Shown here: positions 1 through 64,000 of the stretch, piece after piece
How the letters are laid out: each line of letters starts with the position of its first letter
Position numbering within the stretch: position 1 is the stretch's first letter
NCBI GenBank assembly: GCA_030729925.1
Contig: JANQWK010000019.1
Coordinates: 62,001 to 126,000 of the forward strand
DNA length: 64,000 nt
Source of the DNA: Saprospiraceae bacterium
GTDB lineage: Bacteria; Bacteroidota; Bacteroidia; Chitinophagales; Saprospiraceae
Direction of reading: 5' to 3'
The notes under the pieces: generated by a model
The model's input: the letters and a program-made list of their open reading frames with translations, nothing else
What the model was told of the DNA's origin: nothing
Database searches by the model: none
Translations under genes and position numbers: made by a program

Positions 1-1427
1 CAGATGGAATGGCACAGGCCGCTGTAGGGAATAACCTGCGCATAGAGCCACTTTGTGACCTGGGAGAGGGGCGATATTATGCCAGAGTAAGTGCCTGGGG
101 GGAAAACTGTACGACTCCCTTTATCCAGGAACTCGATAAAATGATCCAGGTTGGTGCCATCCAATACCCGATGACCGCAACCGCTGGTACAATGGTCGCC
201 AAATCAGCTACCGATCTTCCACCTGCTTACCGCGAAATTCCACAGGAATGCGAGGTTCAGGGAAAAGCTTTCATCCAGCAAAATAAAATAACGGGCAATC
301 TGGTGCTCGAGCCCAACACCCCCTGCGCCAGTTTCAATCCGTATGCAGAAGTCCGGTATATTCATCCGGGATACCGGGACATCATACTCGATCCCCTGCC
401 ACTATATGCCGGCAAAACCAGTCCTTTCGAAATTAATCTGGATGAAAGGGACTTGAACCGGGGCATTCACACACTTCAGGTGATTGTTTTTGGCAGATCC
501 TCCACCATGTCCGAAGGCGTACCCATAGCCGCTTTTTGGCTCAAGGCCGAAACCATGCCGGAAGGGCAGCCCTTGCCGGCTCCAACTACTTACGATGCTC
601 CTGTTAACCCCGGACTTCCTCCGATTTCCGATCCTGCGATCAACCCCGATCTGTGGCAGACCATAGATACTATCAGCGTAAGGGCTACAGATCCCAACTG
701 CAACCAAATCCAAAACCTACAGCTCGTATATGACTCCAATAAATCTCGCATCCCGCTTTTCATATCCTGGCTAAGTCCACGGTGCTGCCAGGAAAAAGGC
801 TGCACTTATACCGTCTGGGCAGGATCGAGTCCCATGGAGACAAGGCTGATTGTAAAAGGCAACAAATCGGGTGCGATTATCCGCGAACTGCTGCCGGGAA
901 TCAGTCCGGACGACAATTATTTTGAAGTAGTGGTAGAAACCAGCAATGGCAACCGAAAAGCAGCATTTCTGGTAGGTAAGGGGCCTATTTACGGTGTAGA
1001 GGCAGTACTCGACTACCAAGACGCTTTTTCACCACAGAAAAGTGATCCGCTTATTTTCGAAAAAGCACCAACTTTTACTTATAAAACCCCGGAACTGCCT
1101 TTTTCCAATTTTGCACCTTGTAAGTACAAACGGCAGACCTGGGTTACTGCCGAACGCCCGGTACGCGAAGGCGATCCTATTCGCATACAATACGATTTTA
1201 AGGATACGGGGCATCAGTACTCGCTGTACTTCCAGCCGGCAAACAGCAACGATTGGGTACTGGCTCCAGATACACGCGAACGACAGGACACCCCGATTTT
1301 TGAGTTCGCAGCTTCTCCTTTCCATTCCGGAAGGTACTTGGTTCTGGTATATAAACCCTCCAGCAACTGGGGCTGCCTTTCCGAGAGTGCCGATAAAGCA
1401 GTCGTGCTACTGGTTAACCCGGAATAG
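1..1427 (+). CDS. Unrecognised extracytoplasmic-looking protein, 5' partial
   Basis: The reading frame is open to the left edge of the window; the first ATG in it is at position 9, but no signal peptide follows, so the real start is probably outside. About 472 residues are visible. The sequence is rich in beta-strand-like stretches, prolines and paired cysteines (for example a CCQEKGC cluster near residue 260), as in secreted or cell-surface proteins. I recognise no catalytic motif, no type IX sorting domain and no membrane segment. It ends 61 bp before the end of the convergent TonB receptor gene, with a hairpin between them. No function is assigned; a surface or periplasmic role is inference from composition only. 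Confidence 0.6.
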   Translation, partial: DGMAQAAVGNNLRIEPLCDLGEGRYYARVSAWGENCTTPFIQELDKMIQVGAIQYPMTATAGTMVAKSATDLPPAYREIPQECEVQGKAFIQQNKITGNLVLEPNTPCASFNPYAEVRYIHPGYRDIILDPLPLYAGKTSPFEINLDERDLNRGIHTLQVIVFGRSSTMSEGVPIAAFWLKAETMPEGQPLPAPTTYDAPVNPGLPPISDPAINPDLWQTIDTISVRATDPNCNQIQNLQLVYDSNKSRIPLFISWLSPRCCQEKGCTYTVWAGSSPMETRLIVKGNKSGAIIRELLPGISPDDNYFEVVVETSNGNRKAAFLVGKGPIYGVEAVLDYQDAFSPQKSDPLIFEKAPTFTYKTPELPFSNFAPCKYKRQTWVTAERPVREGDPIRIQYDFKDTGHQYSLYFQPANSNDWVLAPDTRERQDTPIFEFAASPFHSGRYLVLVYKPSSNWGCLSESADKAVVLLVNPE

Positions 1428-1440
1428 AACACACCTTGCT

Positions 1441-1479
1441 ACAGTCAGGGTGCAGCTCGTGAAAAAGCACCCTGACTGT
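1441..1479. terminator. Hairpin between convergent genes
   Basis: A perfect 13-bp inverted repeat (ACAGTCAGGGTGC at 1441-1453 and its complement at 1467-1479) with a 13-nt loop fills the 61-bp gap between two convergent stop codons. There is no clear T-run, so a bidirectional terminator is inferred from position and stem only. Confidence 0.5.
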
Positions 1480-1488
1480 GCACCACAA

Positions 1489-3657
1489 TCAGAGCCGAAA
1501 CTTAAATCCGCCATTGACGACAAAACCATCTACGGGAGCGTAAATATCCCGAAAAACAGGGTTTGAAAGGGATCCTGTGTAAATGGAGTCAAATCGCGTC
1601 TGACGCGTATCCAGGAAGTTTTCAAAATTGAGAAAGACAGAAAATCCTTCCCAAATTTTTTCCATCATCAAGCCCGCAATCCAGTACTGTCTTCCTGTCG
1701 TCCCGTCATTCAGCTTTTGAGGACTAAAATAATAGGCCTCCAGCCCTATCTTCAACCGTTCTTCCAACTCATACATCAATACATTGTTCAGTCGGTGCCT
1801 GGCTACCAGCGGAAAGTCCGTTCTTGTGGTGTAGTGTTGTTGTACATCCGCCAGGGTATAGCCAATGAACAGTTTGAAGTCTCCGTAGGTGAGTTTGATA
1901 TTGCTCTCGATGCCTTTGGAATCAACAAAACCGGCCGGTTGTTGAAATTCAAAAAAATCATCGGAAACAGGCACCAAGGTAAGCGGATCCTGCACCCGGG
2001 TGTAAAAAATAAGCGCATTCAACGTAAAAAATAAATGGTCACTTAAAGGAGTCCGATAGTTGATGTCAAAATTTCCGCCAAGCGACTTTTCAGCTCGGGA
2101 GTTTTCCTGGTCAATGGGCAATACATCTCTAAACTGAAGCCGCTCTGCATCTTCGATGAAAACAGTAGGCGCTTTGTAGCCCATGCCCCCACCCAAACGC
2201 AAAGAAAGCTTATGGTTGACACGTAGCAACCCCGACACCCTTGGCAACACAAAAAAGCCATACTTGTCGTGGTAATCTCCCCGCAAACCGGTTTCTACTG
2301 ACAATTTTGCTGAAGCGTTTAAAGTATGTTGCACAAAAGCACCGACAGTGGTAAACTGATAGTCCAAATCCCCCGGTCTGTCCACAGCCTCCTGAGAAAA
2401 CCGGTCTGTCCACAAATTTACCCCCCCAACCCATTCGCTCAACTCACGCTGAACACTAAGGTTAATTTCACTAAACGAAGCCAATTGAACACCGGAAAAT
2501 TGATAATCCGGCACCTCAATACTTCGATCATAACGACTTACACTGTTTTTGGCTGAAAGCCTAACCTGCTCCCCCAACACCCGGTCAAATCCGAACTGCG
2601 TACTGAAACGATTCGTTTTGTTTCTTTCAAAATAGGTATGCTGTGGTCCACCTGTACCCTTAATATACTTGATATCACCCCCCATACGGTCTTCAACAGT
2701 ACTGTTAAAGCCAATATTGATGGTGGTCTTGTCATCCACATAAAAGAACAGCCTTGGATTAAGCGTATAGCGATTGAACCGAGGAATGGCAGTCAGCCCT
2801 ATCCCTGCAGGGTCATAGGGCGAACCCAAGTTGTAAGCCGCAAAGACCGTGGTTCCCACTTTATTAAATTTCTGTGCATAAAAAGCACTGGCATCCAGAC
2901 CCAATGCAGAAGTCCCATTGAGCATAAAGCTGAGTTCCCTTGACGCCTCCGGGGTTTTAGAAACCAAGTTTACCAAACCTGCAATAGCTCCGCCGCCATA
3001 AAGCGTAGAGGTAGCCCCTTTAATAACCTCCACCTGTTTTAGGTCAAGTGGGGCGATCTGCAGCAAACTCAATCCTCCGGAAAAACCTCCATACAAAGGC
3101 AGCCCATCTCTAAGCACCTGCGTGTATTTCCCATCCAAGCCCTGTATGCGAATAGACGAATTATAACTTGTGGCAGAAGTCTGTTGGGTCTGAATCCCCG
3201 TACTTTCGTTTAACATCATCCGAATATCCCCGGGTTTCATATTTCCTTTTTCCTCCAGTTCCTCTCCCGCGATAAACTCAACCCGGGTAGGAATATTTTC
3301 AATCGTCCTGGTGCTTCTCGTCGAGGTAATGATGACCTCTTCCAATTCTTCCTCTTCCATGGTCAACCAAACTTCGACCGGCAGGGGCATGTCCAAGGGA
3401 AATAAAAAAACCTGCTGCCGGCTCTCATATCCCAAATAATTAAACACAAGCGTCTGTTTTCCATCAGGTATATCCACAATTTCCAACAACCCCTCCCCAT
3501 TCGTAACCGCGCCCAAATTAGTGCCATCCACCACAGCTGTAGCACCCACGAGCGGCGCTTTGCTTTCCAGGTCTCTGATAATAACCTGGAGGGTATTTTG
3601 GCCAAACAACAATCCGGTGTAACAAACCAGGCAAAAAAGTAAAGCGATATTTTTCAT
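1489..3657 (-). CDS. TonB-dependent outer-membrane receptor
   Basis: A 722-residue outer-membrane receptor expected to import a ligand using TonB/ExbBD energy. The ATG at 3657 is chosen because it opens a clean signal peptide (MKNIALLFCLVCYTGLLFGQ); an upstream in-frame start would put 11 extra residues before it. After the signal come a carboxypeptidase-regulatory-like beta-sandwich (about residues 22-105), an acidic TonB-box-like linker (EEEELEEVIITSTRS), the plug domain with the GLDGKYTQVLRDGLPLYGG segment, and a beta-barrel to the C-terminus. This architecture is common in Bacteroidota. The ligand cannot be read from the sequence; no SusD partner is adjacent. The patatin/barrel gene lies 83 bp upstream on the same strand and may be co-transcribed. 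Confidence 0.9.
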   Translation of the reverse strand: MKNIALLFCLVCYTGLLFGQNTLQVIIRDLESKAPLVGATAVVDGTNLGAVTNGEGLLEIVDIPDGKQTLVFNYLGYESRQQVFLFPLDMPLPVEVWLTMEEEELEEVIITSTRSTRTIENIPTRVEFIAGEELEEKGNMKPGDIRMMLNESTGIQTQQTSATSYNSSIRIQGLDGKYTQVLRDGLPLYGGFSGGLSLLQIAPLDLKQVEVIKGATSTLYGGGAIAGLVNLVSKTPEASRELSFMLNGTSALGLDASAFYAQKFNKVGTTVFAAYNLGSPYDPAGIGLTAIPRFNRYTLNPRLFFYVDDKTTINIGFNSTVEDRMGGDIKYIKGTGGPQHTYFERNKTNRFSTQFGFDRVLGEQVRLSAKNSVSRYDRSIEVPDYQFSGVQLASFSEINLSVQRELSEWVGGVNLWTDRFSQEAVDRPGDLDYQFTTVGAFVQHTLNASAKLSVETGLRGDYHDKYGFFVLPRVSGLLRVNHKLSLRLGGGMGYKAPTVFIEDAERLQFRDVLPIDQENSRAEKSLGGNFDINYRTPLSDHLFFTLNALIFYTRVQDPLTLVPVSDDFFEFQQPAGFVDSKGIESNIKLTYGDFKLFIGYTLADVQQHYTTRTDFPLVARHRLNNVLMYELEERLKIGLEAYYFSPQKLNDGTTGRQYWIAGLMMEKIWEGFSVFLNFENFLDTRQTRFDSIYTGSLSNPVFRDIYAPVDGFVVNGGFKFRL

Positions 3658-3740
3658 TCCTTCAATTATTGAATTTACCCTGGCAAACAAGAAAGTGGAA
3701 GCTATCCTTTTTTCCCGAAGGGGAGCGCATCAACCAGCCT

Positions 3741-5981
3741 CTAAAATACAAATCCGATATTGACGTAGGGTTCAATTTTATTAAATTTCCCGCTATACAT
3801 CACGCTAAAAGAAATAGGCCCCATCAGCGAATCATAAGCAATGGAAAGCGACTGCCCCAGGATATAGGCACGCTCTGCCTGCTCTCCATTTTCGGGCAAC
3901 AAATAATCGGTAGCCATCCCGTTTGCACTGATGGTCAGGTAAAGGTTGTTGTAAAACTCCTTTCGAAGATTCAATTGAAGGGCTGCCACGTTATTGGCAC
4001 GGGTTCCAAAGTGCGGAACTCCCGGAAAAACAATCTGGTTCCGGTATAGCCTGTTGATTCCTCCGATGTTAAACGCGTTAAAGATGTCGGCCAGGCTATT
4101 GGTACTAAAACCCGCCTGTAGCAGCCCGGAGAAAGTATGCTGCTTGCTCAATTGCTTGTACCATTCCAGCTGCAGGTATCCCTGAAAATAATCTGCTTCC
4201 TGTAGTAAAAGGGGAGTAGCCGGCTCAATCTGTCTGTCCGACTCATCATAATACCGGATGCGTTGTTGCTGATTGTGTATCAGGCGCATTTCCGAATACA
4301 GGCGCACCCCCTTGCGGGGAAAAATGGATCTGTCCAGGGTATTTAAGTGTCCGAAGGCATAGGTAGCAAAAAAATTGTTCATTCCGTCAAATTCGATAAC
4401 CGGCTGGGTAAAAGGAGTAAAGCGTATCCGCTCAAAACGGTTACCGACACCTGCGGTAAACTGTCGGCGACTCCCCAGTTGCAACCTGTTGTCCCATTTG
4501 GAATTAAACAACCGATACAGCTCGTCCGGTTGAAAATTGTCATACCGCACAATTTCGAAAGACTCGGTCTGTAGTTCCGACACCAGAGCCACCCTGCTCG
4601 CACGATCCAGGTACTGCAAGTGCTCAACCCTGAACCGCGAGTTTTCGCCGAAATTCAAAGACAAACTGGTTTTGGAATTGGGAAAAATATTGCGTTGCGT
4701 AAAACTCCCGATAGCACTCAATCCCGCAAAAGTGTTAAAATGAATACTCGCCCGTGCCAAAGCCAATGGCCGTTCTTTTACCTCAAACACAATAATTGCC
4801 TTACCCGGTTCTGCAGGAACCAGGCGGTACCGGATCCACTCATACTCAAGATTGCCAAAAGTCCTTCGGATCAGTCCGGAAATACGCGCAGGGGTATAGT
4901 ATTGCGCATCCTCAAATTTTAAACCCTTCAAAAAAGAAATAGCCGACTCCTTTTCCAGCCCCTCTACCTGAGCAGACACAATAAAAACAGAATCAGCAAG
5001 TGCCTCGCTCCCTGAAGCACCCCGTAACCTGTCCTCAATGCCTAAAGAATCCGCAAGATTTTTGAGCTGGGGAACCAGCGAGTTGCCATAAACGATGCCA
5101 CTATCAATAATTGCCAGCGATTTATCAAAACTTCCGGTAGAAAAGGGACTCAGCTCCTGGTTGGCATAAAAATCACTTCGGGCAATTTGCCGCTTGTGGT
5201 CCTCCGCCTCTTTCAAGAAAGCAATTTGGGTCAAAATTTGAATCGGATTGGTCAACTGCTCCTTTGAATACATCCCCTCACTAACATTGCTGGCAATGAC
5301 AAAATCCGCTCCCATTTGCTTGGCCTCGCTCACAGGCAAGTTCCGCACTATTCCGCCATCCACCAAACGCCTACCCTCAATCTCTATAGCAGTAAAAACA
5401 GCCGGAATCGCCATACTCGCCCGCAATGCTGTAATAAGCTCCCCCTTGGCGAGAATATAAGGCTCACCGGTAGCAATATCAGTAGCTACCGCCCGAAAAG
5501 GCCGCTTGAACTGGTCAAAGTTTTTTTCCCGGTAAACCGGAAAAAATAATTCCGATAGCTTTAGCCACAGCTCCTGAGACTCCAGTGCTCCCGTTCGTCC
5601 CCTAAAACTGCCATCTTCAAAAGGAACTTCGATCGCATATAATCCATACCGATCCTTTTCTTCCATGGCAATAGACCGAAGATTAATTTGGTTGGACAAC
5701 AACATATCCCAATCAATCGCCCTGGCCATCTGTTCAATCTCTTTTCCACTAAAACCAATAGCATACAAGCCACCAATAATGCTCCCCGTGCTCGTCCCTG
5801 TGACATAGTCAATTTTTATGCCCGCCGAGTCAATGGCCTTCAAAACGCCTATATGCGCTAAACCTTTGGCACCTCCACCACTAAGCGTCAAACCAGTCCG
5901 GGCTACCGCCGAGCCGTCCTGAGCACCCAGGCTACAAGTCAAAAAAGCCAGAAAGCTAATCAAAGCCAATACTTTGTGCAT
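3741..5981 (-). CDS. Patatin-like phospholipase fused to POTRA and beta-barrel
   Basis: A 746-residue predicted outer-membrane lipase. The ATG at 5981 starts a signal peptide (MHKVLALISFLAFLTCSLGAQ). Residues about 28-320 are a patatin domain: oxyanion-hole motif GGGAKG (35-40), nucleophile elbow GTSTG (Ser64) and the DGG motif carrying the catalytic Asp (in RRLVDGGIVRN), so the Ser-Asp dyad is intact. A POTRA-like segment (VEGLEKESAISFLKGLKFEDA onward) and a C-terminal surface-antigen-type barrel follow. This order resembles type Vd autotransporters such as PlpD of Pseudomonas, in which the barrel anchors or exports the lipase; applying that here is inference. The protein ends in VNIGFVF, as outer-membrane barrels often do. 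It is upstream of the TonB receptor on the same strand. Confidence 0.88.
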   Translation of the reverse strand: MHKVLALISFLAFLTCSLGAQDGSAVARTGLTLSGGGAKGLAHIGVLKAIDSAGIKIDYVTGTSTGSIIGGLYAIGFSGKEIEQMARAIDWDMLLSNQINLRSIAMEEKDRYGLYAIEVPFEDGSFRGRTGALESQELWLKLSELFFPVYREKNFDQFKRPFRAVATDIATGEPYILAKGELITALRASMAIPAVFTAIEIEGRRLVDGGIVRNLPVSEAKQMGADFVIASNVSEGMYSKEQLTNPIQILTQIAFLKEAEDHKRQIARSDFYANQELSPFSTGSFDKSLAIIDSGIVYGNSLVPQLKNLADSLGIEDRLRGASGSEALADSVFIVSAQVEGLEKESAISFLKGLKFEDAQYYTPARISGLIRRTFGNLEYEWIRYRLVPAEPGKAIIVFEVKERPLALARASIHFNTFAGLSAIGSFTQRNIFPNSKTSLSLNFGENSRFRVEHLQYLDRASRVALVSELQTESFEIVRYDNFQPDELYRLFNSKWDNRLQLGSRRQFTAGVGNRFERIRFTPFTQPVIEFDGMNNFFATYAFGHLNTLDRSIFPRKGVRLYSEMRLIHNQQQRIRYYDESDRQIEPATPLLLQEADYFQGYLQLEWYKQLSKQHTFSGLLQAGFSTNSLADIFNAFNIGGINRLYRNQIVFPGVPHFGTRANNVAALQLNLRKEFYNNLYLTISANGMATDYLLPENGEQAERAYILGQSLSIAYDSLMGPISFSVMYSGKFNKIEPYVNIGFVF

Positions 5982-6241
5982 AAGCAAGAATTTTTCTTTT
6001 TTGTAACAAAAGTTAATCACCTAAATGTTTCTTATAGCTAAAACTTAATATGGCTTTTTATGAAAAGGATCAACAGGTCTTGTGTCGCAAAGCAAACAAG
6101 CTACATAATCCTCTCCAAGAAAAGCCTGAGGGTAAACACTTCCCGCTTCATTTTTCAAGCTCCTTTAACCATATCCCAACACCATCTTCTCAAATCGGTA
6201 TTTTCCCCTTAACTTTATAACCCTAACTCAATCTGTCAAAT

Positions 6242-7030
6242 ATGATGCTCGAGCACCAGTTACCGCTCTCCGACAACAAAAAAATCGTACATGTTCTCAA
6301 TGGCGATGCCTTACTCGAAAGGTTTCCCACCACCATACCCGGTCTGCGAATCGTTGCCCGAGAAGCCCTGGCAGAGGGACCTCTCGGCGGGAATACCCTT
6401 AAAGCTTTTTTTGATGGTCGTGCGACGTACCTGAATGATAAATACGGTGCTCCTTCAAGTTTCTATTACCAACAGACCGTCACCGAGTTCCAGCGCCTAC
6501 AAGGTATTGATAAAGATGCCCAGGTGTTCCTTTGGTTCGAAGACGATGTTTTTTGTCAATTGAATTGCTGGTTCGTGACCTATTTGCTGGTGCATTCAGG
6601 CCATTCCGGGTCTTGTTTTGTCGTCAGACCCCCCAATCATACCCCCTACAGCTTTGGCAGTCTGGACGAAAGCGCATTGTTAAATTGCTTTCACAATAAA
6701 CCCTTGCTCCTGCTGGATACGATTCAAGTGGCTCAACTATGGCAAAAACTGTCAATAGGGGATTTCGATGCCGCTACACAATGCGCAGCAATACTGCCAA
6801 AGGAATATCACTTCCTCCAAAGTGCCTTGAAGGCCTATCTGGAGGCTTTCCCTGGAAAAGGTCAGCCAGGAAGACCCAAATCTGCTCTGATCAGGATTGT
6901 TGCCGATCTGAAAACGAGTGATTTTTCGTCCGTTTTCCGTGAGTTCTCCAACAGAGAACCCATTTACGGGTACAGCGATTTGCAAGTAATGCGCCTTCTC
7001 GACGAGCTGAAAGCAGATGCCCTGATCTGA
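6242..7030 (+). CDS. DUF1835 domain-containing protein
   Basis: A 262-residue soluble protein. The N-terminus IVHVLNGDALLERFP followed by IVAREALAEGPL matches the DUF1835 family pattern (hydrophobic strand, NGD, then REALAEGP). There is no signal peptide or membrane segment. The middle has LWFEDDVFCQLNCWFVTYLL, also typical of the family. The biochemical function of DUF1835 proteins is not established. The gene stands alone: a 260-bp gap separates it from the divergent patatin gene and about 106 bp from the next plus-strand gene. Confidence 0.75.
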   Translation: MMLEHQLPLSDNKKIVHVLNGDALLERFPTTIPGLRIVAREALAEGPLGGNTLKAFFDGRATYLNDKYGAPSSFYYQQTVTEFQRLQGIDKDAQVFLWFEDDVFCQLNCWFVTYLLVHSGHSGSCFVVRPPNHTPYSFGSLDESALLNCFHNKPLLLLDTIQVAQLWQKLSIGDFDAATQCAAILPKEYHFLQSALKAYLEAFPGKGQPGRPKSALIRIVADLKTSDFSSVFREFSNREPIYGYSDLQVMRLLDELKADALI

Positions 7031-7136
7031 TCAATAAAAAGAATGTATTCATCATTACTTTGTATCAAAGGCCATTCCTGCGATGGGATATTTTACTTAT
7101 CATACATCAATATCCAGTTTAACAGATCCCACTTTT

Positions 7137-10100
7137 ATGATGATGAAGCGCATCTTTTTCAAAATGGCCTGTCTCGCCCTGTTTTGGTTCCCATATCCGC
7201 TCGCCGCACAAATGCTGCCTATGCGCTTTACTGCGTCTGAAGGTACTTGGATCGCACTGGATGTTGATGCTCAAGGCGAAACTATCGCCTTCGAACTCCT
7301 GGGCGATCTTTATGCCCTCCCGATTAATGGCGGAACCGCTCAATGTATTGCCAGCGGCCGAGCTTTCCAGTCACAACCCCGATTTTCTCCGGATGGACAA
7401 CAGATCGCCTTCGTGAGCGATGCCAATGGGTCAGATAATCTCTGGATCATGGATAGCAATGGACAACATGCCCGACAGCTGACCCACAGGTCGTCCGATA
7501 TTATCCTATCGCCCGAATGGAACCCCAGCGGAAAGTCTATCTATTATACGGTTATGACCGACGGCTGGAGCCGAAAAACAACTATTTACGAGCTTAACCT
7601 GGATTCCGGAGAGGAACAACTGGTTTTCGATAATGCCAATGGCCCCAGTTCTATGCTGGTTTCGGCACCACCTCCGGGACCCTATACAGGGTCTGTGCAC
7701 CCCAACGGGACCTCAATTTTGTTTAGTTCTATCACTCCTCGTAGCCACAACCAACGCTCAGGGCCTAAAAGCGAGATCCTGCAGTTTTCGTTTGCGGAAA
7801 AATCAGTGGTCAAACTCCCCCTGGAAGGCAGAAATGCGATGAAACCCCTGTGGTCAAGGAATGGAAAGTGGCTGGCTTATGCCGCCGAAAAGTCAGGAGT
7901 AACCGGATTGAAGCTCCGCGATATGCAGACAGGTTCCGAGAAATGGCTGGTTTTTCCGCTTCAGCGCAATGAACTGGAAGCACGGGCAACCCGCGATGTG
8001 CTGCCCAATTTTTGCTTTACGCCCGATCATGAAGCCCTCATCATCGCGTTCAATGGAAAAATCCATCAAATACAATTAGACGATGCCAGCGCTAAAGAGA
8101 TACCCTTTACCGCTACTGTCAACCTGGATATTGTTCCTACCTTACACTTTCAACACCAAATTCCCGAAGATTCTCTTATCGCAAGGTTTGTCCAACAACC
8201 GGCAGTTTCTAAGTCAGGAAAATTGGCCTTCTCCACCCTGGGAAGGATTTATATCCGCAACACGCCAGCCGATAAGCCAATACCCGTATCACCACCAAAT
8301 ACTTACGCGTTTTTCCCCGCATGGGCTCCCGATGATGCCTTTTTGGTTTTCTGTACCTGGGATGCATCCGGAGGGGCAATCTGGCAATATGTTCCCGGGG
8401 AATTACCCCGAAAAATTACCCGCGAAAATGGTTTTTTTGCAGAGCCCGCAGTTAGTGCCGATGGCAAAAAAATAGTAGCTATCCGGGCTCCTGAGGGCTT
8501 GAAGAGGTCAACGCGCTTTCGGGCTATTCCCGATGCCTCGGAGTTTGTGATGATAGACATCCAGACCGGCCAGGTGCTGGATCAAATGCCGTCCAACGGA
8601 TACCTGCACCCCCGATTTACTGACCACCCGGAAGCTATTACTGCTGTTTCTCCCGCAAAAGGGTGGATCCTCAAGGAAAAAGGGAAACCGGATCGCCTGA
8701 TCCTCAAATCTACCATCCCCGCTAAGGATTTGAAAGTGAGTGACAATGGCACCAAAATGCTGCTCCTGACTCCCGACGGAAAGCTGTTTTCTACAGATTT
8801 GCCGGAAAAGATCCTGCTGGACAGCTACCATGAACCCGTGGAAGTGAATCCACTTGCCAATGGACAACTGCTTTCCGAAGCACTACCCGAGGCCTTTGCT
8901 TTTGCCGAAGGCGCCTCCACCGCAATATGGACAGCAGGAAATAAACTCTCGTGGCACTCCGATACTTCCATCCATACAGATATCCTGCAAATTAAGTTTC
9001 CCCGCGAACGTACCGGCGACCGCCTCCTCCTCCGCGGAGGAACATGCCTGACCATGAATGGGAAAGAAGTTCTGGAAAACGCCGACTTGCTGATCGTCCA
9101 TAACCGCATCGCCAAAATCGGCCCCAAAGGGAGTTTTACCCTGCCCGAAGGCACTACGATCCTGGATGTTTCAGGAAAGTTCCTCCTGCCCGGATTCATA
9201 GACCTTCACGCCCATCTCTACCTGAATCCAGAGGTACTCGAACCAGAGAACCCCGCCATGCTCGCAAACCTGGCCTTCGGGACGACTACCGTTCGGGATC
9301 CACAAGCTACACCCGATGTGTTTGCTTATGCCGACCTCATCGCCTCAGGCCGCGCTATCGGTCCCAGGATTTTTTCTACCGGCCCCGGATTGTTTAGCTG
9401 GGACGGGCTAAATTCCTTCGAAAAACTAAAAGCTCGATTGGAAGTCTATAAATACCGATACCAAACCGATTATATCAAGTCCTACTTGATCGGTACCCGC
9501 CAACAACGGGAGTGGATGGTAAGAGCCTGCCGGGAACTGGAACTGATGCCCACAGCCGAAGGGGGAGCAGATACCAAACAAAATATTACCCACGCCATGG
9601 ATGGGTTCAGCGGTAACGAACATTCCCTGCCACTCGCAAATTTATACGACGATGTCGTGCAGCTCTTCGCAGGTTCCCAAATTGTTTATACTCCCACTCT
9701 CTTGGTGACTTTCGGAGGGCCACTGCCTATTTACCGGTTCCTCGCAGAGGAAAAGCCCCTCGATAATCCCCGCTTGCGCAGGTTTTTTCCGGAGGAAGAA
9801 TTATACGAAAAAAGTGCTACCCGACTTCTTTTTTTCCGCCCGGATGATTACCACGTGACCGAAGTGGCTCAAAGTACGCAAAAGATTGCTGCAGCCGGCG
9901 GCAAAATAGGACTGGGCGGACACGGAGAAATGCAGGGCTTGCAAAACCATTGGGAAATGTGGCTGCTGGCCTCCGGGGGCATGGATGCCTACGAGGTGCT
10001 CCGAACCGCTACCCTCAACGGTGCACAAGCACTAGGACTGGAGAAAGACTTGGGCAGCCTGGCTGCCGGCAAACTCGCCGATGTGCTGATTCTAGACCAA

Positions 10101-10253
10101 AATCCTTTAGAAAATATCAGACACTCCACCAGTATCCGCTACGTGATTAAAAATGGGATCCTCTACGATGCCGAAACGCTCAACGAACAATATCCAATAC
10201 CCCAAGTTGCACCCAAAACCTGGTGGCAACTCCCTCAAAATACCCGATTCTGA
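7137..10253 (+). CDS. Secreted beta-propeller/amidohydrolase fusion
   Basis: A protein of about 1038 residues with two parts. The start is placed at the first of three consecutive ATGs at 7137 because MMMKRIFFKMACLALFWFPYPLAAQ forms a signal peptide; an in-frame ATG at 7083 would add 18 non-signal residues. Residues about 30-620 contain TolB/PD40-type propeller repeats (FSPDGQQIAFVSDANGSDNLWIMD, WNPSGKSIYY, WAPDDAFLVF). The C-terminal part (about 640-1030) is a metal-dependent amidohydrolase: GKFLLPGFIDLHAHLY carries the HxH metal ligands, GHGEMQG another likely ligand, and GSLAAGKLADVLILDQNP is the usual end of the family. The domain order matches secreted amidohydrolases annotated in Bacteroidota; peptide or imide substrates are possible but not shown. 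The beta-lactamase-like gene follows after 24 bp. Confidence 0.88.
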   Translation: MMMKRIFFKMACLALFWFPYPLAAQMLPMRFTASEGTWIALDVDAQGETIAFELLGDLYALPINGGTAQCIASGRAFQSQPRFSPDGQQIAFVSDANGSDNLWIMDSNGQHARQLTHRSSDIILSPEWNPSGKSIYYTVMTDGWSRKTTIYELNLDSGEEQLVFDNANGPSSMLVSAPPPGPYTGSVHPNGTSILFSSITPRSHNQRSGPKSEILQFSFAEKSVVKLPLEGRNAMKPLWSRNGKWLAYAAEKSGVTGLKLRDMQTGSEKWLVFPLQRNELEARATRDVLPNFCFTPDHEALIIAFNGKIHQIQLDDASAKEIPFTATVNLDIVPTLHFQHQIPEDSLIARFVQQPAVSKSGKLAFSTLGRIYIRNTPADKPIPVSPPNTYAFFPAWAPDDAFLVFCTWDASGGAIWQYVPGELPRKITRENGFFAEPAVSADGKKIVAIRAPEGLKRSTRFRAIPDASEFVMIDIQTGQVLDQMPSNGYLHPRFTDHPEAITAVSPAKGWILKEKGKPDRLILKSTIPAKDLKVSDNGTKMLLLTPDGKLFSTDLPEKILLDSYHEPVEVNPLANGQLLSEALPEAFAFAEGASTAIWTAGNKLSWHSDTSIHTDILQIKFPRERTGDRLLLRGGTCLTMNGKEVLENADLLIVHNRIAKIGPKGSFTLPEGTTILDVSGKFLLPGFIDLHAHLYLNPEVLEPENPAMLANLAFGTTTVRDPQATPDVFAYADLIASGRAIGPRIFSTGPGLFSWDGLNSFEKLKARLEVYKYRYQTDYIKSYLIGTRQQREWMVRACRELELMPTAEGGADTKQNITHAMDGFSGNEHSLPLANLYDDVVQLFAGSQIVYTPTLLVTFGGPLPIYRFLAEEKPLDNPRLRRFFPEEELYEKSATRLLFFRPDDYHVTEVAQSTQKIAAAGGKIGLGGHGEMQGLQNHWEMWLLASGGMDAYEVLRTATLNGAQALGLEKDLGSLAAGKLADVLILDQNPLENIRHSTSIRYVIKNGILYDAETLNEQYPIPQVAPKTWWQLPQNTRF

Positions 10254-10277
10254 TTAACCCGCTAAGCATGCTTCACT

Positions 10278-11915
10278 ATGAAAAAGTTCCTGACCCTTCT
10301 GCTAATTACCTCCCATGCACTCCTCTTCGCTCAAACCGAAGCCGATATTGATGCCCTTTTTCAACTGGAGCCGGGAAGTCCCGGTGCAGTTGTGGGCATT
10401 TTTGAGACAGGTGGTATCCGCTTCGCTAAAGGCTACGGATTGGCTAATCTGGACTACGATATTCCCATCACCACGAAGACCGTCTTCGATATCGGCTCTG
10501 TTTCTAAACAGTTTACTGCCGCCTGCATTTTTTTGCTGGAACAGCAGCAACGCCTCTCTATAGATGATCCCATACAAATGTACCTGCCGGAAATCCCCGT
10601 TTATCACGGCGAGACTGTCCGCATAAGGCATCTCATTAACCATACCAGCGGATTGCGGGATTATGTAGAACTCATGGCCTATGAAGGCACGCCCTACGAA
10701 AACCTGTTTACCGAAGACCAGGGACTCGAGATGATGGCTCGGCAAAAAGATCGCAATTTCCCCCCAGGTACCCAGTTTATGTACAACAACGGCGGATACT
10801 TACTGCTGGCTATTATCGTACGAAGAGTAAGCGGTATGTCTATCGGGGCTGTCGCCCAAAAAAATATCTTCGATCCCCTTGGCATGAAACATACGTTTAT
10901 ATTGGAAAACCCCGCAAGGGTAGTCAAAAATAGCGCCACAGGCTACGCCAAAAATGAAGCAGGTGTTTATGAAAAACAACATTACTACAATTTTGCCCTG
11001 GGCGGAGATGGTCAGGTTTATACGACCCTGGAAGATTTGCTGCTATGGGACAATAATTTTTATGGCCAAAAAGTAGGCGGCCAAGCCCTCCACGATCGCA
11101 TGCACGAACAGGCTGTACTCAACAACGGACAAAAGATAGATTATGCAGGCGGTTTGTTCATTCAAACCCACAAGGGAGAAAAAATGGTTCAGCACTCCGG
11201 CTCCTGGGGCGGGTTCCGCAGTTTGTTTTTTCGCTTTCCCGACAGGAAGGTTTCACTCGTGATCTTAACCAATGCTCCCGATGTGCTCGCCTTCGGAAAC
11301 GTCTATCCCCTCCTCGATAAAGTCCTGTCCAAAGATGATACCCATAACCTCTCCCCGCTGGAACTATCCACCGTTAATGTACCTACCAAAAAATTAATCC
11401 CCTTTACCGGAACCTACGAAGCTATAAAACAACCCCAATTGCGCTGGAGTGTCACCCTCGAAAACGATACCCTCCGCGTTACACAAGCTTGGAACGAGCT
11501 GAGCTTCCAAATCCTCCCCATAAGTTCCAGTGAGTTTTTCAGAAAAGATGTGCCCGATATCCGCTTCTCTTTTTTGGCAGATGCCTCCGGGCCACTTATC
11601 CGCGATAGACTCGAAGATGTACAAACCCGTAAAACAGATCCCTATCTGGATGACCCCTCAACAGCGCTTACAAAGTTTACCGGAACTTTTTTTAGCACAG
11701 AAACAAATACCCAATACACGCTTTCCGTTCAAGACAAACTGCTTGTCCTCCAACGAGGAAAGGATTTTACAACTACCCTCCAACGCGTCAGCCAACTGGT
11801 GTTCCGAAATAAGATGCAGGGCTTTCAGTTTGTGGAAAATGAAAACGGCATCCAGGGATTTTTTATCCAGGATAGACGAATCCGAAACCTCTGGTTCGAA
11901 CGGGTGAAATCCTAA
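10278..11915 (+). CDS. Serine beta-lactamase-family (class C-like) hydrolase
   Basis: A 545-residue exported serine hydrolase. It starts with a signal peptide (MKKFLTLLLITSHALLFAQ). The penicillin-binding-like fold is shown by S74-V-S-K77 (SxxK nucleophile motif in DIGSVSKQFTA), a YNN triad (YxN motif) and HSGSWGG in the position of the KTG/HTG box. Residues from about 380 on form a C-terminal beta-rich domain seen in many Bacteroidota members. Such proteins include esterases and D-amino-acid peptidases as well as beta-lactamases, so antibiotic resistance should not be assumed. It follows the amidohydrolase gene after 24 bp, suggesting one transcript. Copy 1 of the palindromic repeat lies 36 bp after the stop. 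Confidence 0.88.
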   Translation: MKKFLTLLLITSHALLFAQTEADIDALFQLEPGSPGAVVGIFETGGIRFAKGYGLANLDYDIPITTKTVFDIGSVSKQFTAACIFLLEQQQRLSIDDPIQMYLPEIPVYHGETVRIRHLINHTSGLRDYVELMAYEGTPYENLFTEDQGLEMMARQKDRNFPPGTQFMYNNGGYLLLAIIVRRVSGMSIGAVAQKNIFDPLGMKHTFILENPARVVKNSATGYAKNEAGVYEKQHYYNFALGGDGQVYTTLEDLLLWDNNFYGQKVGGQALHDRMHEQAVLNNGQKIDYAGGLFIQTHKGEKMVQHSGSWGGFRSLFFRFPDRKVSLVILTNAPDVLAFGNVYPLLDKVLSKDDTHNLSPLELSTVNVPTKKLIPFTGTYEAIKQPQLRWSVTLENDTLRVTQAWNELSFQILPISSSEFFRKDVPDIRFSFLADASGPLIRDRLEDVQTRKTDPYLDDPSTALTKFTGTFFSTETNTQYTLSVQDKLLVLQRGKDFTTTLQRVSQLVFRNKMQGFQFVENENGIQGFFIQDRRIRNLWFERVKS

Positions 11916-11950
11916 ATCCAAATTTTTTTCAATATCCCCCCTCTACATGA

Positions 11951-12055
11951 GGTTACTTTTTCGAACCTCAACGTATTAACAAGGGTAAATCAGGTGCAAG
12001 GCACCTTAAGGTGCCTTGCACCTGATTTACAACAATATAACAATCAATATATTAA
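11951..12055 (+). repeat. Palindromic intergenic repeat, copy 1
   Basis: Layout: GGTTACTTTT box (11951-11960), GTATTAA (11973-11979), AGGGTAA (11982-11988), then a perfect 46-bp palindrome (11985-12030) centred on CTTAAG, then an AT-rich tail. Two further copies are at 41951-42053 and 47257-47360 (minus). This one lies between convergent genes, in the orientation of the upstream beta-lactamase-like gene. The core arm reads CAGGTGCAAGGCACC; the other copies have G instead of C at the seventh base, with the matching change on the opposite arm. Confidence 0.85.
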
Positions 12056-12079
12056 ACTCAAAAAACACCTATTTTACCC

Positions 12080-13429
12080 TCACCCTTCAACCAACTGCTT
12101 CCGCGGGTCAATAATCCGCAATACATCGTCAATTCCAGGCTGATTGAACCCCTTGAAGCCGTCGTTGCGCTCGAGGTTTTCAAAGTGAGAGCCGATAGCT
12201 CCGTGCATTTTAAAGTTTTCTCCCATCTCCGCTGTGATGTGACCTTCTTCGACAAGGTGGTCAATTCTATTCGGGTCAACAGGCCACCATTCCCCTACGG
12301 TTAAGGCCTGGTACAGGTGTGGAAAATCAGAAAAAGGTGCCATCATGGGAATATTGAGTTCCTCAAACTGGCTATTGAAGCGCTTCGAGTCATACATGCA
12401 TTCCAGGTGATTAAGCCCCGCTTCAAGCATACTTTCGCCGTGCAGATAACACCAAAGTCCTGCCCTGCGATAAGGATGCAAAGGCGCTATGTTGGTCTGA
12501 TGAGCAAAATCCAAACCCAATTCCTCCGGAGCAAGGTCAATATCTGCAAAAATTACCGACTGCAAGACGGGCTGCTCCAGGATCTGAGAACCCCAGCCAG
12601 CGCCAGCTCCGGCATAAAACAGTTCCCGACATTCAAATCCCAAAGTTTCCAAAACCCGAATGGTTCGGTAAAACCAAGTCCGGGAACTGTCATACGTGTG
12701 GTGATCCTGGTTGGCCCAGCCTATGCCCAAAGCATCCTGTCTTTCTTTTTGAACCCTCCCGGCTCGGTTTCTCGTCATCCAGTATTCCCGCTCTGCTCTC
12801 AAAAACAAGGCACAAGACCAATCTTTGCCAAGATCCCGAACAGCTGCTTCTACCAGCTGATCCGTATAGTCAAAACCCTGCTCGGGGTGATCAAATTGCC
12901 TACGCCGAGCCCGAAATGCCTGCTGGTGTGTCTTCGCAACCCGAATAAGCGATTCGGATACAGGCTCCGGATTCACCCCCGCATACCCGTGCCGCTCGAC
13001 TACACCAAAGTCATGCGTAGTCCCCTCAAATATCCTGGCTTGCCTGAAACGACCGCCCTGCTGGCCTTCAATCGCAGCAGTGATACCATTGGCGCTGAGA
13101 AAGTCTTCTACAAATTCTACCCGAAAGTAAATCGTCTGCTTACCCACACGATGGACAAAATCCGGAAACCATCCCAATGGATTGCCATAATGCCCCACTC
13201 CTTTTTCGCGCCAGCCGGCAGCTTTCAACGCGGGAATCAATCGTTCATCGTCAAAACAAATATAGTCCAACAAGTCCCTCAACCGAATAGCGACCCGATC
13301 CAACAACAAGTCGGCAAAACCAGCAGCTCCCGGACAAGCCCTCAATGCTTCTTCCAAATACGTTCGAATAAATTGCTCCGCTACCGGTTCCGGCTTCCAG
13401 TCTCCGGTAGATCGTAAAGTGTTGTTCAT
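12080..13429 (-). CDS. Unassigned protein, faint DUF1338/HglS (VOC-like) resemblance
   Basis: A 449-residue soluble protein. ATG 13429 is preferred because it leaves an 11-bp gap after the upstream gene; an alternative start at 13459 would overlap it. I do not recognise it confidently. Two segments look like repeated vicinal-oxygen-chelate modules: DRVAIRLRDL...LIPALKAAGWREKG (about 45-78) and DHHTYDSSRTWFYRTIRVLETLGFE (about 232-256). FGVVERHGYAGVNP (131-144) resembles the FGEVExRGxALTP motif of DUF1338 proteins such as HglS, and GLNHLE (H331) resembles their NHFTP motif. Motif order differs from HglS, so this is a weak, eye-level comparison. If right, it would be an Fe(II) enzyme acting on a 2-oxoacid; the upstream dehydrogenases fit that. 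Confidence 0.75.
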   Translation of the reverse strand: MNNTLRSTGDWKPEPVAEQFIRTYLEEALRACPGAAGFADLLLDRVAIRLRDLLDYICFDDERLIPALKAAGWREKGVGHYGNPLGWFPDFVHRVGKQTIYFRVEFVEDFLSANGITAAIEGQQGGRFRQARIFEGTTHDFGVVERHGYAGVNPEPVSESLIRVAKTHQQAFRARRRQFDHPEQGFDYTDQLVEAAVRDLGKDWSCALFLRAEREYWMTRNRAGRVQKERQDALGIGWANQDHHTYDSSRTWFYRTIRVLETLGFECRELFYAGAGAGWGSQILEQPVLQSVIFADIDLAPEELGLDFAHQTNIAPLHPYRRAGLWCYLHGESMLEAGLNHLECMYDSKRFNSQFEELNIPMMAPFSDFPHLYQALTVGEWWPVDPNRIDHLVEEGHITAEMGENFKMHGAIGSHFENLERNDGFKGFNQPGIDDVLRIIDPRKQLVEG

Positions 13430-13440
13430 AATCGTGATTT

Positions 13441-14490
13441 TTATGATTTGCCTACCCACCGCTCAGCAGCGTCAAGTGTGTCAATTTCCAATTCCCCCGC
13501 AAGCCGGAAAATGCCATCCAAGGCTGTTCCAATCGCAGTTTGTACCCGCAACATGGCTGCTTCATATTCCATGCCTTCAGCTTCCATCAGGGTAATCCCC
13601 ATAGCGCCACCCAGATTGGCAACAAAGTCAGGGGCATACAAAATGTTGCACTCCCTCAGCAGATCAGCATCACGCTCCGGATGCAACAACTGGTTGTTGG
13701 CAGCTCCGGCTATTCCCTTGCACCGGAGACCCGATATCGTGCTATGGTCAAGGATGCCCCCCTGCGCACAAGGAGAAAAAATGTCACAAGGAGTATCAAA
13801 CAGGTGTTCCGGGGCAACCCACCGGTAGTCCGTAGTTTCGGAAAGTTCTGCAACCAGCGCAGGGTTCGTCTCAGAAAAAAGGATACTGGCTCCCGCCTCA
13901 TGCAATAGCTGCGCTAAAAAACGACCGACATTGCCCATGCCCTGAATCAAAATGCTTTTTCCCGATACATCGGCTTCACCGAAAATTTGCCGACAGGTAG
14001 CTTGTATGGCCGCAAAAACGCCATAAGCAGTAGGGATAGACGAAGAACCAGAGCCACCCGTGGCCGGGGTTCGGGAAAAAATATACGGCGCAGCAACCTC
14101 ATGCAATACGTCCATGTCTTCACTGGATGTGCCAATGTCCGGACCGGCATAGTACTGCCCACCAAGGTTTTTTATGTGCAAACCCAAACGCAACAACAGA
14201 GCCTCCCTGGATGCAACATCCAAAGGCCTGGTCAAATACACTACCGTCTTGCCCCCACCCCATGACATACGCACCGTGGCAAATTTCATGGTCATGGCAG
14301 CAGAAAGTTTCATGGCATCCTGTATGGCTTCCTGCAATCCAAGATAGTGCTTCATGCGAATTCCACCCGCAGAAGGACCTCTGCGCGTAGAATGAACCGC
14401 AATAATGATCCAGGCATCCGCAATTTCGTCACGGTAAATATGCAGGGCCTCTCCTCCCCAATCAAGAATGCTTTGCTCGTCCGTCATCAT
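13441..14490 (-). CDS. Glu/Leu/Phe/Val (ELFV) family amino-acid dehydrogenase
   Basis: A 349-residue NAD(P)-dependent dehydrogenase interconverting an L-amino acid and its 2-oxoacid. GPSAGGIRMKHY, MTMKFATVRMSWGGGKTVV (substrate and catalytic lysine region) and YYAGPDIGTSSEDM are family signatures; the Rossmann motif is IQGMGNVGRFLAQLL. The length matches leucine/valine/phenylalanine dehydrogenases rather than the longer glutamate dehydrogenases. Usual family residues are altered in places (GPSAGGIR versus the common GPALGG), so the substrate is uncertain. The start overlaps the end of the upstream FAD-linked dehydrogenase by 4 bp (ATGA), showing translational coupling, and the unassigned protein follows after 11 bp. 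Confidence 0.88.
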   Translation of the reverse strand: MMTDEQSILDWGGEALHIYRDEIADAWIIIAVHSTRRGPSAGGIRMKHYLGLQEAIQDAMKLSAAMTMKFATVRMSWGGGKTVVYLTRPLDVASREALLLRLGLHIKNLGGQYYAGPDIGTSSEDMDVLHEVAAPYIFSRTPATGGSGSSSIPTAYGVFAAIQATCRQIFGEADVSGKSILIQGMGNVGRFLAQLLHEAGASILFSETNPALVAELSETTDYRWVAPEHLFDTPCDIFSPCAQGGILDHSTISGLRCKGIAGAANNQLLHPERDADLLRECNILYAPDFVANLGGAMGITLMEAEGMEYEAAMLRVQTAIGTALDGIFRLAGELEIDTLDAAERWVGKS

Positions 14491-15893
14491 GGCTTTTCAG
14501 GTATGTCCAAAATCCTCCCCGGGTTCAAAAGCCCGTAAGGGTCAATTAATTGTTTAATTTGTTGCATCAACTCGATTTCTTCAGCCGAACGACTTAGAGA
14601 AAGCCATCTTTTTTTGTCCAAACCAATTCCATGCTCGGCAGATACCGAACCTTGATAACCGGCCAGCGGCCCATATACAAGTTCGTCAATGGCCGCCTTC
14701 AACTCAGCCGATCCGGAATGCTTACAAACGAGGAAGTGTATGTTCCCGTCACCCAAGTGACCAAAGGCAAATGCTTTTACAACCCCATCCAAGGCCTCAA
14801 CAGCTGCTTTGACACTCGATACGTACTCACCTATGTCCCGGATGGGCAAACTGATGTCAAAACTTTGCACATACCCGGCTATTCCCGCCATGATGCTGAC
14901 GTCCTCCCGTATGTTCCAAAACCATTGCAGATCAGCCGCCGACTGCGCCAATACCGCATCTTCAAATTGGCCCGATGTAATCCCTTCTTCCAATAAAGAT
15001 GCTAATTCCATATAATCCTTGTCCGAATCCCTGCCCTGGGTTTCCATCAGGACGTATAAAGGATAGCCATGCGCAAGCGGGGCTTTGTAGGGCCCCGAAG
15101 TTGCCGTTTGTGCTTCGTACGTATCACCCCACAACAATTCAAATGCGCTAAGCTTGCCCCCTAATGCTGTTTCCGATTGCCGCAACCAGGCTAACGCTCC
15201 TTCAAAATCGCGAAAACCAAGCCAGGCAGCCTGCCTGCTGGAAGGTAATGCCGATAATCGCAGTACCGCACGGGTAATGATCCCAAGTGTTCCCTCCGAA
15301 CCAATAAACAATTGCGATAACGCATAGCCCGTATTGTCTTTTACCAATTTCTTCAACCCGTTGATAATCCTACCGTCCGGCAATACCACCTCCAATCCCA
15401 GTACCAAATTTCGAGTCATCCCATACTTAATGACGTTAACCCCCCCTGCATTGGTCGCTATACATCCCCCAATACGGGCACTTCCCCTGGCTCCAAAACC
15501 CAAAGGGAAAAATAATCCCCGTTCTCGCGCAGCTTCCTGCACCTGCTCCAAAATGGCTCCACCCTGTACCAGCATGACCCTGCTGTAAAGGTCAATCTCT
15601 TCTATCCCGTCCATCCGCTCCAGACTAATAACAACGTCGCCAGCCTCAGCTATCGTGGCCCCCGTAAGACCCGTCAACCCCCCATGAACCACCATCCGCT
15701 GCCGATGGGCATGACAAATCTCACAAATCCGCGCAACCTCCTCCGTCGAAACCGGCAATACGATACAAAGCGCAACCAATGGTTCTTCCATTTTCCAAAT
15801 GTGCGCATGCCTTCCCTCCATCGCTGCTCCCTCCAATACCCGATCCGCACCCAACGCGTCTATAAGCTGCCTGATAATGACTTGTGTTTTCAT
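14487..15893 (-). CDS. FAD-linked D-2-hydroxyacid dehydrogenase (D2HGDH/GlcD type)
   Basis: A 468-residue flavoenzyme of the FAD-binding-4 family expected to oxidise a D-2-hydroxyacid to a 2-oxoacid. The FAD-binding part has VVHGGLTGLTGATIA, GSARIGGCIATNAGG, YGMTRNLVLGLEVVLPDG and GSEGTLGIITRAVLRL. The C-terminal FAD-oxidase domain has FGHLGDGNIH (metal-ligand region), SVSAEHGIGLDKK and the typical ending IDPYGLLNPGRIL. D-2-hydroxyglutarate, D-lactate and glycolate enzymes share these motifs, so the substrate is not fixed. First gene of a three-gene operon, divergent from a LysR regulator 73 bp away, which probably controls it. Confidence 0.9.
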   Translation of the reverse strand: MKTQVIIRQLIDALGADRVLEGAAMEGRHAHIWKMEEPLVALCIVLPVSTEEVARICEICHAHRQRMVVHGGLTGLTGATIAEAGDVVISLERMDGIEEIDLYSRVMLVQGGAILEQVQEAARERGLFFPLGFGARGSARIGGCIATNAGGVNVIKYGMTRNLVLGLEVVLPDGRIINGLKKLVKDNTGYALSQLFIGSEGTLGIITRAVLRLSALPSSRQAAWLGFRDFEGALAWLRQSETALGGKLSAFELLWGDTYEAQTATSGPYKAPLAHGYPLYVLMETQGRDSDKDYMELASLLEEGITSGQFEDAVLAQSAADLQWFWNIREDVSIMAGIAGYVQSFDISLPIRDIGEYVSSVKAAVEALDGVVKAFAFGHLGDGNIHFLVCKHSGSAELKAAIDELVYGPLAGYQGSVSAEHGIGLDKKRWLSLSRSAEEIELMQQIKQLIDPYGLLNPGRILDIPEKP

Positions 15894-15966
15894 ATTAACA
15901 AGATAAGGATTTTATATAATTGAAAAAAATGATTATTTTTAATACATTTATCAAAAAAAAGAATGA

Positions 15967-16857
15967 ATGAACCTGGATCAGCTTAGGAACCTGCTGACCT
16001 TAGCCAAGACCCTGCACTTTACAGAAACCGCTAAAAAGGTGAATATCGTGCAGCCTGCACTGAGCAAGCAATTGCAGCAACTGGAAGACCGGCTGGGAGC
16101 CAGCTTGTTTCTCAGAAGTAAACGTACCGTTAGCCTGACACCGGCCGGAAAGTATTTCTTTGAACAGGTAGAGCGACTGCTGCACCAATGGGATAGGGTA
16201 GTGGAGAAAACCCAACACCTGCAAAAGGGTACTCAAAGTGCCCTGCGGATAGGTTTTACCCATTCCGTCATGCAATCTCTGTTGCCCGATATCTTGGAAG
16301 GACTAAAAAAATTGAGGCCAGAGGTTCCGACATTCCTCAAGGAAATTAACAACAACGACCAATACCAGGCACTCTTGCGCCAGGAACTCGATATCGGATT
16401 TGCTACTAACCCCGTAGTGCCCCGGGGATTGAGCTGGAAAAAGTTATATACCGATAATTTTGTGGTGCTGCTGCCCCTTGCTCATCCGGTTACGACAACT
16501 AATTACAGCGATTTCTCGGTCTTTGCCCAAGATGCTTTTATCTTTCCTCCCCTGTCAGATGGATCAGATTATATCCACGTGCTGGAATCTATCTGCATGG
16601 ACGCAGGCTTCCGCCCAAAAATCAGCCACGAAACCGGTTCTGCCAGCACCAGCTTCAAATTGGTGGAAAAAGGCCTCGGAATTTGTATAGAGCCCAAAAT
16701 TTCTGTCAAAGGCCTACAACTGCCCCTTCGCATCATAGAACTGCACAATATTCCTCAAAGAGCAGAGCTGATCATGATCTGGAATGACCGCTTTGCCGAA
16801 GATTTTCCAGACCTGTTGGATTATTTGTGTTCCAAAGCGACTACCCCCCAACCATAA
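15967..16857 (+). CDS. LysR-family transcriptional regulator
   Basis: A 296-residue DNA-binding regulator. The N-terminal winged helix-turn-helix is clear (MNLDQLRNLLTLAKTLHFTETAKKVNIVQPALSKQLQQLEDRLGASLFLRSKRTVSLT, about 1-58), followed by the linker helix and a periplasmic-binding-protein-like effector domain. It is transcribed away from the FAD-dehydrogenase operon; this arrangement is usual for LysR regulators acting on the neighbour and on themselves. The effector is unknown, possibly the hydroxyacid, oxoacid or amino acid handled by the operon. The 73-bp shared intergenic region is AT-rich; I could not pick out a convincing T-N11-A operator. Its stop is one base from the end of the convergent nucleotidyltransferase. 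Confidence 0.92.
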   Translation: MNLDQLRNLLTLAKTLHFTETAKKVNIVQPALSKQLQQLEDRLGASLFLRSKRTVSLTPAGKYFFEQVERLLHQWDRVVEKTQHLQKGTQSALRIGFTHSVMQSLLPDILEGLKKLRPEVPTFLKEINNNDQYQALLRQELDIGFATNPVVPRGLSWKKLYTDNFVVLLPLAHPVTTTNYSDFSVFAQDAFIFPPLSDGSDYIHVLESICMDAGFRPKISHETGSASTSFKLVEKGLGICIEPKISVKGLQLPLRIIELHNIPQRAELIMIWNDRFAEDFPDLLDYLCSKATTPQP

Positions 16858-16858
16858 C

Positions 16859-17761
16859 TTACCACAAGCGTTCAGGATACACGCCCTTTTCAATCATTCC
16901 CCGAAAGGCATCCACTACAAATGCCTTGTCCTCCTGATAGGTTACCCCGTGCCAATGTGCATCACAGGTCAATACCTTCACTTGTACCTCCCCTCGCTTA
17001 ATCAACTCATTCATGACCGTAGGAATATATAGCTCCGACTTGGGCAGGTGACCCTCCGTGTGAATAAACGCCACAAAGGCTTTTTCCAAATGATCGAAAA
17101 CCGCCGGATGAAACCCCCAATAGTTCATGGAAACCAAGGTGCTGCTGTCCAACAAATGCCGAACCCCATGATCGTCAAAATACTGAATACCAGTTCCTTC
17201 TCGATGAATTTTCGTGCGCTCTACCACATCCGTCAATAACGCATTCTCGTCCATTTCACATATCCCCCTGTTTACGGTGCCATGATCGGACAAAGTATTG
17301 TCCAGTACATATCCTACCATACTGTACAAGTCCGGACGACAGTCTCGCTGCAAAAATTCAGCCATGACGGCAAAACTCGATACTCCGTAATAGTCATCCG
17401 CATTGATCACCGCAAATGGCTCCTGAATGTATTCCCTGGCAACCAATACCGCATGCGCAGTACCCCAAGGCTTTTCCCTCCCTTCGGGAAAAGTTGCAAT
17501 GCCCGGAACCGGATGATCCAGTTCCTGAAAAGCATACACGACCTCTATGCGATCCTTAAATTTATCTCCAAATTTTTCCGCGAAAGCGGCAGCTATGTCC
17601 CTGCGAATTACACAAACAACCTTACCAAATCCAGCCTTGATGGCATCGTATATCGAATATTCAATTATCGCTTCCTGATTAGGACCCACTCCGTCCACCT
17701 GCTTCAAGCCTCCATACCTGCTTCCCATTCCCGCAGCAAGGATCAATAAACTTGGTTTCAT
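16859..17761 (-). CDS. Sugar-phosphate nucleotidyltransferase family protein
   Basis: A 300-residue NTP-transferase-fold protein. The N-terminal signature LILAAGMGSRYGGLKQVD is the nucleotide-binding loop, followed by FAVINADDYYG with the metal-binding aspartates. No transmembrane segment or C-terminal left-handed beta-helix is seen, so it is a single-domain member. Enzymes of this type activate sugar phosphates (UDP-, dTDP- or GDP-sugars) for envelope polysaccharides; the exact sugar cannot be read. The gene is 31 bp downstream of the TPR/membrane protein gene on the same strand and converges with the LysR gene almost without a gap. Confidence 0.85.
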   Translation of the reverse strand: MKPSLLILAAGMGSRYGGLKQVDGVGPNQEAIIEYSIYDAIKAGFGKVVCVIRRDIAAAFAEKFGDKFKDRIEVVYAFQELDHPVPGIATFPEGREKPWGTAHAVLVAREYIQEPFAVINADDYYGVSSFAVMAEFLQRDCRPDLYSMVGYVLDNTLSDHGTVNRGICEMDENALLTDVVERTKIHREGTGIQYFDDHGVRHLLDSSTLVSMNYWGFHPAVFDHLEKAFVAFIHTEGHLPKSELYIPTVMNELIKRGEVQVKVLTCDAHWHGVTYQEDKAFVVDAFRGMIEKGVYPERLW

Positions 17762-17792
17762 TTGCTTTTGCTTTTATCTGGTTACAATTTTT

Positions 17793-18464
17793 TCAACACC
17801 CCTTCTCCGATTTTACACAAGCCACAAAATGACTTACATGGTAATCGGCCTGCAAACGATGGTACAAAAATCCCAGACCCAATACCAGTAAACCGGATAC
17901 AAAGCCCAGGTTGCGCAACAACTCGATATCCGTAGTGTACCGATCGAAAAATGGCCGCACAGCCATGACCTCTATAAAAATGATGACAGCTGTCGCTAAA
18001 AATAACAAAATCGCCAATGCCCGTGACAGACGCAACAAAAAAGTGGATTGCCGGCGCAAACATACCGTCAGCAATTGTACAGCGTACTTGTCTTCCGGAT
18101 CAATCCGGATCAATTGCCGCAATATATACACACATTTGTCAAAGTCGTACAGGTTGTAAAGCGATGCCGCCTTCCGAAACAACATGTCCCGATAGATGTC
18201 CTGGCCATTGTACACCTGTATGTTATGCGAAATAACCATTTCAATGACCGCATCTACAAACAACAAATGCTTCTTATAAGCCCCTATCTCAAATAAGGCA
18301 TTTACGTAGGCTACGCGAAAGTCAAAGTATTCCTCAAATTCCAAATACCGGATCTTATGCTCGTTGTCCTCGCAAAAACGAATGATCTGACGAAAGTTGT
18401 CTGCCGCTATTTCCTTGAAATGGCGGTAAAGCAAAGAATGATATGTCGTATTGGCAGCTGGCAA
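17793..18464 (-). CDS. Hypothetical protein with helical repeats and two C-terminal membrane segments
   Basis: A 223-residue protein starting with TTG at 18464; no in-frame ATG exists until residue 78 and an in-frame stop lies just upstream, so TTG is the most likely start. The first 145 residues look alpha-helical with a TPR-like helix pair (LFRKAASLYNLYDFDKCVYILRQLIRIDPEDKYA). Two hydrophobic segments follow (LLRLSRALAILLFLATAVIIF and LLRNLGFVSGLLVLGLGFLYH), giving an inner-membrane hairpin. I do not recognise a named family. It starts 5 bp after the stop of the cyclase-family gene, so the two are probably co-transcribed. Confidence 0.7.
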   Translation of the reverse strand: MPAANTTYHSLLYRHFKEIAADNFRQIIRFCEDNEHKIRYLEFEEYFDFRVAYVNALFEIGAYKKHLLFVDAVIEMVISHNIQVYNGQDIYRDMLFRKAASLYNLYDFDKCVYILRQLIRIDPEDKYAVQLLTVCLRRQSTFLLRLSRALAILLFLATAVIIFIEVMAVRPFFDRYTTDIELLRNLGFVSGLLVLGLGFLYHRLQADYHVSHFVACVKSEKGC

Positions 18465-18469
18465 AACTG

Positions 18470-19228
18470 TTATTTTTTACATAACGAATAAATTACCGGT
18501 TTGCTGGGACTTGCATCCATGTCCACATTGGATAACTGGATGTTTAACAAATATAAGCCATCCCGGACAGTATTTTCTACATAAATCAATTCCGTAATCG
18601 TGGCATGCTTCCTCGGATAGGCGCCATCAAGCTGCCAAAAACACCGATGAGCAACCAACGCACCGCCGTCTTCCTCCCGGTCAACCGAGGGCAGGTCAAT
18701 CAACAAATGCGCTATGCCCGCTTCGACAATATATTCCATGACCTCAAGATCCAAATACGGCGGATTCCCCCCGGAATAATTGTGCCTGCGCTTGTATTCC
18801 CCGTTGGGCAAAGTGCGAATAATCAGCGCACGAATGCCAGGAAAGAGGTCAATGCCCTCCAACTGCCTAAGCGTGATGACCCGGTCGCCATTCGTTAATT
18901 GCTCCGGATATACACTGATCAACTGTGCAGGAAAGTGAAATTCCTGAAGGGCTTCCTGAACAGAGTAACGGTCTGCCGTTAAATGCCCCAGACTCTCCGT
19001 ATGCGTTCCATTGCCATGTGGATAAAATCGTACCCAGTAATAATTCACTACCCCCCCTTCTGCTACCGATCCCGTGAAAAAATCAGACCGGTATGGCTCC
19101 ATTTCTACCGGCGGTGCATAAAAACAACTCGCCGTGTCCATGCCCTCGCGAACAGGCAGAGAAAGATCAATGGGCTTACTCAAGTCAACAAAAAAAGTCT
19201 GGTCTCCTAAAGTGCAAGCAATTTCCAT
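18470..19228 (-). CDS. Cyclase-family (arylformamidase-like) hydrolase
   Basis: A 252-residue metal-dependent hydrolase. The start at 19228 gives MEIACTLGDQTFFVDLSKPIDLSLPV, where DLS is the conserved beginning of the family; an upstream in-frame start at 19306 would run into the NAD kinase gene. The metal site motif appears as HGNGTHTESLGH, a variant of HxGTHxDxPxH with Glu for Asp and Leu for Pro. Kynurenine formamidase KynB belongs to this family, but many members act on other substrates, so no gene symbol is given. It lies 46 bp downstream of NAD kinase on the same strand. Confidence 0.85.
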   Translation of the reverse strand: MEIACTLGDQTFFVDLSKPIDLSLPVREGMDTASCFYAPPVEMEPYRSDFFTGSVAEGGVVNYYWVRFYPHGNGTHTESLGHLTADRYSVQEALQEFHFPAQLISVYPEQLTNGDRVITLRQLEGIDLFPGIRALIIRTLPNGEYKRRHNYSGGNPPYLDLEVMEYIVEAGIAHLLIDLPSVDREEDGGALVAHRCFWQLDGAYPRKHATITELIYVENTVRDGLYLLNIQLSNVDMDASPSKPVIYSLCKK

Positions 19229-19274
19229 GGTTGGAGAATAACAATTTAACAGGATTTGTTCACTACCCAAAAAA

Positions 19275-20159
19275 CTAATGGTTGCGCGAGTCCGTTCCCC
19301 ACGCAAGCTTGTTCCGGATCGTATCCATGAAACCTATGTCCTGTAAGGTAACCAGGCGGGTACTGAAATCGTTTTTTCGCACAGCTAACTGATGCGCAGA
19401 GGTAATTGGCTCAAACCTAGAGTCTAAAGTACATAAAAAATTCTCCGCGCGACCCTCAATCTCAAAGGAAATGACAGAGTCATCCGCTATGACCACAGGC
19501 CTGACATTCAGGTTGTGCGGCGCAACCGGAGTCAGTACAAAGTTGCCCGAGTTCGGAAAAACAATCGGCCCCCCACAGCTCAAAGAATACCCCGTGGAAC
19601 CCGTAGGGGTGGCTACAATAATGCCATCAGCCCAATAAGAATTCAGATAGGCACCGTTGATAAAGGTATGAAGCGTAATCATGGATGAAGTGTCCCGCTT
19701 GAGCAGCGTGCAGTCGTTGAGCGCAAAGCGAAGGTTGCCAAATAAAGGCAGATTGGATTCCAAATAGATCATGTTGCGCTCCTCAATCGTAAACATCCCC
19801 CTGCGCAACATCCGAATGGCAGCAGGAATGCGCCCCTTTTCCACACTCGCCAAAAAACCCAGCCTGCCAAGGTTAATGCCCAAGATAGGAACCCCGCTAT
19901 CCCTGATGTGAGTGGTCGCATCCAATATTGTCCCGTCACCTCCAAGCGTCAAAAAATAATCCAGCTGCTTGACCTTGAAGTCGAGGTACCCCTCAAAAAC
20001 ACCTACGCTTCCCTTAAATCGAATGCTCTTTTTAATGTCATCCAAATAAGGACCATATACATACGTGTTGATCCCCTCCTCACAAAGGGCATCAAACAGC
20101 CGCTGCACATGAGGTACGTCAGAGGGTTTTAAGGCTTTACTGTAAACGACAACTTGCAT
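19275..20159 (-). CDS. nadK: NAD kinase
   Basis: A 294-residue enzyme phosphorylating NAD to NADP in the cytoplasm. GGDGTILDAT carries the family GGDGT motif, GINLGRLGFLA follows, and ATPTGSTGYSLSCGGPIV is the conserved NAD-binding segment. Length and motif spacing fit bacterial NAD kinases. The gene starts 13 bp after the BamA-like gene; in many Bacteroidota nadK sits close to a CBS-domain gene and a BamA-type gene, as it does here. Confidence 0.96.
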   Translation of the reverse strand: MQVVVYSKALKPSDVPHVQRLFDALCEEGINTYVYGPYLDDIKKSIRFKGSVGVFEGYLDFKVKQLDYFLTLGGDGTILDATTHIRDSGVPILGINLGRLGFLASVEKGRIPAAIRMLRRGMFTIEERNMIYLESNLPLFGNLRFALNDCTLLKRDTSSMITLHTFINGAYLNSYWADGIIVATPTGSTGYSLSCGGPIVFPNSGNFVLTPVAPHNLNVRPVVIADDSVISFEIEGRAENFLCTLDSRFEPITSAHQLAVRKNDFSTRLVTLQDIGFMDTIRNKLAWGTDSRNH

Positions 20160-20172
20160 ATTTTCAAGGCTA

Positions 20173-21576
20173 CTAGATTCCGGAACTGAATCTTAAAAAT
20201 AATCCTTTTTCCATCAAATGATTAAAACTGTATTCCAACCTGAATACATTATGGAAGAAAAAAACCATATCCACTCCAATTCCACCCCCCCAAAGCAACC
20301 TTCCGCTAAAGTCGTTGTACGATCGCGCAAAAGGATCGTTGACAAAGCCCAAATCCTGGTTCAGACTAAAATAGGCCCGCACAGGCATGGTCCGCATCGT
20401 TTCTAAAGGCATCCATTTGCCAAGATGGGCGTTTCGACGGAAAATTTCCCTGCGAAGACTGGTTTTCCACAACACCATGTCCAACCCATCTATCAAATAG
20501 TATTCATAGCCCCGCATAACGTCTTCCCGAAAACCGATCGCCCGATTGTCATTGTAAGGCTGTGGCTCCCGAATAAAGGAATATTTGCCGCTCAACAAAC
20601 TCGCTACGCTCCATTTGGGATGCAAGGTGGCATACTGCTCGTAACGAGGCCTCAAGGTAAGCGCATTCCGGTCGCCAAAAATCCCCAAACCATCCTTTTT
20701 TACCTGAGCCATGAACAAAAAGCCTTTCATAGGGTAAGGTCTGATGTCTCTGTAGTCCAGCCTAAAAGTGTATCCCAAACTGAAATAACGGTACAAGGGG
20801 TTACCCGTTGGGAAAAAATCGGGATTCAACTGGCGAAGGACTGCATCGTCCACCTTGTCACGGTTGTACAACAACGAAAAATCGTGAAAACTACGCCACT
20901 TGCCCCTATAAGTAACGATCAAATCTATACGCAGCCGCTCATACAAGAAGTTGTTGTCCTCCTCCCGGAAAAAAGCTTGCTTATTTTGGAAGGTCTTGTA
21001 GTTGAGCTCCCTATTGCGCAAAGCCTGAAAACGCGCTTCAAGGCCCACCGTCTGTGCAGCATTCAGATAAGGCAGCCCGTAAGAAAGTTCCAGCTTTTGG
21101 GCATAGCCCGTTTCAAAACCTACCTTGAGCTCATCGTTCTGCCCGCTAAAATTGCGATGGGTAAAGTCCAATCCATAGGTGATCCGATCCAGCGAACGCT
21201 TTTGTTCTACCCACCAAATGTTGAAGTTGCGATCCGCCAAATCAATGACCGGCACCGGGAAAATATACCACATCTCCTTGACTTCCACCAATAAACGTAT
21301 AGCCCCCGGAGTAGTCTGCTCCCATCCTACCGACACCTGATTAAATAACCCTGTGTTCAGCAACAACTCTCGACTTTCTTCAACGATTTCAGGCAAAATT
21401 CCCCCTGAAACACTATTTCCAGGCACTAAAGGAATTTCCCGAAGTATGATAGCATCCCTCGTTTTGGTGTTTCCCCTGATTGTTATTTCTTCCACAGTCA
21501 CGGCATCGAAAGCCTGTGCCGGCAACCTGCAGACAAACAGTAAGGACAACAGAACCAACAGGATTAATGGTTTCAT
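20173..21576 (-). CDS. BamA/TamA-like outer-membrane protein
   Basis: A 467-residue predicted outer-membrane protein with a signal peptide (MKPLILLVLLSLLFVCRLPAQ). A single POTRA-like domain follows (VEEITIRGNTKTRDAIILREIPL...LLLNTGLFNQVSVGWE, about 25-105), then a beta-barrel of the surface-antigen type with alternating aromatic strands to the C-terminus. It is much shorter than BamA (one POTRA rather than five), so it is not the essential BamA. A role in inserting or transporting other outer-membrane components is inference from the fold. It sits between the CBS gene and nadK on one strand. Confidence 0.85.
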   Translation of the reverse strand: MKPLILLVLLSLLFVCRLPAQAFDAVTVEEITIRGNTKTRDAIILREIPLVPGNSVSGGILPEIVEESRELLLNTGLFNQVSVGWEQTTPGAIRLLVEVKEMWYIFPVPVIDLADRNFNIWWVEQKRSLDRITYGLDFTHRNFSGQNDELKVGFETGYAQKLELSYGLPYLNAAQTVGLEARFQALRNRELNYKTFQNKQAFFREEDNNFLYERLRIDLIVTYRGKWRSFHDFSLLYNRDKVDDAVLRQLNPDFFPTGNPLYRYFSLGYTFRLDYRDIRPYPMKGFLFMAQVKKDGLGIFGDRNALTLRPRYEQYATLHPKWSVASLLSGKYSFIREPQPYNDNRAIGFREDVMRGYEYYLIDGLDMVLWKTSLRREIFRRNAHLGKWMPLETMRTMPVRAYFSLNQDLGFVNDPFARSYNDFSGRLLWGGGIGVDMVFFFHNVFRLEYSFNHLMEKGLFLRFSSGI

Positions 21577-21630
21577 GAACTAAAGTCTCGACCGTTTACC
21601 TATCCCATAATTGTTTTTATGGAATAGCGC

Positions 21631-22290
21631 TTAAACGTTCAAATACGACATCAAAGCGTCATAACGCTCCTTTAAGGAGTCCAAATAGGTAGCCTCATTA
21701 AAGGAGGCTTTGATCCGGTAATTGAAGCGCACAAAAGTAGCAATCACCGACTGCAAATTCTGTCGGTTGATTTTCAAGGTTACCTCAACCAGACCAGACT
21801 CAGGCACGGAACTCACAAAAGAACTCAAGATCAACGCACTCTCGGATTCCACAATACGGGCAATCTCAGACATACTATAGTCCCTGCTCGCTACTTCAAG
21901 TACCAAAATACTTCCCGGTGAAGCAAAAGAAGCCATTCCGGCAAAATACTGAAGAAGCGCCTCCAAGGTAATCACCCCAAGGTAGTTTTTGTCGTCGTCC
22001 ACAACAGGGATAATCGTAAGCCCGCTTTCAGCCAACAACCGCATCACCACATAAATGTGATCTTTCGCCGTGACATAACTGTGCTGATAGCTAAGCCGAT
22101 AAGAACCTATAGGCTCAGAAACATCATGATCAAGAATCTCATCCTCGGAAAGGATACCCAAAAGTTGGGAGTTGTTGACAATAGGAAGGTACCTCAGGAA
22201 ATAGTCGGACATAACGTTCAATGCCTCCTCACCCGTATCCGAAGTTTTGAGGGGAACAATTTCATTGGAAATCAGTATCTCAGCGACCAT
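21631..22290 (-). CDS. CBS-domain protein
   Basis: A 219-residue cytoplasmic protein with a CBS pair at about residues 1-120 (MVAEILISNEIVPLKTSDTGEEALNVMSDYFLRYLPIVNNSQLLGILSEDEIL and VVDDDKNYLGVITLEALLQYFA). The C-terminal 90 residues look like an ACT-like regulatory domain (GSILVLEVASRDYSMSEIARIVES). CBS pairs usually bind adenosine nucleotides; the ligand here is unknown. A CBS gene close to nadK is common in Bacteroidota. First gene of the group CBS, BamA-like, nadK on the minus strand, after a 54-bp gap from the TM2 gene. Confidence 0.85.
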   Translation of the reverse strand: MVAEILISNEIVPLKTSDTGEEALNVMSDYFLRYLPIVNNSQLLGILSEDEILDHDVSEPIGSYRLSYQHSYVTAKDHIYVVMRLLAESGLTIIPVVDDDKNYLGVITLEALLQYFAGMASFASPGSILVLEVASRDYSMSEIARIVESESALILSSFVSSVPESGLVEVTLKINRQNLQSVIATFVRFNYRIKASFNEATYLDSLKERYDALMSYLNV

Positions 22291-22344
22291 TCCTGTTGTG
22301 TTTATATAAGAACGTTTAGCATAGCCAAAACGTTGGCAAATAGC

Positions 22345-23103
22345 TTAGGTGTTCAATAATTTCTTTTTTTCCTTGATAAACTCTTCATCCGACAATAGCC
22401 CCCTTTCCCGCAACTCGCCCAAGCGCTTAAGTTGTTCCAACAAATCCCCGGTCTCATTCAAATCCAATACCTCCTCTTTCACCGCTTTCAAATTGGGGCT
22501 GAGCCGGTAGTTATTTTTTTCAAAGGCCTCAAAATCGGGCTGAATCCTCAGAAAGGCCAGCGCATCATGGGTTTTTATGCGGTTATAGTCATTAAAACCC
22601 AAAGTTACCGCCCTGTCAAGATGGTAAAACGATTTTTCCGTCTGCTCAGTAAGGGAGTAAGAACAAGCGAGGTTAAAGTGTAGCGTAACGTCATCAGGGG
22701 AAAGCTCCAAGCCCTTCTGAAAATCCTCGATGGCTCCCTGGTAGTCGTAATCCTTGAATTTTTCAATGCCGCTGCTTTTCAAGGCACTTGCTCGGGGCGG
22801 ACGCTCCCTTTTTTTCGACGAAGGAGCACTTTCCTGATAAGTGCTTTCCCGACTGGCAGCCCTGTATTTTCTGCGATCACTCCGAATCACTTTTACAAAA
22901 TCCTTATTGTACTTGATGTCAAACTCATCCTTGTCCATCGTAAAAAAAACAAGCGCATCTATAAACCCAATCAGCGCAGGAATACCCGTCCAGAAAAATA
23001 CGATTGACAAGACACCAAGGGCTGTTTGCCGAAGGTAAAACCGGTGTAAGCCTATCCATCCAAAAAAGAGTGCCAGCACACCCGCAATATTTTTGTCTCT
23101 CAT
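22345..23103 (-). CDS. TM2-TPR-SHOCT domain membrane protein
   Basis: A 252-residue membrane protein with three recognisable parts. Residues 1-60 are a TM2 domain, two membrane helices with the GWIGLHRFYLRQTALGVLSI motif and a DALVFFTMDKDEF end. A basic linker (SSKKRERPPRASALKSS) leads to TPR repeats (GIEKFKDYDYQGAIEDFQKGLELSPDDVTLHFNLACSYSL, about 113-150). The last 35 residues form a SHOCT-like helix pair (LLEQLKRLGELRERGLLSDEEFIKEKKKLL). TM2 and SHOCT domains are often found together in small membrane proteins, but the TPR insertion is less usual. Function unknown; a scaffold role is inference. Confidence 0.82.
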   Translation of the reverse strand: MRDKNIAGVLALFFGWIGLHRFYLRQTALGVLSIVFFWTGIPALIGFIDALVFFTMDKDEFDIKYNKDFVKVIRSDRRKYRAASRESTYQESAPSSKKRERPPRASALKSSGIEKFKDYDYQGAIEDFQKGLELSPDDVTLHFNLACSYSLTEQTEKSFYHLDRAVTLGFNDYNRIKTHDALAFLRIQPDFEAFEKNNYRLSPNLKAVKEEVLDLNETGDLLEQLKRLGELRERGLLSDEEFIKEKKKLLNT

Positions 23104-23187
23104 GAAAATGAACTGAATTATGTTGTTGATGACAAACCCAAGGTAGCAAATTAGCCATTTACCAACAAATTTGTTGTCAAATGTAAC

Positions 23188-24453
23188 TTAAACCAGAGCA
23201 GAGGGACGGTTGTAAATTTTACAGGTAAGGATGGTAATGTCGTCCGGATAGGCCTGTTGACCCTTAAATTGCTGAATTTCCTGCATTAACCTGTCCCTGA
23301 AAGTACTGGCAGATAATTGATACCCTTGTCGAGCCAGTTCAAATAAGTACTGCTCGTCAAAGTTTTCTCCCGAATCGTTGATCAAATCCGTCAGACCATC
23401 GGTGTACGATAAAATGATCGCCTCTTCTCCAATAACAGCTGTCCCCAACTCCAAAAACGGAAGTTTTTCGAAAGGCCCCAGCAAAGTGCAACCCTTTGTC
23501 AATAAAGACATGTTGCCGTTACTCACCAACACCGGGGGATTATGCCCCGCATTGATATACCGAATATACCCCGAACCTACCTCGTATTCCGCTACAAAAA
23601 AGGTAATAAACCGATCGCCTTTCGTAATCTGATGTACAGAATGGTTGAGGTCCCGCACAAAGTCTTCCAAACTACTGCGCTTGTTGATCAGCGTCTGAAA
23701 GTTGGCCTGAAAATTGGCCATCAGCAAGGCTGCACCAATCCCTTTACCCGATACATCCCCAATCGCAAACACAATCTTCCCGTTCTCAAATTCCACAAAG
23801 TCAAAATAATCCCCACCTATCCCCAACTGAGGCTTGTAAATACTCGACAATTCATAGGCCTCAGTGCTCGGCAACTTTTTTGGGATCAACATGCGCTGAA
23901 TCTCACTCGCCAACTCCATCTCCCGCTTAAAACCTTCCTGCTCCAGCTGCTTTTTAAATAGCCGCTTGTTCTCAATCGCTACGGCAATCACATTCGTAAT
24001 CGCTGTAATAAATTGCACCTTGCTGTACATGTCATCGTCAGCATCAAAACCTCCAATAAACACATAAGCTATGGGGTCTTCCTTGTGCCTTACAGGAATG
24101 ACGACCTCAAATTGCCTAAGCAGCGGGTGCTCCGTGGCTTCCAGATTGTTCAGTCGGGTGTAACGGGGAAGGGTATCCCGAATATCCATCTTAAGTAATT
24201 GGTCATCAATTCCAATAGATGCCGCACATGGCCACTCTTCATCCTCTTTGAAGTAGAGCGCCATCCTTTTTATGCCAATTTCCCAACTAAGGAAAGACTT
24301 GTACATGTTGAAAAGACCATCTGCCGATACGTTGTTGTTGATCGCCTGGGTAATGTTCAACAACCTGTTGATCTGGAGTTGCTTCAGATTGAGCTCCCGC
24401 TCAAGGGATTCCAACGTGGTCAGGTTTTGCTTTAGTTCGGAGTAGTCTGGCAT
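23188..24453 (-). CDS. SpoIIE-type PP2C serine phosphatase with N-terminal GAF-like sensor
   Basis: About 421 residues from the ATG at 24453; a TTG at 24486 would add 11 residues. A short coiled coil (LTTLESLERELNLKQLQINRLL) precedes a GAF-like sensor (about 40-185). The PP2C phosphatase of the SpoIIE/RsbU class follows, with metal-binding GIGGDYFDFVE and FAIGDVSGKGIGAALLMA, then YINAGHNPPVLV and ILSYTDGLTDLIND. Such phosphatases dephosphorylate anti-sigma-antagonist (STAS) proteins in partner-switching circuits. No STAS or anti-sigma kinase gene is next to it. It has its own start region, divergent from the alpha/beta hydrolase gene. Confidence 0.9.
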   Translation of the reverse strand: MPDYSELKQNLTTLESLERELNLKQLQINRLLNITQAINNNVSADGLFNMYKSFLSWEIGIKRMALYFKEDEEWPCAASIGIDDQLLKMDIRDTLPRYTRLNNLEATEHPLLRQFEVVIPVRHKEDPIAYVFIGGFDADDDMYSKVQFITAITNVIAVAIENKRLFKKQLEQEGFKREMELASEIQRMLIPKKLPSTEAYELSSIYKPQLGIGGDYFDFVEFENGKIVFAIGDVSGKGIGAALLMANFQANFQTLINKRSSLEDFVRDLNHSVHQITKGDRFITFFVAEYEVGSGYIRYINAGHNPPVLVSNGNMSLLTKGCTLLGPFEKLPFLELGTAVIGEEAIILSYTDGLTDLINDSGENFDEQYLFELARQGYQLSASTFRDRLMQEIQQFKGQQAYPDDITILTCKIYNRPSALV

Positions 24454-24646
24454 GGGATTAGATTTGAGGCTTTCATTTGTGTTCAAAAATACAAATCAGG
24501 TGCACACTATTTCGATTTTGTATGTAAAATAAATATCAGAATATGGTGGCAGGCGATATCAACACAGATGCACTTTTGAACGACTGGCAGCAGGTAAATT
24601 ATTATCTTACAGCCCTTAATTATTGCCCAGAACCATTTTTAAAATC

Positions 24647-25456
24647 ATGATAAAATACAGCTCCTTTTCAGGTCAATCCATTGCCTATACCGTATCCGGA
24701 CAGGGCACCCCTCTGGTTTTCCTCCACGGCTTCTGTGAAGATTCCAGCATTTGGAGTGATTTTACCAACCATTTTGTAAACTTATCCTGCCAGGTTATCC
24801 TCATTGATCTGCCCGGATTCGGCAACTCAGCTACCATTCCCAATATTTCCATCAGCCAAATGGCAATGGCCGTACAAACCGTACTCGATGAACTTCAAGT
24901 GCAATCCTGTCTTATGTTCGGACATTCGATGGGGGGATATACCGCCCTGGCTTACGCCGAACTGTTTCCCGAGCGACTGACAGGCCTGGGAATGATCCAC
25001 TCCCATCCCTATGCAGATACCGAAGAACGAAAACATAATCGGTTAAAAAGTATTGACTTTATCCGCAATCAGGGGCATACCATCTTTGTAAAACAACTTG
25101 TTCCACTTTTCTTTACACCTGCTTTTGCCAAAGACAATCGCTTTCTCGTAGAAACACTTACCCTGAAAGCTGCTAATTTTGATAAGGAGGGAATTATCGC
25201 GGCCCAACAGGCCATGGCAATGCGCCCAGACAGATCGGACATTCTCAAAAATATTGCTTGCCCGGTTTTTTTCCTCATCGGATCAGAAGACCAGATCATT
25301 CCGCTTGATACCAGCCTCCAACAAACCCTATTGCCCAATCAGGCAGCCGTCCATGTCCTCGACAAAGTAGGACATCTTGGCATGCTGGAAAGCCCCCGGG
25401 TGATCCAAAAAATATTTTGGTCTTTTGTAGAGTGGTGCCAAACTACCAACACTTAA
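24647..25456 (+). CDS. Alpha/beta hydrolase
   Basis: A 269-residue cytoplasmic hydrolase. The ATG at 24647 gives MIKYSSFSGQSIAYTVSGQG, the normal family start. LVFLHGFCEDSSIW is the oxyanion-hole HG motif, MFGHSMGGYTA the nucleophile elbow (GxSxG), GSEDQIIPL holds the acidic residue and VGHLGMLES the catalytic His. The triad is complete. Carboxylic-ester hydrolases, lactonases and thioesterases share this pattern, so the substrate is open. The 3' end overlaps that of the convergent MazG-like gene by 4 bp. Confidence 0.88.
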   Translation: MIKYSSFSGQSIAYTVSGQGTPLVFLHGFCEDSSIWSDFTNHFVNLSCQVILIDLPGFGNSATIPNISISQMAMAVQTVLDELQVQSCLMFGHSMGGYTALAYAELFPERLTGLGMIHSHPYADTEERKHNRLKSIDFIRNQGHTIFVKQLVPLFFTPAFAKDNRFLVETLTLKAANFDKEGIIAAQQAMAMRPDRSDILKNIACPVFFLIGSEDQIIPLDTSLQQTLLPNQAAVHVLDKVGHLGMLESPRVIQKIFWSFVEWCQTTNT

Positions 25457-25794
25457 TCCTTGAGCTTGGGATTGTTGCGATGCCGGTCAGCATCCCGTAT
25501 GCTCTTTTTCTGCAGGTTCTTTTCCAACGCCTCCGTCAGGTTGATGCCAGTCTGGTTACACAAACAAACCAATACAAAAAAGACATCCGCCAGCTCATCC
25601 GCCAACCGATCCTTGGCGTGCAAAGCATCCGAAGGATCTTTGAACGATTGTTCGCCGTATAACCGCGACATCAGTCGAGCCACTTCTCCAACCTCCTCCA
25701 TCAATACCGCCATGTTGGTCAGCTCACTATAATAGCGCACCCCAACTTCCCTGATCCAGCGGTCAACGATCTCCTGGGTTTCATCTAGCGTCAT
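25453..25794 (-). CDS. MazG-like nucleotide pyrophosphohydrolase
   Basis: A 113-residue all-alpha NTP pyrophosphatase. LMEEVGEVARLMSRL and DELADVFFVLVCLCNQTGI provide the EExxE and ExxD metal-binding pattern of the MazG/dUTPase-like superfamily. The ATG at 25794 overlaps the dtd stop as TGATG; the preceding in-frame codon is GTG. The short length fits single-domain family members that degrade non-canonical or excess NTPs; the preferred nucleotide is unknown. Translational coupling with dtd suggests a shared house-cleaning transcript. Confidence 0.88.
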   Translation of the reverse strand: MTLDETQEIVDRWIREVGVRYYSELTNMAVLMEEVGEVARLMSRLYGEQSFKDPSDALHAKDRLADELADVFFVLVCLCNQTGINLTEALEKNLQKKSIRDADRHRNNPKLKD

Positions 25795-26246
25795 CACTCT
25801 TTGTTTTGGGTGTCTATAATAATCGTTACCGGGCCATCATTGATCAGCCCAACCTCCATGTGGGCGCCAAACCGACCCGTTCCTACTGATGTTTCCACCA
25901 GACTACGCAAGTTTTCCACAAAAGCTTCATATAAAGGCTGCGCTACCTCCGGCCGAGCCGCTCGAATGTACGAAGGCCTGTTGCCCTTTTTGGTGCTTGC
26001 ATGCAAGGTAAACTGACTCACTACAAGGTACTCCGCCCCGGCATCCAACCCCGAAACATTCATGACCCCCTCTTCATCATCAAAGATGCGCAATTGCGTA
26101 ATTTTTTTTACCAGCCAGTCTATATCCTCCGACGTATCCTCCGCAGTAATTCCCAACAAAATCAACAACCCCTTGTTAATAACGGCGATTGTTTCTCCGG
26201 AAACCACCACCGAGGCTTGCTTTACCCGCTGTACAACCACTCTCAT
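25794..26246 (-). CDS. dtd: D-aminoacyl-tRNA deacylase
   Basis: A 150-residue enzyme removing D-amino acids (and glycine from tRNA-Ala) from mischarged tRNA. The start MRVVVQRVKQASVVV is the conserved N-terminus. VVSQFTLHAS contains the SQxTL motif and NDGPVTIIIDT the Gly-cisPro (GPVT) chiral-proofreading motif. The length is normal for the family. It is 21 bp downstream of the SRAP gene and overlaps the MazG-like gene by one base, so the three are probably co-expressed. Confidence 0.96.
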   Translation of the reverse strand: MRVVVQRVKQASVVVSGETIAVINKGLLILLGITAEDTSEDIDWLVKKITQLRIFDDEEGVMNVSGLDAGAEYLVVSQFTLHASTKKGNRPSYIRAARPEVAQPLYEAFVENLRSLVETSVGTGRFGAHMEVGLINDGPVTIIIDTQNKE

Positions 26247-26267
26247 AGTTTGAATATCTTATATTGC

Positions 26268-26948
26268 TTAGTCAAAAAGTCCGGGTAAGTCTTGAACAGA
26301 CTGGTGCAACTCGGGAGAGTTGTTGGCAATCGAATTGACCTTGTCTGATACCCTTTCTATCTTGAACAGACCATCATCAGGGGTCTGCAACAGATCCACC
26401 ACTTGGCTCATATCCTCTTCCTCCAACCACTGCTTTTGCCTGGCCCTGTCGGTAAAAATAACAGGCATCCGGTTGTGTACCCCCGAAACCTCCAGGTTGG
26501 GCGGAGTCGTAATGATCGAAAAGCTCTTTATCGCATAGTCACCTTTGTACCAAACATCCCATATCCCAGCCATTAAAATTATTTCCTCCGACTTCAACGC
26601 AATTCGATAGGGGATTTTTTGGGTGCCCACCTTTCGCCACTCGTAAAAACTGTCGGCCAAAACCAAACAACGACGATTTCGAATGGGCAACCGAAAAGAG
26701 GGCTTGGTCAAAATACCTTCCTTCCTGGCATTAATCAGCTTACCACTATTGCTCCCGTCTCTGGACCAATGTGGGATGAGCCCCCAAACCAAATACTGCA
26801 ATCGCTTTGGGCTGTCATCAGTCACCACATAAGCATGCTGAGTTGGAGCAATATTGAAACTCGTCCGGAGGTTGTTCTCAACCTCGATACCCCCAAGCTG
26901 TTTTTCAATCTTTTCTTTGGATGCTACGAATGAAAAACGACCACACAT
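26268..26948 (-). CDS. SOS response-associated peptidase (SRAP/HMCES/YedK family)
   Basis: A 226-residue protein that forms a stable thiazolidine crosslink to abasic sites in single-stranded DNA. Cys2 directly after the initiator Met (MCGRFSFVAS) is the catalytic nucleophile; other conserved residues are in LINARKEG (Asn), SFYEWRK (Glu) and SGVHNRMPVI (His). All active-site positions are present. The family is often linked to DNA-damage responses; I see no obvious SOS box. It sits directly beside the proposed replication-origin region and is transcribed away from it. Confidence 0.93.
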   Translation of the reverse strand: MCGRFSFVASKEKIEKQLGGIEVENNLRTSFNIAPTQHAYVVTDDSPKRLQYLVWGLIPHWSRDGSNSGKLINARKEGILTKPSFRLPIRNRRCLVLADSFYEWRKVGTQKIPYRIALKSEEIILMAGIWDVWYKGDYAIKSFSIITTPPNLEVSGVHNRMPVIFTDRARQKQWLEEEDMSQVVDLLQTPDDGLFKIERVSDKVNSIANNSPELHQSVQDLPGLFD

Positions 26949-27503
26949 GTTCGATTAATTTCTGCAATTAAGTGGATTGGAAAAAAACAGACAAGTACCT
27001 TGCCCGAGTTGAAGGTACACAAAAAATTTCACTCCATTCGCCCCACTCGGGTTTTTAAGATAAGCTGTTAGTCAAAGGTGGAAATCATACCTGTTTTTCC
27101 ACAAAAAGCTTTTTTTCCCAACGCCCCTAACCTCATTGATGCCAGCTTTCTCAAATACACCGGCGATATCAAGAAATTATCCACGTGCTGCTTATCTTTT
27201 TCCACGCTCCACATAGACGAAAGTTTTCCTGTTGACAACCTACCAACAGGTTGTGAGTTATTCAACAAACAACTAATTATGAATGAACTGATATGTGTAT
27301 AAGGTGTTAATACCAGGTGTGATTATCTTAACAATGAATTAACCTTGAGTTTGCACAAAAAAATTTCCACAGAATTCACAGCACTGATGATGACGATTTT
27401 TTTTTAAAAAATTTAAAGAATAGTCATTACAGGATAGTGGATAACCCAAAATTGTGGATTTTTTTTGTGGTACATTTGCCTTTCAATAAAACGAGGTTGT
27501 CTA
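26949..27503. other. Candidate replication origin (oriC-like intergenic region)
   Basis: A 555-bp gap between the divergent SRAP and heme A synthase genes. Sites matching TTWTNCACA with at most one difference, read by eye: 27095-27103 TTTTCCACA, 27177-27185 TTATCCACG, 27198-27206 TTTTCCACG, 27363-27371 ATTTCCACA on plus; 27294-27302 TTATACACA and 27436-27444 TTATCCACT on minus. A weaker site is at 27453-27461 (minus). An AT-only stretch with one G lies at 27396-27420. Overlapping inverted repeats are at 27228-27250 (CCTGTTG/CAACAGG) and 27235-27254 (ACAACCT/AGGTTGT). No credible protein-coding ORF is present. Hand-sampled lines left of this point are mostly C-rich on the plus strand and most lines to the right are G-rich, as expected at an origin. 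No dnaA gene is in the window. Confidence 0.5.
27452..27478 (+). promoter_or_regulatory. Bacteroidota-type promoter of heme A synthase gene
   Basis: TTG (27452-27454), a 16-nt spacer and TACATTTG (27471-27478) fit the Bacteroidota -33/-7 consensus (TTG...TAnnTTTG). The predicted transcript starts about 20 bp before the ATG at 27504. The -33 end overlaps the weak DnaA-box-like site at 27453-27461. Confidence 0.5.
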
Positions 27504-28592
27504 ATGAACACTTTCAGCTCAGTTGATACAGTCGGTAAGCCAAAATATCTCCGCTTCATCAAAATGTGGTTGCTGGCCGGTGTAGTGATGATTTTTTTTC
27601 AGGTGGTTATAGGTGGAATAACGAGACTAACCGGGTCAGGTCTTTCGATTACGAAGTGGGAGATCGTTACAGGGACTTTTCCCCCTATGAGCAAAGCAGG
27701 CTGGGAAGAAGCGTTTGATCTTTACAAAGCAACACCCCAATATGAAAAGATCAACCAGGGCATGACGATGTCCGAGTTTAAGTTTATTTATTTCTGGGAG
27801 TATTTTCACCGTTTGTGGGCACGCATGATGGGCATTGTGTTTATCGTTCCTTTTGTATTTTTTCTGACCCGAAAGGCTTTTGGCCAACTTTTACTTCGCA
27901 GGCTGATCGTTGTGTTTCTACTCGCCGCGCTGGTAGCGTCTTTCGGATGGATTATGGTCGCAAGTGGACTTACAGAGCGACCCTGGGTGAATGCCTATAA
28001 GCTAACCATGCACTTGTCATTGGCGTTCATTTGCTATAGCTACCTACTCTGGACTTTTTTCAAGGTATATCGCCCCAACGGAGCAGCCATGGCTTCAACC
28101 AAACTCAATCAGGCTATCCTCCTGATTGTTGCGTTGTTGAGCCTGCAAATTATTCTTGGAGGTACCGTTTCCGGCATGCGCGCAGCATTGTTGTATCCCA
28201 CATGGCCAGCTATGCACGGACAGTTTGTCCCCGAAATACTTTTACAGGCGGAAGCCTGGAATGCGAAAAATTTTGTCAACTACGACTCAAATGCCTTTAT
28301 GGCCGCCTTCGTGCAGTTTTTCCACAGGAATGTGGGCTATCTGGTTACCATACTTATCGTGTGGTTTGTGATGCGACTGATCAAAACGAATCCACCACAA
28401 TCGCTGCGAAACGCAAGCTTCGCAATGGTTGCTATGCTCGGTGTACAAGTCTTGTTAGGTATCCTGACCCTACTCAACAGCATAGGAACCGTTCCCGTAG
28501 GTCTGGGGGTTTTTCACCAGGCAGGTGCACTCGTACTCCTGTCGCTTACCCTTTGGACGAAATACCTGATCCAAAAACAACAAAGTTCATAA
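27504..28592 (+). CDS. ctaA: Heme A synthase (COX15/CtaA family)
   Basis: A 362-residue integral membrane enzyme oxidising heme O to heme A for cytochrome c oxidases. The ATG at 27504 is chosen over an upstream in-frame start. About eight hydrophobic helices are seen. Heme-ligand histidines lie in FWEYFHRLWARMMG, NAYKLTMHLSLAF, FVQFFHRNVGY and GVFHQAGALVLL, and VVIGGITRLTGSGLSITKWE is the COX15-type N-terminal signature. This indicates an aerobic respiratory chain with an aa3-type oxidase, although no oxidase gene is in the window. The 3' end overlaps the convergent YkvA gene by 6 bp. Confidence 0.93.
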   Translation: MNTFSSVDTVGKPKYLRFIKMWLLAGVVMIFFQVVIGGITRLTGSGLSITKWEIVTGTFPPMSKAGWEEAFDLYKATPQYEKINQGMTMSEFKFIYFWEYFHRLWARMMGIVFIVPFVFFLTRKAFGQLLLRRLIVVFLLAALVASFGWIMVASGLTERPWVNAYKLTMHLSLAFICYSYLLWTFFKVYRPNGAAMASTKLNQAILLIVALLSLQIILGGTVSGMRAALLYPTWPAMHGQFVPEILLQAEAWNAKNFVNYDSNAFMAAFVQFFHRNVGYLVTILIVWFVMRLIKTNPPQSLRNASFAMVAMLGVQVLLGILTLLNSIGTVPVGLGVFHQAGALVLLSLTLWTKYLIQKQQSS

Positions 28593-28973
28593 CTGCTCGT
28601 CTATGGCATCTATGTCCTGCTGATTATACGCAGGAAACCAAAGTCCTAGTTTTTGCTTCGCCTGTGCTTTTACGTCCCCATTGATATAAGCCGCAATGGT
28701 AACCAGACCAAAACTCATTACCCCTATATCGTCCGTATATCCAATCATCGGAGTGAGATCAGGCACCGCATCTATCGGAGATAAAAAATACCCCAAAACT
28801 CCCAAAATGATATTTTTTGCCCAACTCGGGGTTTCTGCTCGCTGATAGGCATAGAATAAAAGCAAGACCGTGTAAACCGCCTTTATGCCAATTTTCCTGG
28901 CATACACACGAAGCTTTTTCCACAGGTTGGAAGCAGAGAAAAAGCGGATGTAGTCACCAAACTTAATTTTCAT
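28587..28973 (-). CDS. YkvA/DUF1232 family protein
   Basis: A 128-residue protein with the DUF1232 signature GYFLSPIDAVPDLTPMIGYTDDIGVMSFGLVTIAAYI, two amphipathic/hydrophobic helices around an SPIDxxPD turn. A short basic N-terminus and the helix VYTVLLLFYAYQRAETPSWAKNII precede it. Members are small membrane-associated proteins of unknown function. The gene converges with ctaA with a 6-bp overlap and has a separate upstream region of about 70 bp before the deacetylase terminator. Confidence 0.85.
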   Translation of the reverse strand: MKIKFGDYIRFFSASNLWKKLRVYARKIGIKAVYTVLLLFYAYQRAETPSWAKNIILGVLGYFLSPIDAVPDLTPMIGYTDDIGVMSFGLVTIAAYINGDVKAQAKQKLGLWFPAYNQQDIDAIDEQL

Positions 28974-29043
28974 TGTATTAACGTTGCCGTGAAGTCTTCC
29001 TTATAACCCAACTAAGTTACATTTTTTCAGGGAATTTTTAAAA

Positions 29044-29072
29044 AAAGCCACTGGCTAAACACCAGCGGCTTT
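29044..29072 (-). terminator. Rho-independent terminator of the polysaccharide deacetylase gene
   Basis: An 11-bp stem with one mismatch (AAAGCCACTGG at 29044-29054 against 29062-29072) and a 7-nt loop. On the minus strand it is followed by a T-rich run (complement of the A-run at 29040-29046), and it lies 30 bp after the deacetylase stop codon. Confidence 0.75.
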
Positions 29073-29101
29073 ACATGCATATATGACTAAACATTGCAGT
29101 T

Positions 29102-29755
29102 TCAGGCAATTTTCAACAGCGGTTGTCCAACAACCTGGTCTTTTGCTACCAAAGCCTCAAATTGGTAGCCCTTTTCTGAAAAATGAGCCAACACCTTCGG
29201 TAAAACGTATTCCAGTTTGTCGAAAGACTTGATGTTATCATGAAAAACAACAACAGATCCTGGCTCTGCATGGTTCTTTACATTAGACAAACATTGATCC
29301 TTGCTTATCTTCGGATCAAAGTCTCCGCTCAGCACATCCCACATGACAATGCGGTAGTGCCGCTGCAAAAACTGAACCTGCTTGTTGGTCAACTTCCCAT
29401 ACGGTGGCCGAAAAAGGTCTGTTTCAACCAGGCGCGCACAATGACGCACATTGTGAAAATAAGCTACGTTTTCCGTCTGCCACCCGTTCAAATGATTGAA
29501 GGTGTGATTCCCTACAGTATGGCCATTGTCCTTCAGCATATTGAATATTTCAGGGTACTTCCTGACGTTGTCCCCAACGCAAAAGAATGTAGCTTTGGCA
29601 TTGTATTGCTCTAACTGATCTACAACCCAAGGAGTGACCTCCGGAATAGGGCCGTCATCGAAAGTCAGGTAGATTACCTTTTCAGAAGTGGGAATTTTCC
29701 AGGTGAAATTCGGAAAAAAATTTTGTACGAATTGTGGGGTCTTTGTTAAATACAT
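29102..29755 (-). CDS. Polysaccharide deacetylase (NodB homology, CE4)
   Basis: A 217-residue metal-dependent deacetylase for N-acetylated glycans. VIYLTFDDGPIPEVTPWVVDQL carries the catalytic and metal-binding Asp pair, VGNHTFNHLNGW the HxxxH zinc motif, FRPPYGKLT the RPPYG motif, and VVFHDNIKS the distal catalytic His. All NodB motifs are intact. The start is put at 29755; an upstream in-frame codon at 29812 would add 19 residues without a signal peptide. Absence of a signal suggests a cytoplasmic or non-classically exported enzyme. The glycan target, for example peptidoglycan or exopolysaccharide, is not known. Confidence 0.9.
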   Translation of the reverse strand: MYLTKTPQFVQNFFPNFTWKIPTSEKVIYLTFDDGPIPEVTPWVVDQLEQYNAKATFFCVGDNVRKYPEIFNMLKDNGHTVGNHTFNHLNGWQTENVAYFHNVRHCARLVETDLFRPPYGKLTNKQVQFLQRHYRIVMWDVLSGDFDPKISKDQCLSNVKNHAEPGSVVVFHDNIKSFDKLEYVLPKVLAHFSEKGYQFEALVAKDQVVGQPLLKIA

Positions 29756-29901
29756 GAGTATGGTGTTATGTTCATGGATGACTTGTGAAAAAAAATAAAC
29801 ATGGGCAAACAAATGGCCGTCTCGTGAAGGCAGCTGCCTTACTTAGCCTGAACCAAATGATTCGAACTTGTTTATCGGGTTTTTTCGCAAGAAAGTTTCT
29901 A

Positions 29902-29929
29902 TTGGGTAAACGCATTTGCGTTAATTTTG
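29902..29929 (+). promoter_or_regulatory. Bacteroidota-type promoter of gltX
   Basis: TTG (29902-29904), a 17-nt spacer and TAATTTTG (29922-29929) fit the TTG/TAnnTTTG consensus. The predicted start is about 40 bp upstream of the gltX ATG, with a very A/T-rich leader (29943-29974). Confidence 0.5.
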
Positions 29930-29975
29930 CTGCCAGTAATGGCAATTTTTTTTAATATTTTTTAAATTTTTTTGG

Positions 29976-31508
29976 ATGAATCAGCCAAGAGTCCGATTTG
30001 CGCCCAGTCCAACAGGAGCGTTGCACATCGGAGGTGTTCGCACAGCTTTGTATAACTATTTGTTAGCCAAAAAATTAAAAGGTACATTTGTTCTTAGAAT
30101 AGAGGATACCGACCAAACGAGATATGTTCCGGGTGCAGAGGCATATATCCAGGCATCGTTGGAGTGGTGCGGATTGATTCCGGATGAAGGACCTTCGTAT
30201 GGCGGCGCTTTTGGTCCCTACCGACAATCAGAGCGGAAAGATATTTATGCCGGGTATGTTCAACAACTGCTGGATAAGGGCTGGGCGTATTATGCTTTTG
30301 ACACTGCCGAGGAACTTGAAGCCATACGTGAGGCAGAGCATGCTAAAGGCAATCAGGGTTTTAAGTACGATGCCACGGTACGCCTGCAGCTAAAAAATAG
30401 TCTTACGATGAGCAAGGAAGCGGCTGAGGCATTGATCGCGTCCGGTCACCCCTGGACAGTTCGACTAAAGGTTCCCGCAGATGAGGTGGTCGTGGTGGAG
30501 GATTTAATCCGGGGAGCAGTGGCTTTTCAGACGAATGAGTTGGATGATAAAGTACTGTTAAAATCAGATGGCATGCCTACTTATCACTTGGCTAATATCG
30601 TGGATGACCACCTGATGAAAATTACACACGTCATCCGTGGTGAGGAGTGGTTGTCCAGTACAGGTCATCACGTATTGCTGTACCGCGCTTTTGGTTGGGA
30701 GGAGACCATGCCGGCGTTTGCCCATTTGCCGCTGATCTTGAAACCCGATGGAAAGGGTAAGTTAAGCAAACGCGATGGAAAACGATTAGGGATACCGGTA
30801 TTTCCACTTTCCTGGGAGTCCGATAATCCCGAAGATGCTTTTGTGGGTTTTAAAGAAACAGGATTTGATCCAGCCGCTGTCATCAATTTTCTGGCTTTGC
30901 TGGGGTGGAACTCAGGTACCGAGCAAGAAATTTTTTCGCTGGATGAGTTAATTGATGCTTTTTCGCTGGAAAAAATAGGTAAGTCAGGAGCCAGGTTTGA
31001 TTTTGATAAGGCCAAATGGTTCAATGAGCAATATATAAAAGGTAAAGATAATGCAGTTTTGGCTGCACAACTTATGCCGCTGGCAAAAGAGCGGTCATAC
31101 CGGGCAGATCTCCCGTTTCTAGAGCAGTTTTGTGGGCTTATGAAAGAACGAGTCACTTTTTACCAGGATTTTTTTGAGGAGGGGTATTATTTTTTCGAGG
31201 ATGTACATACCTACGACTTGGCTACAGTTCAGAAGAAATGGAAACCCGAACGCCGGGCTGCGATGGATGTTTTGCGCGACAGCCTCACACAATTGCCTGA
31301 TTTTACACACGAAGCCATCAAAAAAGCCGTTGAATCATTCATGGAATCCGCACAGCTAAAGTTTGGTGATGTGTTGCCGATACTCAGAATCGCGGTTTCA
31401 GGTACCATGAAAGGCCCTGCAATTTTTGAGATGATGGAGCTACTTGGAAAGGAAGAAATAGTGAAACGCCTATCTGCAGCTTTTGATGTTTTTGACCAGA
31501 ATGTTTAA
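29976..31508 (+). CDS. gltX: Glutamyl-tRNA synthetase
   Basis: A 510-residue class I aminoacyl-tRNA synthetase charging tRNA-Glu. RFAPSPTGALHIGGVRTALYN has the HIGH-type motif (HIGG) and GKLSKRDGKR the KMSKS-type motif (KLSKR); VLRIEDTDQTR is the usual GluRS segment. Length and domain order are normal, with the C-terminal anticodon-binding domain ending near residue 505. The next ORF starts 15 bp after the stop, suggesting co-transcription with a small acidic protein. Confidence 0.97.
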   Translation: MNQPRVRFAPSPTGALHIGGVRTALYNYLLAKKLKGTFVLRIEDTDQTRYVPGAEAYIQASLEWCGLIPDEGPSYGGAFGPYRQSERKDIYAGYVQQLLDKGWAYYAFDTAEELEAIREAEHAKGNQGFKYDATVRLQLKNSLTMSKEAAEALIASGHPWTVRLKVPADEVVVVEDLIRGAVAFQTNELDDKVLLKSDGMPTYHLANIVDDHLMKITHVIRGEEWLSSTGHHVLLYRAFGWEETMPAFAHLPLILKPDGKGKLSKRDGKRLGIPVFPLSWESDNPEDAFVGFKETGFDPAAVINFLALLGWNSGTEQEIFSLDELIDAFSLEKIGKSGARFDFDKAKWFNEQYIKGKDNAVLAAQLMPLAKERSYRADLPFLEQFCGLMKERVTFYQDFFEEGYYFFEDVHTYDLATVQKKWKPERRAAMDVLRDSLTQLPDFTHEAIKKAVESFMESAQLKFGDVLPILRIAVSGTMKGPAIFEMMELLGKEEIVKRLSAAFDVFDQNV

Positions 31509-31523
31509 TGACTTAAACCTTGG

Positions 31524-31718
31524 ATGATGCCAAAGAAAAAACCTCAAAAGGGAGAGCCGGAGGTACACAGTGACCTGAAAGGCTTCGATATTAAAATTAA
31601 TGAGTTTGGTGAACTGGTTACCAATTTCGAGATCGAACGACTCAACACTTTTTTGAATGAGAATCTGACCGATAAGAAATTGACAGACCTCCATACACCG
31701 GAAGAGGAGGAAGAGTAG
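31524..31718 (+). CDS. Small hypothetical protein with acidic tail
   Basis: A 64-residue protein beginning MMPKKKPQKGEPEVHSDLKG and ending in EEEEE. The middle (FDIKINEFGELVTNFEIERLNTFLNENLTDKKL) could form two helices. No domain is recognised. A real gene is supported by its position 15 bp after gltX, clean start and stop, G-rich codon composition like its neighbours, and a hairpin right after it. The basic head and acidic tail suggest a nucleic-acid or protein-binding accessory factor, but this is inference. Confidence 0.6.
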   Translation: MMPKKKPQKGEPEVHSDLKGFDIKINEFGELVTNFEIERLNTFLNENLTDKKLTDLHTPEEEEE

Positions 31719-31746
31719 TTTGTTCATGAATAATCCCATGAACAAA
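31719..31746 (+). terminator. Hairpin after gltX and the small ORF
   Basis: A perfect 10-bp inverted repeat (TTTGTTCATG at 31719-31728 and complement at 31737-31746) with an 8-nt loop directly follows the stop codon. No long T-run follows, so terminator function is only suggested. Confidence 0.4.
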
Positions 31747-31835
31747 GGCTTACTATTACAGCCAGATTGGATCTAAGGAAAGCAATAACCGGGGATTATG
31801 CTTATCTTGATATCGTTACCCAAAAATCATTTTCT

Positions 31836-34800
31836 ATGCAAAGAAATTTGAGCTGCAAAAGGCAGTTGATATTTCTGTTTATCGTTGTCCATTCTTTGTC
31901 AAGTTTTTTTCTTTTAGCTTCGGATAGCGGATATGGGAAAAAAAATCCCTGGTTGGTACCCGTGATCGTGAATGTTCCGGCAGCTGTTACCGTACCCTGC
32001 GTTCGCGACATACCAGAAGCGCCTGTGTTGTTTGCTCTGGATGGTACCGATACGATACGCAATGTGACAGCCATAGATTTCCCAAGTGCCCTCAATGCTT
32101 GTTCCGGAGGGGTCATCCAAAGGGTATGGTCGGTAACAGGATCTGATGGGAGTATATCAAGAGATACGCAATTGATTACCGTGCTTGCCGATAATACGGC
32201 GCCAGCTATGAGTCTTCCCGATGTGAGTGAGACGATTGCCTGCGATGGCTTGTCCACTTTATATCCGGATTGGCTGAATGTACAACGCACCCGCGCTTCA
32301 AGTTTATCCTCCGATTGTTCTCCCATTTCGGTTACCGATGATGCCCCGGCAAGTTTTACGGCAGGCTGTGCTACATTGGTGGTGACGTTTACCCTGACAG
32401 ATACCTGCGGAAATGCGAGCTTGTGGCGCGCTACGCTCAATACCCTGGATACGGTTCCACCCGTAGTCGCTTTTGTGCCCCGGGATACGGTGTTGAGCTG
32501 CCTGGAGCAAATCCCGCCACCAGCTACGATCATTGCTACAGATAATTGTTCCGGCTCGGTGAGCCAAAGTTTCCAGGAAATCACCGATCAGCAAACCGAT
32601 GGTTCCTGTGCCGCATACGAATACAATATCGAACGCTTGTGGACTTTTTCCGATAATTGTGGCAATACTACGGCTGTCAGACAGAAGATTACCATCGTAG
32701 ATAATAACGCACCCGTTTTTAGGGCCCCGGGAAATATTACCGTTACTTGTGATTCCGATTGGGAAGATCTTGCCATTACGGGAAGACCTTCCAATATTTT
32801 GGATTGCGATCCCGATGTGAATGTGACTTATATAGATATCGTGGAACCAGGGTCTTGTGCGGGTAATTTCCGGGTGCGCCGTATATGGACCTTGAGCGAT
32901 GTTTGCGGTAATTTATCTTCCGCTTCCCAGACTATTGCTGTGGTGGACAATCAACAACCTGTTTTTACAGCTCCCTCAGATCTGGTGGTGAGCTGCGGCG
33001 ATGAGGATAATCTGGATATTACCGGGCGACCGACACAGTTGAGCGACAATTGTACACCATCGGGGGATCTGCAGGCCGTTATTGCTTCCGAATTGGTCGT
33101 GGCCGGCAATTGTGTGAGTAATTACACGGTGCAACGAACCTGGCAGGTGACAGATGCATGCGGCAATGTTGCTACAAAGGTGCAAATGATTACCGTAAAG
33201 GATACTACGTCACCAATCATTACTCAGACTGCAGCAGATCTGGTGCTGGATTGCCTGGAAGGTGTGAATCTGATGACCGCATTTGAAAACTGGCTCAATC
33301 AAAGGGGAGGTGCTGTAGCTTCAGATGCGTGTTCGCCGAGCCTTATCTGGTCAGCTGTTGATGTTGCTAATGGAGCCCCTGCTACTTTTCCCGGGTTCGC
33401 TTGTCCGGCTGGAAGTGATACGGTGCTGCTGAGCCAGGTCGCTTTTATCGTAAAAGATGCCTGTAACAATACAGATACTACTTTTGCACGGTTTGTGGTG
33501 CTGGATCAGGAAGCTCCTTCCCTGGATGCCTGCCCAGAATCTGTTTTGATTTTTACCGATCCAAATTCCTGCGAGGGGACTTTTCTTGTTGTTCCGCCCT
33601 TGATCAGGGATGCTTGTACTGAAGCTGTTACTACCCATAATTTCGCAATCGAACAACCACTCACCAGCAATGCTGCTCCGGGTACAGCCGCTGAAACGCC
33701 GGTGAATCCGATTGATTTTTCCTTTGTGCCGAATCTTCCTCTTCCACTGACTACAGCCGGAGCAGTAAGCCTGAGTATCGGTTTGCGCAATGTGGACGGG
33801 GAGTTGCCAAGCGAAGCTTTCTTGGTGTATGGGGAGGATAATACCTTGATTGGCAGGAGTGCAAGCACAGATGTACAATGCGGAGCCAGCGATACTACGC
33901 TGATGATACCGGCTGCTTTGTTTGAGCAGTGGGCACTTGATAATGCGGTCAATGTTCGCCTGGTGCCAGTGCTTACAGCCGGGGCGTCCGGCAATAGTGC
34001 GATCAATCCGGTTTGTGCAGGGGCTTTTGTTCGGGCGGTACTGTCTTTTGATGCGAGAGAGCTGCCCGGTATTTCGTTTGCCTACCAAATTGGTACACAG
34101 CTTCCCGTGTTTGTTGATCCGATAGCTCCGACCCCAATCCAGCTGGATCCGGGTACATATAGTTTTACTTACCTGGCGATAGATTGTGCAGGCAATACTT
34201 CCAGTTGTAGTTTTGAGGTGGTGGTGGAGGATAAAACCGCTCCGGTTTTCACTTGCCCGGAAGATGTTGCTGTGTCTCTCTTGCTCGATAGCTGCCAATA
34301 TTTGTATTCCCTTCCTTTTCCCGAAGGGATAACCGACAATTGCAGCGGTTTTGCTACAACGAGCCTGGTTTATCCATCAGATACGGCCGAAGCACTTTTA
34401 AGCTACGCTTTTGATGCAAATCTGAATAGCTATTTGGCAAGGACAAAGTCGTACGCTATAACCGGATTAACTCCAAATGCAGTGGGTACAGTCGAGTTGT
34501 CTTTGGACATGAAGGGCGATTTTAGTACTCGAGATGCAGTATTTGAGGTGATAGGGGAGAATAATACGCTTTTGGGTACGACTACCCAGGGCGTTGCCAA
34601 TTGTAGCCAAAGTGGAACGGTTGTGTTTACTTTGACCGCTTCCCGATTTAATGAATGGGCAACCGATGGAACCTTAAACCTGCAGTTGGTGCCTAAAAGA
34701 ATTGTTGTGCCACCAGGTAGCTCCGGCGATGGCATCAACCCCTGTGACCCAACAGCTTTGGATGCTGCAGGTAGAGATGGCCAGAGTTGGGTGTTTGTTC

Positions 34801-37800
34801 GCCTTAGTTATGGCAATGCTGATCCTGGTTTTTTTACCAGAGGAGCAACGCTGCAAGCTTTCCAACAGTTTTCTGAATTTGATTTCAAACCTGAGGTTAG
34901 ACTTGAAGTGGGAGCAACCGAAATTTTTTATGTACTGGAGGATTTGTCGGGCAATAAGGATACCTGCTCTTTTATGGTCACGGTTAGTGACAGGCAGTTA
35001 CCGAGAGCCAGGTGTAAACCTGCTACCATTTTTATCAGCCCTTCCGGATTAGATGTGAAAGTGTTGGATGTTTCGGCGATTGATGCAGGTAGTCGCGATA
35101 ATTGTGGTATTGATTCGATGTTTGTTTCGCCAGGTACGTTCAATTGTAGCCAAATTGGGGGAATCGTGTTTACCGCCCTAAGGGTGGTTGATATTCACGG
35201 CAATACAGATGCTTGTTTTAGCCCGGTCAGAATTGAGGCCGAAAGCCCAAAACCTACGGCTAACAATGGAGTTTGTGGTGGCGATACGCTCTATCTGTTT
35301 GCCAATCCCCCCGCCGATGGAGCAGAGGGAATTTTTACCTACAAATGGTATAACCCCGCTGATCAACTGATTTCCACGCAAAGAAATCCAGTTATCCCCA
35401 ATATCTCAGCAGCAAATGCTGGACCTTATCGCGTTGAAATAGAAGGCCTTACGGGGTGCAGGTCTTCTGGTATAGTTCAGGTGAGTGTAGAGCCTGTGCC
35501 TTTGGCTCCGGATATAGCGACCAATGGGTTCGTTTGTGTTTCCGAGGATATTGTTTTGAGTGCTTCTACGGTTCCCCCCGGCAATGGGGTTAAGTATTAC
35601 TGGTACAAGAAAGCAGGTACGGACAGGGTTCTGTTGGGTACGACTACAGATCCTCGTATTGTGGTGCCCGGGCCACATCCCGAAGGCAAACAGGAATTTT
35701 ACCTTCAGGTGGAAGCGAATGGCTGTATTTCATCCCTTTCTGGTGGAACAGAAGTGCTCGCTACTAGGGTTCCTGTTGCAGTTATTGATGATCCGGTGGT
35801 CAATGTGTGCTCGGGAGAGACTTTTTCTTTTTCGACCAGTGTGAGCGGTGCGAATATTGCTTACCAGTGGACAGGCCCGAATGGCTTTAGTTCTACCTTA
35901 CAGTTTCCTCCCGCAGTTGTGGCTGGTTTAGAAGACGCCGGCACCTATACGTTAGTGGTGACCAATAATGGCTGTGCCTCAGATCCGGTGACTGCTTCTG
36001 TGGTAGTGCGGCCAACGCCGGCAAAACCGCTCATCAGCAGCAATGGACCGGTTTGTGAGGGTACTCCCTTGACTTTAACTACAAATGTTTCCAATGCGAC
36101 GGTGTACAGTTGGGTGGCTCCAGATTTACAAATGTATGGTACTACTGCACCTACGCTGAATCTTAGTGCAGCAACCCCCTCTTTTGAAGGCGAATGGCGT
36201 TTGTTTGTAACCAGCAGCGGATGTCAATCACCCCTGTCAGATCCATTAGTGGTTACCGTAAACCAGCTTCCGGAGGCCAGAGCCGGTGCAAGAGATACCC
36301 GGATTTGTGAAGGGCAAACGATAGAACTGGAAGGAAATCCGCTATTGGATGGGGCTACTTACCGCTGGACAGGCCCGGCGCGTTTCGAGTCGAATAGCAG
36401 AAATGCACTGGTTTCGAATGTTAGCCTGCGCAATGAGGGAAATTACACACTGGAGGTGACAAACCAAGCCGGCTGTACCAGTACCTCAACTGTTGGCATA
36501 CGCATTCTTCCGGGTGTGCGTATTACAGCCATCAGCAACGATGGTTCTCCTTGCCTGGAAGGCCCCACGGATATTCGGATGCTTGCAACGACTTTTCCTA
36601 TAAATGACGGTACTTATCGTTTCCAATGGACAGGGCCCGGTGGTTTTGTTTCCGCCGATAGTGTGGCGGTGCTGCCCAACGCGACTTCAACCAATAATGG
36701 CAACTACCAGTTGGTCGTTACCAATAGCAATGGTTGTTCTTCTTTTCCTGTTTCTACCCTGGTGGATGTGAACGACCCATTGGCTATTCCTGCTGCACCG
36801 CGATTGCATACCGCAACGGTGCCTCCGTTCTGCGAAGGAGACGAACTGATCCTGGAGACGACCGCCTATCAAGGATTGGATGTATTTTACAATTGGCTGA
36901 CTCCCAACGGCATGGTCGTTACAGAGAATCCCGAATTAAAATTAGACTATCTCACTACCGATGATGCCGGGAGCTATACCGTGTATGTTGCTGTGGATGG
37001 TTGTATTTCAAGAAATTCAGGTACGACTACTATTCGGGTAGGGGGTATCCCGGAACTCACTGTTACCGCACCAAGCCCTGTGTGTAGCGGAGCACAAATC
37101 AGACTGGATGCTAATTTTATTAATGGAGCGACTTATTCCTGGTCAGGCCCTAATGATTTTAACTCGACCCGCTATAACCCGGTGATCAATCAGGCGGATA
37201 CGGTGATGTCAGGGGATTATATTGTTACGGCTACGCTTAACGGTTGTAGTTCGGTTCCGGTTACCACTAAAGTTGTGGTGGCTCCTACTCCTCTGGTTCC
37301 TGCAATTTTCACAGATCCCGCAATTTGTCTCGACAAACCGGGGAGTATGCTCGACTTTTCCATAGATATTGCCACTGCGACAAATGGCGCTTTTTATAGC
37401 TGGTTTGGCCCGGACGGGCAAATAGGTGCCGAACTTGCCAGCCGGGATTTTGAACTGGCTAACCTGGAGTTTTTTTCCGAAGGGATTTATACTTTTAGGG
37501 CAAGAGCCCGCTTGGGCAACTGCTATTCCGCGTTTTCCGACCCGGTGCAGGTGATCATGAACGAAATTCCCAGCGAAAAGGCTTTTGCAGGCGACGATGT
37601 GCAAGCTTGTTCCAATTTGCCTTTTTTGCTGAAAGCGAAAACACCGGGCATAGGTACCGGTAGATGGAGTATTGTTTCGGGAAATGATTCGGGTGTTCAG
37701 TTTCAAAATGTGAATAGTCCCAATTCCAGCGTGAATGGTCTGCAAGGGGATAGCACCTATACTTTCAAGTGGACGCTGAGCAATGGTGCCTGTGTGAATT

Positions 37801-38897
37801 ACGATGCTGATGAGGTACGGGTGTCTGTGATCAGTCCCGAACTTTCCAATGCAGGACCAGACCAGATTGCCTGTATTTTTGACGAAATACGGCTTGGTGC
37901 AGCGCCTGTGGAACTGAGTGCGGGCACCTGGATACAATCGGAGGCCCAACGCGGATTGGGAATCCGGATCGCGGATCCCCAAGATCCCGGGTCTGTAGTT
38001 ACCGGGATGGAACCCGGCAATTTGTATGCGTTCAAATGGCAGGTAGAAGGTGGTTGTGGGGTCTTTGACGATGAAGTGCTGATCTTGATTTCGGATCCCA
38101 ACCCTTATGCAGGGCCAGACCAGATTGCCTGTAACGATGACCAGGTAAGTATTCTAATGGCCAGAGAACCGGCTTCTGGAAGTAAAGGAGCTTGGATGAG
38201 TACAGATCCGGAGGTGTTGGTGCTCGATCCCAACCAAACTGAAACGATGGTGATGGGGTTGGTGCCCGGACTAAATAGCTTCGTGTGGACCATTGATGGT
38301 GGAATATGCGGAGAGCTTTCTCGTGATACGGTGGTTGTTGATTTTTATTTTTTGCCAAAAGCAGTGGAGGATACCTACGCAGTGCCTTTTGGGGAAACCC
38401 AAATCCTGCGTGTACTGCAAAATGATTTTATCCCCAAACAAGTGTCCCTCCGCATCGTAGATGCACCGACCAATGGTACCGCTGCATTACTGAACGACAG
38501 TACCCTTACGTTTACTCCGGACATTAATTTTATTGGTTCTGATCAATTTACCTACGAAATTTGCAGCGATGCCTGCGAATGTTCGGAGGCTTTGGTTGTG
38601 ATTAAAGTGGGAGAGGATGCACCTTGTACGCCGCCTTCTATCATTACGCCCAATGATGATCAGATCAATGATGTTTTTGTTGTGCCTTGTTTGTTGGATA
38701 CCAATAATTATCCCAATAATTCCCTGGTAATTGTCAATCGTTGGGGTGATGAGGTGTTTCGATCTTCAGGAGCTTATCAGAACAACTGGAATGGCACTTT
38801 CGATGGGGATCAGCTTCCGGATGGGGCGTACTTTTATATTTTGGATTTTGGCGACGGATCTACCCCCGTTACGGGTTTTGTGGTAATCCAACGCTAA
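31836..38897 (+). CDS. Giant Ig/HYR-repeat adhesin with type B T9SS sorting domain
   Basis: A 2353-residue secreted surface protein. ATG 31836 is chosen because it begins a signal peptide (MQRNLSCKRQLIFLFIVVHSLSSFFLLAS). Layout by position: HYR-like modules with RTWxVTDACGN-type motifs (31970-33530 and in between the inserts), two copies of an inserted module with a GExNTLxG motif (about 33690-34060 and 34390-34820), nine Ig-like repeats each opening with a VC-G-type cysteine and closing with NGC (35260-37570), three AGPDQIAC-type repeats (37580-38350), a cadherin/VCBS-like domain (38350-38620), and a gliding-motility-associated CHU_C domain (38630-38897: PSIITPNDDQINDVF, VIVNRWGDEVF, GAYFYILDF). 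CHU_C is a type B signal for the type IX secretion system. A SprB-like role in adhesion or gliding is inference from this architecture. Confidence 0.93.
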   Translation: MQRNLSCKRQLIFLFIVVHSLSSFFLLASDSGYGKKNPWLVPVIVNVPAAVTVPCVRDIPEAPVLFALDGTDTIRNVTAIDFPSALNACSGGVIQRVWSVTGSDGSISRDTQLITVLADNTAPAMSLPDVSETIACDGLSTLYPDWLNVQRTRASSLSSDCSPISVTDDAPASFTAGCATLVVTFTLTDTCGNASLWRATLNTLDTVPPVVAFVPRDTVLSCLEQIPPPATIIATDNCSGSVSQSFQEITDQQTDGSCAAYEYNIERLWTFSDNCGNTTAVRQKITIVDNNAPVFRAPGNITVTCDSDWEDLAITGRPSNILDCDPDVNVTYIDIVEPGSCAGNFRVRRIWTLSDVCGNLSSASQTIAVVDNQQPVFTAPSDLVVSCGDEDNLDITGRPTQLSDNCTPSGDLQAVIASELVVAGNCVSNYTVQRTWQVTDACGNVATKVQMITVKDTTSPIITQTAADLVLDCLEGVNLMTAFENWLNQRGGAVASDACSPSLIWSAVDVANGAPATFPGFACPAGSDTVLLSQVAFIVKDACNNTDTTFARFVVLDQEAPSLDACPESVLIFTDPNSCEGTFLVVPPLIRDACTEAVTTHNFAIEQPLTSNAAPGTAAETPVNPIDFSFVPNLPLPLTTAGAVSLSIGLRNVDGELPSEAFLVYGEDNTLIGRSASTDVQCGASDTTLMIPAALFEQWALDNAVNVRLVPVLTAGASGNSAINPVCAGAFVRAVLSFDARELPGISFAYQIGTQLPVFVDPIAPTPIQLDPGTYSFTYLAIDCAGNTSSCSFEVVVEDKTAPVFTCPEDVAVSLLLDSCQYLYSLPFPEGITDNCSGFATTSLVYPSDTAEALLSYAFDANLNSYLARTKSYAITGLTPNAVGTVELSLDMKGDFSTRDAVFEVIGENNTLLGTTTQGVANCSQSGTVVFTLTASRFNEWATDGTLNLQLVPKRIVVPPGSSGDGINPCDPTALDAAGRDGQSWVFVRLSYGNADPGFFTRGATLQAFQQFSEFDFKPEVRLEVGATEIFYVLEDLSGNKDTCSFMVTVSDRQLPRARCKPATIFISPSGLDVKVLDVSAIDAGSRDNCGIDSMFVSPGTFNCSQIGGIVFTALRVVDIHGNTDACFSPVRIEAESPKPTANNGVCGGDTLYLFANPPADGAEGIFTYKWYNPADQLISTQRNPVIPNISAANAGPYRVEIEGLTGCRSSGIVQVSVEPVPLAPDIATNGFVCVSEDIVLSASTVPPGNGVKYYWYKKAGTDRVLLGTTTDPRIVVPGPHPEGKQEFYLQVEANGCISSLSGGTEVLATRVPVAVIDDPVVNVCSGETFSFSTSVSGANIAYQWTGPNGFSSTLQFPPAVVAGLEDAGTYTLVVTNNGCASDPVTASVVVRPTPAKPLISSNGPVCEGTPLTLTTNVSNATVYSWVAPDLQMYGTTAPTLNLSAATPSFEGEWRLFVTSSGCQSPLSDPLVVTVNQLPEARAGARDTRICEGQTIELEGNPLLDGATYRWTGPARFESNSRNALVSNVSLRNEGNYTLEVTNQAGCTSTSTVGIRILPGVRITAISNDGSPCLEGPTDIRMLATTFPINDGTYRFQWTGPGGFVSADSVAVLPNATSTNNGNYQLVVTNSNGCSSFPVSTLVDVNDPLAIPAAPRLHTATVPPFCEGDELILETTAYQGLDVFYNWLTPNGMVVTENPELKLDYLTTDDAGSYTVYVAVDGCISRNSGTTTIRVGGIPELTVTAPSPVCSGAQIRLDANFINGATYSWSGPNDFNSTRYNPVINQADTVMSGDYIVTATLNGCSSVPVTTKVVVAPTPLVPAIFTDPAICLDKPGSMLDFSIDIATATNGAFYSWFGPDGQIGAELASRDFELANLEFFSEGIYTFRARARLGNCYSAFSDPVQVIMNEIPSEKAFAGDDVQACSNLPFLLKAKTPGIGTGRWSIVSGNDSGVQFQNVNSPNSSVNGLQGDSTYTFKWTLSNGACVNYDADEVRVSVISPELSNAGPDQIACIFDEIRLGAAPVELSAGTWIQSEAQRGLGIRIADPQDPGSVVTGMEPGNLYAFKWQVEGGCGVFDDEVLILISDPNPYAGPDQIACNDDQVSILMAREPASGSKGAWMSTDPEVLVLDPNQTETMVMGLVPGLNSFVWTIDGGICGELSRDTVVVDFYFLPKAVEDTYAVPFGETQILRVLQNDFIPKQVSLRIVDAPTNGTAALLNDSTLTFTPDINFIGSDQFTYEICSDACECSEALVVIKVGEDAPCTPPSIITPNDDQINDVFVVPCLLDTNNYPNNSLVIVNRWGDEVFRSSGAYQNNWNGTFDGDQLPDGAYFYILDFGDGSTPVTGFVVIQR

Positions 38898-38926
38898 AGC
38901 ATGTCCGGGATAATTCAAATAGAGGA

Positions 38927-39883
38927 ATGATGAAGAAAATACTCCTGATCATACACTGCCTGATGGCTTCCTGTGTCGTTTTAATGGCTCAGCAGGAAGA
39001 GCATTTTACGCAGTTTATGCACTTCAAATTGGGCTACAATCCCGCATACGCAGGCAGCAATGATGCGCCTGCTTTGACCCTGCTGAGCCGCAATCAGTGG
39101 ATAGGAATAGAAGGAGCTCCCCAGACACAGGCCCTGTCGTTTAATATGCCTTTCGCCAATAAAAAAGTTGGTCTGGGTGTAAACTTACTACGGCAAACTA
39201 TCGGTATAGCCAATAACTTTAGCAGCGATGTGGTATATGCTTATCGCATGCGGGTGGCCAGAGGCTATCTGGCTATCGGCACCCAGGCCTCGGTTCGGTT
39301 GATCCGGATGGATTTCAGCAAAGTACAGGGCACCCAGCCCATAGATACAGATGCTGCTGTTCCGGTAGGGATGCAGAGCAAGTGGGTTCCTAACTTTGGA
39401 GCCGGATTGTATTATCAGACCAATAATTTCTTTTTCGGATTGTCTGTTCCCCGTCTGCTCCAAAACAATATTGACTTGGCCGATGACGAGGGGGTGATTA
39501 GCCGCGAAGTCCGACATTTCTACCTGATGGCAGGTGCCGTTATTCCTTTGGGTGAAGAAGTTAATTTACAACCCCAGATGGTTTTCAAGTACGTTAACGG
39601 TGCTCCTTTTGATGCAGATATCAATGTGAATGTTGTATTTAGTAACCGCCTCACGACCGGCGTTTCTTACCGTCTCGGGGGATCTGGTGAAAATAGCCCC
39701 GGTGAATCAGCATCACTAATTCTTGCTACGCAAATTTCAGATGTGGCACAGTTCGGCTTATCCTACGATCTTGGTTTGTCCGCGCTTAGAAATTACAATA
39801 CCGGTACGATAGAAGCTTTTTTGCGTTTTTATTTTGGCGGAAAATCGTCAGGTGGCGAATTCGAAAGTCCCAGGTTTTTTTGA
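38927..39883 (+). CDS. PorP/SprF family type IX secretion membrane protein
   Basis: A 318-residue outer-membrane protein. A signal peptide (MMKKILLIIHCLMASCVVLMAQ) is followed by the family hallmark QEEHFTQFMHFKLGYNPAYAGSNDAPALTLLSRNQWIGIEGAPQTQ and a beta-barrel with alternating strands. SprF-like proteins are needed for secretion or surface attachment of a specific type B substrate, usually the one encoded next to them; here that is the adhesin ending 29 bp upstream. The gene lies in the trio adhesin, PorP/SprF, OmpA protein. The exact function is established for SprF of Flavobacterium and inferred here. Confidence 0.95.
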   Translation: MMKKILLIIHCLMASCVVLMAQQEEHFTQFMHFKLGYNPAYAGSNDAPALTLLSRNQWIGIEGAPQTQALSFNMPFANKKVGLGVNLLRQTIGIANNFSSDVVYAYRMRVARGYLAIGTQASVRLIRMDFSKVQGTQPIDTDAAVPVGMQSKWVPNFGAGLYYQTNNFFFGLSVPRLLQNNIDLADDEGVISREVRHFYLMAGAVIPLGEEVNLQPQMVFKYVNGAPFDADINVNVVFSNRLTTGVSYRLGGSGENSPGESASLILATQISDVAQFGLSYDLGLSALRNYNTGTIEAFLRFYFGGKSSGGEFESPRFF

Positions 39884-39911
39884 GATACGCGAATTAGTAA
39901 AATAGGATATT

Positions 39912-41909
39912 ATGTGGTATCGAAGGGCTTTGTTGTTCATTTTTGTGTTGCTGGCTACCCATGCATTTGGCCAGCGCAACAAAAAAGTCAATGACCAGGT
40001 CTTCTTGCGCAACCTCTCCGGTATCAACACAAAAGACAGTGAGTTCTCGCCCGCTTTTTACGGCAACGGCCTGGTTTTTGTTTCCCGCCTGCGACAAGGA
40101 CCGGTAGATGCCGCAAGCAATGAAAGGTATTTCGATTTGTTTTTTGCCGAGCTTATGCCTACCGGACAAAGTCTTAAGCCCGAGCTGTTTTCGCTCGAAT
40201 TGAATTCACCGCTCCATGAAGGTCCTGCTACTTTTGATCGCGATCTCAACAAAGTGTTTTTTACCAGAAGCAATCAAAGAAATGGTATCTCCAATGAAGA
40301 TGCATCAGGGGTGGTTCGCTTAGCCATCTATGAGGCAGAAAGGGGTATTTTCGATTGGGAAAATGTACGTGAACTGCCTTTCAACAGCAACGATTATTCT
40401 TGTATGCATCCTACTTTATCGCCTGACGGCAAAAAAATATTTTTTGCTTCCAACAAACCTGGAGGCTACGGGGGCACAGATTTGTACTTTGCAGAAAAAT
40501 TACCCAATGGGTGGTCTCCGGCCATTAATCTGGGACCAGAGATCAATACCCAGGGAAACGAGGCTTATCCTTTTTATCACCCTTCCGGGACTTTGTTTTT
40601 TGCTTCCAACAAACACAATAGCCGCGGGGGGCTGGATATCTTTGCGATTGACATCAGTTCGAATACCTGGGGCAAGGTTATTAACCTCGAGGCTCCTTTC
40701 AATTCTCCTGCCGATGATTTTGGTCTGATTCTGGATGATATGGGGCAAAAGGGATATTTCAGTTCCAATAGAACGGGCGGTTTTGGATCCGATGATATTT
40801 ATTCGTTTGAGTCCGCTGAACCCATTATTGGTATGGATAAGCCTATATTTTTGGAGACCCGTCTGCTGGTTCAAACACAAGATACCCGACAGCCTGTTGC
40901 AGATGCCAATATCTGGATTTTTGAGACCGATCCCAGCGGCAAAATTAAAGATAGAAGTAATTATGATTATCAGTTGGTTAGTGATAATTCAGATACTTTG
41001 AAGCTAAAGTTGGGCCTGGTGAGAAAAAGCCTCAAAGATATAGGTGCGCCGGATATGGTTTCAGATGCTTTTGGGGGTAGTATGCATGACTTTTCAGATG
41101 CAGCAGATTATTTGGTGGTGGTGGAAAAGGAAGGTTTTGAAACGCTGGAGTTCGTTTTATCCCCGCAAAAGGGCTTGTATGCCAATCCCCTGATCCTGGA
41201 GTTGAAGGGACAGCAGTGTATTCCGCTCCGTGCTTCAGTGGTGGCACAAGATACCCGCCAGGCAATACCGGAGGCGCGGGTAGTATTGGTGCACAAAGGG
41301 AAAGATGAACAGCGGGTGTTACAGACAGATACCCTGGGTTTTTTCAATGATTGTTTGGAAAAAAATGCCAATTATCAGATCCGCGTCAGTCGTGAAGGTT
41401 TTCAAGAGAAAATCCTACAGCTTCAAACCGCTTCAGCGGCTGAAATAGAACCCCTGGCACTTGAGTTTGTCCTGGAACCGCTCAAAAATGGCGAAACTGC
41501 CGATCAGTCTTTGCAAACAGGTACCGTTATCGTGCTGGAAGATATTTACTACGATTTTAACCAGTCTTCGATTCGCTCCGGACAGGTGGAAGAATTAGAC
41601 GCACTGGCAAGGTTGATGCTCCAGTATCCCGGGATGCAAATCGAACTGGCCGCTCATACCGATACCCGCGGGACAGCCGCTTACAACCTCCAACTTTCAG
41701 AAAAAAGAGCTGAAGCCACCAAGCGCTATCTGGTGAATAAAGGAATTGCAGCTCACCGAATACAAACAGTGGGCTACGGAGAGGCTTTTCCACGAAACCA
41801 TTGCCTGGATGGAATACAATGTAGTGAGGAGGATCATGCCTACAACAGGCGTACAGAGATTAAAGTCTTGGATATGGGCAACGGGTTACCCAACAACCGG
41901 AAAAACTAA
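39912..41909 (+). CDS. OmpA-family protein with PD40 propeller (SprE/PorE-like layout)
   Basis: A 665-residue cell-envelope protein starting with a signal peptide (MWYRRALLFIFVLLATHAFGQ). PD40/WD40-like repeats (LSPDGKKIFFASNKPGGYGGTDLYFAEKLPNGW, FYHPSGTLFFASNKHNSRGGLDIFAID) occupy about 40-290, followed by two carboxypeptidase-regulatory/CNA-B-like domains (about 310-520). The C-terminus is an OmpA peptidoglycan-binding domain (YYDFNQSSIRSGQVEELDALA, HTDTRGTAAYNLQLSEKRA). PorE of Porphyromonas has a related propeller-regulatory-OmpA order and binds peptidoglycan in the type IX attachment complex; I see no TPR here, so this is a relative and not an orthologue. It starts 28 bp after the PorP/SprF gene. 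Confidence 0.93.
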   Translation: MWYRRALLFIFVLLATHAFGQRNKKVNDQVFLRNLSGINTKDSEFSPAFYGNGLVFVSRLRQGPVDAASNERYFDLFFAELMPTGQSLKPELFSLELNSPLHEGPATFDRDLNKVFFTRSNQRNGISNEDASGVVRLAIYEAERGIFDWENVRELPFNSNDYSCMHPTLSPDGKKIFFASNKPGGYGGTDLYFAEKLPNGWSPAINLGPEINTQGNEAYPFYHPSGTLFFASNKHNSRGGLDIFAIDISSNTWGKVINLEAPFNSPADDFGLILDDMGQKGYFSSNRTGGFGSDDIYSFESAEPIIGMDKPIFLETRLLVQTQDTRQPVADANIWIFETDPSGKIKDRSNYDYQLVSDNSDTLKLKLGLVRKSLKDIGAPDMVSDAFGGSMHDFSDAADYLVVVEKEGFETLEFVLSPQKGLYANPLILELKGQQCIPLRASVVAQDTRQAIPEARVVLVHKGKDEQRVLQTDTLGFFNDCLEKNANYQIRVSREGFQEKILQLQTASAAEIEPLALEFVLEPLKNGETADQSLQTGTVIVLEDIYYDFNQSSIRSGQVEELDALARLMLQYPGMQIELAAHTDTRGTAAYNLQLSEKRAEATKRYLVNKGIAAHRIQTVGYGEAFPRNHCLDGIQCSEEDHAYNRRTEIKVLDMGNGLPNNRKN

Positions 41910-41950
41910 ACCTTATCCCCCCCCCAATTTTTCAGTGCCCCTAATCTTGA

Positions 41951-42053
41951 GGTTACTTTTTTGGATGTCGGGGTATTAATGAGGGTAATCAGGTGGAAGC
42001 CACCTTAAGGTGCCTTCCACCTGAGGTTTAATAATATGATAATCATTATTTTA
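41951..42053 (+). repeat. Palindromic intergenic repeat, copy 2
   Basis: GGTTACTTTT (41951-41960), GTATTAA (41973-41979), AGGGTAA (41982-41988), then a palindromic core at 41989-42024 with 18-nt arms and one mismatch centred on CTTAAG, then the AT-rich tail shared with the other copies. It starts 41 bp after the OmpA-gene stop and has the same orientation as that gene. The rest of the gap up to the radical SAM start at 42291 holds only its predicted promoter. Confidence 0.85.
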
Positions 42054-42172
42054 TATTATTTTTTCTCCTGAAATTTCCCTCTATACGAGCTTCTGCAGGC
42101 GCTGGATGCTTGCTCCAAGGGTAGTTTCTCCTATTTGCATGGCTTATTCCCTGGTTTGAGGGGGGGAAATAA

Positions 42173-42180
42173 TAAATTTG
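42173..42180 (+). promoter_or_regulatory. Possible -7 element of the radical SAM gene
   Basis: TAAATTTG fits the TAnnTTTG consensus; the nearest TTG upstream (42156-42158) has a 14-nt spacing, shorter than ideal. The leader to ATG 42291 would be about 105 nt. Confidence 0.35.
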
Positions 42181-42290
42181 AGCAGTAAACGGTTGGTTGA
42201 AAATAACTTTTGGCTAGTTTTAAGGGACTGGCAGAGTCTATCTCCCGATTTCTTTACCTTGCGAATGATAGGATCAGAATACAGAACAGC

Positions 42291-43319
42291 ATGAACACGG
42301 CAGATCACAGACGGTTGTTGACAAAACTTACACCCAAAAAGCTGGTGAATGCTGCAAAGCTATATGGTTCTTATCAGCTTAGCAGACGCCTGGGGAAAGC
42401 ATTGCACAGCGGACTGCCCCTCACCCTTTCTATAGAACCCACTACCGCCTGCAATCTTCGCTGCCCCGAATGCCCCAGCGGTTTACGCAGCTTTTCGAGA
42501 GCAACAGGAACCATGAAAGTCGGTTTTTTGGACGATATCGTCGGTGAATTGTCCGATACCCTGCTCTTCCTCATATTGTACTTTCAGGGCGAACCCTTTA
42601 TCCATCCCCGATTTCTGGATATGGTACACCTCGCTCACCAAAAAAATATATACACCATTACCTCCACAAACGGTCATTTTTTGGATGAGCATAATGCCCA
42701 CCTCACCGTGGAGTCAGGACTGGATCGCCTGATTATCTCTCTCGATGGGAGTACCCAGGAGGTGTATGAAACTTACCGTAAGGCAGGTGACCTGTCCCAG
42801 GTGCTCGATGGTACCGCTAATCTCGTGGCAGCAAAAAAAAAGCTGCGGGCCAATAACCCCCATATCATTTTCCAAACCCTCGTATTGGAAACAAACCGAC
42901 ACCAAATACCCGATATCTATCGCCTTGCCAAAAAATTAGGGGTGAATGAGGTAAAGCTGAAAACCGCTCAATTCTACGATTATACCTACGGACACCCCCT
43001 GATGCCCAAAGATGACCAATATAGCCGGTACCGGCAAAACCCCGATGGAACCTACCGCCTTAAATACAAACTCCAAAACCAATGCTGGAAAATGTGGCAC
43101 AGCGCCGTGGTTACCTGGGATGGAAAAGTAGTACCCTGCTGCTTCGATAAAGATGCGAAACATTTGATGGGAGACTTGACCCAAATGCCTTTTTCCAGCA
43201 TCTGGGCCAGCAATACTTACCACAATTTTCGGACATCCATCCTGAAAGGGCGCTCCCATATTGATATTTGTACGAACTGCTCAGAAGGCTGTAAGGTGTG
43301 GTTAACCAATGATTTTTGA
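42291..43319 (+). CDS. Radical SAM/SPASM domain protein
   Basis: About 342 residues from the ATG at 42291; an in-frame TTG at 42210 would add 27. SIEPTTACNLRCPECPSG carries the CxxxCxxC cluster motif that binds the SAM-cleaving [4Fe-4S] cluster. A SPASM-type C-terminal region supplies more cysteines (QCWKMW, VVPCCFDKDAKHLMGDL, CTNCSEGCKVW) for auxiliary clusters. Relatives act in peptide or cofactor maturation and in sugar or lipid modification; no substrate peptide gene is beside it. The coding strand is strongly C-rich, unlike the G-rich plus-strand genes on either side. A nine-A run near 42833 is a possible slippage site. Confidence 0.9.
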   Translation: MNTADHRRLLTKLTPKKLVNAAKLYGSYQLSRRLGKALHSGLPLTLSIEPTTACNLRCPECPSGLRSFSRATGTMKVGFLDDIVGELSDTLLFLILYFQGEPFIHPRFLDMVHLAHQKNIYTITSTNGHFLDEHNAHLTVESGLDRLIISLDGSTQEVYETYRKAGDLSQVLDGTANLVAAKKKLRANNPHIIFQTLVLETNRHQIPDIYRLAKKLGVNEVKLKTAQFYDYTYGHPLMPKDDQYSRYRQNPDGTYRLKYKLQNQCWKMWHSAVVTWDGKVVPCCFDKDAKHLMGDLTQMPFSSIWASNTYHNFRTSILKGRSHIDICTNCSEGCKVWLTNDF

Positions 43320-43643
43320 AAAAAAATTGGAAAATATTTTTTTTTGGTTAAAGTATGGTTACTTTTAAATCCCCGTTTTACTAAAATTTCGGAGGTTCCC
43401 TTGAACTTAAACTGGCAAAAAGTTTGTCGTTCCCTTTTCGGTTCAGACAATACCGTGCCTGCTGCGCAAACAGACGTTTAGAATGCGCTCAAGTTCTCGT
43501 TTTTTAAGTTCGGTTTTACAGATCAGTACTATATCACGCGTACTGCGGATGGATAGCTTGGTTGGCGTTTGAATACAATAAAGTCATACTACATACTACT
43601 ACATACCAAACACACAATTTTTTTCTAATCATTTTCGGACATC
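43320..43643. other. AT-rich intergenic region with isolated GGTTACTTTT box
   Basis: A 324-bp gap with no credible ORF. It contains GGTTACTTTT at 43357-43366, 38 bp after the radical SAM stop, the first box of the palindromic repeat but without the palindrome. Short CATACTAC-type direct repeats occur at 43585-43606. I see no convincing -7 element for the downstream TPR gene. Confidence 0.4.
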
Positions 43644-44591
43644 ATGGAAACTTTCAAAACAATTTTTTCCGGAAGGCTGGAATTTGGTAATCAAAAGAGC
43701 TTTGAGAAAGTGTATAAACTTTTTCAACAGAGATTTGAAAATTACTATAAGTCAGAGGTACTTCTAAAAGGGGAAGAGATTTTCAAAGAGGAATCTCATG
43801 CGGTGGATATCCCGCGATTTATTACACAGACCAATTCAGATAAGGCTTGGCAAAACACGGTTAATTTGCTGGACTATATCGCCCAATATGCTATTGCAGG
43901 GGAAATGAGTGTCTGGAAAACAGACAACGGTAAGGTGCTGCAACACAAAATTATTGAGCCCGATACAGATAAGGTTGCCGTGCAGGCTTATCGAATGGGT
44001 AGAGATCTTGCCAATGAAGCAGGTAGGGAAGTGGAGGCAATGGATGCCCTAAGCAAGGCTATCGAAAAATACGAGCGCCACGCTAAAGCCTATGAGCGTA
44101 GGGGATTTGTCAACTACTTGCTCAAGAATTTTTCAGATGCGATCCGTGATTACTCCAAGAGCATAGATTTGTACCCCGCTACTTCCGAGCCTTATTTTGG
44201 TCGGGCACTGGTTTATTTGAGCCAGCACGACTGGACAAAGAGTATAATAGATCTGAACGAGGCTATCAGCTGCGCGATTCCCCTTCAACCCATATACTGG
44301 CAATCACGCAGACTTAAGGCAGAAGCCCTGATGGAGTTGCACGAATTTGAACAGGCAGAAAAGGAGTTGAAGTTGTTCAATGCAAGAGTGTTTACAAAGG
44401 ACAACCCCAATTACAAGTATCAAAAGAGGACTCATTTTCTGCAGGGACAGGCACTTATGGCACTGAAACAACATGAAGCCGCTAAAAATGCTTTTGTGAA
44501 AGCACTACAAATGCCTGGAAACTATCAGGTTTCTGATGATGATATCCAGGCTGCACTTCAAGGATTAACAGATACTGTTGTTGCGTGCTGA
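43644..44591 (+). CDS. TPR-repeat protein
   Basis: A 315-residue cytoplasmic protein without signal peptide. Residues about 115-310 form TPR repeats (AMDALSKAIEKYERHAKAYERRGFVNYLLKNFSDAIRDYSKSIDLYPATSEPYFGRALVYLSQHDWTKSIIDLNEAIS and a later pair). The first 110 residues (METFKTIFSGRLEFGNQKSFEKVYKLFQQRFENYY) are not recognised and may be a partner-binding domain. TPRs mediate protein contacts; the partner is unknown. The gene stands alone and ends 3 bp before the convergent SCP2 gene. Confidence 0.82.
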   Translation: METFKTIFSGRLEFGNQKSFEKVYKLFQQRFENYYKSEVLLKGEEIFKEESHAVDIPRFITQTNSDKAWQNTVNLLDYIAQYAIAGEMSVWKTDNGKVLQHKIIEPDTDKVAVQAYRMGRDLANEAGREVEAMDALSKAIEKYERHAKAYERRGFVNYLLKNFSDAIRDYSKSIDLYPATSEPYFGRALVYLSQHDWTKSIIDLNEAISCAIPLQPIYWQSRRLKAEALMELHEFEQAEKELKLFNARVFTKDNPNYKYQKRTHFLQGQALMALKQHEAAKNAFVKALQMPGNYQVSDDDIQAALQGLTDTVVAC

Positions 44592-44593
44592 AC

Positions 44594-44890
44594 TTAGGAA
44601 AGTAGCGCTTGAAGTTTCATGGCAATGCTCATGTCGCCCTTGACTTTGATCTTGCCACTCATGACAGCCATCATGGCGTTTACGCTTCCGTCCTTGAGAC
44701 CTTGTAGGGTAGCGGTTGTAGTGGTTACCGTACAGTCCGCTTCTTTGTCTTCTTTGGATATCGCGGTGGCTTCACCAGACATATCAATATAAATGGGTCC
44801 TTCCTCGAGAACGAGCTTGAGTGTTTTTCCTATGACGGGTATCTTGTGGCCCTGAGCCTGAAATACGTCGTATAACTGATCAAAATTCAT
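44594..44890 (-). CDS. SCP2 sterol-binding domain protein
   Basis: A 98-residue single-domain protein. The pattern GPIYIDMSGEATAISKEDKEADCTVTTTTATLQGLKDGSVNAMMAVMSGKIKVKGDMSIAMKLQALL is typical of SCP2 domains, which have a hydrophobic tunnel for lipids or fatty acyl groups. No catalytic residues are expected. It is 53 bp upstream of the modC stop in the same direction as modABC but is probably expressed separately, since modC ends first. Confidence 0.9.
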   Translation of the reverse strand: MNFDQLYDVFQAQGHKIPVIGKTLKLVLEEGPIYIDMSGEATAISKEDKEADCTVTTTTATLQGLKDGSVNAMMAVMSGKIKVKGDMSIAMKLQALLS

Positions 44891-44942
44891 GTTTGGTTTT
44901 TTTGTCTGAGAATAATAGTTTCAAATATACAAGGAAATTAAC

Positions 44943-45770
44943 CTATTGCTGGATTTGGATGCTAATTACAGATCCTTTTTTAAGGCCGGCATATTTGTTT
45001 GCAGGTAACTGTAATCGAACAGGGCGTTCTCCCGGGGAAGTGATCGTTGTATCGTAGTACCCCTCAGCCGTGATTTCTAGGTCAGCTACTATACCTGATA
45101 GCTGTTTTACAGACTGACTACCAAATTCCTGATCCACTTGTCCATTGCGGATATGAATAATGCGATCCGACATCCGGGCGATTTCATCCCGGTTGTGGCT
45201 GACTAATAGGGTACTTAGGCCAAATTTTCGGTGTACTTCCAATATAAAGTCCTGTAACTGGCTGCGCAACTCACTGTCTATAGCGGATAACGGCTCATCC
45301 AGAAGCAAAATTTCAGGTTTTCTGACCAGCGCCCTGGCCAAGGCTACCCGCTGTTTTTGCCCTCCGGATAGGGTTTCGGGAAATTGATCAAGGATGTTTT
45401 CCAGTTCCATGACTGCGATGACCTGATCGAGATAACTCGTTTCGCCCTTCTTTTCCAAGGCAAATCGAAGGTTTTGCTTGACCGTCATATTGGGAAATAC
45501 GACATAGTCCTGGAATACCAAGCCTACCCGCCTCTGTTGAGGAGTCAGAAAAATGCGTTGCTCGCTGTGAAGCCACCACTGACCGTTGGAAGCAATAGAA
45601 CCCCTGACTTTTTTCTCAAGCCCCGCAATAATCCGGAGTAAAGTGGTTTTACCACTGCCGGAAGGCCCACTAATACCCAGCAATTCTCCCGGCTTGACCT
45701 CGAGTGCGATGTCCAGATCAAAACTATGACGCCCTATTCCCAGCTGTTTTTGTACTTGTATTTGAATCAT
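44943..45770 (-). CDS. modC: Molybdate ABC transporter ATP-binding protein
   Basis: A 275-residue ATPase. GPSGSGKTTLLRIIAGL is Walker A, LSGGQKQRVALARALVRKPEILLLDEP combines the ABC signature and Walker B, and LLVSHNRDEI is the switch His. The last 70 residues form a short TOBE-like domain (AEGYYDTTITSPGERPVRLQLP). Sulfate and other oxyanion ATPases are related; molybdate or tungstate specificity is inferred from the neighbouring ModA and ModB. Its start overlaps the modB stop by 4 bp (ATGA), so the transporter subunits are translationally coupled. Confidence 0.9.
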   Translation of the reverse strand: MIQIQVQKQLGIGRHSFDLDIALEVKPGELLGISGPSGSGKTTLLRIIAGLEKKVRGSIASNGQWWLHSEQRIFLTPQQRRVGLVFQDYVVFPNMTVKQNLRFALEKKGETSYLDQVIAVMELENILDQFPETLSGGQKQRVALARALVRKPEILLLDEPLSAIDSELRSQLQDFILEVHRKFGLSTLLVSHNRDEIARMSDRIIHIRNGQVDQEFGSQSVKQLSGIVADLEITAEGYYDTTITSPGERPVRLQLPANKYAGLKKGSVISIQIQQ

Positions 45771-46444
45771 CTTCCTTTGATGTGAAAGTACTTTTTGTTG
45801 AGCGCATAGACCATGAAAAGGATCAGAAAGCTGAAAATAACCAATACCAACGCATATTGGTTGGCCGTGTCATAGTTCATAGCCTCCACCTCGTCATAAA
45901 TTGCAATGGATGCCACCCGCGTTTCCCCCGGAATGTTTCCACCAATCATCAGAATAACACCAAATTCCCCAATCGTGTGCGCAAAGGTAAGTACTATGGC
46001 CGTAATGATCGAAGGCTTGATGTTGGGCAGTAATACTCGAAATAAGGTTACCCACCGACTTTTACCCAATACATAGGCTGCCTCAGCCAAATTTTTTGGG
46101 AGGTTCTCAAAACCCGATTGTATGGGTTGTACCATAAATGGCAGGCTGTATATGACCGAACCTACAATGAGTCCTTCAAAACTAAAGATGAGCTGGATGC
46201 CAAACCGCGTAGCCAAAAAGTTTCCCAGGGCACTGTTCGGACTAAGCGCCAGCAGCAGATAAAATCCAAGTACCGTAGGAGGAAGTACCAGCGGCAAACT
46301 AATTACCGCTTCAAAAAATGGCTTCCACGCAGATTGGGTACGCGATAACCAATAGGCCATAGGAATACCTATCATCAATAGAATACAGGTAGCCGTGAAG
46401 GCCAAATGAAGGGTGAGGCTCAGGGTTTCATAAAACATATCCAT
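45767..46444 (-). CDS. modB: Molybdate ABC transporter permease
   Basis: A 225-residue inner-membrane permease with about five transmembrane helices. The EAA-type loop that docks to the ATPase is LPKNLAEAAYVLGKSRWVTLFRVLLPNIKPSII. LGFYLLLALSPNSALG and THTIGEFGVILMIGGNIPGETR are characteristic of ModB; GEFGVILM lies near the substrate path. Its start overlaps the modA stop as TGATG and its end overlaps the modC start, confirming a modABC operon. Confidence 0.92.
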   Translation of the reverse strand: MDMFYETLSLTLHLAFTATCILLMIGIPMAYWLSRTQSAWKPFFEAVISLPLVLPPTVLGFYLLLALSPNSALGNFLATRFGIQLIFSFEGLIVGSVIYSLPFMVQPIQSGFENLPKNLAEAAYVLGKSRWVTLFRVLLPNIKPSIITAIVLTFAHTIGEFGVILMIGGNIPGETRVASIAIYDEVEAMNYDTANQYALVLVIFSFLILFMVYALNKKYFHIKGR

Positions 46445-47250
46445 CAGTAGGGCAACACAGGTTGGGAATCAGGTACTTCATATCCGTATTTTTTGAATAC
46501 CTCCTGTGCAGGTGTCGAAAAAATAAATTCAAGAAACCGTTTTGCTGCTTCTGCCTGCTCTTGTTTGCCATGTGCTGTAATTACAACGCCTTGCGCAATA
46601 GGCTGGTAAAGTTCGGGATCGACAGACACCCAGGTTCCTTTTCCCGCCATTTCAGGAGACAATACGATGGACTTGGCAGTAAATCCAATATCTACAGCAC
46701 TAGAGTTAATATACTGATTGGTCTGCGCTATGCTTTCCCCGTAAATTAGCTTGGCAGAAACCGCTTCCAAGATATTCAGGCTATTGAAAAAATGGATCGT
46801 TTGTACTCCATACGGGGCATTTTTGGGATTCGCTATGGCAATCTTTTTGACGCTTGATTCGTCCAGCAACAATTCCTTAAGCTGGTTGAGGGCTATATTG
46901 TCCTTAAAAGTCCAGGCTACCAAAGATCCATACGCATAAACAAGCGGAGCATGTACCGCCATCTTTTTACTAAACAGCGAATCGGCATACTTCATGTCGG
47001 CAGAGAGAAAAAGATCAAAGGGGGCTCCTTCCATGATCTGTGCCGTAAGCTTTCCAGAAGAACCAGCAATGCTTTCTACCCCAATACCCGATTCTTTTTC
47101 AAAAAGCTGTTCGATTTCTTCCATGGCAAACTGCACATTCGCAGCTACCGCAATGCGCAAAGGAATAGCCCGGTCTTTTTGCGAAGCGCTACAAGCAGCC
47201 AGATTGAGTAGGAGCGCAAGTAGAACGACCTGTACAGTTAATGGTTTCAT
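46444..47250 (-). CDS. modA: Molybdate ABC transporter substrate-binding lipoprotein
   Basis: A 268-residue periplasmic binding protein. The ATG at 47250 gives a lipoprotein signal (MKPLTVQVVLLALLLNLAAC, lipobox Cys20), so it is membrane-anchored. AVAANVQFAMEEIEQLFEKESGIGVESIAGSSGKLTAQIMEGAPFDLFLSADMKYADSL is the ModA oxyanion-binding signature, with SSGKL and APFDLFLSAD contacting the anion. Tungstate-binding relatives have the same pattern. The start lies 6 bp beyond the tail of repeat copy 3. No molybdenum-cofactor or molybdoenzyme gene is in the window, and no ModE-type operator was recognised. Confidence 0.93.
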   Translation of the reverse strand: MKPLTVQVVLLALLLNLAACSASQKDRAIPLRIAVAANVQFAMEEIEQLFEKESGIGVESIAGSSGKLTAQIMEGAPFDLFLSADMKYADSLFSKKMAVHAPLVYAYGSLVAWTFKDNIALNQLKELLLDESSVKKIAIANPKNAPYGVQTIHFFNSLNILEAVSAKLIYGESIAQTNQYINSSAVDIGFTAKSIVLSPEMAGKGTWVSVDPELYQPIAQGVVITAHGKQEQAEAAKRFLEFIFSTPAQEVFKKYGYEVPDSQPVLPY

Positions 47251-47256
47251 TTGATT

Positions 47257-47360
47257 TAAGATATTGAAAATCATATATTTATTAATCAGGTGGAAGGCAC
47301 CTTAAGGTGTCTTCCACCTGATTACCCTTATTAATACATTTTCCCCTCCCAAAAGTAACT
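47257..47360 (-). repeat. Palindromic intergenic repeat, copy 3
   Basis: In minus orientation: AGTTACTTTT (47360-47351), GTATTAA (47337-47331), AGGGTAA (47329-47323), palindromic core 47283-47324 with 21-nt arms and one mismatch, then an AT-rich tail ending 6 bp before the modA start. It is oriented like the upstream aldehyde dehydrogenase gene, whose stop is 138 bp away; the tail is therefore within the probable modA leader. Confidence 0.85.
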
Positions 47361-47474
47361 TCCGACTTGCTGTTTTTGAAATTTTTTTCCCGAAGGGGGT
47401 AACCTCCTTGTAAAAGCGATTTTTATGCAGGTTCTTTTTACTCAGAGGACACTTTTGAGATCGCCCCTCGTCTC

Positions 47475-47499
47475 AACAGCTGGATTGGGAGCAGCTGTT
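47475..47499 (-). terminator. Hairpin at the aldehyde dehydrogenase stop
   Basis: An 8-bp inverted repeat (AACAGCTG at 47475-47482 and its complement at 47492-47499) with a 9-nt loop overlaps the stop codon at 47498-47500. No strong T-run follows, so terminator function is tentative. Confidence 0.4.
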
Positions 47500-48949
47500 A
47501 GTATTTGATGCACACATTTTTGGGCTCGGTAAAGAAACGGAGGACTTCAAAGCCGCCTTCTCTTCCAAGGCCAGAGTTTTTGACGCCGCCAAATGGAGTC
47601 CGCAGGTCTCTTTCCATCCAACAGTTGATCCAGACGATCCCTGCTTCGAGTTGTTCGGCCATGCGATTGGCTCGGCTAAGGTTTTGCGTCCATAGGGTGG
47701 TTGAAAGCCCGTACTGCGTCCCATTGGCATACGTAAGGACTTCCTCTTCCGTATCAAAAGGAGTGATGGTAACCACAGGTCCAAAAATTTCTTCCTGGTT
47801 GGTTCTACAGGAGATGTCCAGCCCCTCTAATATCGTCGGTCGGATGTAATATCCACCAGATAATTCACCGCTAAGTTGCACCGCCTGCCCACCTGTGAGT
47901 ATAGTTGCACCTTCTTCCTGGGCTAGCTTGATGTAAGAAAGGACTTTTTCGTATTGCTGTTGTGATACAATTGCTCCCATATCGGTAATGGTTGATTTAG
48001 GGTCGCCTACCTTTAAAAATTGGGTGCGCTTGACAAATTCGTCCCGAAATTGCTCATAAATAGGGCGCTCTACGTATATGCGGGATCCGCAAAGGCAAAT
48101 CTGACCATTATTGGAAAAAGAAGATCGTAGTGTAGTGGCCATCATACTTGCAAAGTCACAGTCTGCAAAAATGATATTGGGATTTTTGCCACCCATCTCC
48201 AGAGATATTTTCTTGAACTGATAGGCCGCCGTAAGCGCAATTTTTCTTCCTGTTTCTGTTCCACCCGTAAATGAAATGGCCTTTAAGGAAGGGTGTTCAA
48301 CCAGCGCTTGCCCCGCTTTCGAACCGTATCCATGCACAATGTTGAGCACTCCGTCAGGTAAACCGGCTTTGATACACGCCTGCGCCAGTAAATAGGCAGT
48401 CATCGGGGTTAGTTCCGATGGCTTGGCTACAACACAGTTGCCGGCAGCTAATGCTGGAGCTATCTTCCAGGTGAGTAGGTAAAGCGGCAGGTTCCAGGGG
48501 GATATACAACCCACCACTCCCAGCGGCTGCCGTAGGGTGTAATTGATGGATTCACCCGGATTGTAGTGCGATTCCGAAGGAAAATGGATGATAGAGGTGG
48601 CAAAAAAACGGAAGTTGCTCTGCGCCCTGGGGATGTCCACTTCTGTGGCTAACTTTAGCGTTTTCCCGCTATCTTTACTTTCCGCTTGGGCGAATATTTC
48701 CAGATACTGCTCCAGAATGTCGGCAATGCGCATCAATAGCCTAAACCGTGTCCGGGTGTCCGCTTTTGACCAGGTAGGGAAGGCCGATTTTGCAGCTTGT
48801 ATGGCAAGCTCTACGTCCCGATCATCACTATCCGGAATAAAGGAATACACTTTCCCAGTGGCAGGTGCGATGTTTTCAAGGTACTTCCCGGATAAGGGAG
48901 GGACTAATTTTCCACCGATATAATTCTGAATGTATTTATCCGCCTTCAT
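47498..48949 (-). CDS. Aldehyde dehydrogenase (ALDH8/semialdehyde type)
   Basis: A 483-residue NAD(P)-dependent aldehyde dehydrogenase. LGVVGCISPWNLPL, VVAKPSELTP, ISFTGGTETGRKIA and KISLEMGGKNPNIIFAD (with the general-base Glu) are family motifs. The catalytic Cys lies in NNGQICLCGSRIYVE; two cysteines two residues apart are typical of the 2-aminomuconate/2-hydroxymuconate semialdehyde dehydrogenase branch, as is the ending TPFGGVKNSGLGREGGFEVLRFFTEPKNVCIKY. The substrate is inferred from this resemblance only; no ring-cleavage genes are nearby. Confidence 0.9.
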   Translation of the reverse strand: MKADKYIQNYIGGKLVPPLSGKYLENIAPATGKVYSFIPDSDDRDVELAIQAAKSAFPTWSKADTRTRFRLLMRIADILEQYLEIFAQAESKDSGKTLKLATEVDIPRAQSNFRFFATSIIHFPSESHYNPGESINYTLRQPLGVVGCISPWNLPLYLLTWKIAPALAAGNCVVAKPSELTPMTAYLLAQACIKAGLPDGVLNIVHGYGSKAGQALVEHPSLKAISFTGGTETGRKIALTAAYQFKKISLEMGGKNPNIIFADCDFASMMATTLRSSFSNNGQICLCGSRIYVERPIYEQFRDEFVKRTQFLKVGDPKSTITDMGAIVSQQQYEKVLSYIKLAQEEGATILTGGQAVQLSGELSGGYYIRPTILEGLDISCRTNQEEIFGPVVTITPFDTEEEVLTYANGTQYGLSTTLWTQNLSRANRMAEQLEAGIVWINCWMERDLRTPFGGVKNSGLGREGGFEVLRFFTEPKNVCIKY

Positions 48950-49009
48950 TTTATTTGCTCTTTGTTGAAGGAAGATAAAAAAACTACTCGAATTTTTTCT
49001 TGCTCTTGC

Positions 49010-50044
49010 TTAAAATGTTCCGTTGGCTTCGCCATATAAGACTGCCAACAGTACCTGCCCTACGGCTCTGAGTGTTCTGGCGTCAATTATTTCCAAATTG
49101 TCTTGATGTGTATGCCAGTGATCGCCAAAAGACTGACTCTGCGAATCAGCAGGCAGGTTGATGATGTCAATCATAGGTATGCGGGCAATGGTGTTGACAA
49201 AGTAGTGGTCGTCCGTGATTCCACCTACCCTGCTGTCGTGAAAATAGTTGCTGTAACCCATGCGCCCCGCAAGCGCCCAAATGTCATTGACAAGGCGTGG
49301 CGCGAATTGCATAGAGTAATATTCCTTGGGGAATCGGGCATTTTTTGATCCTACCATGTCCAACAAGATCCCATACTCCGCCTGATACCCTTTTTTGTGC
49401 AGGTTGTTCGACCAGTACTGGGAACCCAAACACCAGGAGCTCTGATCCCCAGATCCGCTTTCTTCTCCGGCCGCTCTGCTAATACCCTGATCTTCCGCGT
49501 CAAAAAGTACGATGTCCACCCCGAAAGGAAGCGGATATTGCTGCAGCAAGCGGGCAATTTCCAACAGTACCGCTACACCGCTCCCCCCATCATCAGCTCC
49601 CAGGATAGGCTCTTCCCGCCGTTCCTTACTCAGCGGTGAATCCGCTATGTAACGCGTGTCCCAATGGGCAGCCAAAAGAATCCTTCGACTGGCTTCAGGG
49701 TTGTGCTGGGCTATGATGTTGGTGCTTTTGAACAGGGTGCCGGTATGCGCCGTGGCCTCGAAGTCCTGCGCAATGACGTCCATGCCGTATTGGTCCAATC
49801 GGTCAATCAACCAGTTTTTGCAGTTTTCGTGCCCGGTAGCGTTAGGTACCCGCGGACCAAACGATAATTGCTGAACCACGAATTGATAGGCCGAGTCCCG
49901 GTCAAATTTTGGTACCTGATAGTTACCTTCATTGCCGGTGCTACTTTCTTGAACCGGCTTGTCTTCCGAACATCGGGATACCAAAACCAGTATTAACACC
50001 CAAAGTATGGTGCTATAAGTACTGAAGTACAATCTTCGTTTCAT
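49010..50044 (-). CDS. M28-family peptidase / glutaminyl-peptide cyclotransferase-like lipoprotein
   Basis: A 344-residue zinc enzyme. The ATG at 50044 opens a hydrophobic leader (MKRRLYFSTYSTILWVLILVLVSRC) with a possible but unusual lipobox (VSRC). Metal-site motifs are LAAHWDTR (His), LGADDGGSGVAVLLE (bridging Asp), DIVLFDAEDQG (Glu region) and the final His in DHWHTHQDNLE. Bacteroidota homologues of this type include secreted glutaminyl cyclases that modify N-terminal Gln exposed after signal-peptide removal; the choice between cyclase and peptidase is not settled by the sequence. It starts 11 bp after thiL and is probably in one transcript with it. Confidence 0.85.
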   Translation of the reverse strand: MKRRLYFSTYSTILWVLILVLVSRCSEDKPVQESSTGNEGNYQVPKFDRDSAYQFVVQQLSFGPRVPNATGHENCKNWLIDRLDQYGMDVIAQDFEATAHTGTLFKSTNIIAQHNPEASRRILLAAHWDTRYIADSPLSKERREEPILGADDGGSGVAVLLEIARLLQQYPLPFGVDIVLFDAEDQGISRAAGEESGSGDQSSWCLGSQYWSNNLHKKGYQAEYGILLDMVGSKNARFPKEYYSMQFAPRLVNDIWALAGRMGYSNYFHDSRVGGITDDHYFVNTIARIPMIDIINLPADSQSQSFGDHWHTHQDNLEIIDARTLRAVGQVLLAVLYGEANGTF

Positions 50045-50055
50045 GTTGCAAAGCT

Positions 50056-51090
50056 TTAAAAGTGGGTCCAACCCTGAGCAGTAATGGCGTGGCGATTACC
50101 CCCCTTCGTGTGAAGCATAATGCCATCCTCTTTGGGAACAATTTCTCCAGCAATATAGATGTCCGGTAAAAACCGAACCTTCTCAATATCCTTGGGATCT
50201 ACCGTGAATAATAATTCATAATCCTCTCCACCACTCAGCGCACAGGTGATCGGATCCAACTTGAAGTTGATAGCCGTCATCTGCGCATCCGGATGAATCG
50301 GAACCCCACCTTCCTCAAGGTATGCTCCAACCCCCGACTGCTTGCAAATGTGCAGGAGATCCGAGGCCAAGCCGTCCGAAATATCAATCATGGAAGTGGG
50401 AACAAGCCCATGCTTCTCAAACAATTCAATCATGTCTTTACGTGCCTCAGGCTTGAGCTGCCGCTTCAAAAGGTAGTCATGCTCATTGAGTTCCGGCTGG
50501 ATGGTAGGGTTGTCCAAGAACAATTGCTTCTCTCGCTCCAATAATTGTAAACCCAAATACGCTGCCCCCAAATCACCCGTGATACAAATTAAATCCCCAA
50601 CTTTAGCCGTACTCCTTCTGGTAACCTTATCAGGCTCAACGGTTCCAATCGCGGTAATGCTGATCACCAAGCCCTGCCGGGAACTGCAAGTGTCCCCACC
50701 TACTAAGTCAACCCCGTAAAAACTACAGGCCGAATAGATACCCGCATAAATTTCTTCCAGCGCTTCTACCGAAAACCGACTGGATATGCCCAGCGATACC
50801 GTTATCTGACGAGGCCGCGCATTCATGGCATAAACATCAGAGAGATTGACGACAACCGCCTTGTAACCCAAATGCTTCAAAGGCGTGTACATCAAGTCAA
50901 AATGGATACCCTCCAACAACATGTCCGTCGTAACTACCGTCTGATATCCCCCATGGTCCACAATGGCCGCGTCGTCCCCAATTCCCAATACCGTAGTTGC
51001 ATCGGATGCTTTACCTGCCCCTCCCGTCAAATGCGAAATGAGCCCAAATTCACCCAAAGAAGCTATTTCCGTCCTTTTTTCCTGTTCCAT
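50056..51090 (-). CDS. thiL: Thiamine-monophosphate kinase
   Basis: A 344-residue enzyme making thiamine diphosphate from the monophosphate. TVLGIGDDAAIVD and TTDMLLEGIHFDLMYTPLKHLGYKAVVVNLSDVYAM are the ATP/Mg and dimer motifs of the PurM/AIRS superfamily; DLVGGDTCSS and ISDGLASDLLHICKQSGVGAYLEE are ThiL-specific. ATG 51090 is chosen because the farther in-frame start at 51159 lies inside the tRNA terminator hairpin. The M28 peptidase gene follows after 11 bp. No other thiamine gene is in the window. Confidence 0.94.
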   Translation of the reverse strand: MEQEKRTEIASLGEFGLISHLTGGAGKASDATTVLGIGDDAAIVDHGGYQTVVTTDMLLEGIHFDLMYTPLKHLGYKAVVVNLSDVYAMNARPRQITVSLGISSRFSVEALEEIYAGIYSACSFYGVDLVGGDTCSSRQGLVISITAIGTVEPDKVTRRSTAKVGDLICITGDLGAAYLGLQLLEREKQLFLDNPTIQPELNEHDYLLKRQLKPEARKDMIELFEKHGLVPTSMIDISDGLASDLLHICKQSGVGAYLEEGGVPIHPDAQMTAINFKLDPITCALSGGEDYELLFTVDPKDIEKVRFLPDIYIAGEIVPKEDGIMLHTKGGNRHAITAQGWTHF

Positions 51091-51151
51091 CTCTTTTCCC
51101 GGTTTCTTTCCCAAAGATAATACTATCTGCATGGACTTGCCCCAAAACAAA

Positions 51152-51183
51152 AAACCCACCCAGATTTTTATCTGGATGGGTTT
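51152..51183 (-). terminator. Rho-independent terminator after tRNA-Asn
   Basis: A 14-bp stem with one mismatch (AAACCCACCCAGAT at 51152-51165 against 51170-51183) and a TTTT loop, followed on the minus strand by a T-rich run. It starts 2 bp after the tRNA and separates it from thiL. Confidence 0.85.
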
Positions 51184-51184
51184 G

Positions 51185-51258
51185 CGCCTCAGGTAGGGCT
51201 CGAACCTACGACCTACGGATTAACAGTCCGCCGCTCTAACCTGCTGAGCTACTGAGGC
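51185..51258 (-). tRNA. tRNA-Asn (anticodon GTT)
   Basis: A 74-nt cloverleaf reads cleanly on the minus strand: 7-bp acceptor stem GCCTCAG/CTGAGGC, D-arm GCTC/GAGC, anticodon stem GCGGA/TCCGT around CTGTTAA with anticodon GTT, and a TTCGAGC T-loop with GTAGG/CCTAC stem. The CCA end is not encoded. A weak -7-like TAACTTTA lies about 30 bp upstream. Confidence 0.96.
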
Positions 51259-51373
51259 ATCATGACTTATCTTGACTTGGTTAAAGTTATTTGCCCTTAC
51301 TTTTAAAAGGCGGTTGCAAAGTTATAACTTTTAAGATAATTGTACAATATTTGTACCACAAAATTTTTTCGAC

Positions 51374-52330
51374 ATGAGTTTATTGACGATAGGCACTGTT
51401 GCTTTTGATGATATTCAGACGCCTTTTGGGCACGCCGAACGCGTAATTGGCGGGGCAGCGACCTACATTGCCGTTTCCGCTTCGTATTTTTTGCAGGATA
51501 TCCGACTGGTTTCTGTGGTTGGGGGCGATTTTCCCGAAACCGAACTGGATTACCTTCGCTCCAGAGGGGTAAACCTGGACGGACTTCAGATCAAACCCGA
51601 TGAGAAGTCTTTTTTCTGGGCAGGTAAGTATCATCAGGATTTGAATACCCGGGATACCCTGGCGACCGAACTGAATGTGCTGGCTGATTTTAACCCCGTT
51701 GTTCCCCAACATTTTCTGGATGCAGATTTTGTGATGCTGGGCAATCTTACGCCCGCCGTTCAACGACAGGTGATCGAACAGTTTCCAACCCGACCCAAGT
51801 TAATTGCGCTCGATACCATGAATTTCTGGATCAGCTCGGCCCTGGATGACTTGAAAACAGTCCTGACCATGGTGGATGTGCTGATTATTAATGATGAGGA
51901 AGCCCGGCAATTGACAGCAGAGCATTCCCTGGTGAAGGCCGCCCGCGCTATCCACGCTATGGGGCCACGCTACCTGGTGATCAAAAAAGGAGAACACGGC
52001 GCTTTGCTGTTCTACAATACAGATGAGGATCCTACCAGCGACCAGATATTTTTTGCGCCAGCATTACCCCTGGCAGAGGTCTTCGACCCAACCGGCGCAG
52101 GCGATACTTTCGCCGGCGGATTTATTGGCTACCTGGCTAAAACAGGAGACATTTCTTTCAATAATATGAAACGAGCGGTTATCTACGGCTCCGCCATGGC
52201 TTCTTATTGCGTGGAGGCTTTTAGTCTCGACCGCCTGAAGGAACTGGATGAGGAACTCGTACAACAACGCGTTGATCGCTTCGTGAAACTGGTGAATTTC
52301 GATATCAACCGCGCACCCTCAGCACTCTAA
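51374..52330 (+). CDS. PfkB-family carbohydrate kinase
   Basis: A 318-residue sugar or nucleoside kinase. The C-terminal PfkB signature VFDPTGAGDTFAGGFIGYLA carries the anion hole (GAGD) and catalytic Asp; VIGGAATYIAVSASYF at the N-terminus is the substrate-binding GG motif. Members include ribokinase, fructokinase and adenosine kinase; the substrate is not resolved. The length is typical. It is a single gene between the divergent tRNA-Asn and the convergent rlmN, whose stop is 6 bp away. Confidence 0.93.
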   Translation: MSLLTIGTVAFDDIQTPFGHAERVIGGAATYIAVSASYFLQDIRLVSVVGGDFPETELDYLRSRGVNLDGLQIKPDEKSFFWAGKYHQDLNTRDTLATELNVLADFNPVVPQHFLDADFVMLGNLTPAVQRQVIEQFPTRPKLIALDTMNFWISSALDDLKTVLTMVDVLIINDEEARQLTAEHSLVKAARAIHAMGPRYLVIKKGEHGALLFYNTDEDPTSDQIFFAPALPLAEVFDPTGAGDTFAGGFIGYLAKTGDISFNNMKRAVIYGSAMASYCVEAFSLDRLKELDEELVQQRVDRFVKLVNFDINRAPSAL

Positions 52331-52335
52331 TCAAC

Positions 52336-53388
52336 TTATCCCTTGTTGGCCAACTGACCACAGGCAGCGTCTATGTCTTTGCCCCTACTCCTCCTCACCG
52401 TTACCATGACTCCCGCTTTGGTGAGCTGACGGGCAAAGGCATCTATGCGGTCAACAGGCGATTTTTCGAGCGTAACGCCTTCCACCGGATTGTATTCGAT
52501 GATGTTGACCTTGACCGGAAATCGCTTGCACAAACGGGCAAGCAAGGCAGCGTCCTCCAAAGAGTCATTGAAGTCCCTGAAGGCAATGTACTCGTAACTG
52601 ATGGCATTGCGCGTCTTCTGGTAAAAGTAATGCAAGGCATCCATCAAGGCCTCAATGCTGTTTTGCTCGTTGATAGGCATGATCTCGTTCCGCTTGATGT
52701 CGTCCGCCGCGTGCAACGATAGGGCAAGTTTAAATTTGACATCATCGTCGGCAAGCTGCCGAATCATCTTTGCAATACCTGCCGTGCTCACCGTTATCCT
52801 GCGAGGCGACATGTTCAGACCATCCGGCGAACAGATCCGCTCTATACTCGCCATTACGTTCCGGTAGGCCAGCAAAGGCTCACCCATTCCCATGTACACA
52901 ATATTGGTCAAGGGATGGCCAAAGGTGTCCAGCGATTGCTGGTTGACTAATTTTACCTGATCGTAGATTTCCCCCGGCTCAAGGTTCCGGACGCGCTTCA
53001 TTTTGCCAGTGGCGCAAAAAGAACACGTAAGACTGCAACCAACCTGGGAAGACACACAAACCGTGTAGCGATTGTCCACCGGAACAGGAATCAAGACAGA
53101 TTCAATGAGATGTCCGTCGTGAAGCCTAAACCTGCTTTTTATGGTGCCATCCGAACTGTACTGAACCTTGTCTTCCTGAATGACAGGTATGGTGAAATGA
53201 TCCGACAAGTAGGTGCGCAATTCCTTGGAAAGGTTGCTCATATCGTCAAAACTCGTCGCTCCTTTTTTCCAAAGCCATTCGAAAACTTGTTTACCCCGAA
53301 ATGCGGGGTGACCAGCCTGTTGGAAAAATTCCTGCAGCGCTGCCTGCGAATATTGCCGGATGTCCGTTTTGATGTGTGCGTCAGTCAT
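52336..53388 (-). CDS. rlmN: 23S rRNA (adenine-2503-C2)-methyltransferase
   Basis: A 350-residue radical SAM methyltransferase acting on A2503 of 23S rRNA and A37 of some tRNAs. GCSLTCSFCATGKM has the CxxxCxxC cluster motif, and the two methyl-relay cysteines are expected in this segment's downstream part and near the C-terminus (DIDAACGQL). YMGMGEPLLAYRNV and MSPRRITVSTAGI are RlmN hallmarks. It starts 6 bp after the aminopeptidase P gene, so the two are likely co-transcribed. Confidence 0.96.
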   Translation of the reverse strand: MTDAHIKTDIRQYSQAALQEFFQQAGHPAFRGKQVFEWLWKKGATSFDDMSNLSKELRTYLSDHFTIPVIQEDKVQYSSDGTIKSRFRLHDGHLIESVLIPVPVDNRYTVCVSSQVGCSLTCSFCATGKMKRVRNLEPGEIYDQVKLVNQQSLDTFGHPLTNIVYMGMGEPLLAYRNVMASIERICSPDGLNMSPRRITVSTAGIAKMIRQLADDDVKFKLALSLHAADDIKRNEIMPINEQNSIEALMDALHYFYQKTRNAISYEYIAFRDFNDSLEDAALLARLCKRFPVKVNIIEYNPVEGVTLEKSPVDRIDAFARQLTKAGVMVTVRRSRGKDIDAACGQLANKG

Positions 53389-53394
53389 AATGAT

Positions 53395-55173
53395 TTAATG
53401 GATGAACCGGCATTTTTCTTCCAACCACTGCCGTTCGTGCTTGTCTAATAAGGGCCCCAACATGCTTCCTACTTTTTCATGGTACTGGTTTAACCAGTTT
53501 TTTTCTTTCGCGTCTAACCTGTTTTCGACTATCAGGTTCCTATCTATCGGAAACAGCGATAAAGTCTCAAAATACAGAAATCCTTCCATGTTCTCCACCT
53601 GCTGGCAAAGTATCAGGTTTTCTGTTCGGATGCCATATTCCCCCGCTATATACAAACCCGGTTCGTTACTGGTCAACATTCCTGCTTCAAAAATAGTTTT
53701 GGATCGGTGCAGGTGCGGGGAAATTCCCTGGGGTCCTTCGTGTACGTTTAAACAAAATCCGACCCCATGCCCGGTTCCGTGCTGAAAGTCAAGTCCCACT
53801 TCCCACAAGTGCATGCGGGCAAGGATGTCGAGCTGCAATCCTGTTGTACCCTTCGGGAAAACAACCGATGCGAGGGCAATATGTCCTTTCAATACCCGCG
53901 TAAAGTGCTCCCGCTGCTGTTCTGTAGGTGTTCCAATGGCTATGGTTCGGGTAATGTCAGTGGTTCCCCCCAGGTATTGTCCACCCGAGTCCACGAGTAG
54001 CAAACCCTCACCGGACAGTTTTTTTGCACCGGCAGGATCAGGACGGTAGTGCACGATGGCTCCGTTTTCGCGAAAGCCAACAATAGGGAAAAAGCTTTCA
54101 CTGAGGTAGCCGGGTAATTGCCGCCTATGTGCCATTAGCCTTTCGGCAAAATCATATTCCGTAACCTGAGAACGGTCAGGATGGGTTTCAAGCCAAAAAA
54201 AGGCTTTGGCAAGTGCTGCTCCGTCCGCTGCCAGGGTTGCTCCCAAGGACCGTACCTCCCAGGCTGTTTTTTGGCACTTGAGTTGCTCTACAATACTGTG
54301 CTCCAATTGCACCCGATCTGCCCCACAAGCACTGTACAGTTGTTGATTCAGCGAGCGGGAATCCGCAAGAAGGGTTTCCCCTTCGGGAAAATGAACCAAC
54401 CAGTCGGCCAGGGTATCGTAGGGCCGGATGCTGATGTTGTCCCGTTCAAGCAATTCGGCTAAGGTTGGATCTATACGGCCGGGCGACAAAAACAATATAA
54501 CCCGGTTGACGCCTATGTATAAAAAAGCATAAAATACCGGGTTAAAAGGGATATCCCCACCCCTCAGGTTGAGCACCCAAGCGACATCGTCAAGTGCCGT
54601 GATGAGGTAGTGATACTGGCCTTTTTGCGCCATTTCCTGCCTGATCCGAAACAATTTTTCCCGCCGGGGAAAGTCCTGCTCGGCTCCGGTAAGTTCAAAA
54701 ACAGGATCATCAGGAAGTGGAGGCCGGTCGCGGTAAAGATCCTCCGCACTGGTGTCGTGCTGAAGTACGATACCCTTATCCGAAAGTTGTTCCGACAAAA
54801 ACCGATGGTGCACGACACTCAACAAATTGAAATTACACCCCACTTTGCTACCCTGTGGCAAATGCGCGCACAACCACAGCGCAAATCCGTTGATGATAGC
54901 CCCCTTTGGCTTATGCAGCACAATCCCACTTTCCGCTAACTCGATTTCTGCCTGCAAAAAATAACGAGCATCCGTCCATATTGCTGCTTCCGTTGCGGTG
55001 ACCACCAATACTCCCGCAGACCCTGTAAATCCTGAATACCAGTGCCTGCTTTTCCAGTGATCCGGCAAATACTCGCTTTGATGAGGATCCATGTTGGGCA
55101 GCAACAAAGCCGTAAACCCTTTCTCCATCACCAATTGTCGTAAGGCAGCAATTTTTTCTCTCGTTGAAAGCAA
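53395..55173 (-). CDS. Xaa-Pro aminopeptidase (aminopeptidase P, M24)
   Basis: About 592 residues starting from TTG at 55173 (MLSTREKIAALRQLVMEKGF); an earlier TTG at 55221 would add 16 residues, and no ATG precedes the conserved first helix. NMDPHQSEYLPDHWKSRHWYSGFTGSAG is the typical N-terminal domain, a second creatinase-like domain follows (about 160-300), and the C-terminal pita-bread catalytic domain has LLLVDSGGQYLGGTTDITRT (metal Asp pair), HGTGHGVGFCLNVHE (His), SNEPGLYIAGEYGIRTENL (Glu pair). The three-domain form cleaves X-Pro peptides in the cytoplasm. No signal peptide. Confidence 0.92.
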   Translation of the reverse strand: MLSTREKIAALRQLVMEKGFTALLLPNMDPHQSEYLPDHWKSRHWYSGFTGSAGVLVVTATEAAIWTDARYFLQAEIELAESGIVLHKPKGAIINGFALWLCAHLPQGSKVGCNFNLLSVVHHRFLSEQLSDKGIVLQHDTSAEDLYRDRPPLPDDPVFELTGAEQDFPRREKLFRIRQEMAQKGQYHYLITALDDVAWVLNLRGGDIPFNPVFYAFLYIGVNRVILFLSPGRIDPTLAELLERDNISIRPYDTLADWLVHFPEGETLLADSRSLNQQLYSACGADRVQLEHSIVEQLKCQKTAWEVRSLGATLAADGAALAKAFFWLETHPDRSQVTEYDFAERLMAHRRQLPGYLSESFFPIVGFRENGAIVHYRPDPAGAKKLSGEGLLLVDSGGQYLGGTTDITRTIAIGTPTEQQREHFTRVLKGHIALASVVFPKGTTGLQLDILARMHLWEVGLDFQHGTGHGVGFCLNVHEGPQGISPHLHRSKTIFEAGMLTSNEPGLYIAGEYGIRTENLILCQQVENMEGFLYFETLSLFPIDRNLIVENRLDAKEKNWLNQYHEKVGSMLGPLLDKHERQWLEEKCRFIH

Positions 55174-55345
55174 TTTTTCTCGTTTTTTTGTTAAAGATGC
55201 AGCAGATCCCTCGTTCTTCAAAATTTTTTTGCCGACAGGCGCTATCCATAGGGATGATTATTATCTTCATATAAGATATTAATTTTATATATTTATTAGC
55301 GATCTTTGTAAGGAATTAGAAAAAAGATAAAGCAAGTAAGTAGCC

Positions 55346-56848
55346 ATGTTGAAGCAAACGATCAGCCAAAAAATGCTCCAGAAGCTGTCACCCCAGCAGA
55401 TTCAGCTCATGAAGCTGCTTCAGGTGCCTACGGCTGTGCTGGAACAACGCATCAAGGAAGAATTGGAAGCCAATCCTGCTTTGGATGAAGGCGAGGATAT
55501 GGACGATCCTTTTGAGGCACTCAATGGCGAGGCGGAGGCAGATACAGCGGGTGAGGATGGCCAGGATGGAGAGGAGACTTTCGAGCTGGATGATTATATC
55601 AATGAGTATATAGAAGATGATCCTGGTTCCTACGCGCTGAAAGGGGACAATTATGCGGCTGAGGAGGAAAAAACGATCCCCCTGGCAGTGGAAAACAGCT
55701 TCCACGATTACCTGGAACAGCAGCTGGGGATGCTGAATTTAAGCGATGAGACCGAACAACTGATTGCACTACAGATTATTGGAAGCATAGATGAGGACGG
55801 TTACCTGCGAAGAGAGCCGGATGCGATTATTGATGATCTCATTTTTTCCCAAAATATCTTTACGACAACCGATGAGGTACTGAGGGTACTGGCAGAGGTT
55901 CAGAAGTTTGATCCTGCAGGGGTAGGTGCCCGGGATTTGCAGGAGTGTCTGCTCATTCAGATGCAGCAAAAACTGGCTGCAGCTGTGGAAAGTGGTTCCC
56001 CTGATGTGGAAATCTTCCAGTATGCCGTGAATATTATCGCCCATCATTTTGATAGTTTTTCGAAAAAGCATTTCGACAAACTCCAAAAGCATTTCGGAAT
56101 GTCCGAGGAGGATCTGAAAGATGCTGTTCATGAGATCCTTAAGTTGAATCCGAAACCGGCAAGTGGTTATACGTCGAGCGGCAACAGTGCAGTGCAGTAC
56201 GTGGTTCCAGATTTTCTGATCTTCAACCGGGATGGCGAGCTTGAACTGACCCTGAATTCGAAAAATGCTCCCGACCTGCGCATTAGCGATCAGTACGTGG
56301 ATATGCTGAAGAGCTTCAAAAGTCATTCCGGCAATGCAGGGAGAAAGGAAAAAGAAGCGGTGATGTTTATCAAGCAAAAGATAGATTCCGCCAAATGGTT
56401 TATTGATGCTATCCGCCAGCGCCAGGATACGATGTACCGGACGATGTACACCATCATGCAGTACCAGCAGGATTTTTTTACGACCGGCGATCCAAAGAAA
56501 TTGAAACCCATGATCCTGAAAGATATTGCGGATATTACGGGGCTGGATATTTCGACAGTGTCTCGGGTGGTGAGCAGCAAATTTGTTCAGACAGAGTTTG
56601 GGACGAAACGCTTGAAAGAGTTTTTTTCAGAGTCTATGCAAACTCAAAGCGGTGAGGAGGTTTCTACCCTGGAGGTGAAAAAGATTTTGAAGGATGTGAT
56701 TGAGGCAGAGGATAAACGCAAGCCTTATTCCGATGAACAACTGAAAGATATGCTTCAGGAGAAAGGCTATAATATTGCTCGTCGTACCGTTGCCAAGTAT
56801 CGGGAACAGCTCAATTTTTCGGTGGCTCGGCTTAGAAAAGAGTTGTAG
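55346..56848 (+). CDS. rpoN: RNA polymerase sigma-54 factor
   Basis: A 500-residue sigma factor for -24/-12 promoters. The N-terminal Gln/Leu-rich region I (MLKQTISQKMLQKLSPQQIQLMKLLQVPTAVLEQRIKEELEANPAL) is the activator-interacting part, an acidic linker follows (about 45-110), then the core-binding domain, the helix-turn-helix (ADITGLDISTVSRVVSSKFVQT), and the RpoN box ARRTVAKYREQL near the C-terminus. All elements are intact. Its promoters need an AAA+ enhancer-binding activator; none is encoded in the window. The gene is divergent from the aminopeptidase and ends 3 bp before the convergent aminotransferase. Confidence 0.97.
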   Translation: MLKQTISQKMLQKLSPQQIQLMKLLQVPTAVLEQRIKEELEANPALDEGEDMDDPFEALNGEAEADTAGEDGQDGEETFELDDYINEYIEDDPGSYALKGDNYAAEEEKTIPLAVENSFHDYLEQQLGMLNLSDETEQLIALQIIGSIDEDGYLRREPDAIIDDLIFSQNIFTTTDEVLRVLAEVQKFDPAGVGARDLQECLLIQMQQKLAAAVESGSPDVEIFQYAVNIIAHHFDSFSKKHFDKLQKHFGMSEEDLKDAVHEILKLNPKPASGYTSSGNSAVQYVVPDFLIFNRDGELELTLNSKNAPDLRISDQYVDMLKSFKSHSGNAGRKEKEAVMFIKQKIDSAKWFIDAIRQRQDTMYRTMYTIMQYQQDFFTTGDPKKLKPMILKDIADITGLDISTVSRVVSSKFVQTEFGTKRLKEFFSESMQTQSGEEVSTLEVKKILKDVIEAEDKRKPYSDEQLKDMLQEKGYNIARRTVAKYREQLNFSVARLRKEL

Positions 56849-56850
56849 GG

Positions 56851-58038
56851 CTAATTTCGGGTTTCGTCCAGGGCATACAGGATGATCTTACAAGCTACCT
56901 CGATTTCAGCTTTTTCGATGATGAGCGGCGGTGCTATTCTGAGCGATCTGTCGTTAAATAAAAACCAGTCTGAAATTAATCCCTCCCGGATACATACACT
57001 GAGCACAGCTAATACCCGTTCAAAGCTCTCCAGTTCTACCGCCATCAAAAGCCCGGCAGACCTTACATCGAGGATGTGAGGATGCTGCAATAGCTTGCGG
57101 AAAAGGGCTTCTTTTTCGGACACCTGCTCGATATACGGGCTTTGAAGCAGCGTTTCAAGAGTGGCTAGTCCCGCGGCGCAGTTGACGGGATGCCCACCAA
57201 AAGTGGTGATATGACCCAGTACAGGGTCGTGGGTCAGGGTTTGCATGATTTCTTGGGAGGCAATAAAGGCTCCAATGGGCATCCCCCCGCCCATACCCTT
57301 TGCAAGGAGCAGGATATCCGGGGTTACACCGTAGGTGTTGAGGGCAAATAAACTACCCGTTCTGCCATAGCCGGTTTGGATTTCATCGAAAATTAATAGT
57401 GTTCCGGTGTCTGTGCACCGCTTACGCAAAGCCTGGAGGTATCCTTCTACGGGTTTTCTTACCCCCCATTCGGCTTGAACCGGTTCGACAATCACAGCGG
57501 CAGTGTGCTTGTCAATGGTATCCAGACAGGCAAAACAATTGAAGTCAATGTGTCGGATTCCAGGTAGCAATGGGTAGAAAGCGCGGGTAAAATCGGTAGG
57601 CGACATGAGACTGGCCGCTCCCTGAGTGCTGCCGTGATAGGCGCGCTTACAGGCCACAATGTCTGTCCTTCCCGTAAATCGCTTGGCCAACTTCATGGCG
57701 CCTTCGGTAGCTTCACTGCCCGAGTTGACAAAATACACCGTGTCCAGCCCAACCGGTAGTTGCTGACTCAGCAGTTGCGCAAGGCTTACTTGCGGACTCA
57801 GTACAAATTCACCATACACCAACGTGTGCAGGTATTTGTCTGCTTGCGCTTTTATAGCCTGAACGATGTTTGGATGTCTGTGTCCCAGACCGCTGACACT
57901 GATGCCGGCAATGAGATCCATATAGGACTTTCCGGAGGTGTCGTACAGGTACATCCCCTCTGCATGGTTAATTTCTAAGGCGATTGGCGATGGACTGGTT
58001 TGTGCTATATGTCTGAAAAACAATTCTCTCTGATTCAT
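56851..58038 (-). CDS. Class III aminotransferase (acetylornithine/ornithine-type)
   Basis: A 395-residue PLP-dependent transaminase. ATG 58038 is chosen over an upstream in-frame codon at 58059. GISVSGLGHRHP, VYFVNSGSEATEGAMKLAKRFTGR (PLP-phosphate), LIFDEIQTGYGRTGSLFA (Asp and Gln at the cofactor) and PDILLLAKGMGGGMPIGA (Schiff-base Lys) are conserved. Arginine biosynthesis (ArgD), ornithine, GABA and beta-alanine enzymes share these motifs; without neighbouring arg genes the substrate stays open. It stands between convergent rpoN and divergent GH25 lysozyme. Confidence 0.9.
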   Translation of the reverse strand: MNQRELFFRHIAQTSPSPIALEINHAEGMYLYDTSGKSYMDLIAGISVSGLGHRHPNIVQAIKAQADKYLHTLVYGEFVLSPQVSLAQLLSQQLPVGLDTVYFVNSGSEATEGAMKLAKRFTGRTDIVACKRAYHGSTQGAASLMSPTDFTRAFYPLLPGIRHIDFNCFACLDTIDKHTAAVIVEPVQAEWGVRKPVEGYLQALRKRCTDTGTLLIFDEIQTGYGRTGSLFALNTYGVTPDILLLAKGMGGGMPIGAFIASQEIMQTLTHDPVLGHITTFGGHPVNCAAGLATLETLLQSPYIEQVSEKEALFRKLLQHPHILDVRSAGLLMAVELESFERVLAVLSVCIREGLISDWFLFNDRSLRIAPPLIIEKAEIEVACKIILYALDETRN

Positions 58039-58144
58039 ACAGGCTTTTTTGGCTGCCAAAATTAGTTACCCGCAAGTTAAACTGCCCAGAATAATGTATT
58101 GGTATTAATTTTTTTTGCGAAATTGTTCAGCTCAAATGTAGCCC

Positions 58145-58888
58145 ATGTTGCCTATTCTTTCAAAAATAAGCCTCGCGATTGCTTTAATTACCCTTTTGGG
58201 ATGCAGGGAAGAAACCTCCCGGCTCAGGCAGTTTGCTGTTCACGGCATTGATGTGTCACATTACCAACGCCGGATATCATGGGAAAAGGTGGTGGATCAG
58301 GGTGTTGATTTTGTTTTCATTAAGGCTACCGAGGGGGGCAGCTACAACGATTCCATCTTTTTGGACAATTGGGCTGGAGCCAAAAATGTGGGGCTGAAGC
58401 GGGGTGCGTATCACTTTTTCCGGCCAAGGGTATCCGCAAGACAACAGGCGGCTAACTTTTTGAAACACGTCCCTATAGAAGCGGGGGATCTTCCGCCTGT
58501 ACTGGATGTGGAAGTTATGGACGGCGTAGCGGCGGATCGGCTGAAGGATAGTGTCCGGCTTTGGTTGGAGCTGGTCAGACAAACAACAGGCGCACAGCCT
58601 ATTTTATATACCAATCTCAATTTTTATCAACAACACTTGTCTCAATACTTTCACGATATTCCGCTTTGGCTGGCCCGGTACAACCACAAAGAACCGTATA
58701 TTGCCGGAAAAGAGTGGCATTTTTGGCAGTATGGCAACCGTGGGCGCCTGGAAGGTATAGATGGGTTTGTGGATTTTAATGTATTCAAAGGGAGTATGGA
58801 TGATCTGGAAAGGTTTACCCTGCGCCATACCAACCCTGAGCCTGCCCGGGATATAGCCGATCCGGAAGAAATGATTACCGCTCCTTGA
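58145..58888 (+). CDS. GH25-family lysozyme-like lipoprotein
   Basis: A 247-residue exported hydrolase. MLPILSKISLAIALITLLGC is a lipoprotein signal (Cys20). The GH25 catalytic barrel shows HGIDVSHYQ (first Asp), DFVFIKATEG, GAYHFF and PPVLDVEVMD (DxE acid/nucleophile pair), IPLWLARYN and WHFWQYG. These are the residues needed to cleave the beta-1,4 bond of peptidoglycan, so a role in cell-wall remodelling or attack on other bacteria is plausible. The thioredoxin-fold gene follows after 26 bp. Confidence 0.92.
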   Translation: MLPILSKISLAIALITLLGCREETSRLRQFAVHGIDVSHYQRRISWEKVVDQGVDFVFIKATEGGSYNDSIFLDNWAGAKNVGLKRGAYHFFRPRVSARQQAANFLKHVPIEAGDLPPVLDVEVMDGVAADRLKDSVRLWLELVRQTTGAQPILYTNLNFYQQHLSQYFHDIPLWLARYNHKEPYIAGKEWHFWQYGNRGRLEGIDGFVDFNVFKGSMDDLERFTLRHTNPEPARDIADPEEMITAP

Positions 58889-58914
58889 TACCGGGGTAAA
58901 AACATAATTGAGAT

Positions 58915-60081
58915 ATGTATAAAGTATTTGTATCCTTCTTTTTACTGCTTTCCGGATGGATGCAGGCACAAGGTATTGCTTTTAGATCCGGCACCTGGCA
59001 GGAAGCACTTGATGAAGCAGATCGCCAGGGTAAATTGGTTTTCGTGGACGCGTACGCCGTTTGGTGCGGCCCCTGCAAACGGATGGACGAAAATGTTTTT
59101 ACAGATGCTAAGGTCGGAGCATTTTTCAACGACAACTTTGTGAATGTAAAAATGGATATGGAAAAGGGGGAAGGGCTTAAATTGCGGGCAAAATACAGCG
59201 TCAGGGCTTATCCTACCCTGCTGTTTGTGGCCGGAGATGGTACCCTGGTGGAAAGCGTAGTGGGTTATCGCGGTCCGGAAGATCTGATCGTTGCTGCAGA
59301 AGCAGCTATAAAAAAGAGTATTCCCATAGAAAAGTACGAGTCGGCTTATCTTGAAGGCAACAGAACCCCCGAACTGGTCTATAATTACGTCCATGCTTTG
59401 AATAAGACAGGTAAGTCCAGCTTGAAAGTAGCTAACGAGTACCTGCGCACCCAGACAGACCTCAGCACGCCCGAAAATCTTCGCTTTATCCTGATGGCAG
59501 CCGTGGAAGCAGATTCCAGAATTTTTTCTTTGCTCGAGCAATACCAGAATCAGATCACGGCACTGGAGGGGACAGCTATGTTTCAGGCCAAAGTCTTGGA
59601 AGCTTCCACCAATACAGCTAAAAAAGCGATTACCTACACCCAGGAAGACCTGCTCAAAACGGCAGTAGAGAAAATGAAGTCCTACTACCCGGAAAAGGCT
59701 GCAGATTTCGAGGTAAGCGCTTCTATGGGGTTTTTCCTGAAGGCAAAAGATGAAAAAAATTACCTGAAATATTGCAACAGCTACGTCCGGGACGTTATTT
59801 CGGACAACCCATTGGGTCTAATCAAGCAAGCGAGGATTCTGTTGGATAACTTCCCCGGCTCCAGGAAAAGCATGGATGCAGCAGAAGATATTTTTGCGCT
59901 CGCCGCCACCGCCGCACAAGATTCAGAGTACTATATGCTGTACGCAGACCTGCTCTTCAGACACGGGAAGGCGGAAAAAGCAATGGAAGCCCTGGAGCAG
60001 GCAGAAAAAATAGCAATAGAGGAAGGAGAAGCGAGTAAAAATCGCGTGGAAAGCTACAAAAAGAAAATGGGTAAGTCCTGA
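58915..60081 (+). CDS. Thioredoxin-fold protein with C-terminal helical repeats
   Basis: A 388-residue exported protein. A signal peptide (MYKVFVSFFLLLSGWMQAQG) precedes a thioredoxin domain (about 20-140) with the redox motif WCGPCK and the cis-Pro segment SVRAYPTLLFVAGDG. The remaining 240 residues are alpha-helical with TPR-like pairs (AEKAMEALEQAEKIAIEEGEASK). Similar two-part proteins in Bacteroidota are periplasmic thiol-disulfide proteins; the client is unknown. The last codons and the stop form half and loop of a terminator. Confidence 0.88.
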   Translation: MYKVFVSFFLLLSGWMQAQGIAFRSGTWQEALDEADRQGKLVFVDAYAVWCGPCKRMDENVFTDAKVGAFFNDNFVNVKMDMEKGEGLKLRAKYSVRAYPTLLFVAGDGTLVESVVGYRGPEDLIVAAEAAIKKSIPIEKYESAYLEGNRTPELVYNYVHALNKTGKSSLKVANEYLRTQTDLSTPENLRFILMAAVEADSRIFSLLEQYQNQITALEGTAMFQAKVLEASTNTAKKAITYTQEDLLKTAVEKMKSYYPEKAADFEVSASMGFFLKAKDEKNYLKYCNSYVRDVISDNPLGLIKQARILLDNFPGSRKSMDAAEDIFALAATAAQDSEYYMLYADLLFRHGKAEKAMEALEQAEKIAIEEGEASKNRVESYKKKMGKS

Positions 60082-60097
60082 TGGACTTACCCGTTTT
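60069..60097. terminator. Bidirectional rho-independent terminator overlapping a stop codon
   Basis: A perfect 10-bp stem (GGGTAAGTCC at 60069-60078 and complement at 60083-60092) with TGAT loop; the TGA stop of the thioredoxin-fold gene starts the loop. A T-run follows on plus (60094-60098), and the A-rich upstream sequence supplies a T-run on minus for atpC, which ends 21 bp beyond the plus-strand stop. Confidence 0.85.
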
Positions 60098-60102
60098 TCT
60101 TT

Positions 60103-60360
60103 TTATTGCTGCAAGTCACTTACGCCCTGCACCAATAAAGAAATCTCGTTGTTGTTCACTTCAATGAACCCCTTTTCAATCGAAAAAGTAATTTGTTTGC
60201 CGCCCTCCAGACCCAGGGTGACCTTTCCCTTAACTAAGGAAGAAACAATAGGAATGTGCCTTTTCAACACCGTAAATGCACCAGCAGCGCCGGGAACTTT
60301 CACCGATTGAACCTGACCAGTATAGATTGAATTATCTGGTGTTAATACAGCAATATTCAT
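60103..60360 (-). CDS. atpC: F0F1 ATP synthase subunit epsilon
   Basis: An 85-residue central-stalk subunit. MNIAVLTPDNSIYTGQVQSVKVPGAAGAFTVLKRHIPIVSSLVKGKVTL is the beta-sandwich signature (NSIYTGQVxxVxxPGxxGxFxVLxxHxP). It lacks the C-terminal helical hairpin of the 130-140-residue E. coli form, as usual in Bacteroidota. It starts 29 bp after the atpD stop, giving an atpDC unit; other subunits are elsewhere. Confidence 0.95.
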   Translation of the reverse strand: MNIAVLTPDNSIYTGQVQSVKVPGAAGAFTVLKRHIPIVSSLVKGKVTLGLEGGKQITFSIEKGFIEVNNNEISLLVQGVSDLQQ

Positions 60361-60389
60361 ACGATATAGGGATAAGGGATAATGATATA

Positions 60390-62379
<1,990 letters not shown>

Positions 62380-62385
62380 CCATCC

Positions 62386-62422
62386 AAAGGCATTGACAGT
62401 AATAGTCAGTGCCTTTTTTGTT
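62386..62422 (+). terminator. Rho-independent terminator after tRNA-Val
   Basis: A 12-bp stem with one mismatch (AAAGGCATTGAC at 62386-62397 against 62405-62416) followed by a T-run from 62414 to 62426, 4 bp beyond the encoded CCA. Confidence 0.85.
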
Positions 62423-62466
62423 TTTTAAAATTCATGCATCCCTCCTTACTTTTCCTCCTTTGCGCT

Positions 62467-62474
62467 TACCTTTG
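62467..62474 (+). promoter_or_regulatory. Possible -7 element of pckA
   Basis: TACCTTTG matches TAnnTTTG and lies 38 bp before the pckA ATG. No TTG was found at the proper -33 distance. Confidence 0.4.
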
Positions 62475-62511
62475 TGTGGTCTTGATTGAATAAAACCAAA
62501 GCCACAAAACC

Positions 62512-64000
62512 ATGACAGCATTCGATCTCAAGCAGTACGATATCCATACCAAAGAAATATGGAGAAACGCCAGCGTACCGCAGTTATATGAATTGGCGCT
62601 GAAATACGAAAAAGGTTCTGCGATTTCAAGTACCGGGGCACTGCTGGTGTATTCCGGAGAAAAGACAGGGCGTAGTCCCCAGGACAAACGCGTTGTTCGC
62701 AACCCGGAGTCCGAGCAAAATATTGATTGGGGGCCTATCAATATTGACTTGGACGAGAGAACTTTTATGATCAACCGGGAACGGGCAAGGGATTACCTCA
62801 ATATTTGTGAACGAATTTTTGTGGTGGATGCTTTTGCCGGATGGGATCCCAAGTACAGGCTCAAAGTTCGAGTCATCTGCACCCGTGCCTACCATGCCCT
62901 TTTCATGCAAAATATGCTGATTATGCCAACTGCCGAGGAGTTGGCAGATTTTGGTCAGCCCGACTACGTCATCTACAATGGTGGAAGTTTTCCGGCCAAC
63001 CGGTTTACTTCAAAAATGACTTCCAAAACTAGTATTGATATCAATCTGGAAAAAGGAGAAGTGGTTATCCTGGGCACCGAATATGCCGGGGAAATGAAGA
63101 AAGGGGTGTTTTCTATTATGAATTATCTGATGCCCCTCCAAGATGTACTGCCCATGCATTGTTCTGCCAACTTGAGCCATGAAGGTGATGTTTCGGTGTT
63201 TTTCGGCTTGTCCGGTACCGGAAAAACGACCCTTAGTGCAGATCCCAAGCGAAAACTGATTGGTGATGATGAGCATTGCTGGACGCATGAGGGTATTTTC
63301 AATATCGAAGGGGGGTGCTATGCCAAGGCTATTAACTTGGATGCACAGAGTGAACCCGATATTTTCAATGCAATCAAGTTTGGTACAGTTTTGGAAAACC
63401 TGGTGTTTGATCCCCATACTCGTGAAGTGGACTACACCAATAGCTCCATAACCGAGAATACGAGGGCTTCTTATCCCATCCACTATATCAATAATACCCA
63501 GATTCCTTGCGTAGCAGGTATCCCCAAAAATATCATCTTCCTGACAGCAGATGCTTTCGGTGTGCTTCCGCCCGTTAGCAGACTTACTCCCGAACAGGCA
63601 AGCTATCACTTTATTTCCGGCTATACGGCTAAAGTCGCAGGTACCGAAATGGGCGTTACAGAGCCACAGGCTACTTTTTCAGCTTGCTTTGGAGCGGCGT
63701 TTATGATGTGGCATCCAAATGCTTATGCCGCTTTGCTGGCAAAAAAGATGCACGAAAACCATACGAATGCATGGTTGGTAAATACCGGCTGGACAGGTGG
63801 TTCTTATGGTACCGGATCCCGGATCAAACTGAAATACACGCGGGCAATCATTGATGCGATCCACAGCCATAGCCTGGATCAGGTGGACTACGCCGAAGAT
63901 CCTCATTTTGGTTTCCAAATTCCGCTGTCCTGCCCAGGGGTACCGTCTGAGCTGCTGATCCCCAAAAATACCTGGGCGAATGTGGTGGCTTTCGATGCTA
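62512..64000 (+). CDS. pckA: Phosphoenolpyruvate carboxykinase (ATP), 3' partial
   Basis: The first 496 residues of a gluconeogenic enzyme converting oxaloacetate and ATP to phosphoenolpyruvate, CO2 and ADP. It starts [19 protein letters not shown] at 62512 and runs off the right edge. [23 protein letters not shown] is the oxaloacetate-binding Arg region, [20 protein letters not shown] follows, and [18 protein letters not shown] is the kinase-1a P-loop, with IGDDEHCW kinase-2 and ENTRASYP. About 40 residues are missing compared with the family length of about 535. The ATP-dependent (not GTP) form is inferred from the motifs. Confidence 0.96.

Follow-up and report, generated by a model that had tools for sequence, protein, structure and literature searches.

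The non-coding gap of 555 bp at 26949-27503 of the window (the whole 64-kb stretch of DNA that was analysed) is very probably the chromosomal replication origin (oriC) of this organism, as predicted from its sequence. We have high confidence that the feature in the window is of an ordinary kind, a chromosomal origin with its working core located, and the unusual part of the picture, DnaA boxes in and behind the gene ctaA, belongs to its relatives. The motifs were observed directly, as were the order and orientation in which they stand, their conservation, the uniqueness of the core in the draft genome and its position at the skew switches of related chromosomes; it is from these that we infer that, in this organism, DnaA binds here, the DNA melts and the origin fires. 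The original prediction of a candidate chromosomal origin without dnaA beside it is thereby supported by box density, a unique match to a held-out core profile, a conserved neighbourhood and the location of the core at the skew switch of relatives.

The gap, its flanking genes and its DnaA boxes

The draft genome consists of 3.74 Mb in 104 contigs (99.79% complete by the tool's figure), and the relatives of the window found through CtaA are mostly named Saprospiraceae. ORF coordinates and Pfam matches (SRAP and COX15-CtaA) confirmed that the gap is non-coding over 555 bp and flanked, as first described, by an SRAP gene on the left (26268-26948, minus strand) and by the heme A synthase gene ctaA on the right (27504-28592, plus strand, with its ATG at 27504), the two genes being divergent. 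A block at 27450-27478 on the plus strand is kept in a same-genus relative (28 of 29 bases the same) and has TACATTTG at 27471-27478; going by the TAnnTTTG consensus, we take this block to be probably the ctaA promoter. The dnaA gene of the draft genome is on a separate contig, C36, where 3.5 kb of the dnaA locus hold two sites within one base of TTATCCACA and no cluster. One exact TTATCCACA is present upstream of this dnaA (L002:750), possibly for dnaA autoregulation.

Six sites within one mismatch of TTWTNCACA had been claimed for the gap, on both strands. Both strands do carry them, but the count is 8 (6 on the plus and 2 on the minus strand) as against 1.4 expected at the window rate. On searching with TTATCCACA, no exact copy was found in the gap, and 4 sites lie within one base of it compared with 0.24 expected at the window rate; 4 or more boxes were obtained in none of 2000 Markov-1 simulations of the gap. 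Also, 555-bp stretches with 4 boxes start only at 26890-27095 in the 64-kb window, and all of them overlap the gap. The density check suggested with the prediction hence shows the gap to be the densest DnaA-box stretch of the window, a cluster above chance of the kind looked for in an oriC. Boxes with one mismatch are TTTTCCACA at 27095-27103 (plus strand, kept in the same-genus relative), TTATCCACG at 27177-27185 (plus), TTATACACA at 27294-27302 (minus) and TTATCCACT at 27436-27444 (minus), the last lying between ctaA and the A/T stretch described below, and a weaker box with two mismatches, TTTTCCACG, is at 27198-27206 (plus). The two overlapping 7-bp inverted repeats reported at 27228-27254 are present in the sequence, where they overlap a weak DnaA box at 27230-27238 (minus strand). 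They were rejected as a functional element because the same-genus relative does not have them as repeats.

The plus strand had also been described as C-rich to the left of the gap and G-rich to the right. On the left, the GC skew is negative in all 13 of the 2-kb bins from 1 to 26000 and, further left, over the initial 60 kb of the contig, in 14 of 15 4-kb bins. On the right the description holds less well: 10 of 17 bins are positive over 30001-64000, in an unbroken run from 30 to 42 kb and with mixed signs beyond. The lines that had been named as examples count as stated, 8101-8160 with 5 G and 20 C and 45001-45060 with 19 G and 12 C. The raw cumulative skew minimum of the window is at 29628, 2.2 kb to the right of the core. 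It may be noted that this is a local skew switch near the gap, read in the window of a 104-contig draft, and that genes diverging from an origin confound the local skew around it.

Core with tandem boxes, triplets and an A/T stretch

The core of the gap starts with box 1, ATTTCCACA (27363-27371, plus strand, two mismatches), which is abutted by the weak box 2, GAATTCACA (27372-27380, plus strand, three mismatches); box 2 starts 9 bp after box 1 in the window and 8 bp after it in the consensus of the relatives. The predicted DnaA-trios CTG-ATG-ATG are present at 27384-27392 on the plus strand (3'-NAN-5' on the other strand) and follow box 1 by a spacer of 12 bp in the window and 11 in the relatives' consensus; a fourth triplet of the window core is broken (ACG). 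Shortly after the triplets comes an A/T stretch at 27396-27421, the predicted duplex unwinding element, which thus lies beside the boxes as in an oriC. The almost pure A/T composition noticed earlier at 27396-27420 amounts to 24 of 25 bases. The stretch is among the 0.1-0.3% least stable positions, but the window has at least 6 further sites of still lower stability, for which reason lowest duplex stability was rejected as proof of the unwinding site.

This arrangement is that of the basal unwinding system (BUS), which according to PMC8287927 has tandem boxes of which the first is nearer the consensus, a spacer length that peaks at 10-13 bp and at least three 3'-NAN-5' triplets. The spacer of 12 bp in the window (11 in the relatives) matches this peak. 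Three or more NAN triplets were found on the strand that the published criterion requires, no further than 16 bp from a DnaA box, by a loose rule that carries no chance level, and the broader published NAN rule fits all three triplets of the window. The triplets were also tried as canonical 3'-GAT-5' trios on either strand and this was rejected, as only the first triplet of many relatives fits (CTA, 26 of 74).

If the gap works as its layout suggests, DnaA coming from a distant locus would bind the boxes spread over 27095-27444, and the DnaA on the tandem boxes at 27363-27380 would be guided onto CTG-ATG-ATG (27384-27392) of the opened strand. The A/T stretch (27396-27421) would then melt, two helicases would load and forks would depart both ways.

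Conservation of the core and its neighbourhood

A search of 60 genomes, with that of the window among them, yielded CtaA in 55, and 80 named loci were taken. On omitting L078 and L089, which have too little upstream DNA, the upstream analyses comprised 78 loci and the window, that is 79 regions. The top enriched 8-mer upstream of ctaA was TTATCCAC, present in 53 of the 79 regions as against 3.9% of 464 background segments. Across relatives DnaA boxes peak in the gap before ctaA: the three 250-bp bins (750 bp) that lead up to the ctaA match average 1.09, 2.32 and 0.92 boxes, as against 0.01-0.18 in bins outside ctaA and this upstream stretch. For the neighbourhood we considered the named loci whose sequence extends 2 kb or more upstream of ctaA, 73 in all. 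Within 2 kb the minus strand has SRAP in 34 and dtd in 27, and one or both of them in 47 loci; the neighbourhood is widely kept. In several loci the run nadK-CBS-SpoIIE-MazG comes next after SRAP/dtd.

A weight matrix grown from the motif CTGATGATG (score threshold 12) identified a 64-bp core in 74 of the 79 ctaA-upstream regions with a score above 12, the best of 79 shuffles reaching 9.2. Five regions have no core, and the orientation to ctaA is identical in all 74 cores. The core reads, in order, TTATCCACA, a further box with ACA at its end, either overlapping the first or abutting it, three bases, CTR-ATR-ATR, a variable stretch that is often G-rich, and an A/T run; the middle T of triplets 1, 2 and 3 is conserved in 72, 70 and 67 of the 74 cores respectively. 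Since the matrix was refined on the same 79 regions that it scored, only the profile R1 on held-out sequence is independent. R1 is a sequence-only profile from 64 of the 74 cores, those left out being the window, its congener L033, five near-duplicates or apparent misalignments and three low scorers. It matches the window at 27364-27421 on the plus strand and scores 35.9 bits there, with an E of 3.9e-10 when the window is searched and of 2.2e-8 for the draft genome. Over the whole draft genome this is the one convincing site, the second-best match having an E of 2.0, and an origin is expected to occur in this way, once per chromosome.

At an E of 0.001 or better, R1 matches 29 of 37 genomes of the family (own included, and with some of the genomes possibly of the same species as training loci), while 8 of the 37 have no match. 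Of the 29 matches, 27 are just upstream of ctaA. In G009 the contig ends beside the core, and in G035 (L296:8124-9176) the core adjoins a divergent COX15-CtaA homologue that the CtaA search had missed, with SRAP still on the opposite side. Phylum-wide, with the stricter filters of the tool, an E of 0.001 was reached in 30 of 296 genomes; the core profile is therefore not universal in the phylum.

Position of the core relative to the skew switch

For the comparison with skew, which was sampled in stretches along the chromosomes, genomes were chosen from the profile matches for having few contigs, and the matches in G210, G245, G254 and G175 were left out. In five closed or near-closed genomes outside the family the core is away from ctaA, and in four of these (G328, G055, G346 and G207) it is at the skew switch; the fifth, G094, has no readable skew trend. 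The core of G055 is at 1,330,408, with ctaA at 1,397,685 and dnaA at 920,791, and the skew goes from -0.019 at 1.32 Mb to +0.065 at 1.35 Mb. On a wider scale, 10 of 10 stretches up to 1.27 Mb are negative and 9 of 10 from 1.40 Mb are positive. In G328 (core at 640,171, ctaA at 790,669 and dnaA at 2,539,354) the skew rises from -0.018 over 625-639 kb to +0.042 over 639-650 kb, and in G346 (core at 634,653, ctaA at 748,320) from +0.002 at 610 kb to +0.157 at 650 kb. G207, of another class, has its core at 12,999, with a skew of -0.048 over the preceding 12 kb and +0.011 just after; over roughly the next 200 kb the skew stays flat (-0.004 at 180 kb) before turning positive, and the opposite switch is between 1.80 and 1.98 Mb. 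ctaA is absent from the 3 kb around this core. As the core is at the skew switch in genomes where it is away from ctaA, it follows the origin and not ctaA. ctaA was likewise rejected as an origin marker for the whole order, the switch and core of G055 being about 67 kb from it.

Beside ctaA itself the skew can be followed in G060 (Ca. Parvibacillus calidus), where it is consistent with an origin in the gap (about 3.679 Mb) but noisy: the sampled minimum is at 3.718 Mb, about 40 kb from the gap, and the skew is negative again at 3.70-3.75 Mb. The core of this genome is weak (E 0.034). Over 57 loci, the skew to the right of the core exceeds that to the left in 51, and the full minus/plus pattern is seen in 32, to which gene orientation may contribute. 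Two further observations were made on G055 and G328, which are from another family of the order. Their cores (L300 and L310, respectively) are in a gap beside nadA (quinolinate synthase) and not ctaA. Also, dnaA of G328:C1 (2.54 Mb) is closer than the core (0.64 Mb) to the sampled skew maximum at 2.15-2.31 Mb.

These positions bear on the reading that the boxes are a DnaA-controlled ctaA promoter or a DnaA-titration site. A conserved promoter-like block does adjoin ctaA, and E. coli DnaA prefers closely spaced box pairs at regulated genes (PMC11317965). Yet the core is 33-408 kb from ctaA in G055, G328, G346, G094 and G210, three of which have it at the skew switch, and in G035 it stays by SRAP though its other neighbour is the divergent homologue. 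The core and A/T run also exceed what a promoter needs, and we regard this reading as highly improbable. Still less probable is an origin adjoining dnaA, as in many bacteria. The usual arrangement, with oriC flanked by dnaA (PMC4285127), and the one exact box upstream of dnaA would suit it, whereas dnaA of this organism is on another contig with its 2 boxes in 3.5 kb, and the distance of dnaA from the core or the gap is 1.4 Mb in G328, 0.4 Mb in G055 and 1.3 Mb in G060. That the gap is an integrated plasmid or phage origin, or a box cluster by chance, is hardly credible, for although its boxes are imperfect, they are enriched by the statistics given above, the housekeeping-gene synteny recurs in many relatives, and the core is conserved in 74 of 79 regions, with loss in most close relatives not seen.

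DnaA boxes inside and behind ctaA

Besides the gap, the relatives have a further peak of boxes in and just behind ctaA, where the three 250-bp bins between +500 and +1250 average 1.08, 0.58 and 1.06. For the coding tests L103 was dropped for masked bases, leaving 77 loci and the window (78 genes). These contain 149 boxes, or 1.91 per gene, as compared with 0.68 per gene after synonymous shuffling, i.e. about three times more, and 60 of the 78 genes are above their own synonymous shuffles. Examples of ctaA genes that carry boxes are L035, L039, L046, L062, L094 and others (+500 to +1100 from the match start). On taking one ctaA per 70%-identity cluster, 94 boxes were found in 48 genes against 32.5 in shuffles (sd 4.7; maximum 45 in 200 shuffles). 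Control ctaA genes came from 20 stretches of other families of the order, and the 19 left after dropping L334 (masked bases) have 4 boxes, 0.21 each vs 0.46 each after shuffling; the core is located elsewhere for 5 of the 20, and the other 15 are controls only in having no profile core beside ctaA. In 145 other long frames of the same loci there are 0.43 boxes vs 0.32 after shuffling.

The boxes recur at certain CtaA residues, namely 253 (30 genes), 195 (23), 307 (10) and 311 (12). A box is present within 100 bp after the ctaA stop in 20 of the 48 cluster representatives, and at -20 to +80 of the stop in 38 of 77 loci vs 1 of 21 control rows. In 25 of the 77 loci there is a double box at the stop, a minus-strand pair 12 bp apart with a 3-bp gap; box pairs of this kind, spaced by 2 or 3 bp, are those that DnaA favours in E. 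coli (PMC11317965). These 77 loci do not include the window or L107 (too short) and do include L103, the stop of which is a masked-base artefact; the 21 control rows come from the 20 stretches, L329 having given two open frames, and two rows have less than 80 bp around the stop. All these locus counts are not of independent events, as the loci share ancestry.

In the window, ctaA has one DnaA-like site, TTTTCCACA at 28318-28326, which is about the chance level, and no box within one mismatch is present in the 100 bp after its stop, where the end of a convergent gene overlaps ctaA. A second box cluster beyond the spacer gene, by which a bipartite origin is recognised, was not found in the window. 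The congener L033 has a double box at 7084-7104 and no box inside ctaA. On balance we lean towards a scheme in which, in much of the family, the origin is split around and through a ctaA spacer, with codons selected as DnaA boxes and a double box at the stop, and in which the lineage of the window may have lost the second half while its congener keeps the double box.

The origins of many uncultured Saprospiraceae must be predicted, and a search with dnaA as landmark would look in the wrong place. With the core profile the site can be located when only a draft assembly exists, and even when ctaA lies somewhere else, and the core offers a precise and testable unwinding site with lineage-specific triplets. 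If the reading of the ctaA-embedded boxes is true, the reading frame of a membrane-enzyme gene would have been co-opted to serve also as initiator-binding DNA, and the role of split origins would become testable outside dnaA-linked systems.

Comparison with known systems

Among the titles and abstract openings listed in a literature search, none was seen that puts a Saprospiraceae origin next to ctaA. In the bipartite origins of B. subtilis, mollicutes and Helicobacter pylori (PMC4285127) boxes flank one spacer gene and the predicted unwinding element is on one side, and this arrangement is shared by many relatives of the window. According to PMC4285127, split origins mostly have dnaA as their spacer gene, whereas in the relatives it is ctaA and boxes are also within its coding sequence; the window itself differs from bipartite origins in being without a second cluster.

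In its sequence the core resembles the BUS of Bacillus subtilis oriC and of predicted origins of many phyla (PMC8287927, PMC6669920) in its tandem boxes, the first nearer the consensus, and in a short spacer followed by three or more triplets whose middle base is fixed, as A on the bound strand. In the window BUS-like triplets, 12 bp from box 1, are followed by the A/T run. Unlike in the BUS, the triplets are mostly CTR then ATR (3'-GAY then 3'-TAY) and not repeated 3'-GAT-5', and the tandem boxes of the window and relatives start 8-9 bp apart. As to location, oriC is not always near dnaA and indicator genes vary by lineage (PMC10225481). The predicted origin in the gap is like the dnaA-unlinked origins predicted by Ori-Finder/DoriC (PMC10225481), being an intergenic box cluster near a skew minimum with lineage-specific neighbours, and it is set apart from the others by which neighbours these are, SRAP (or dtd) and ctaA.
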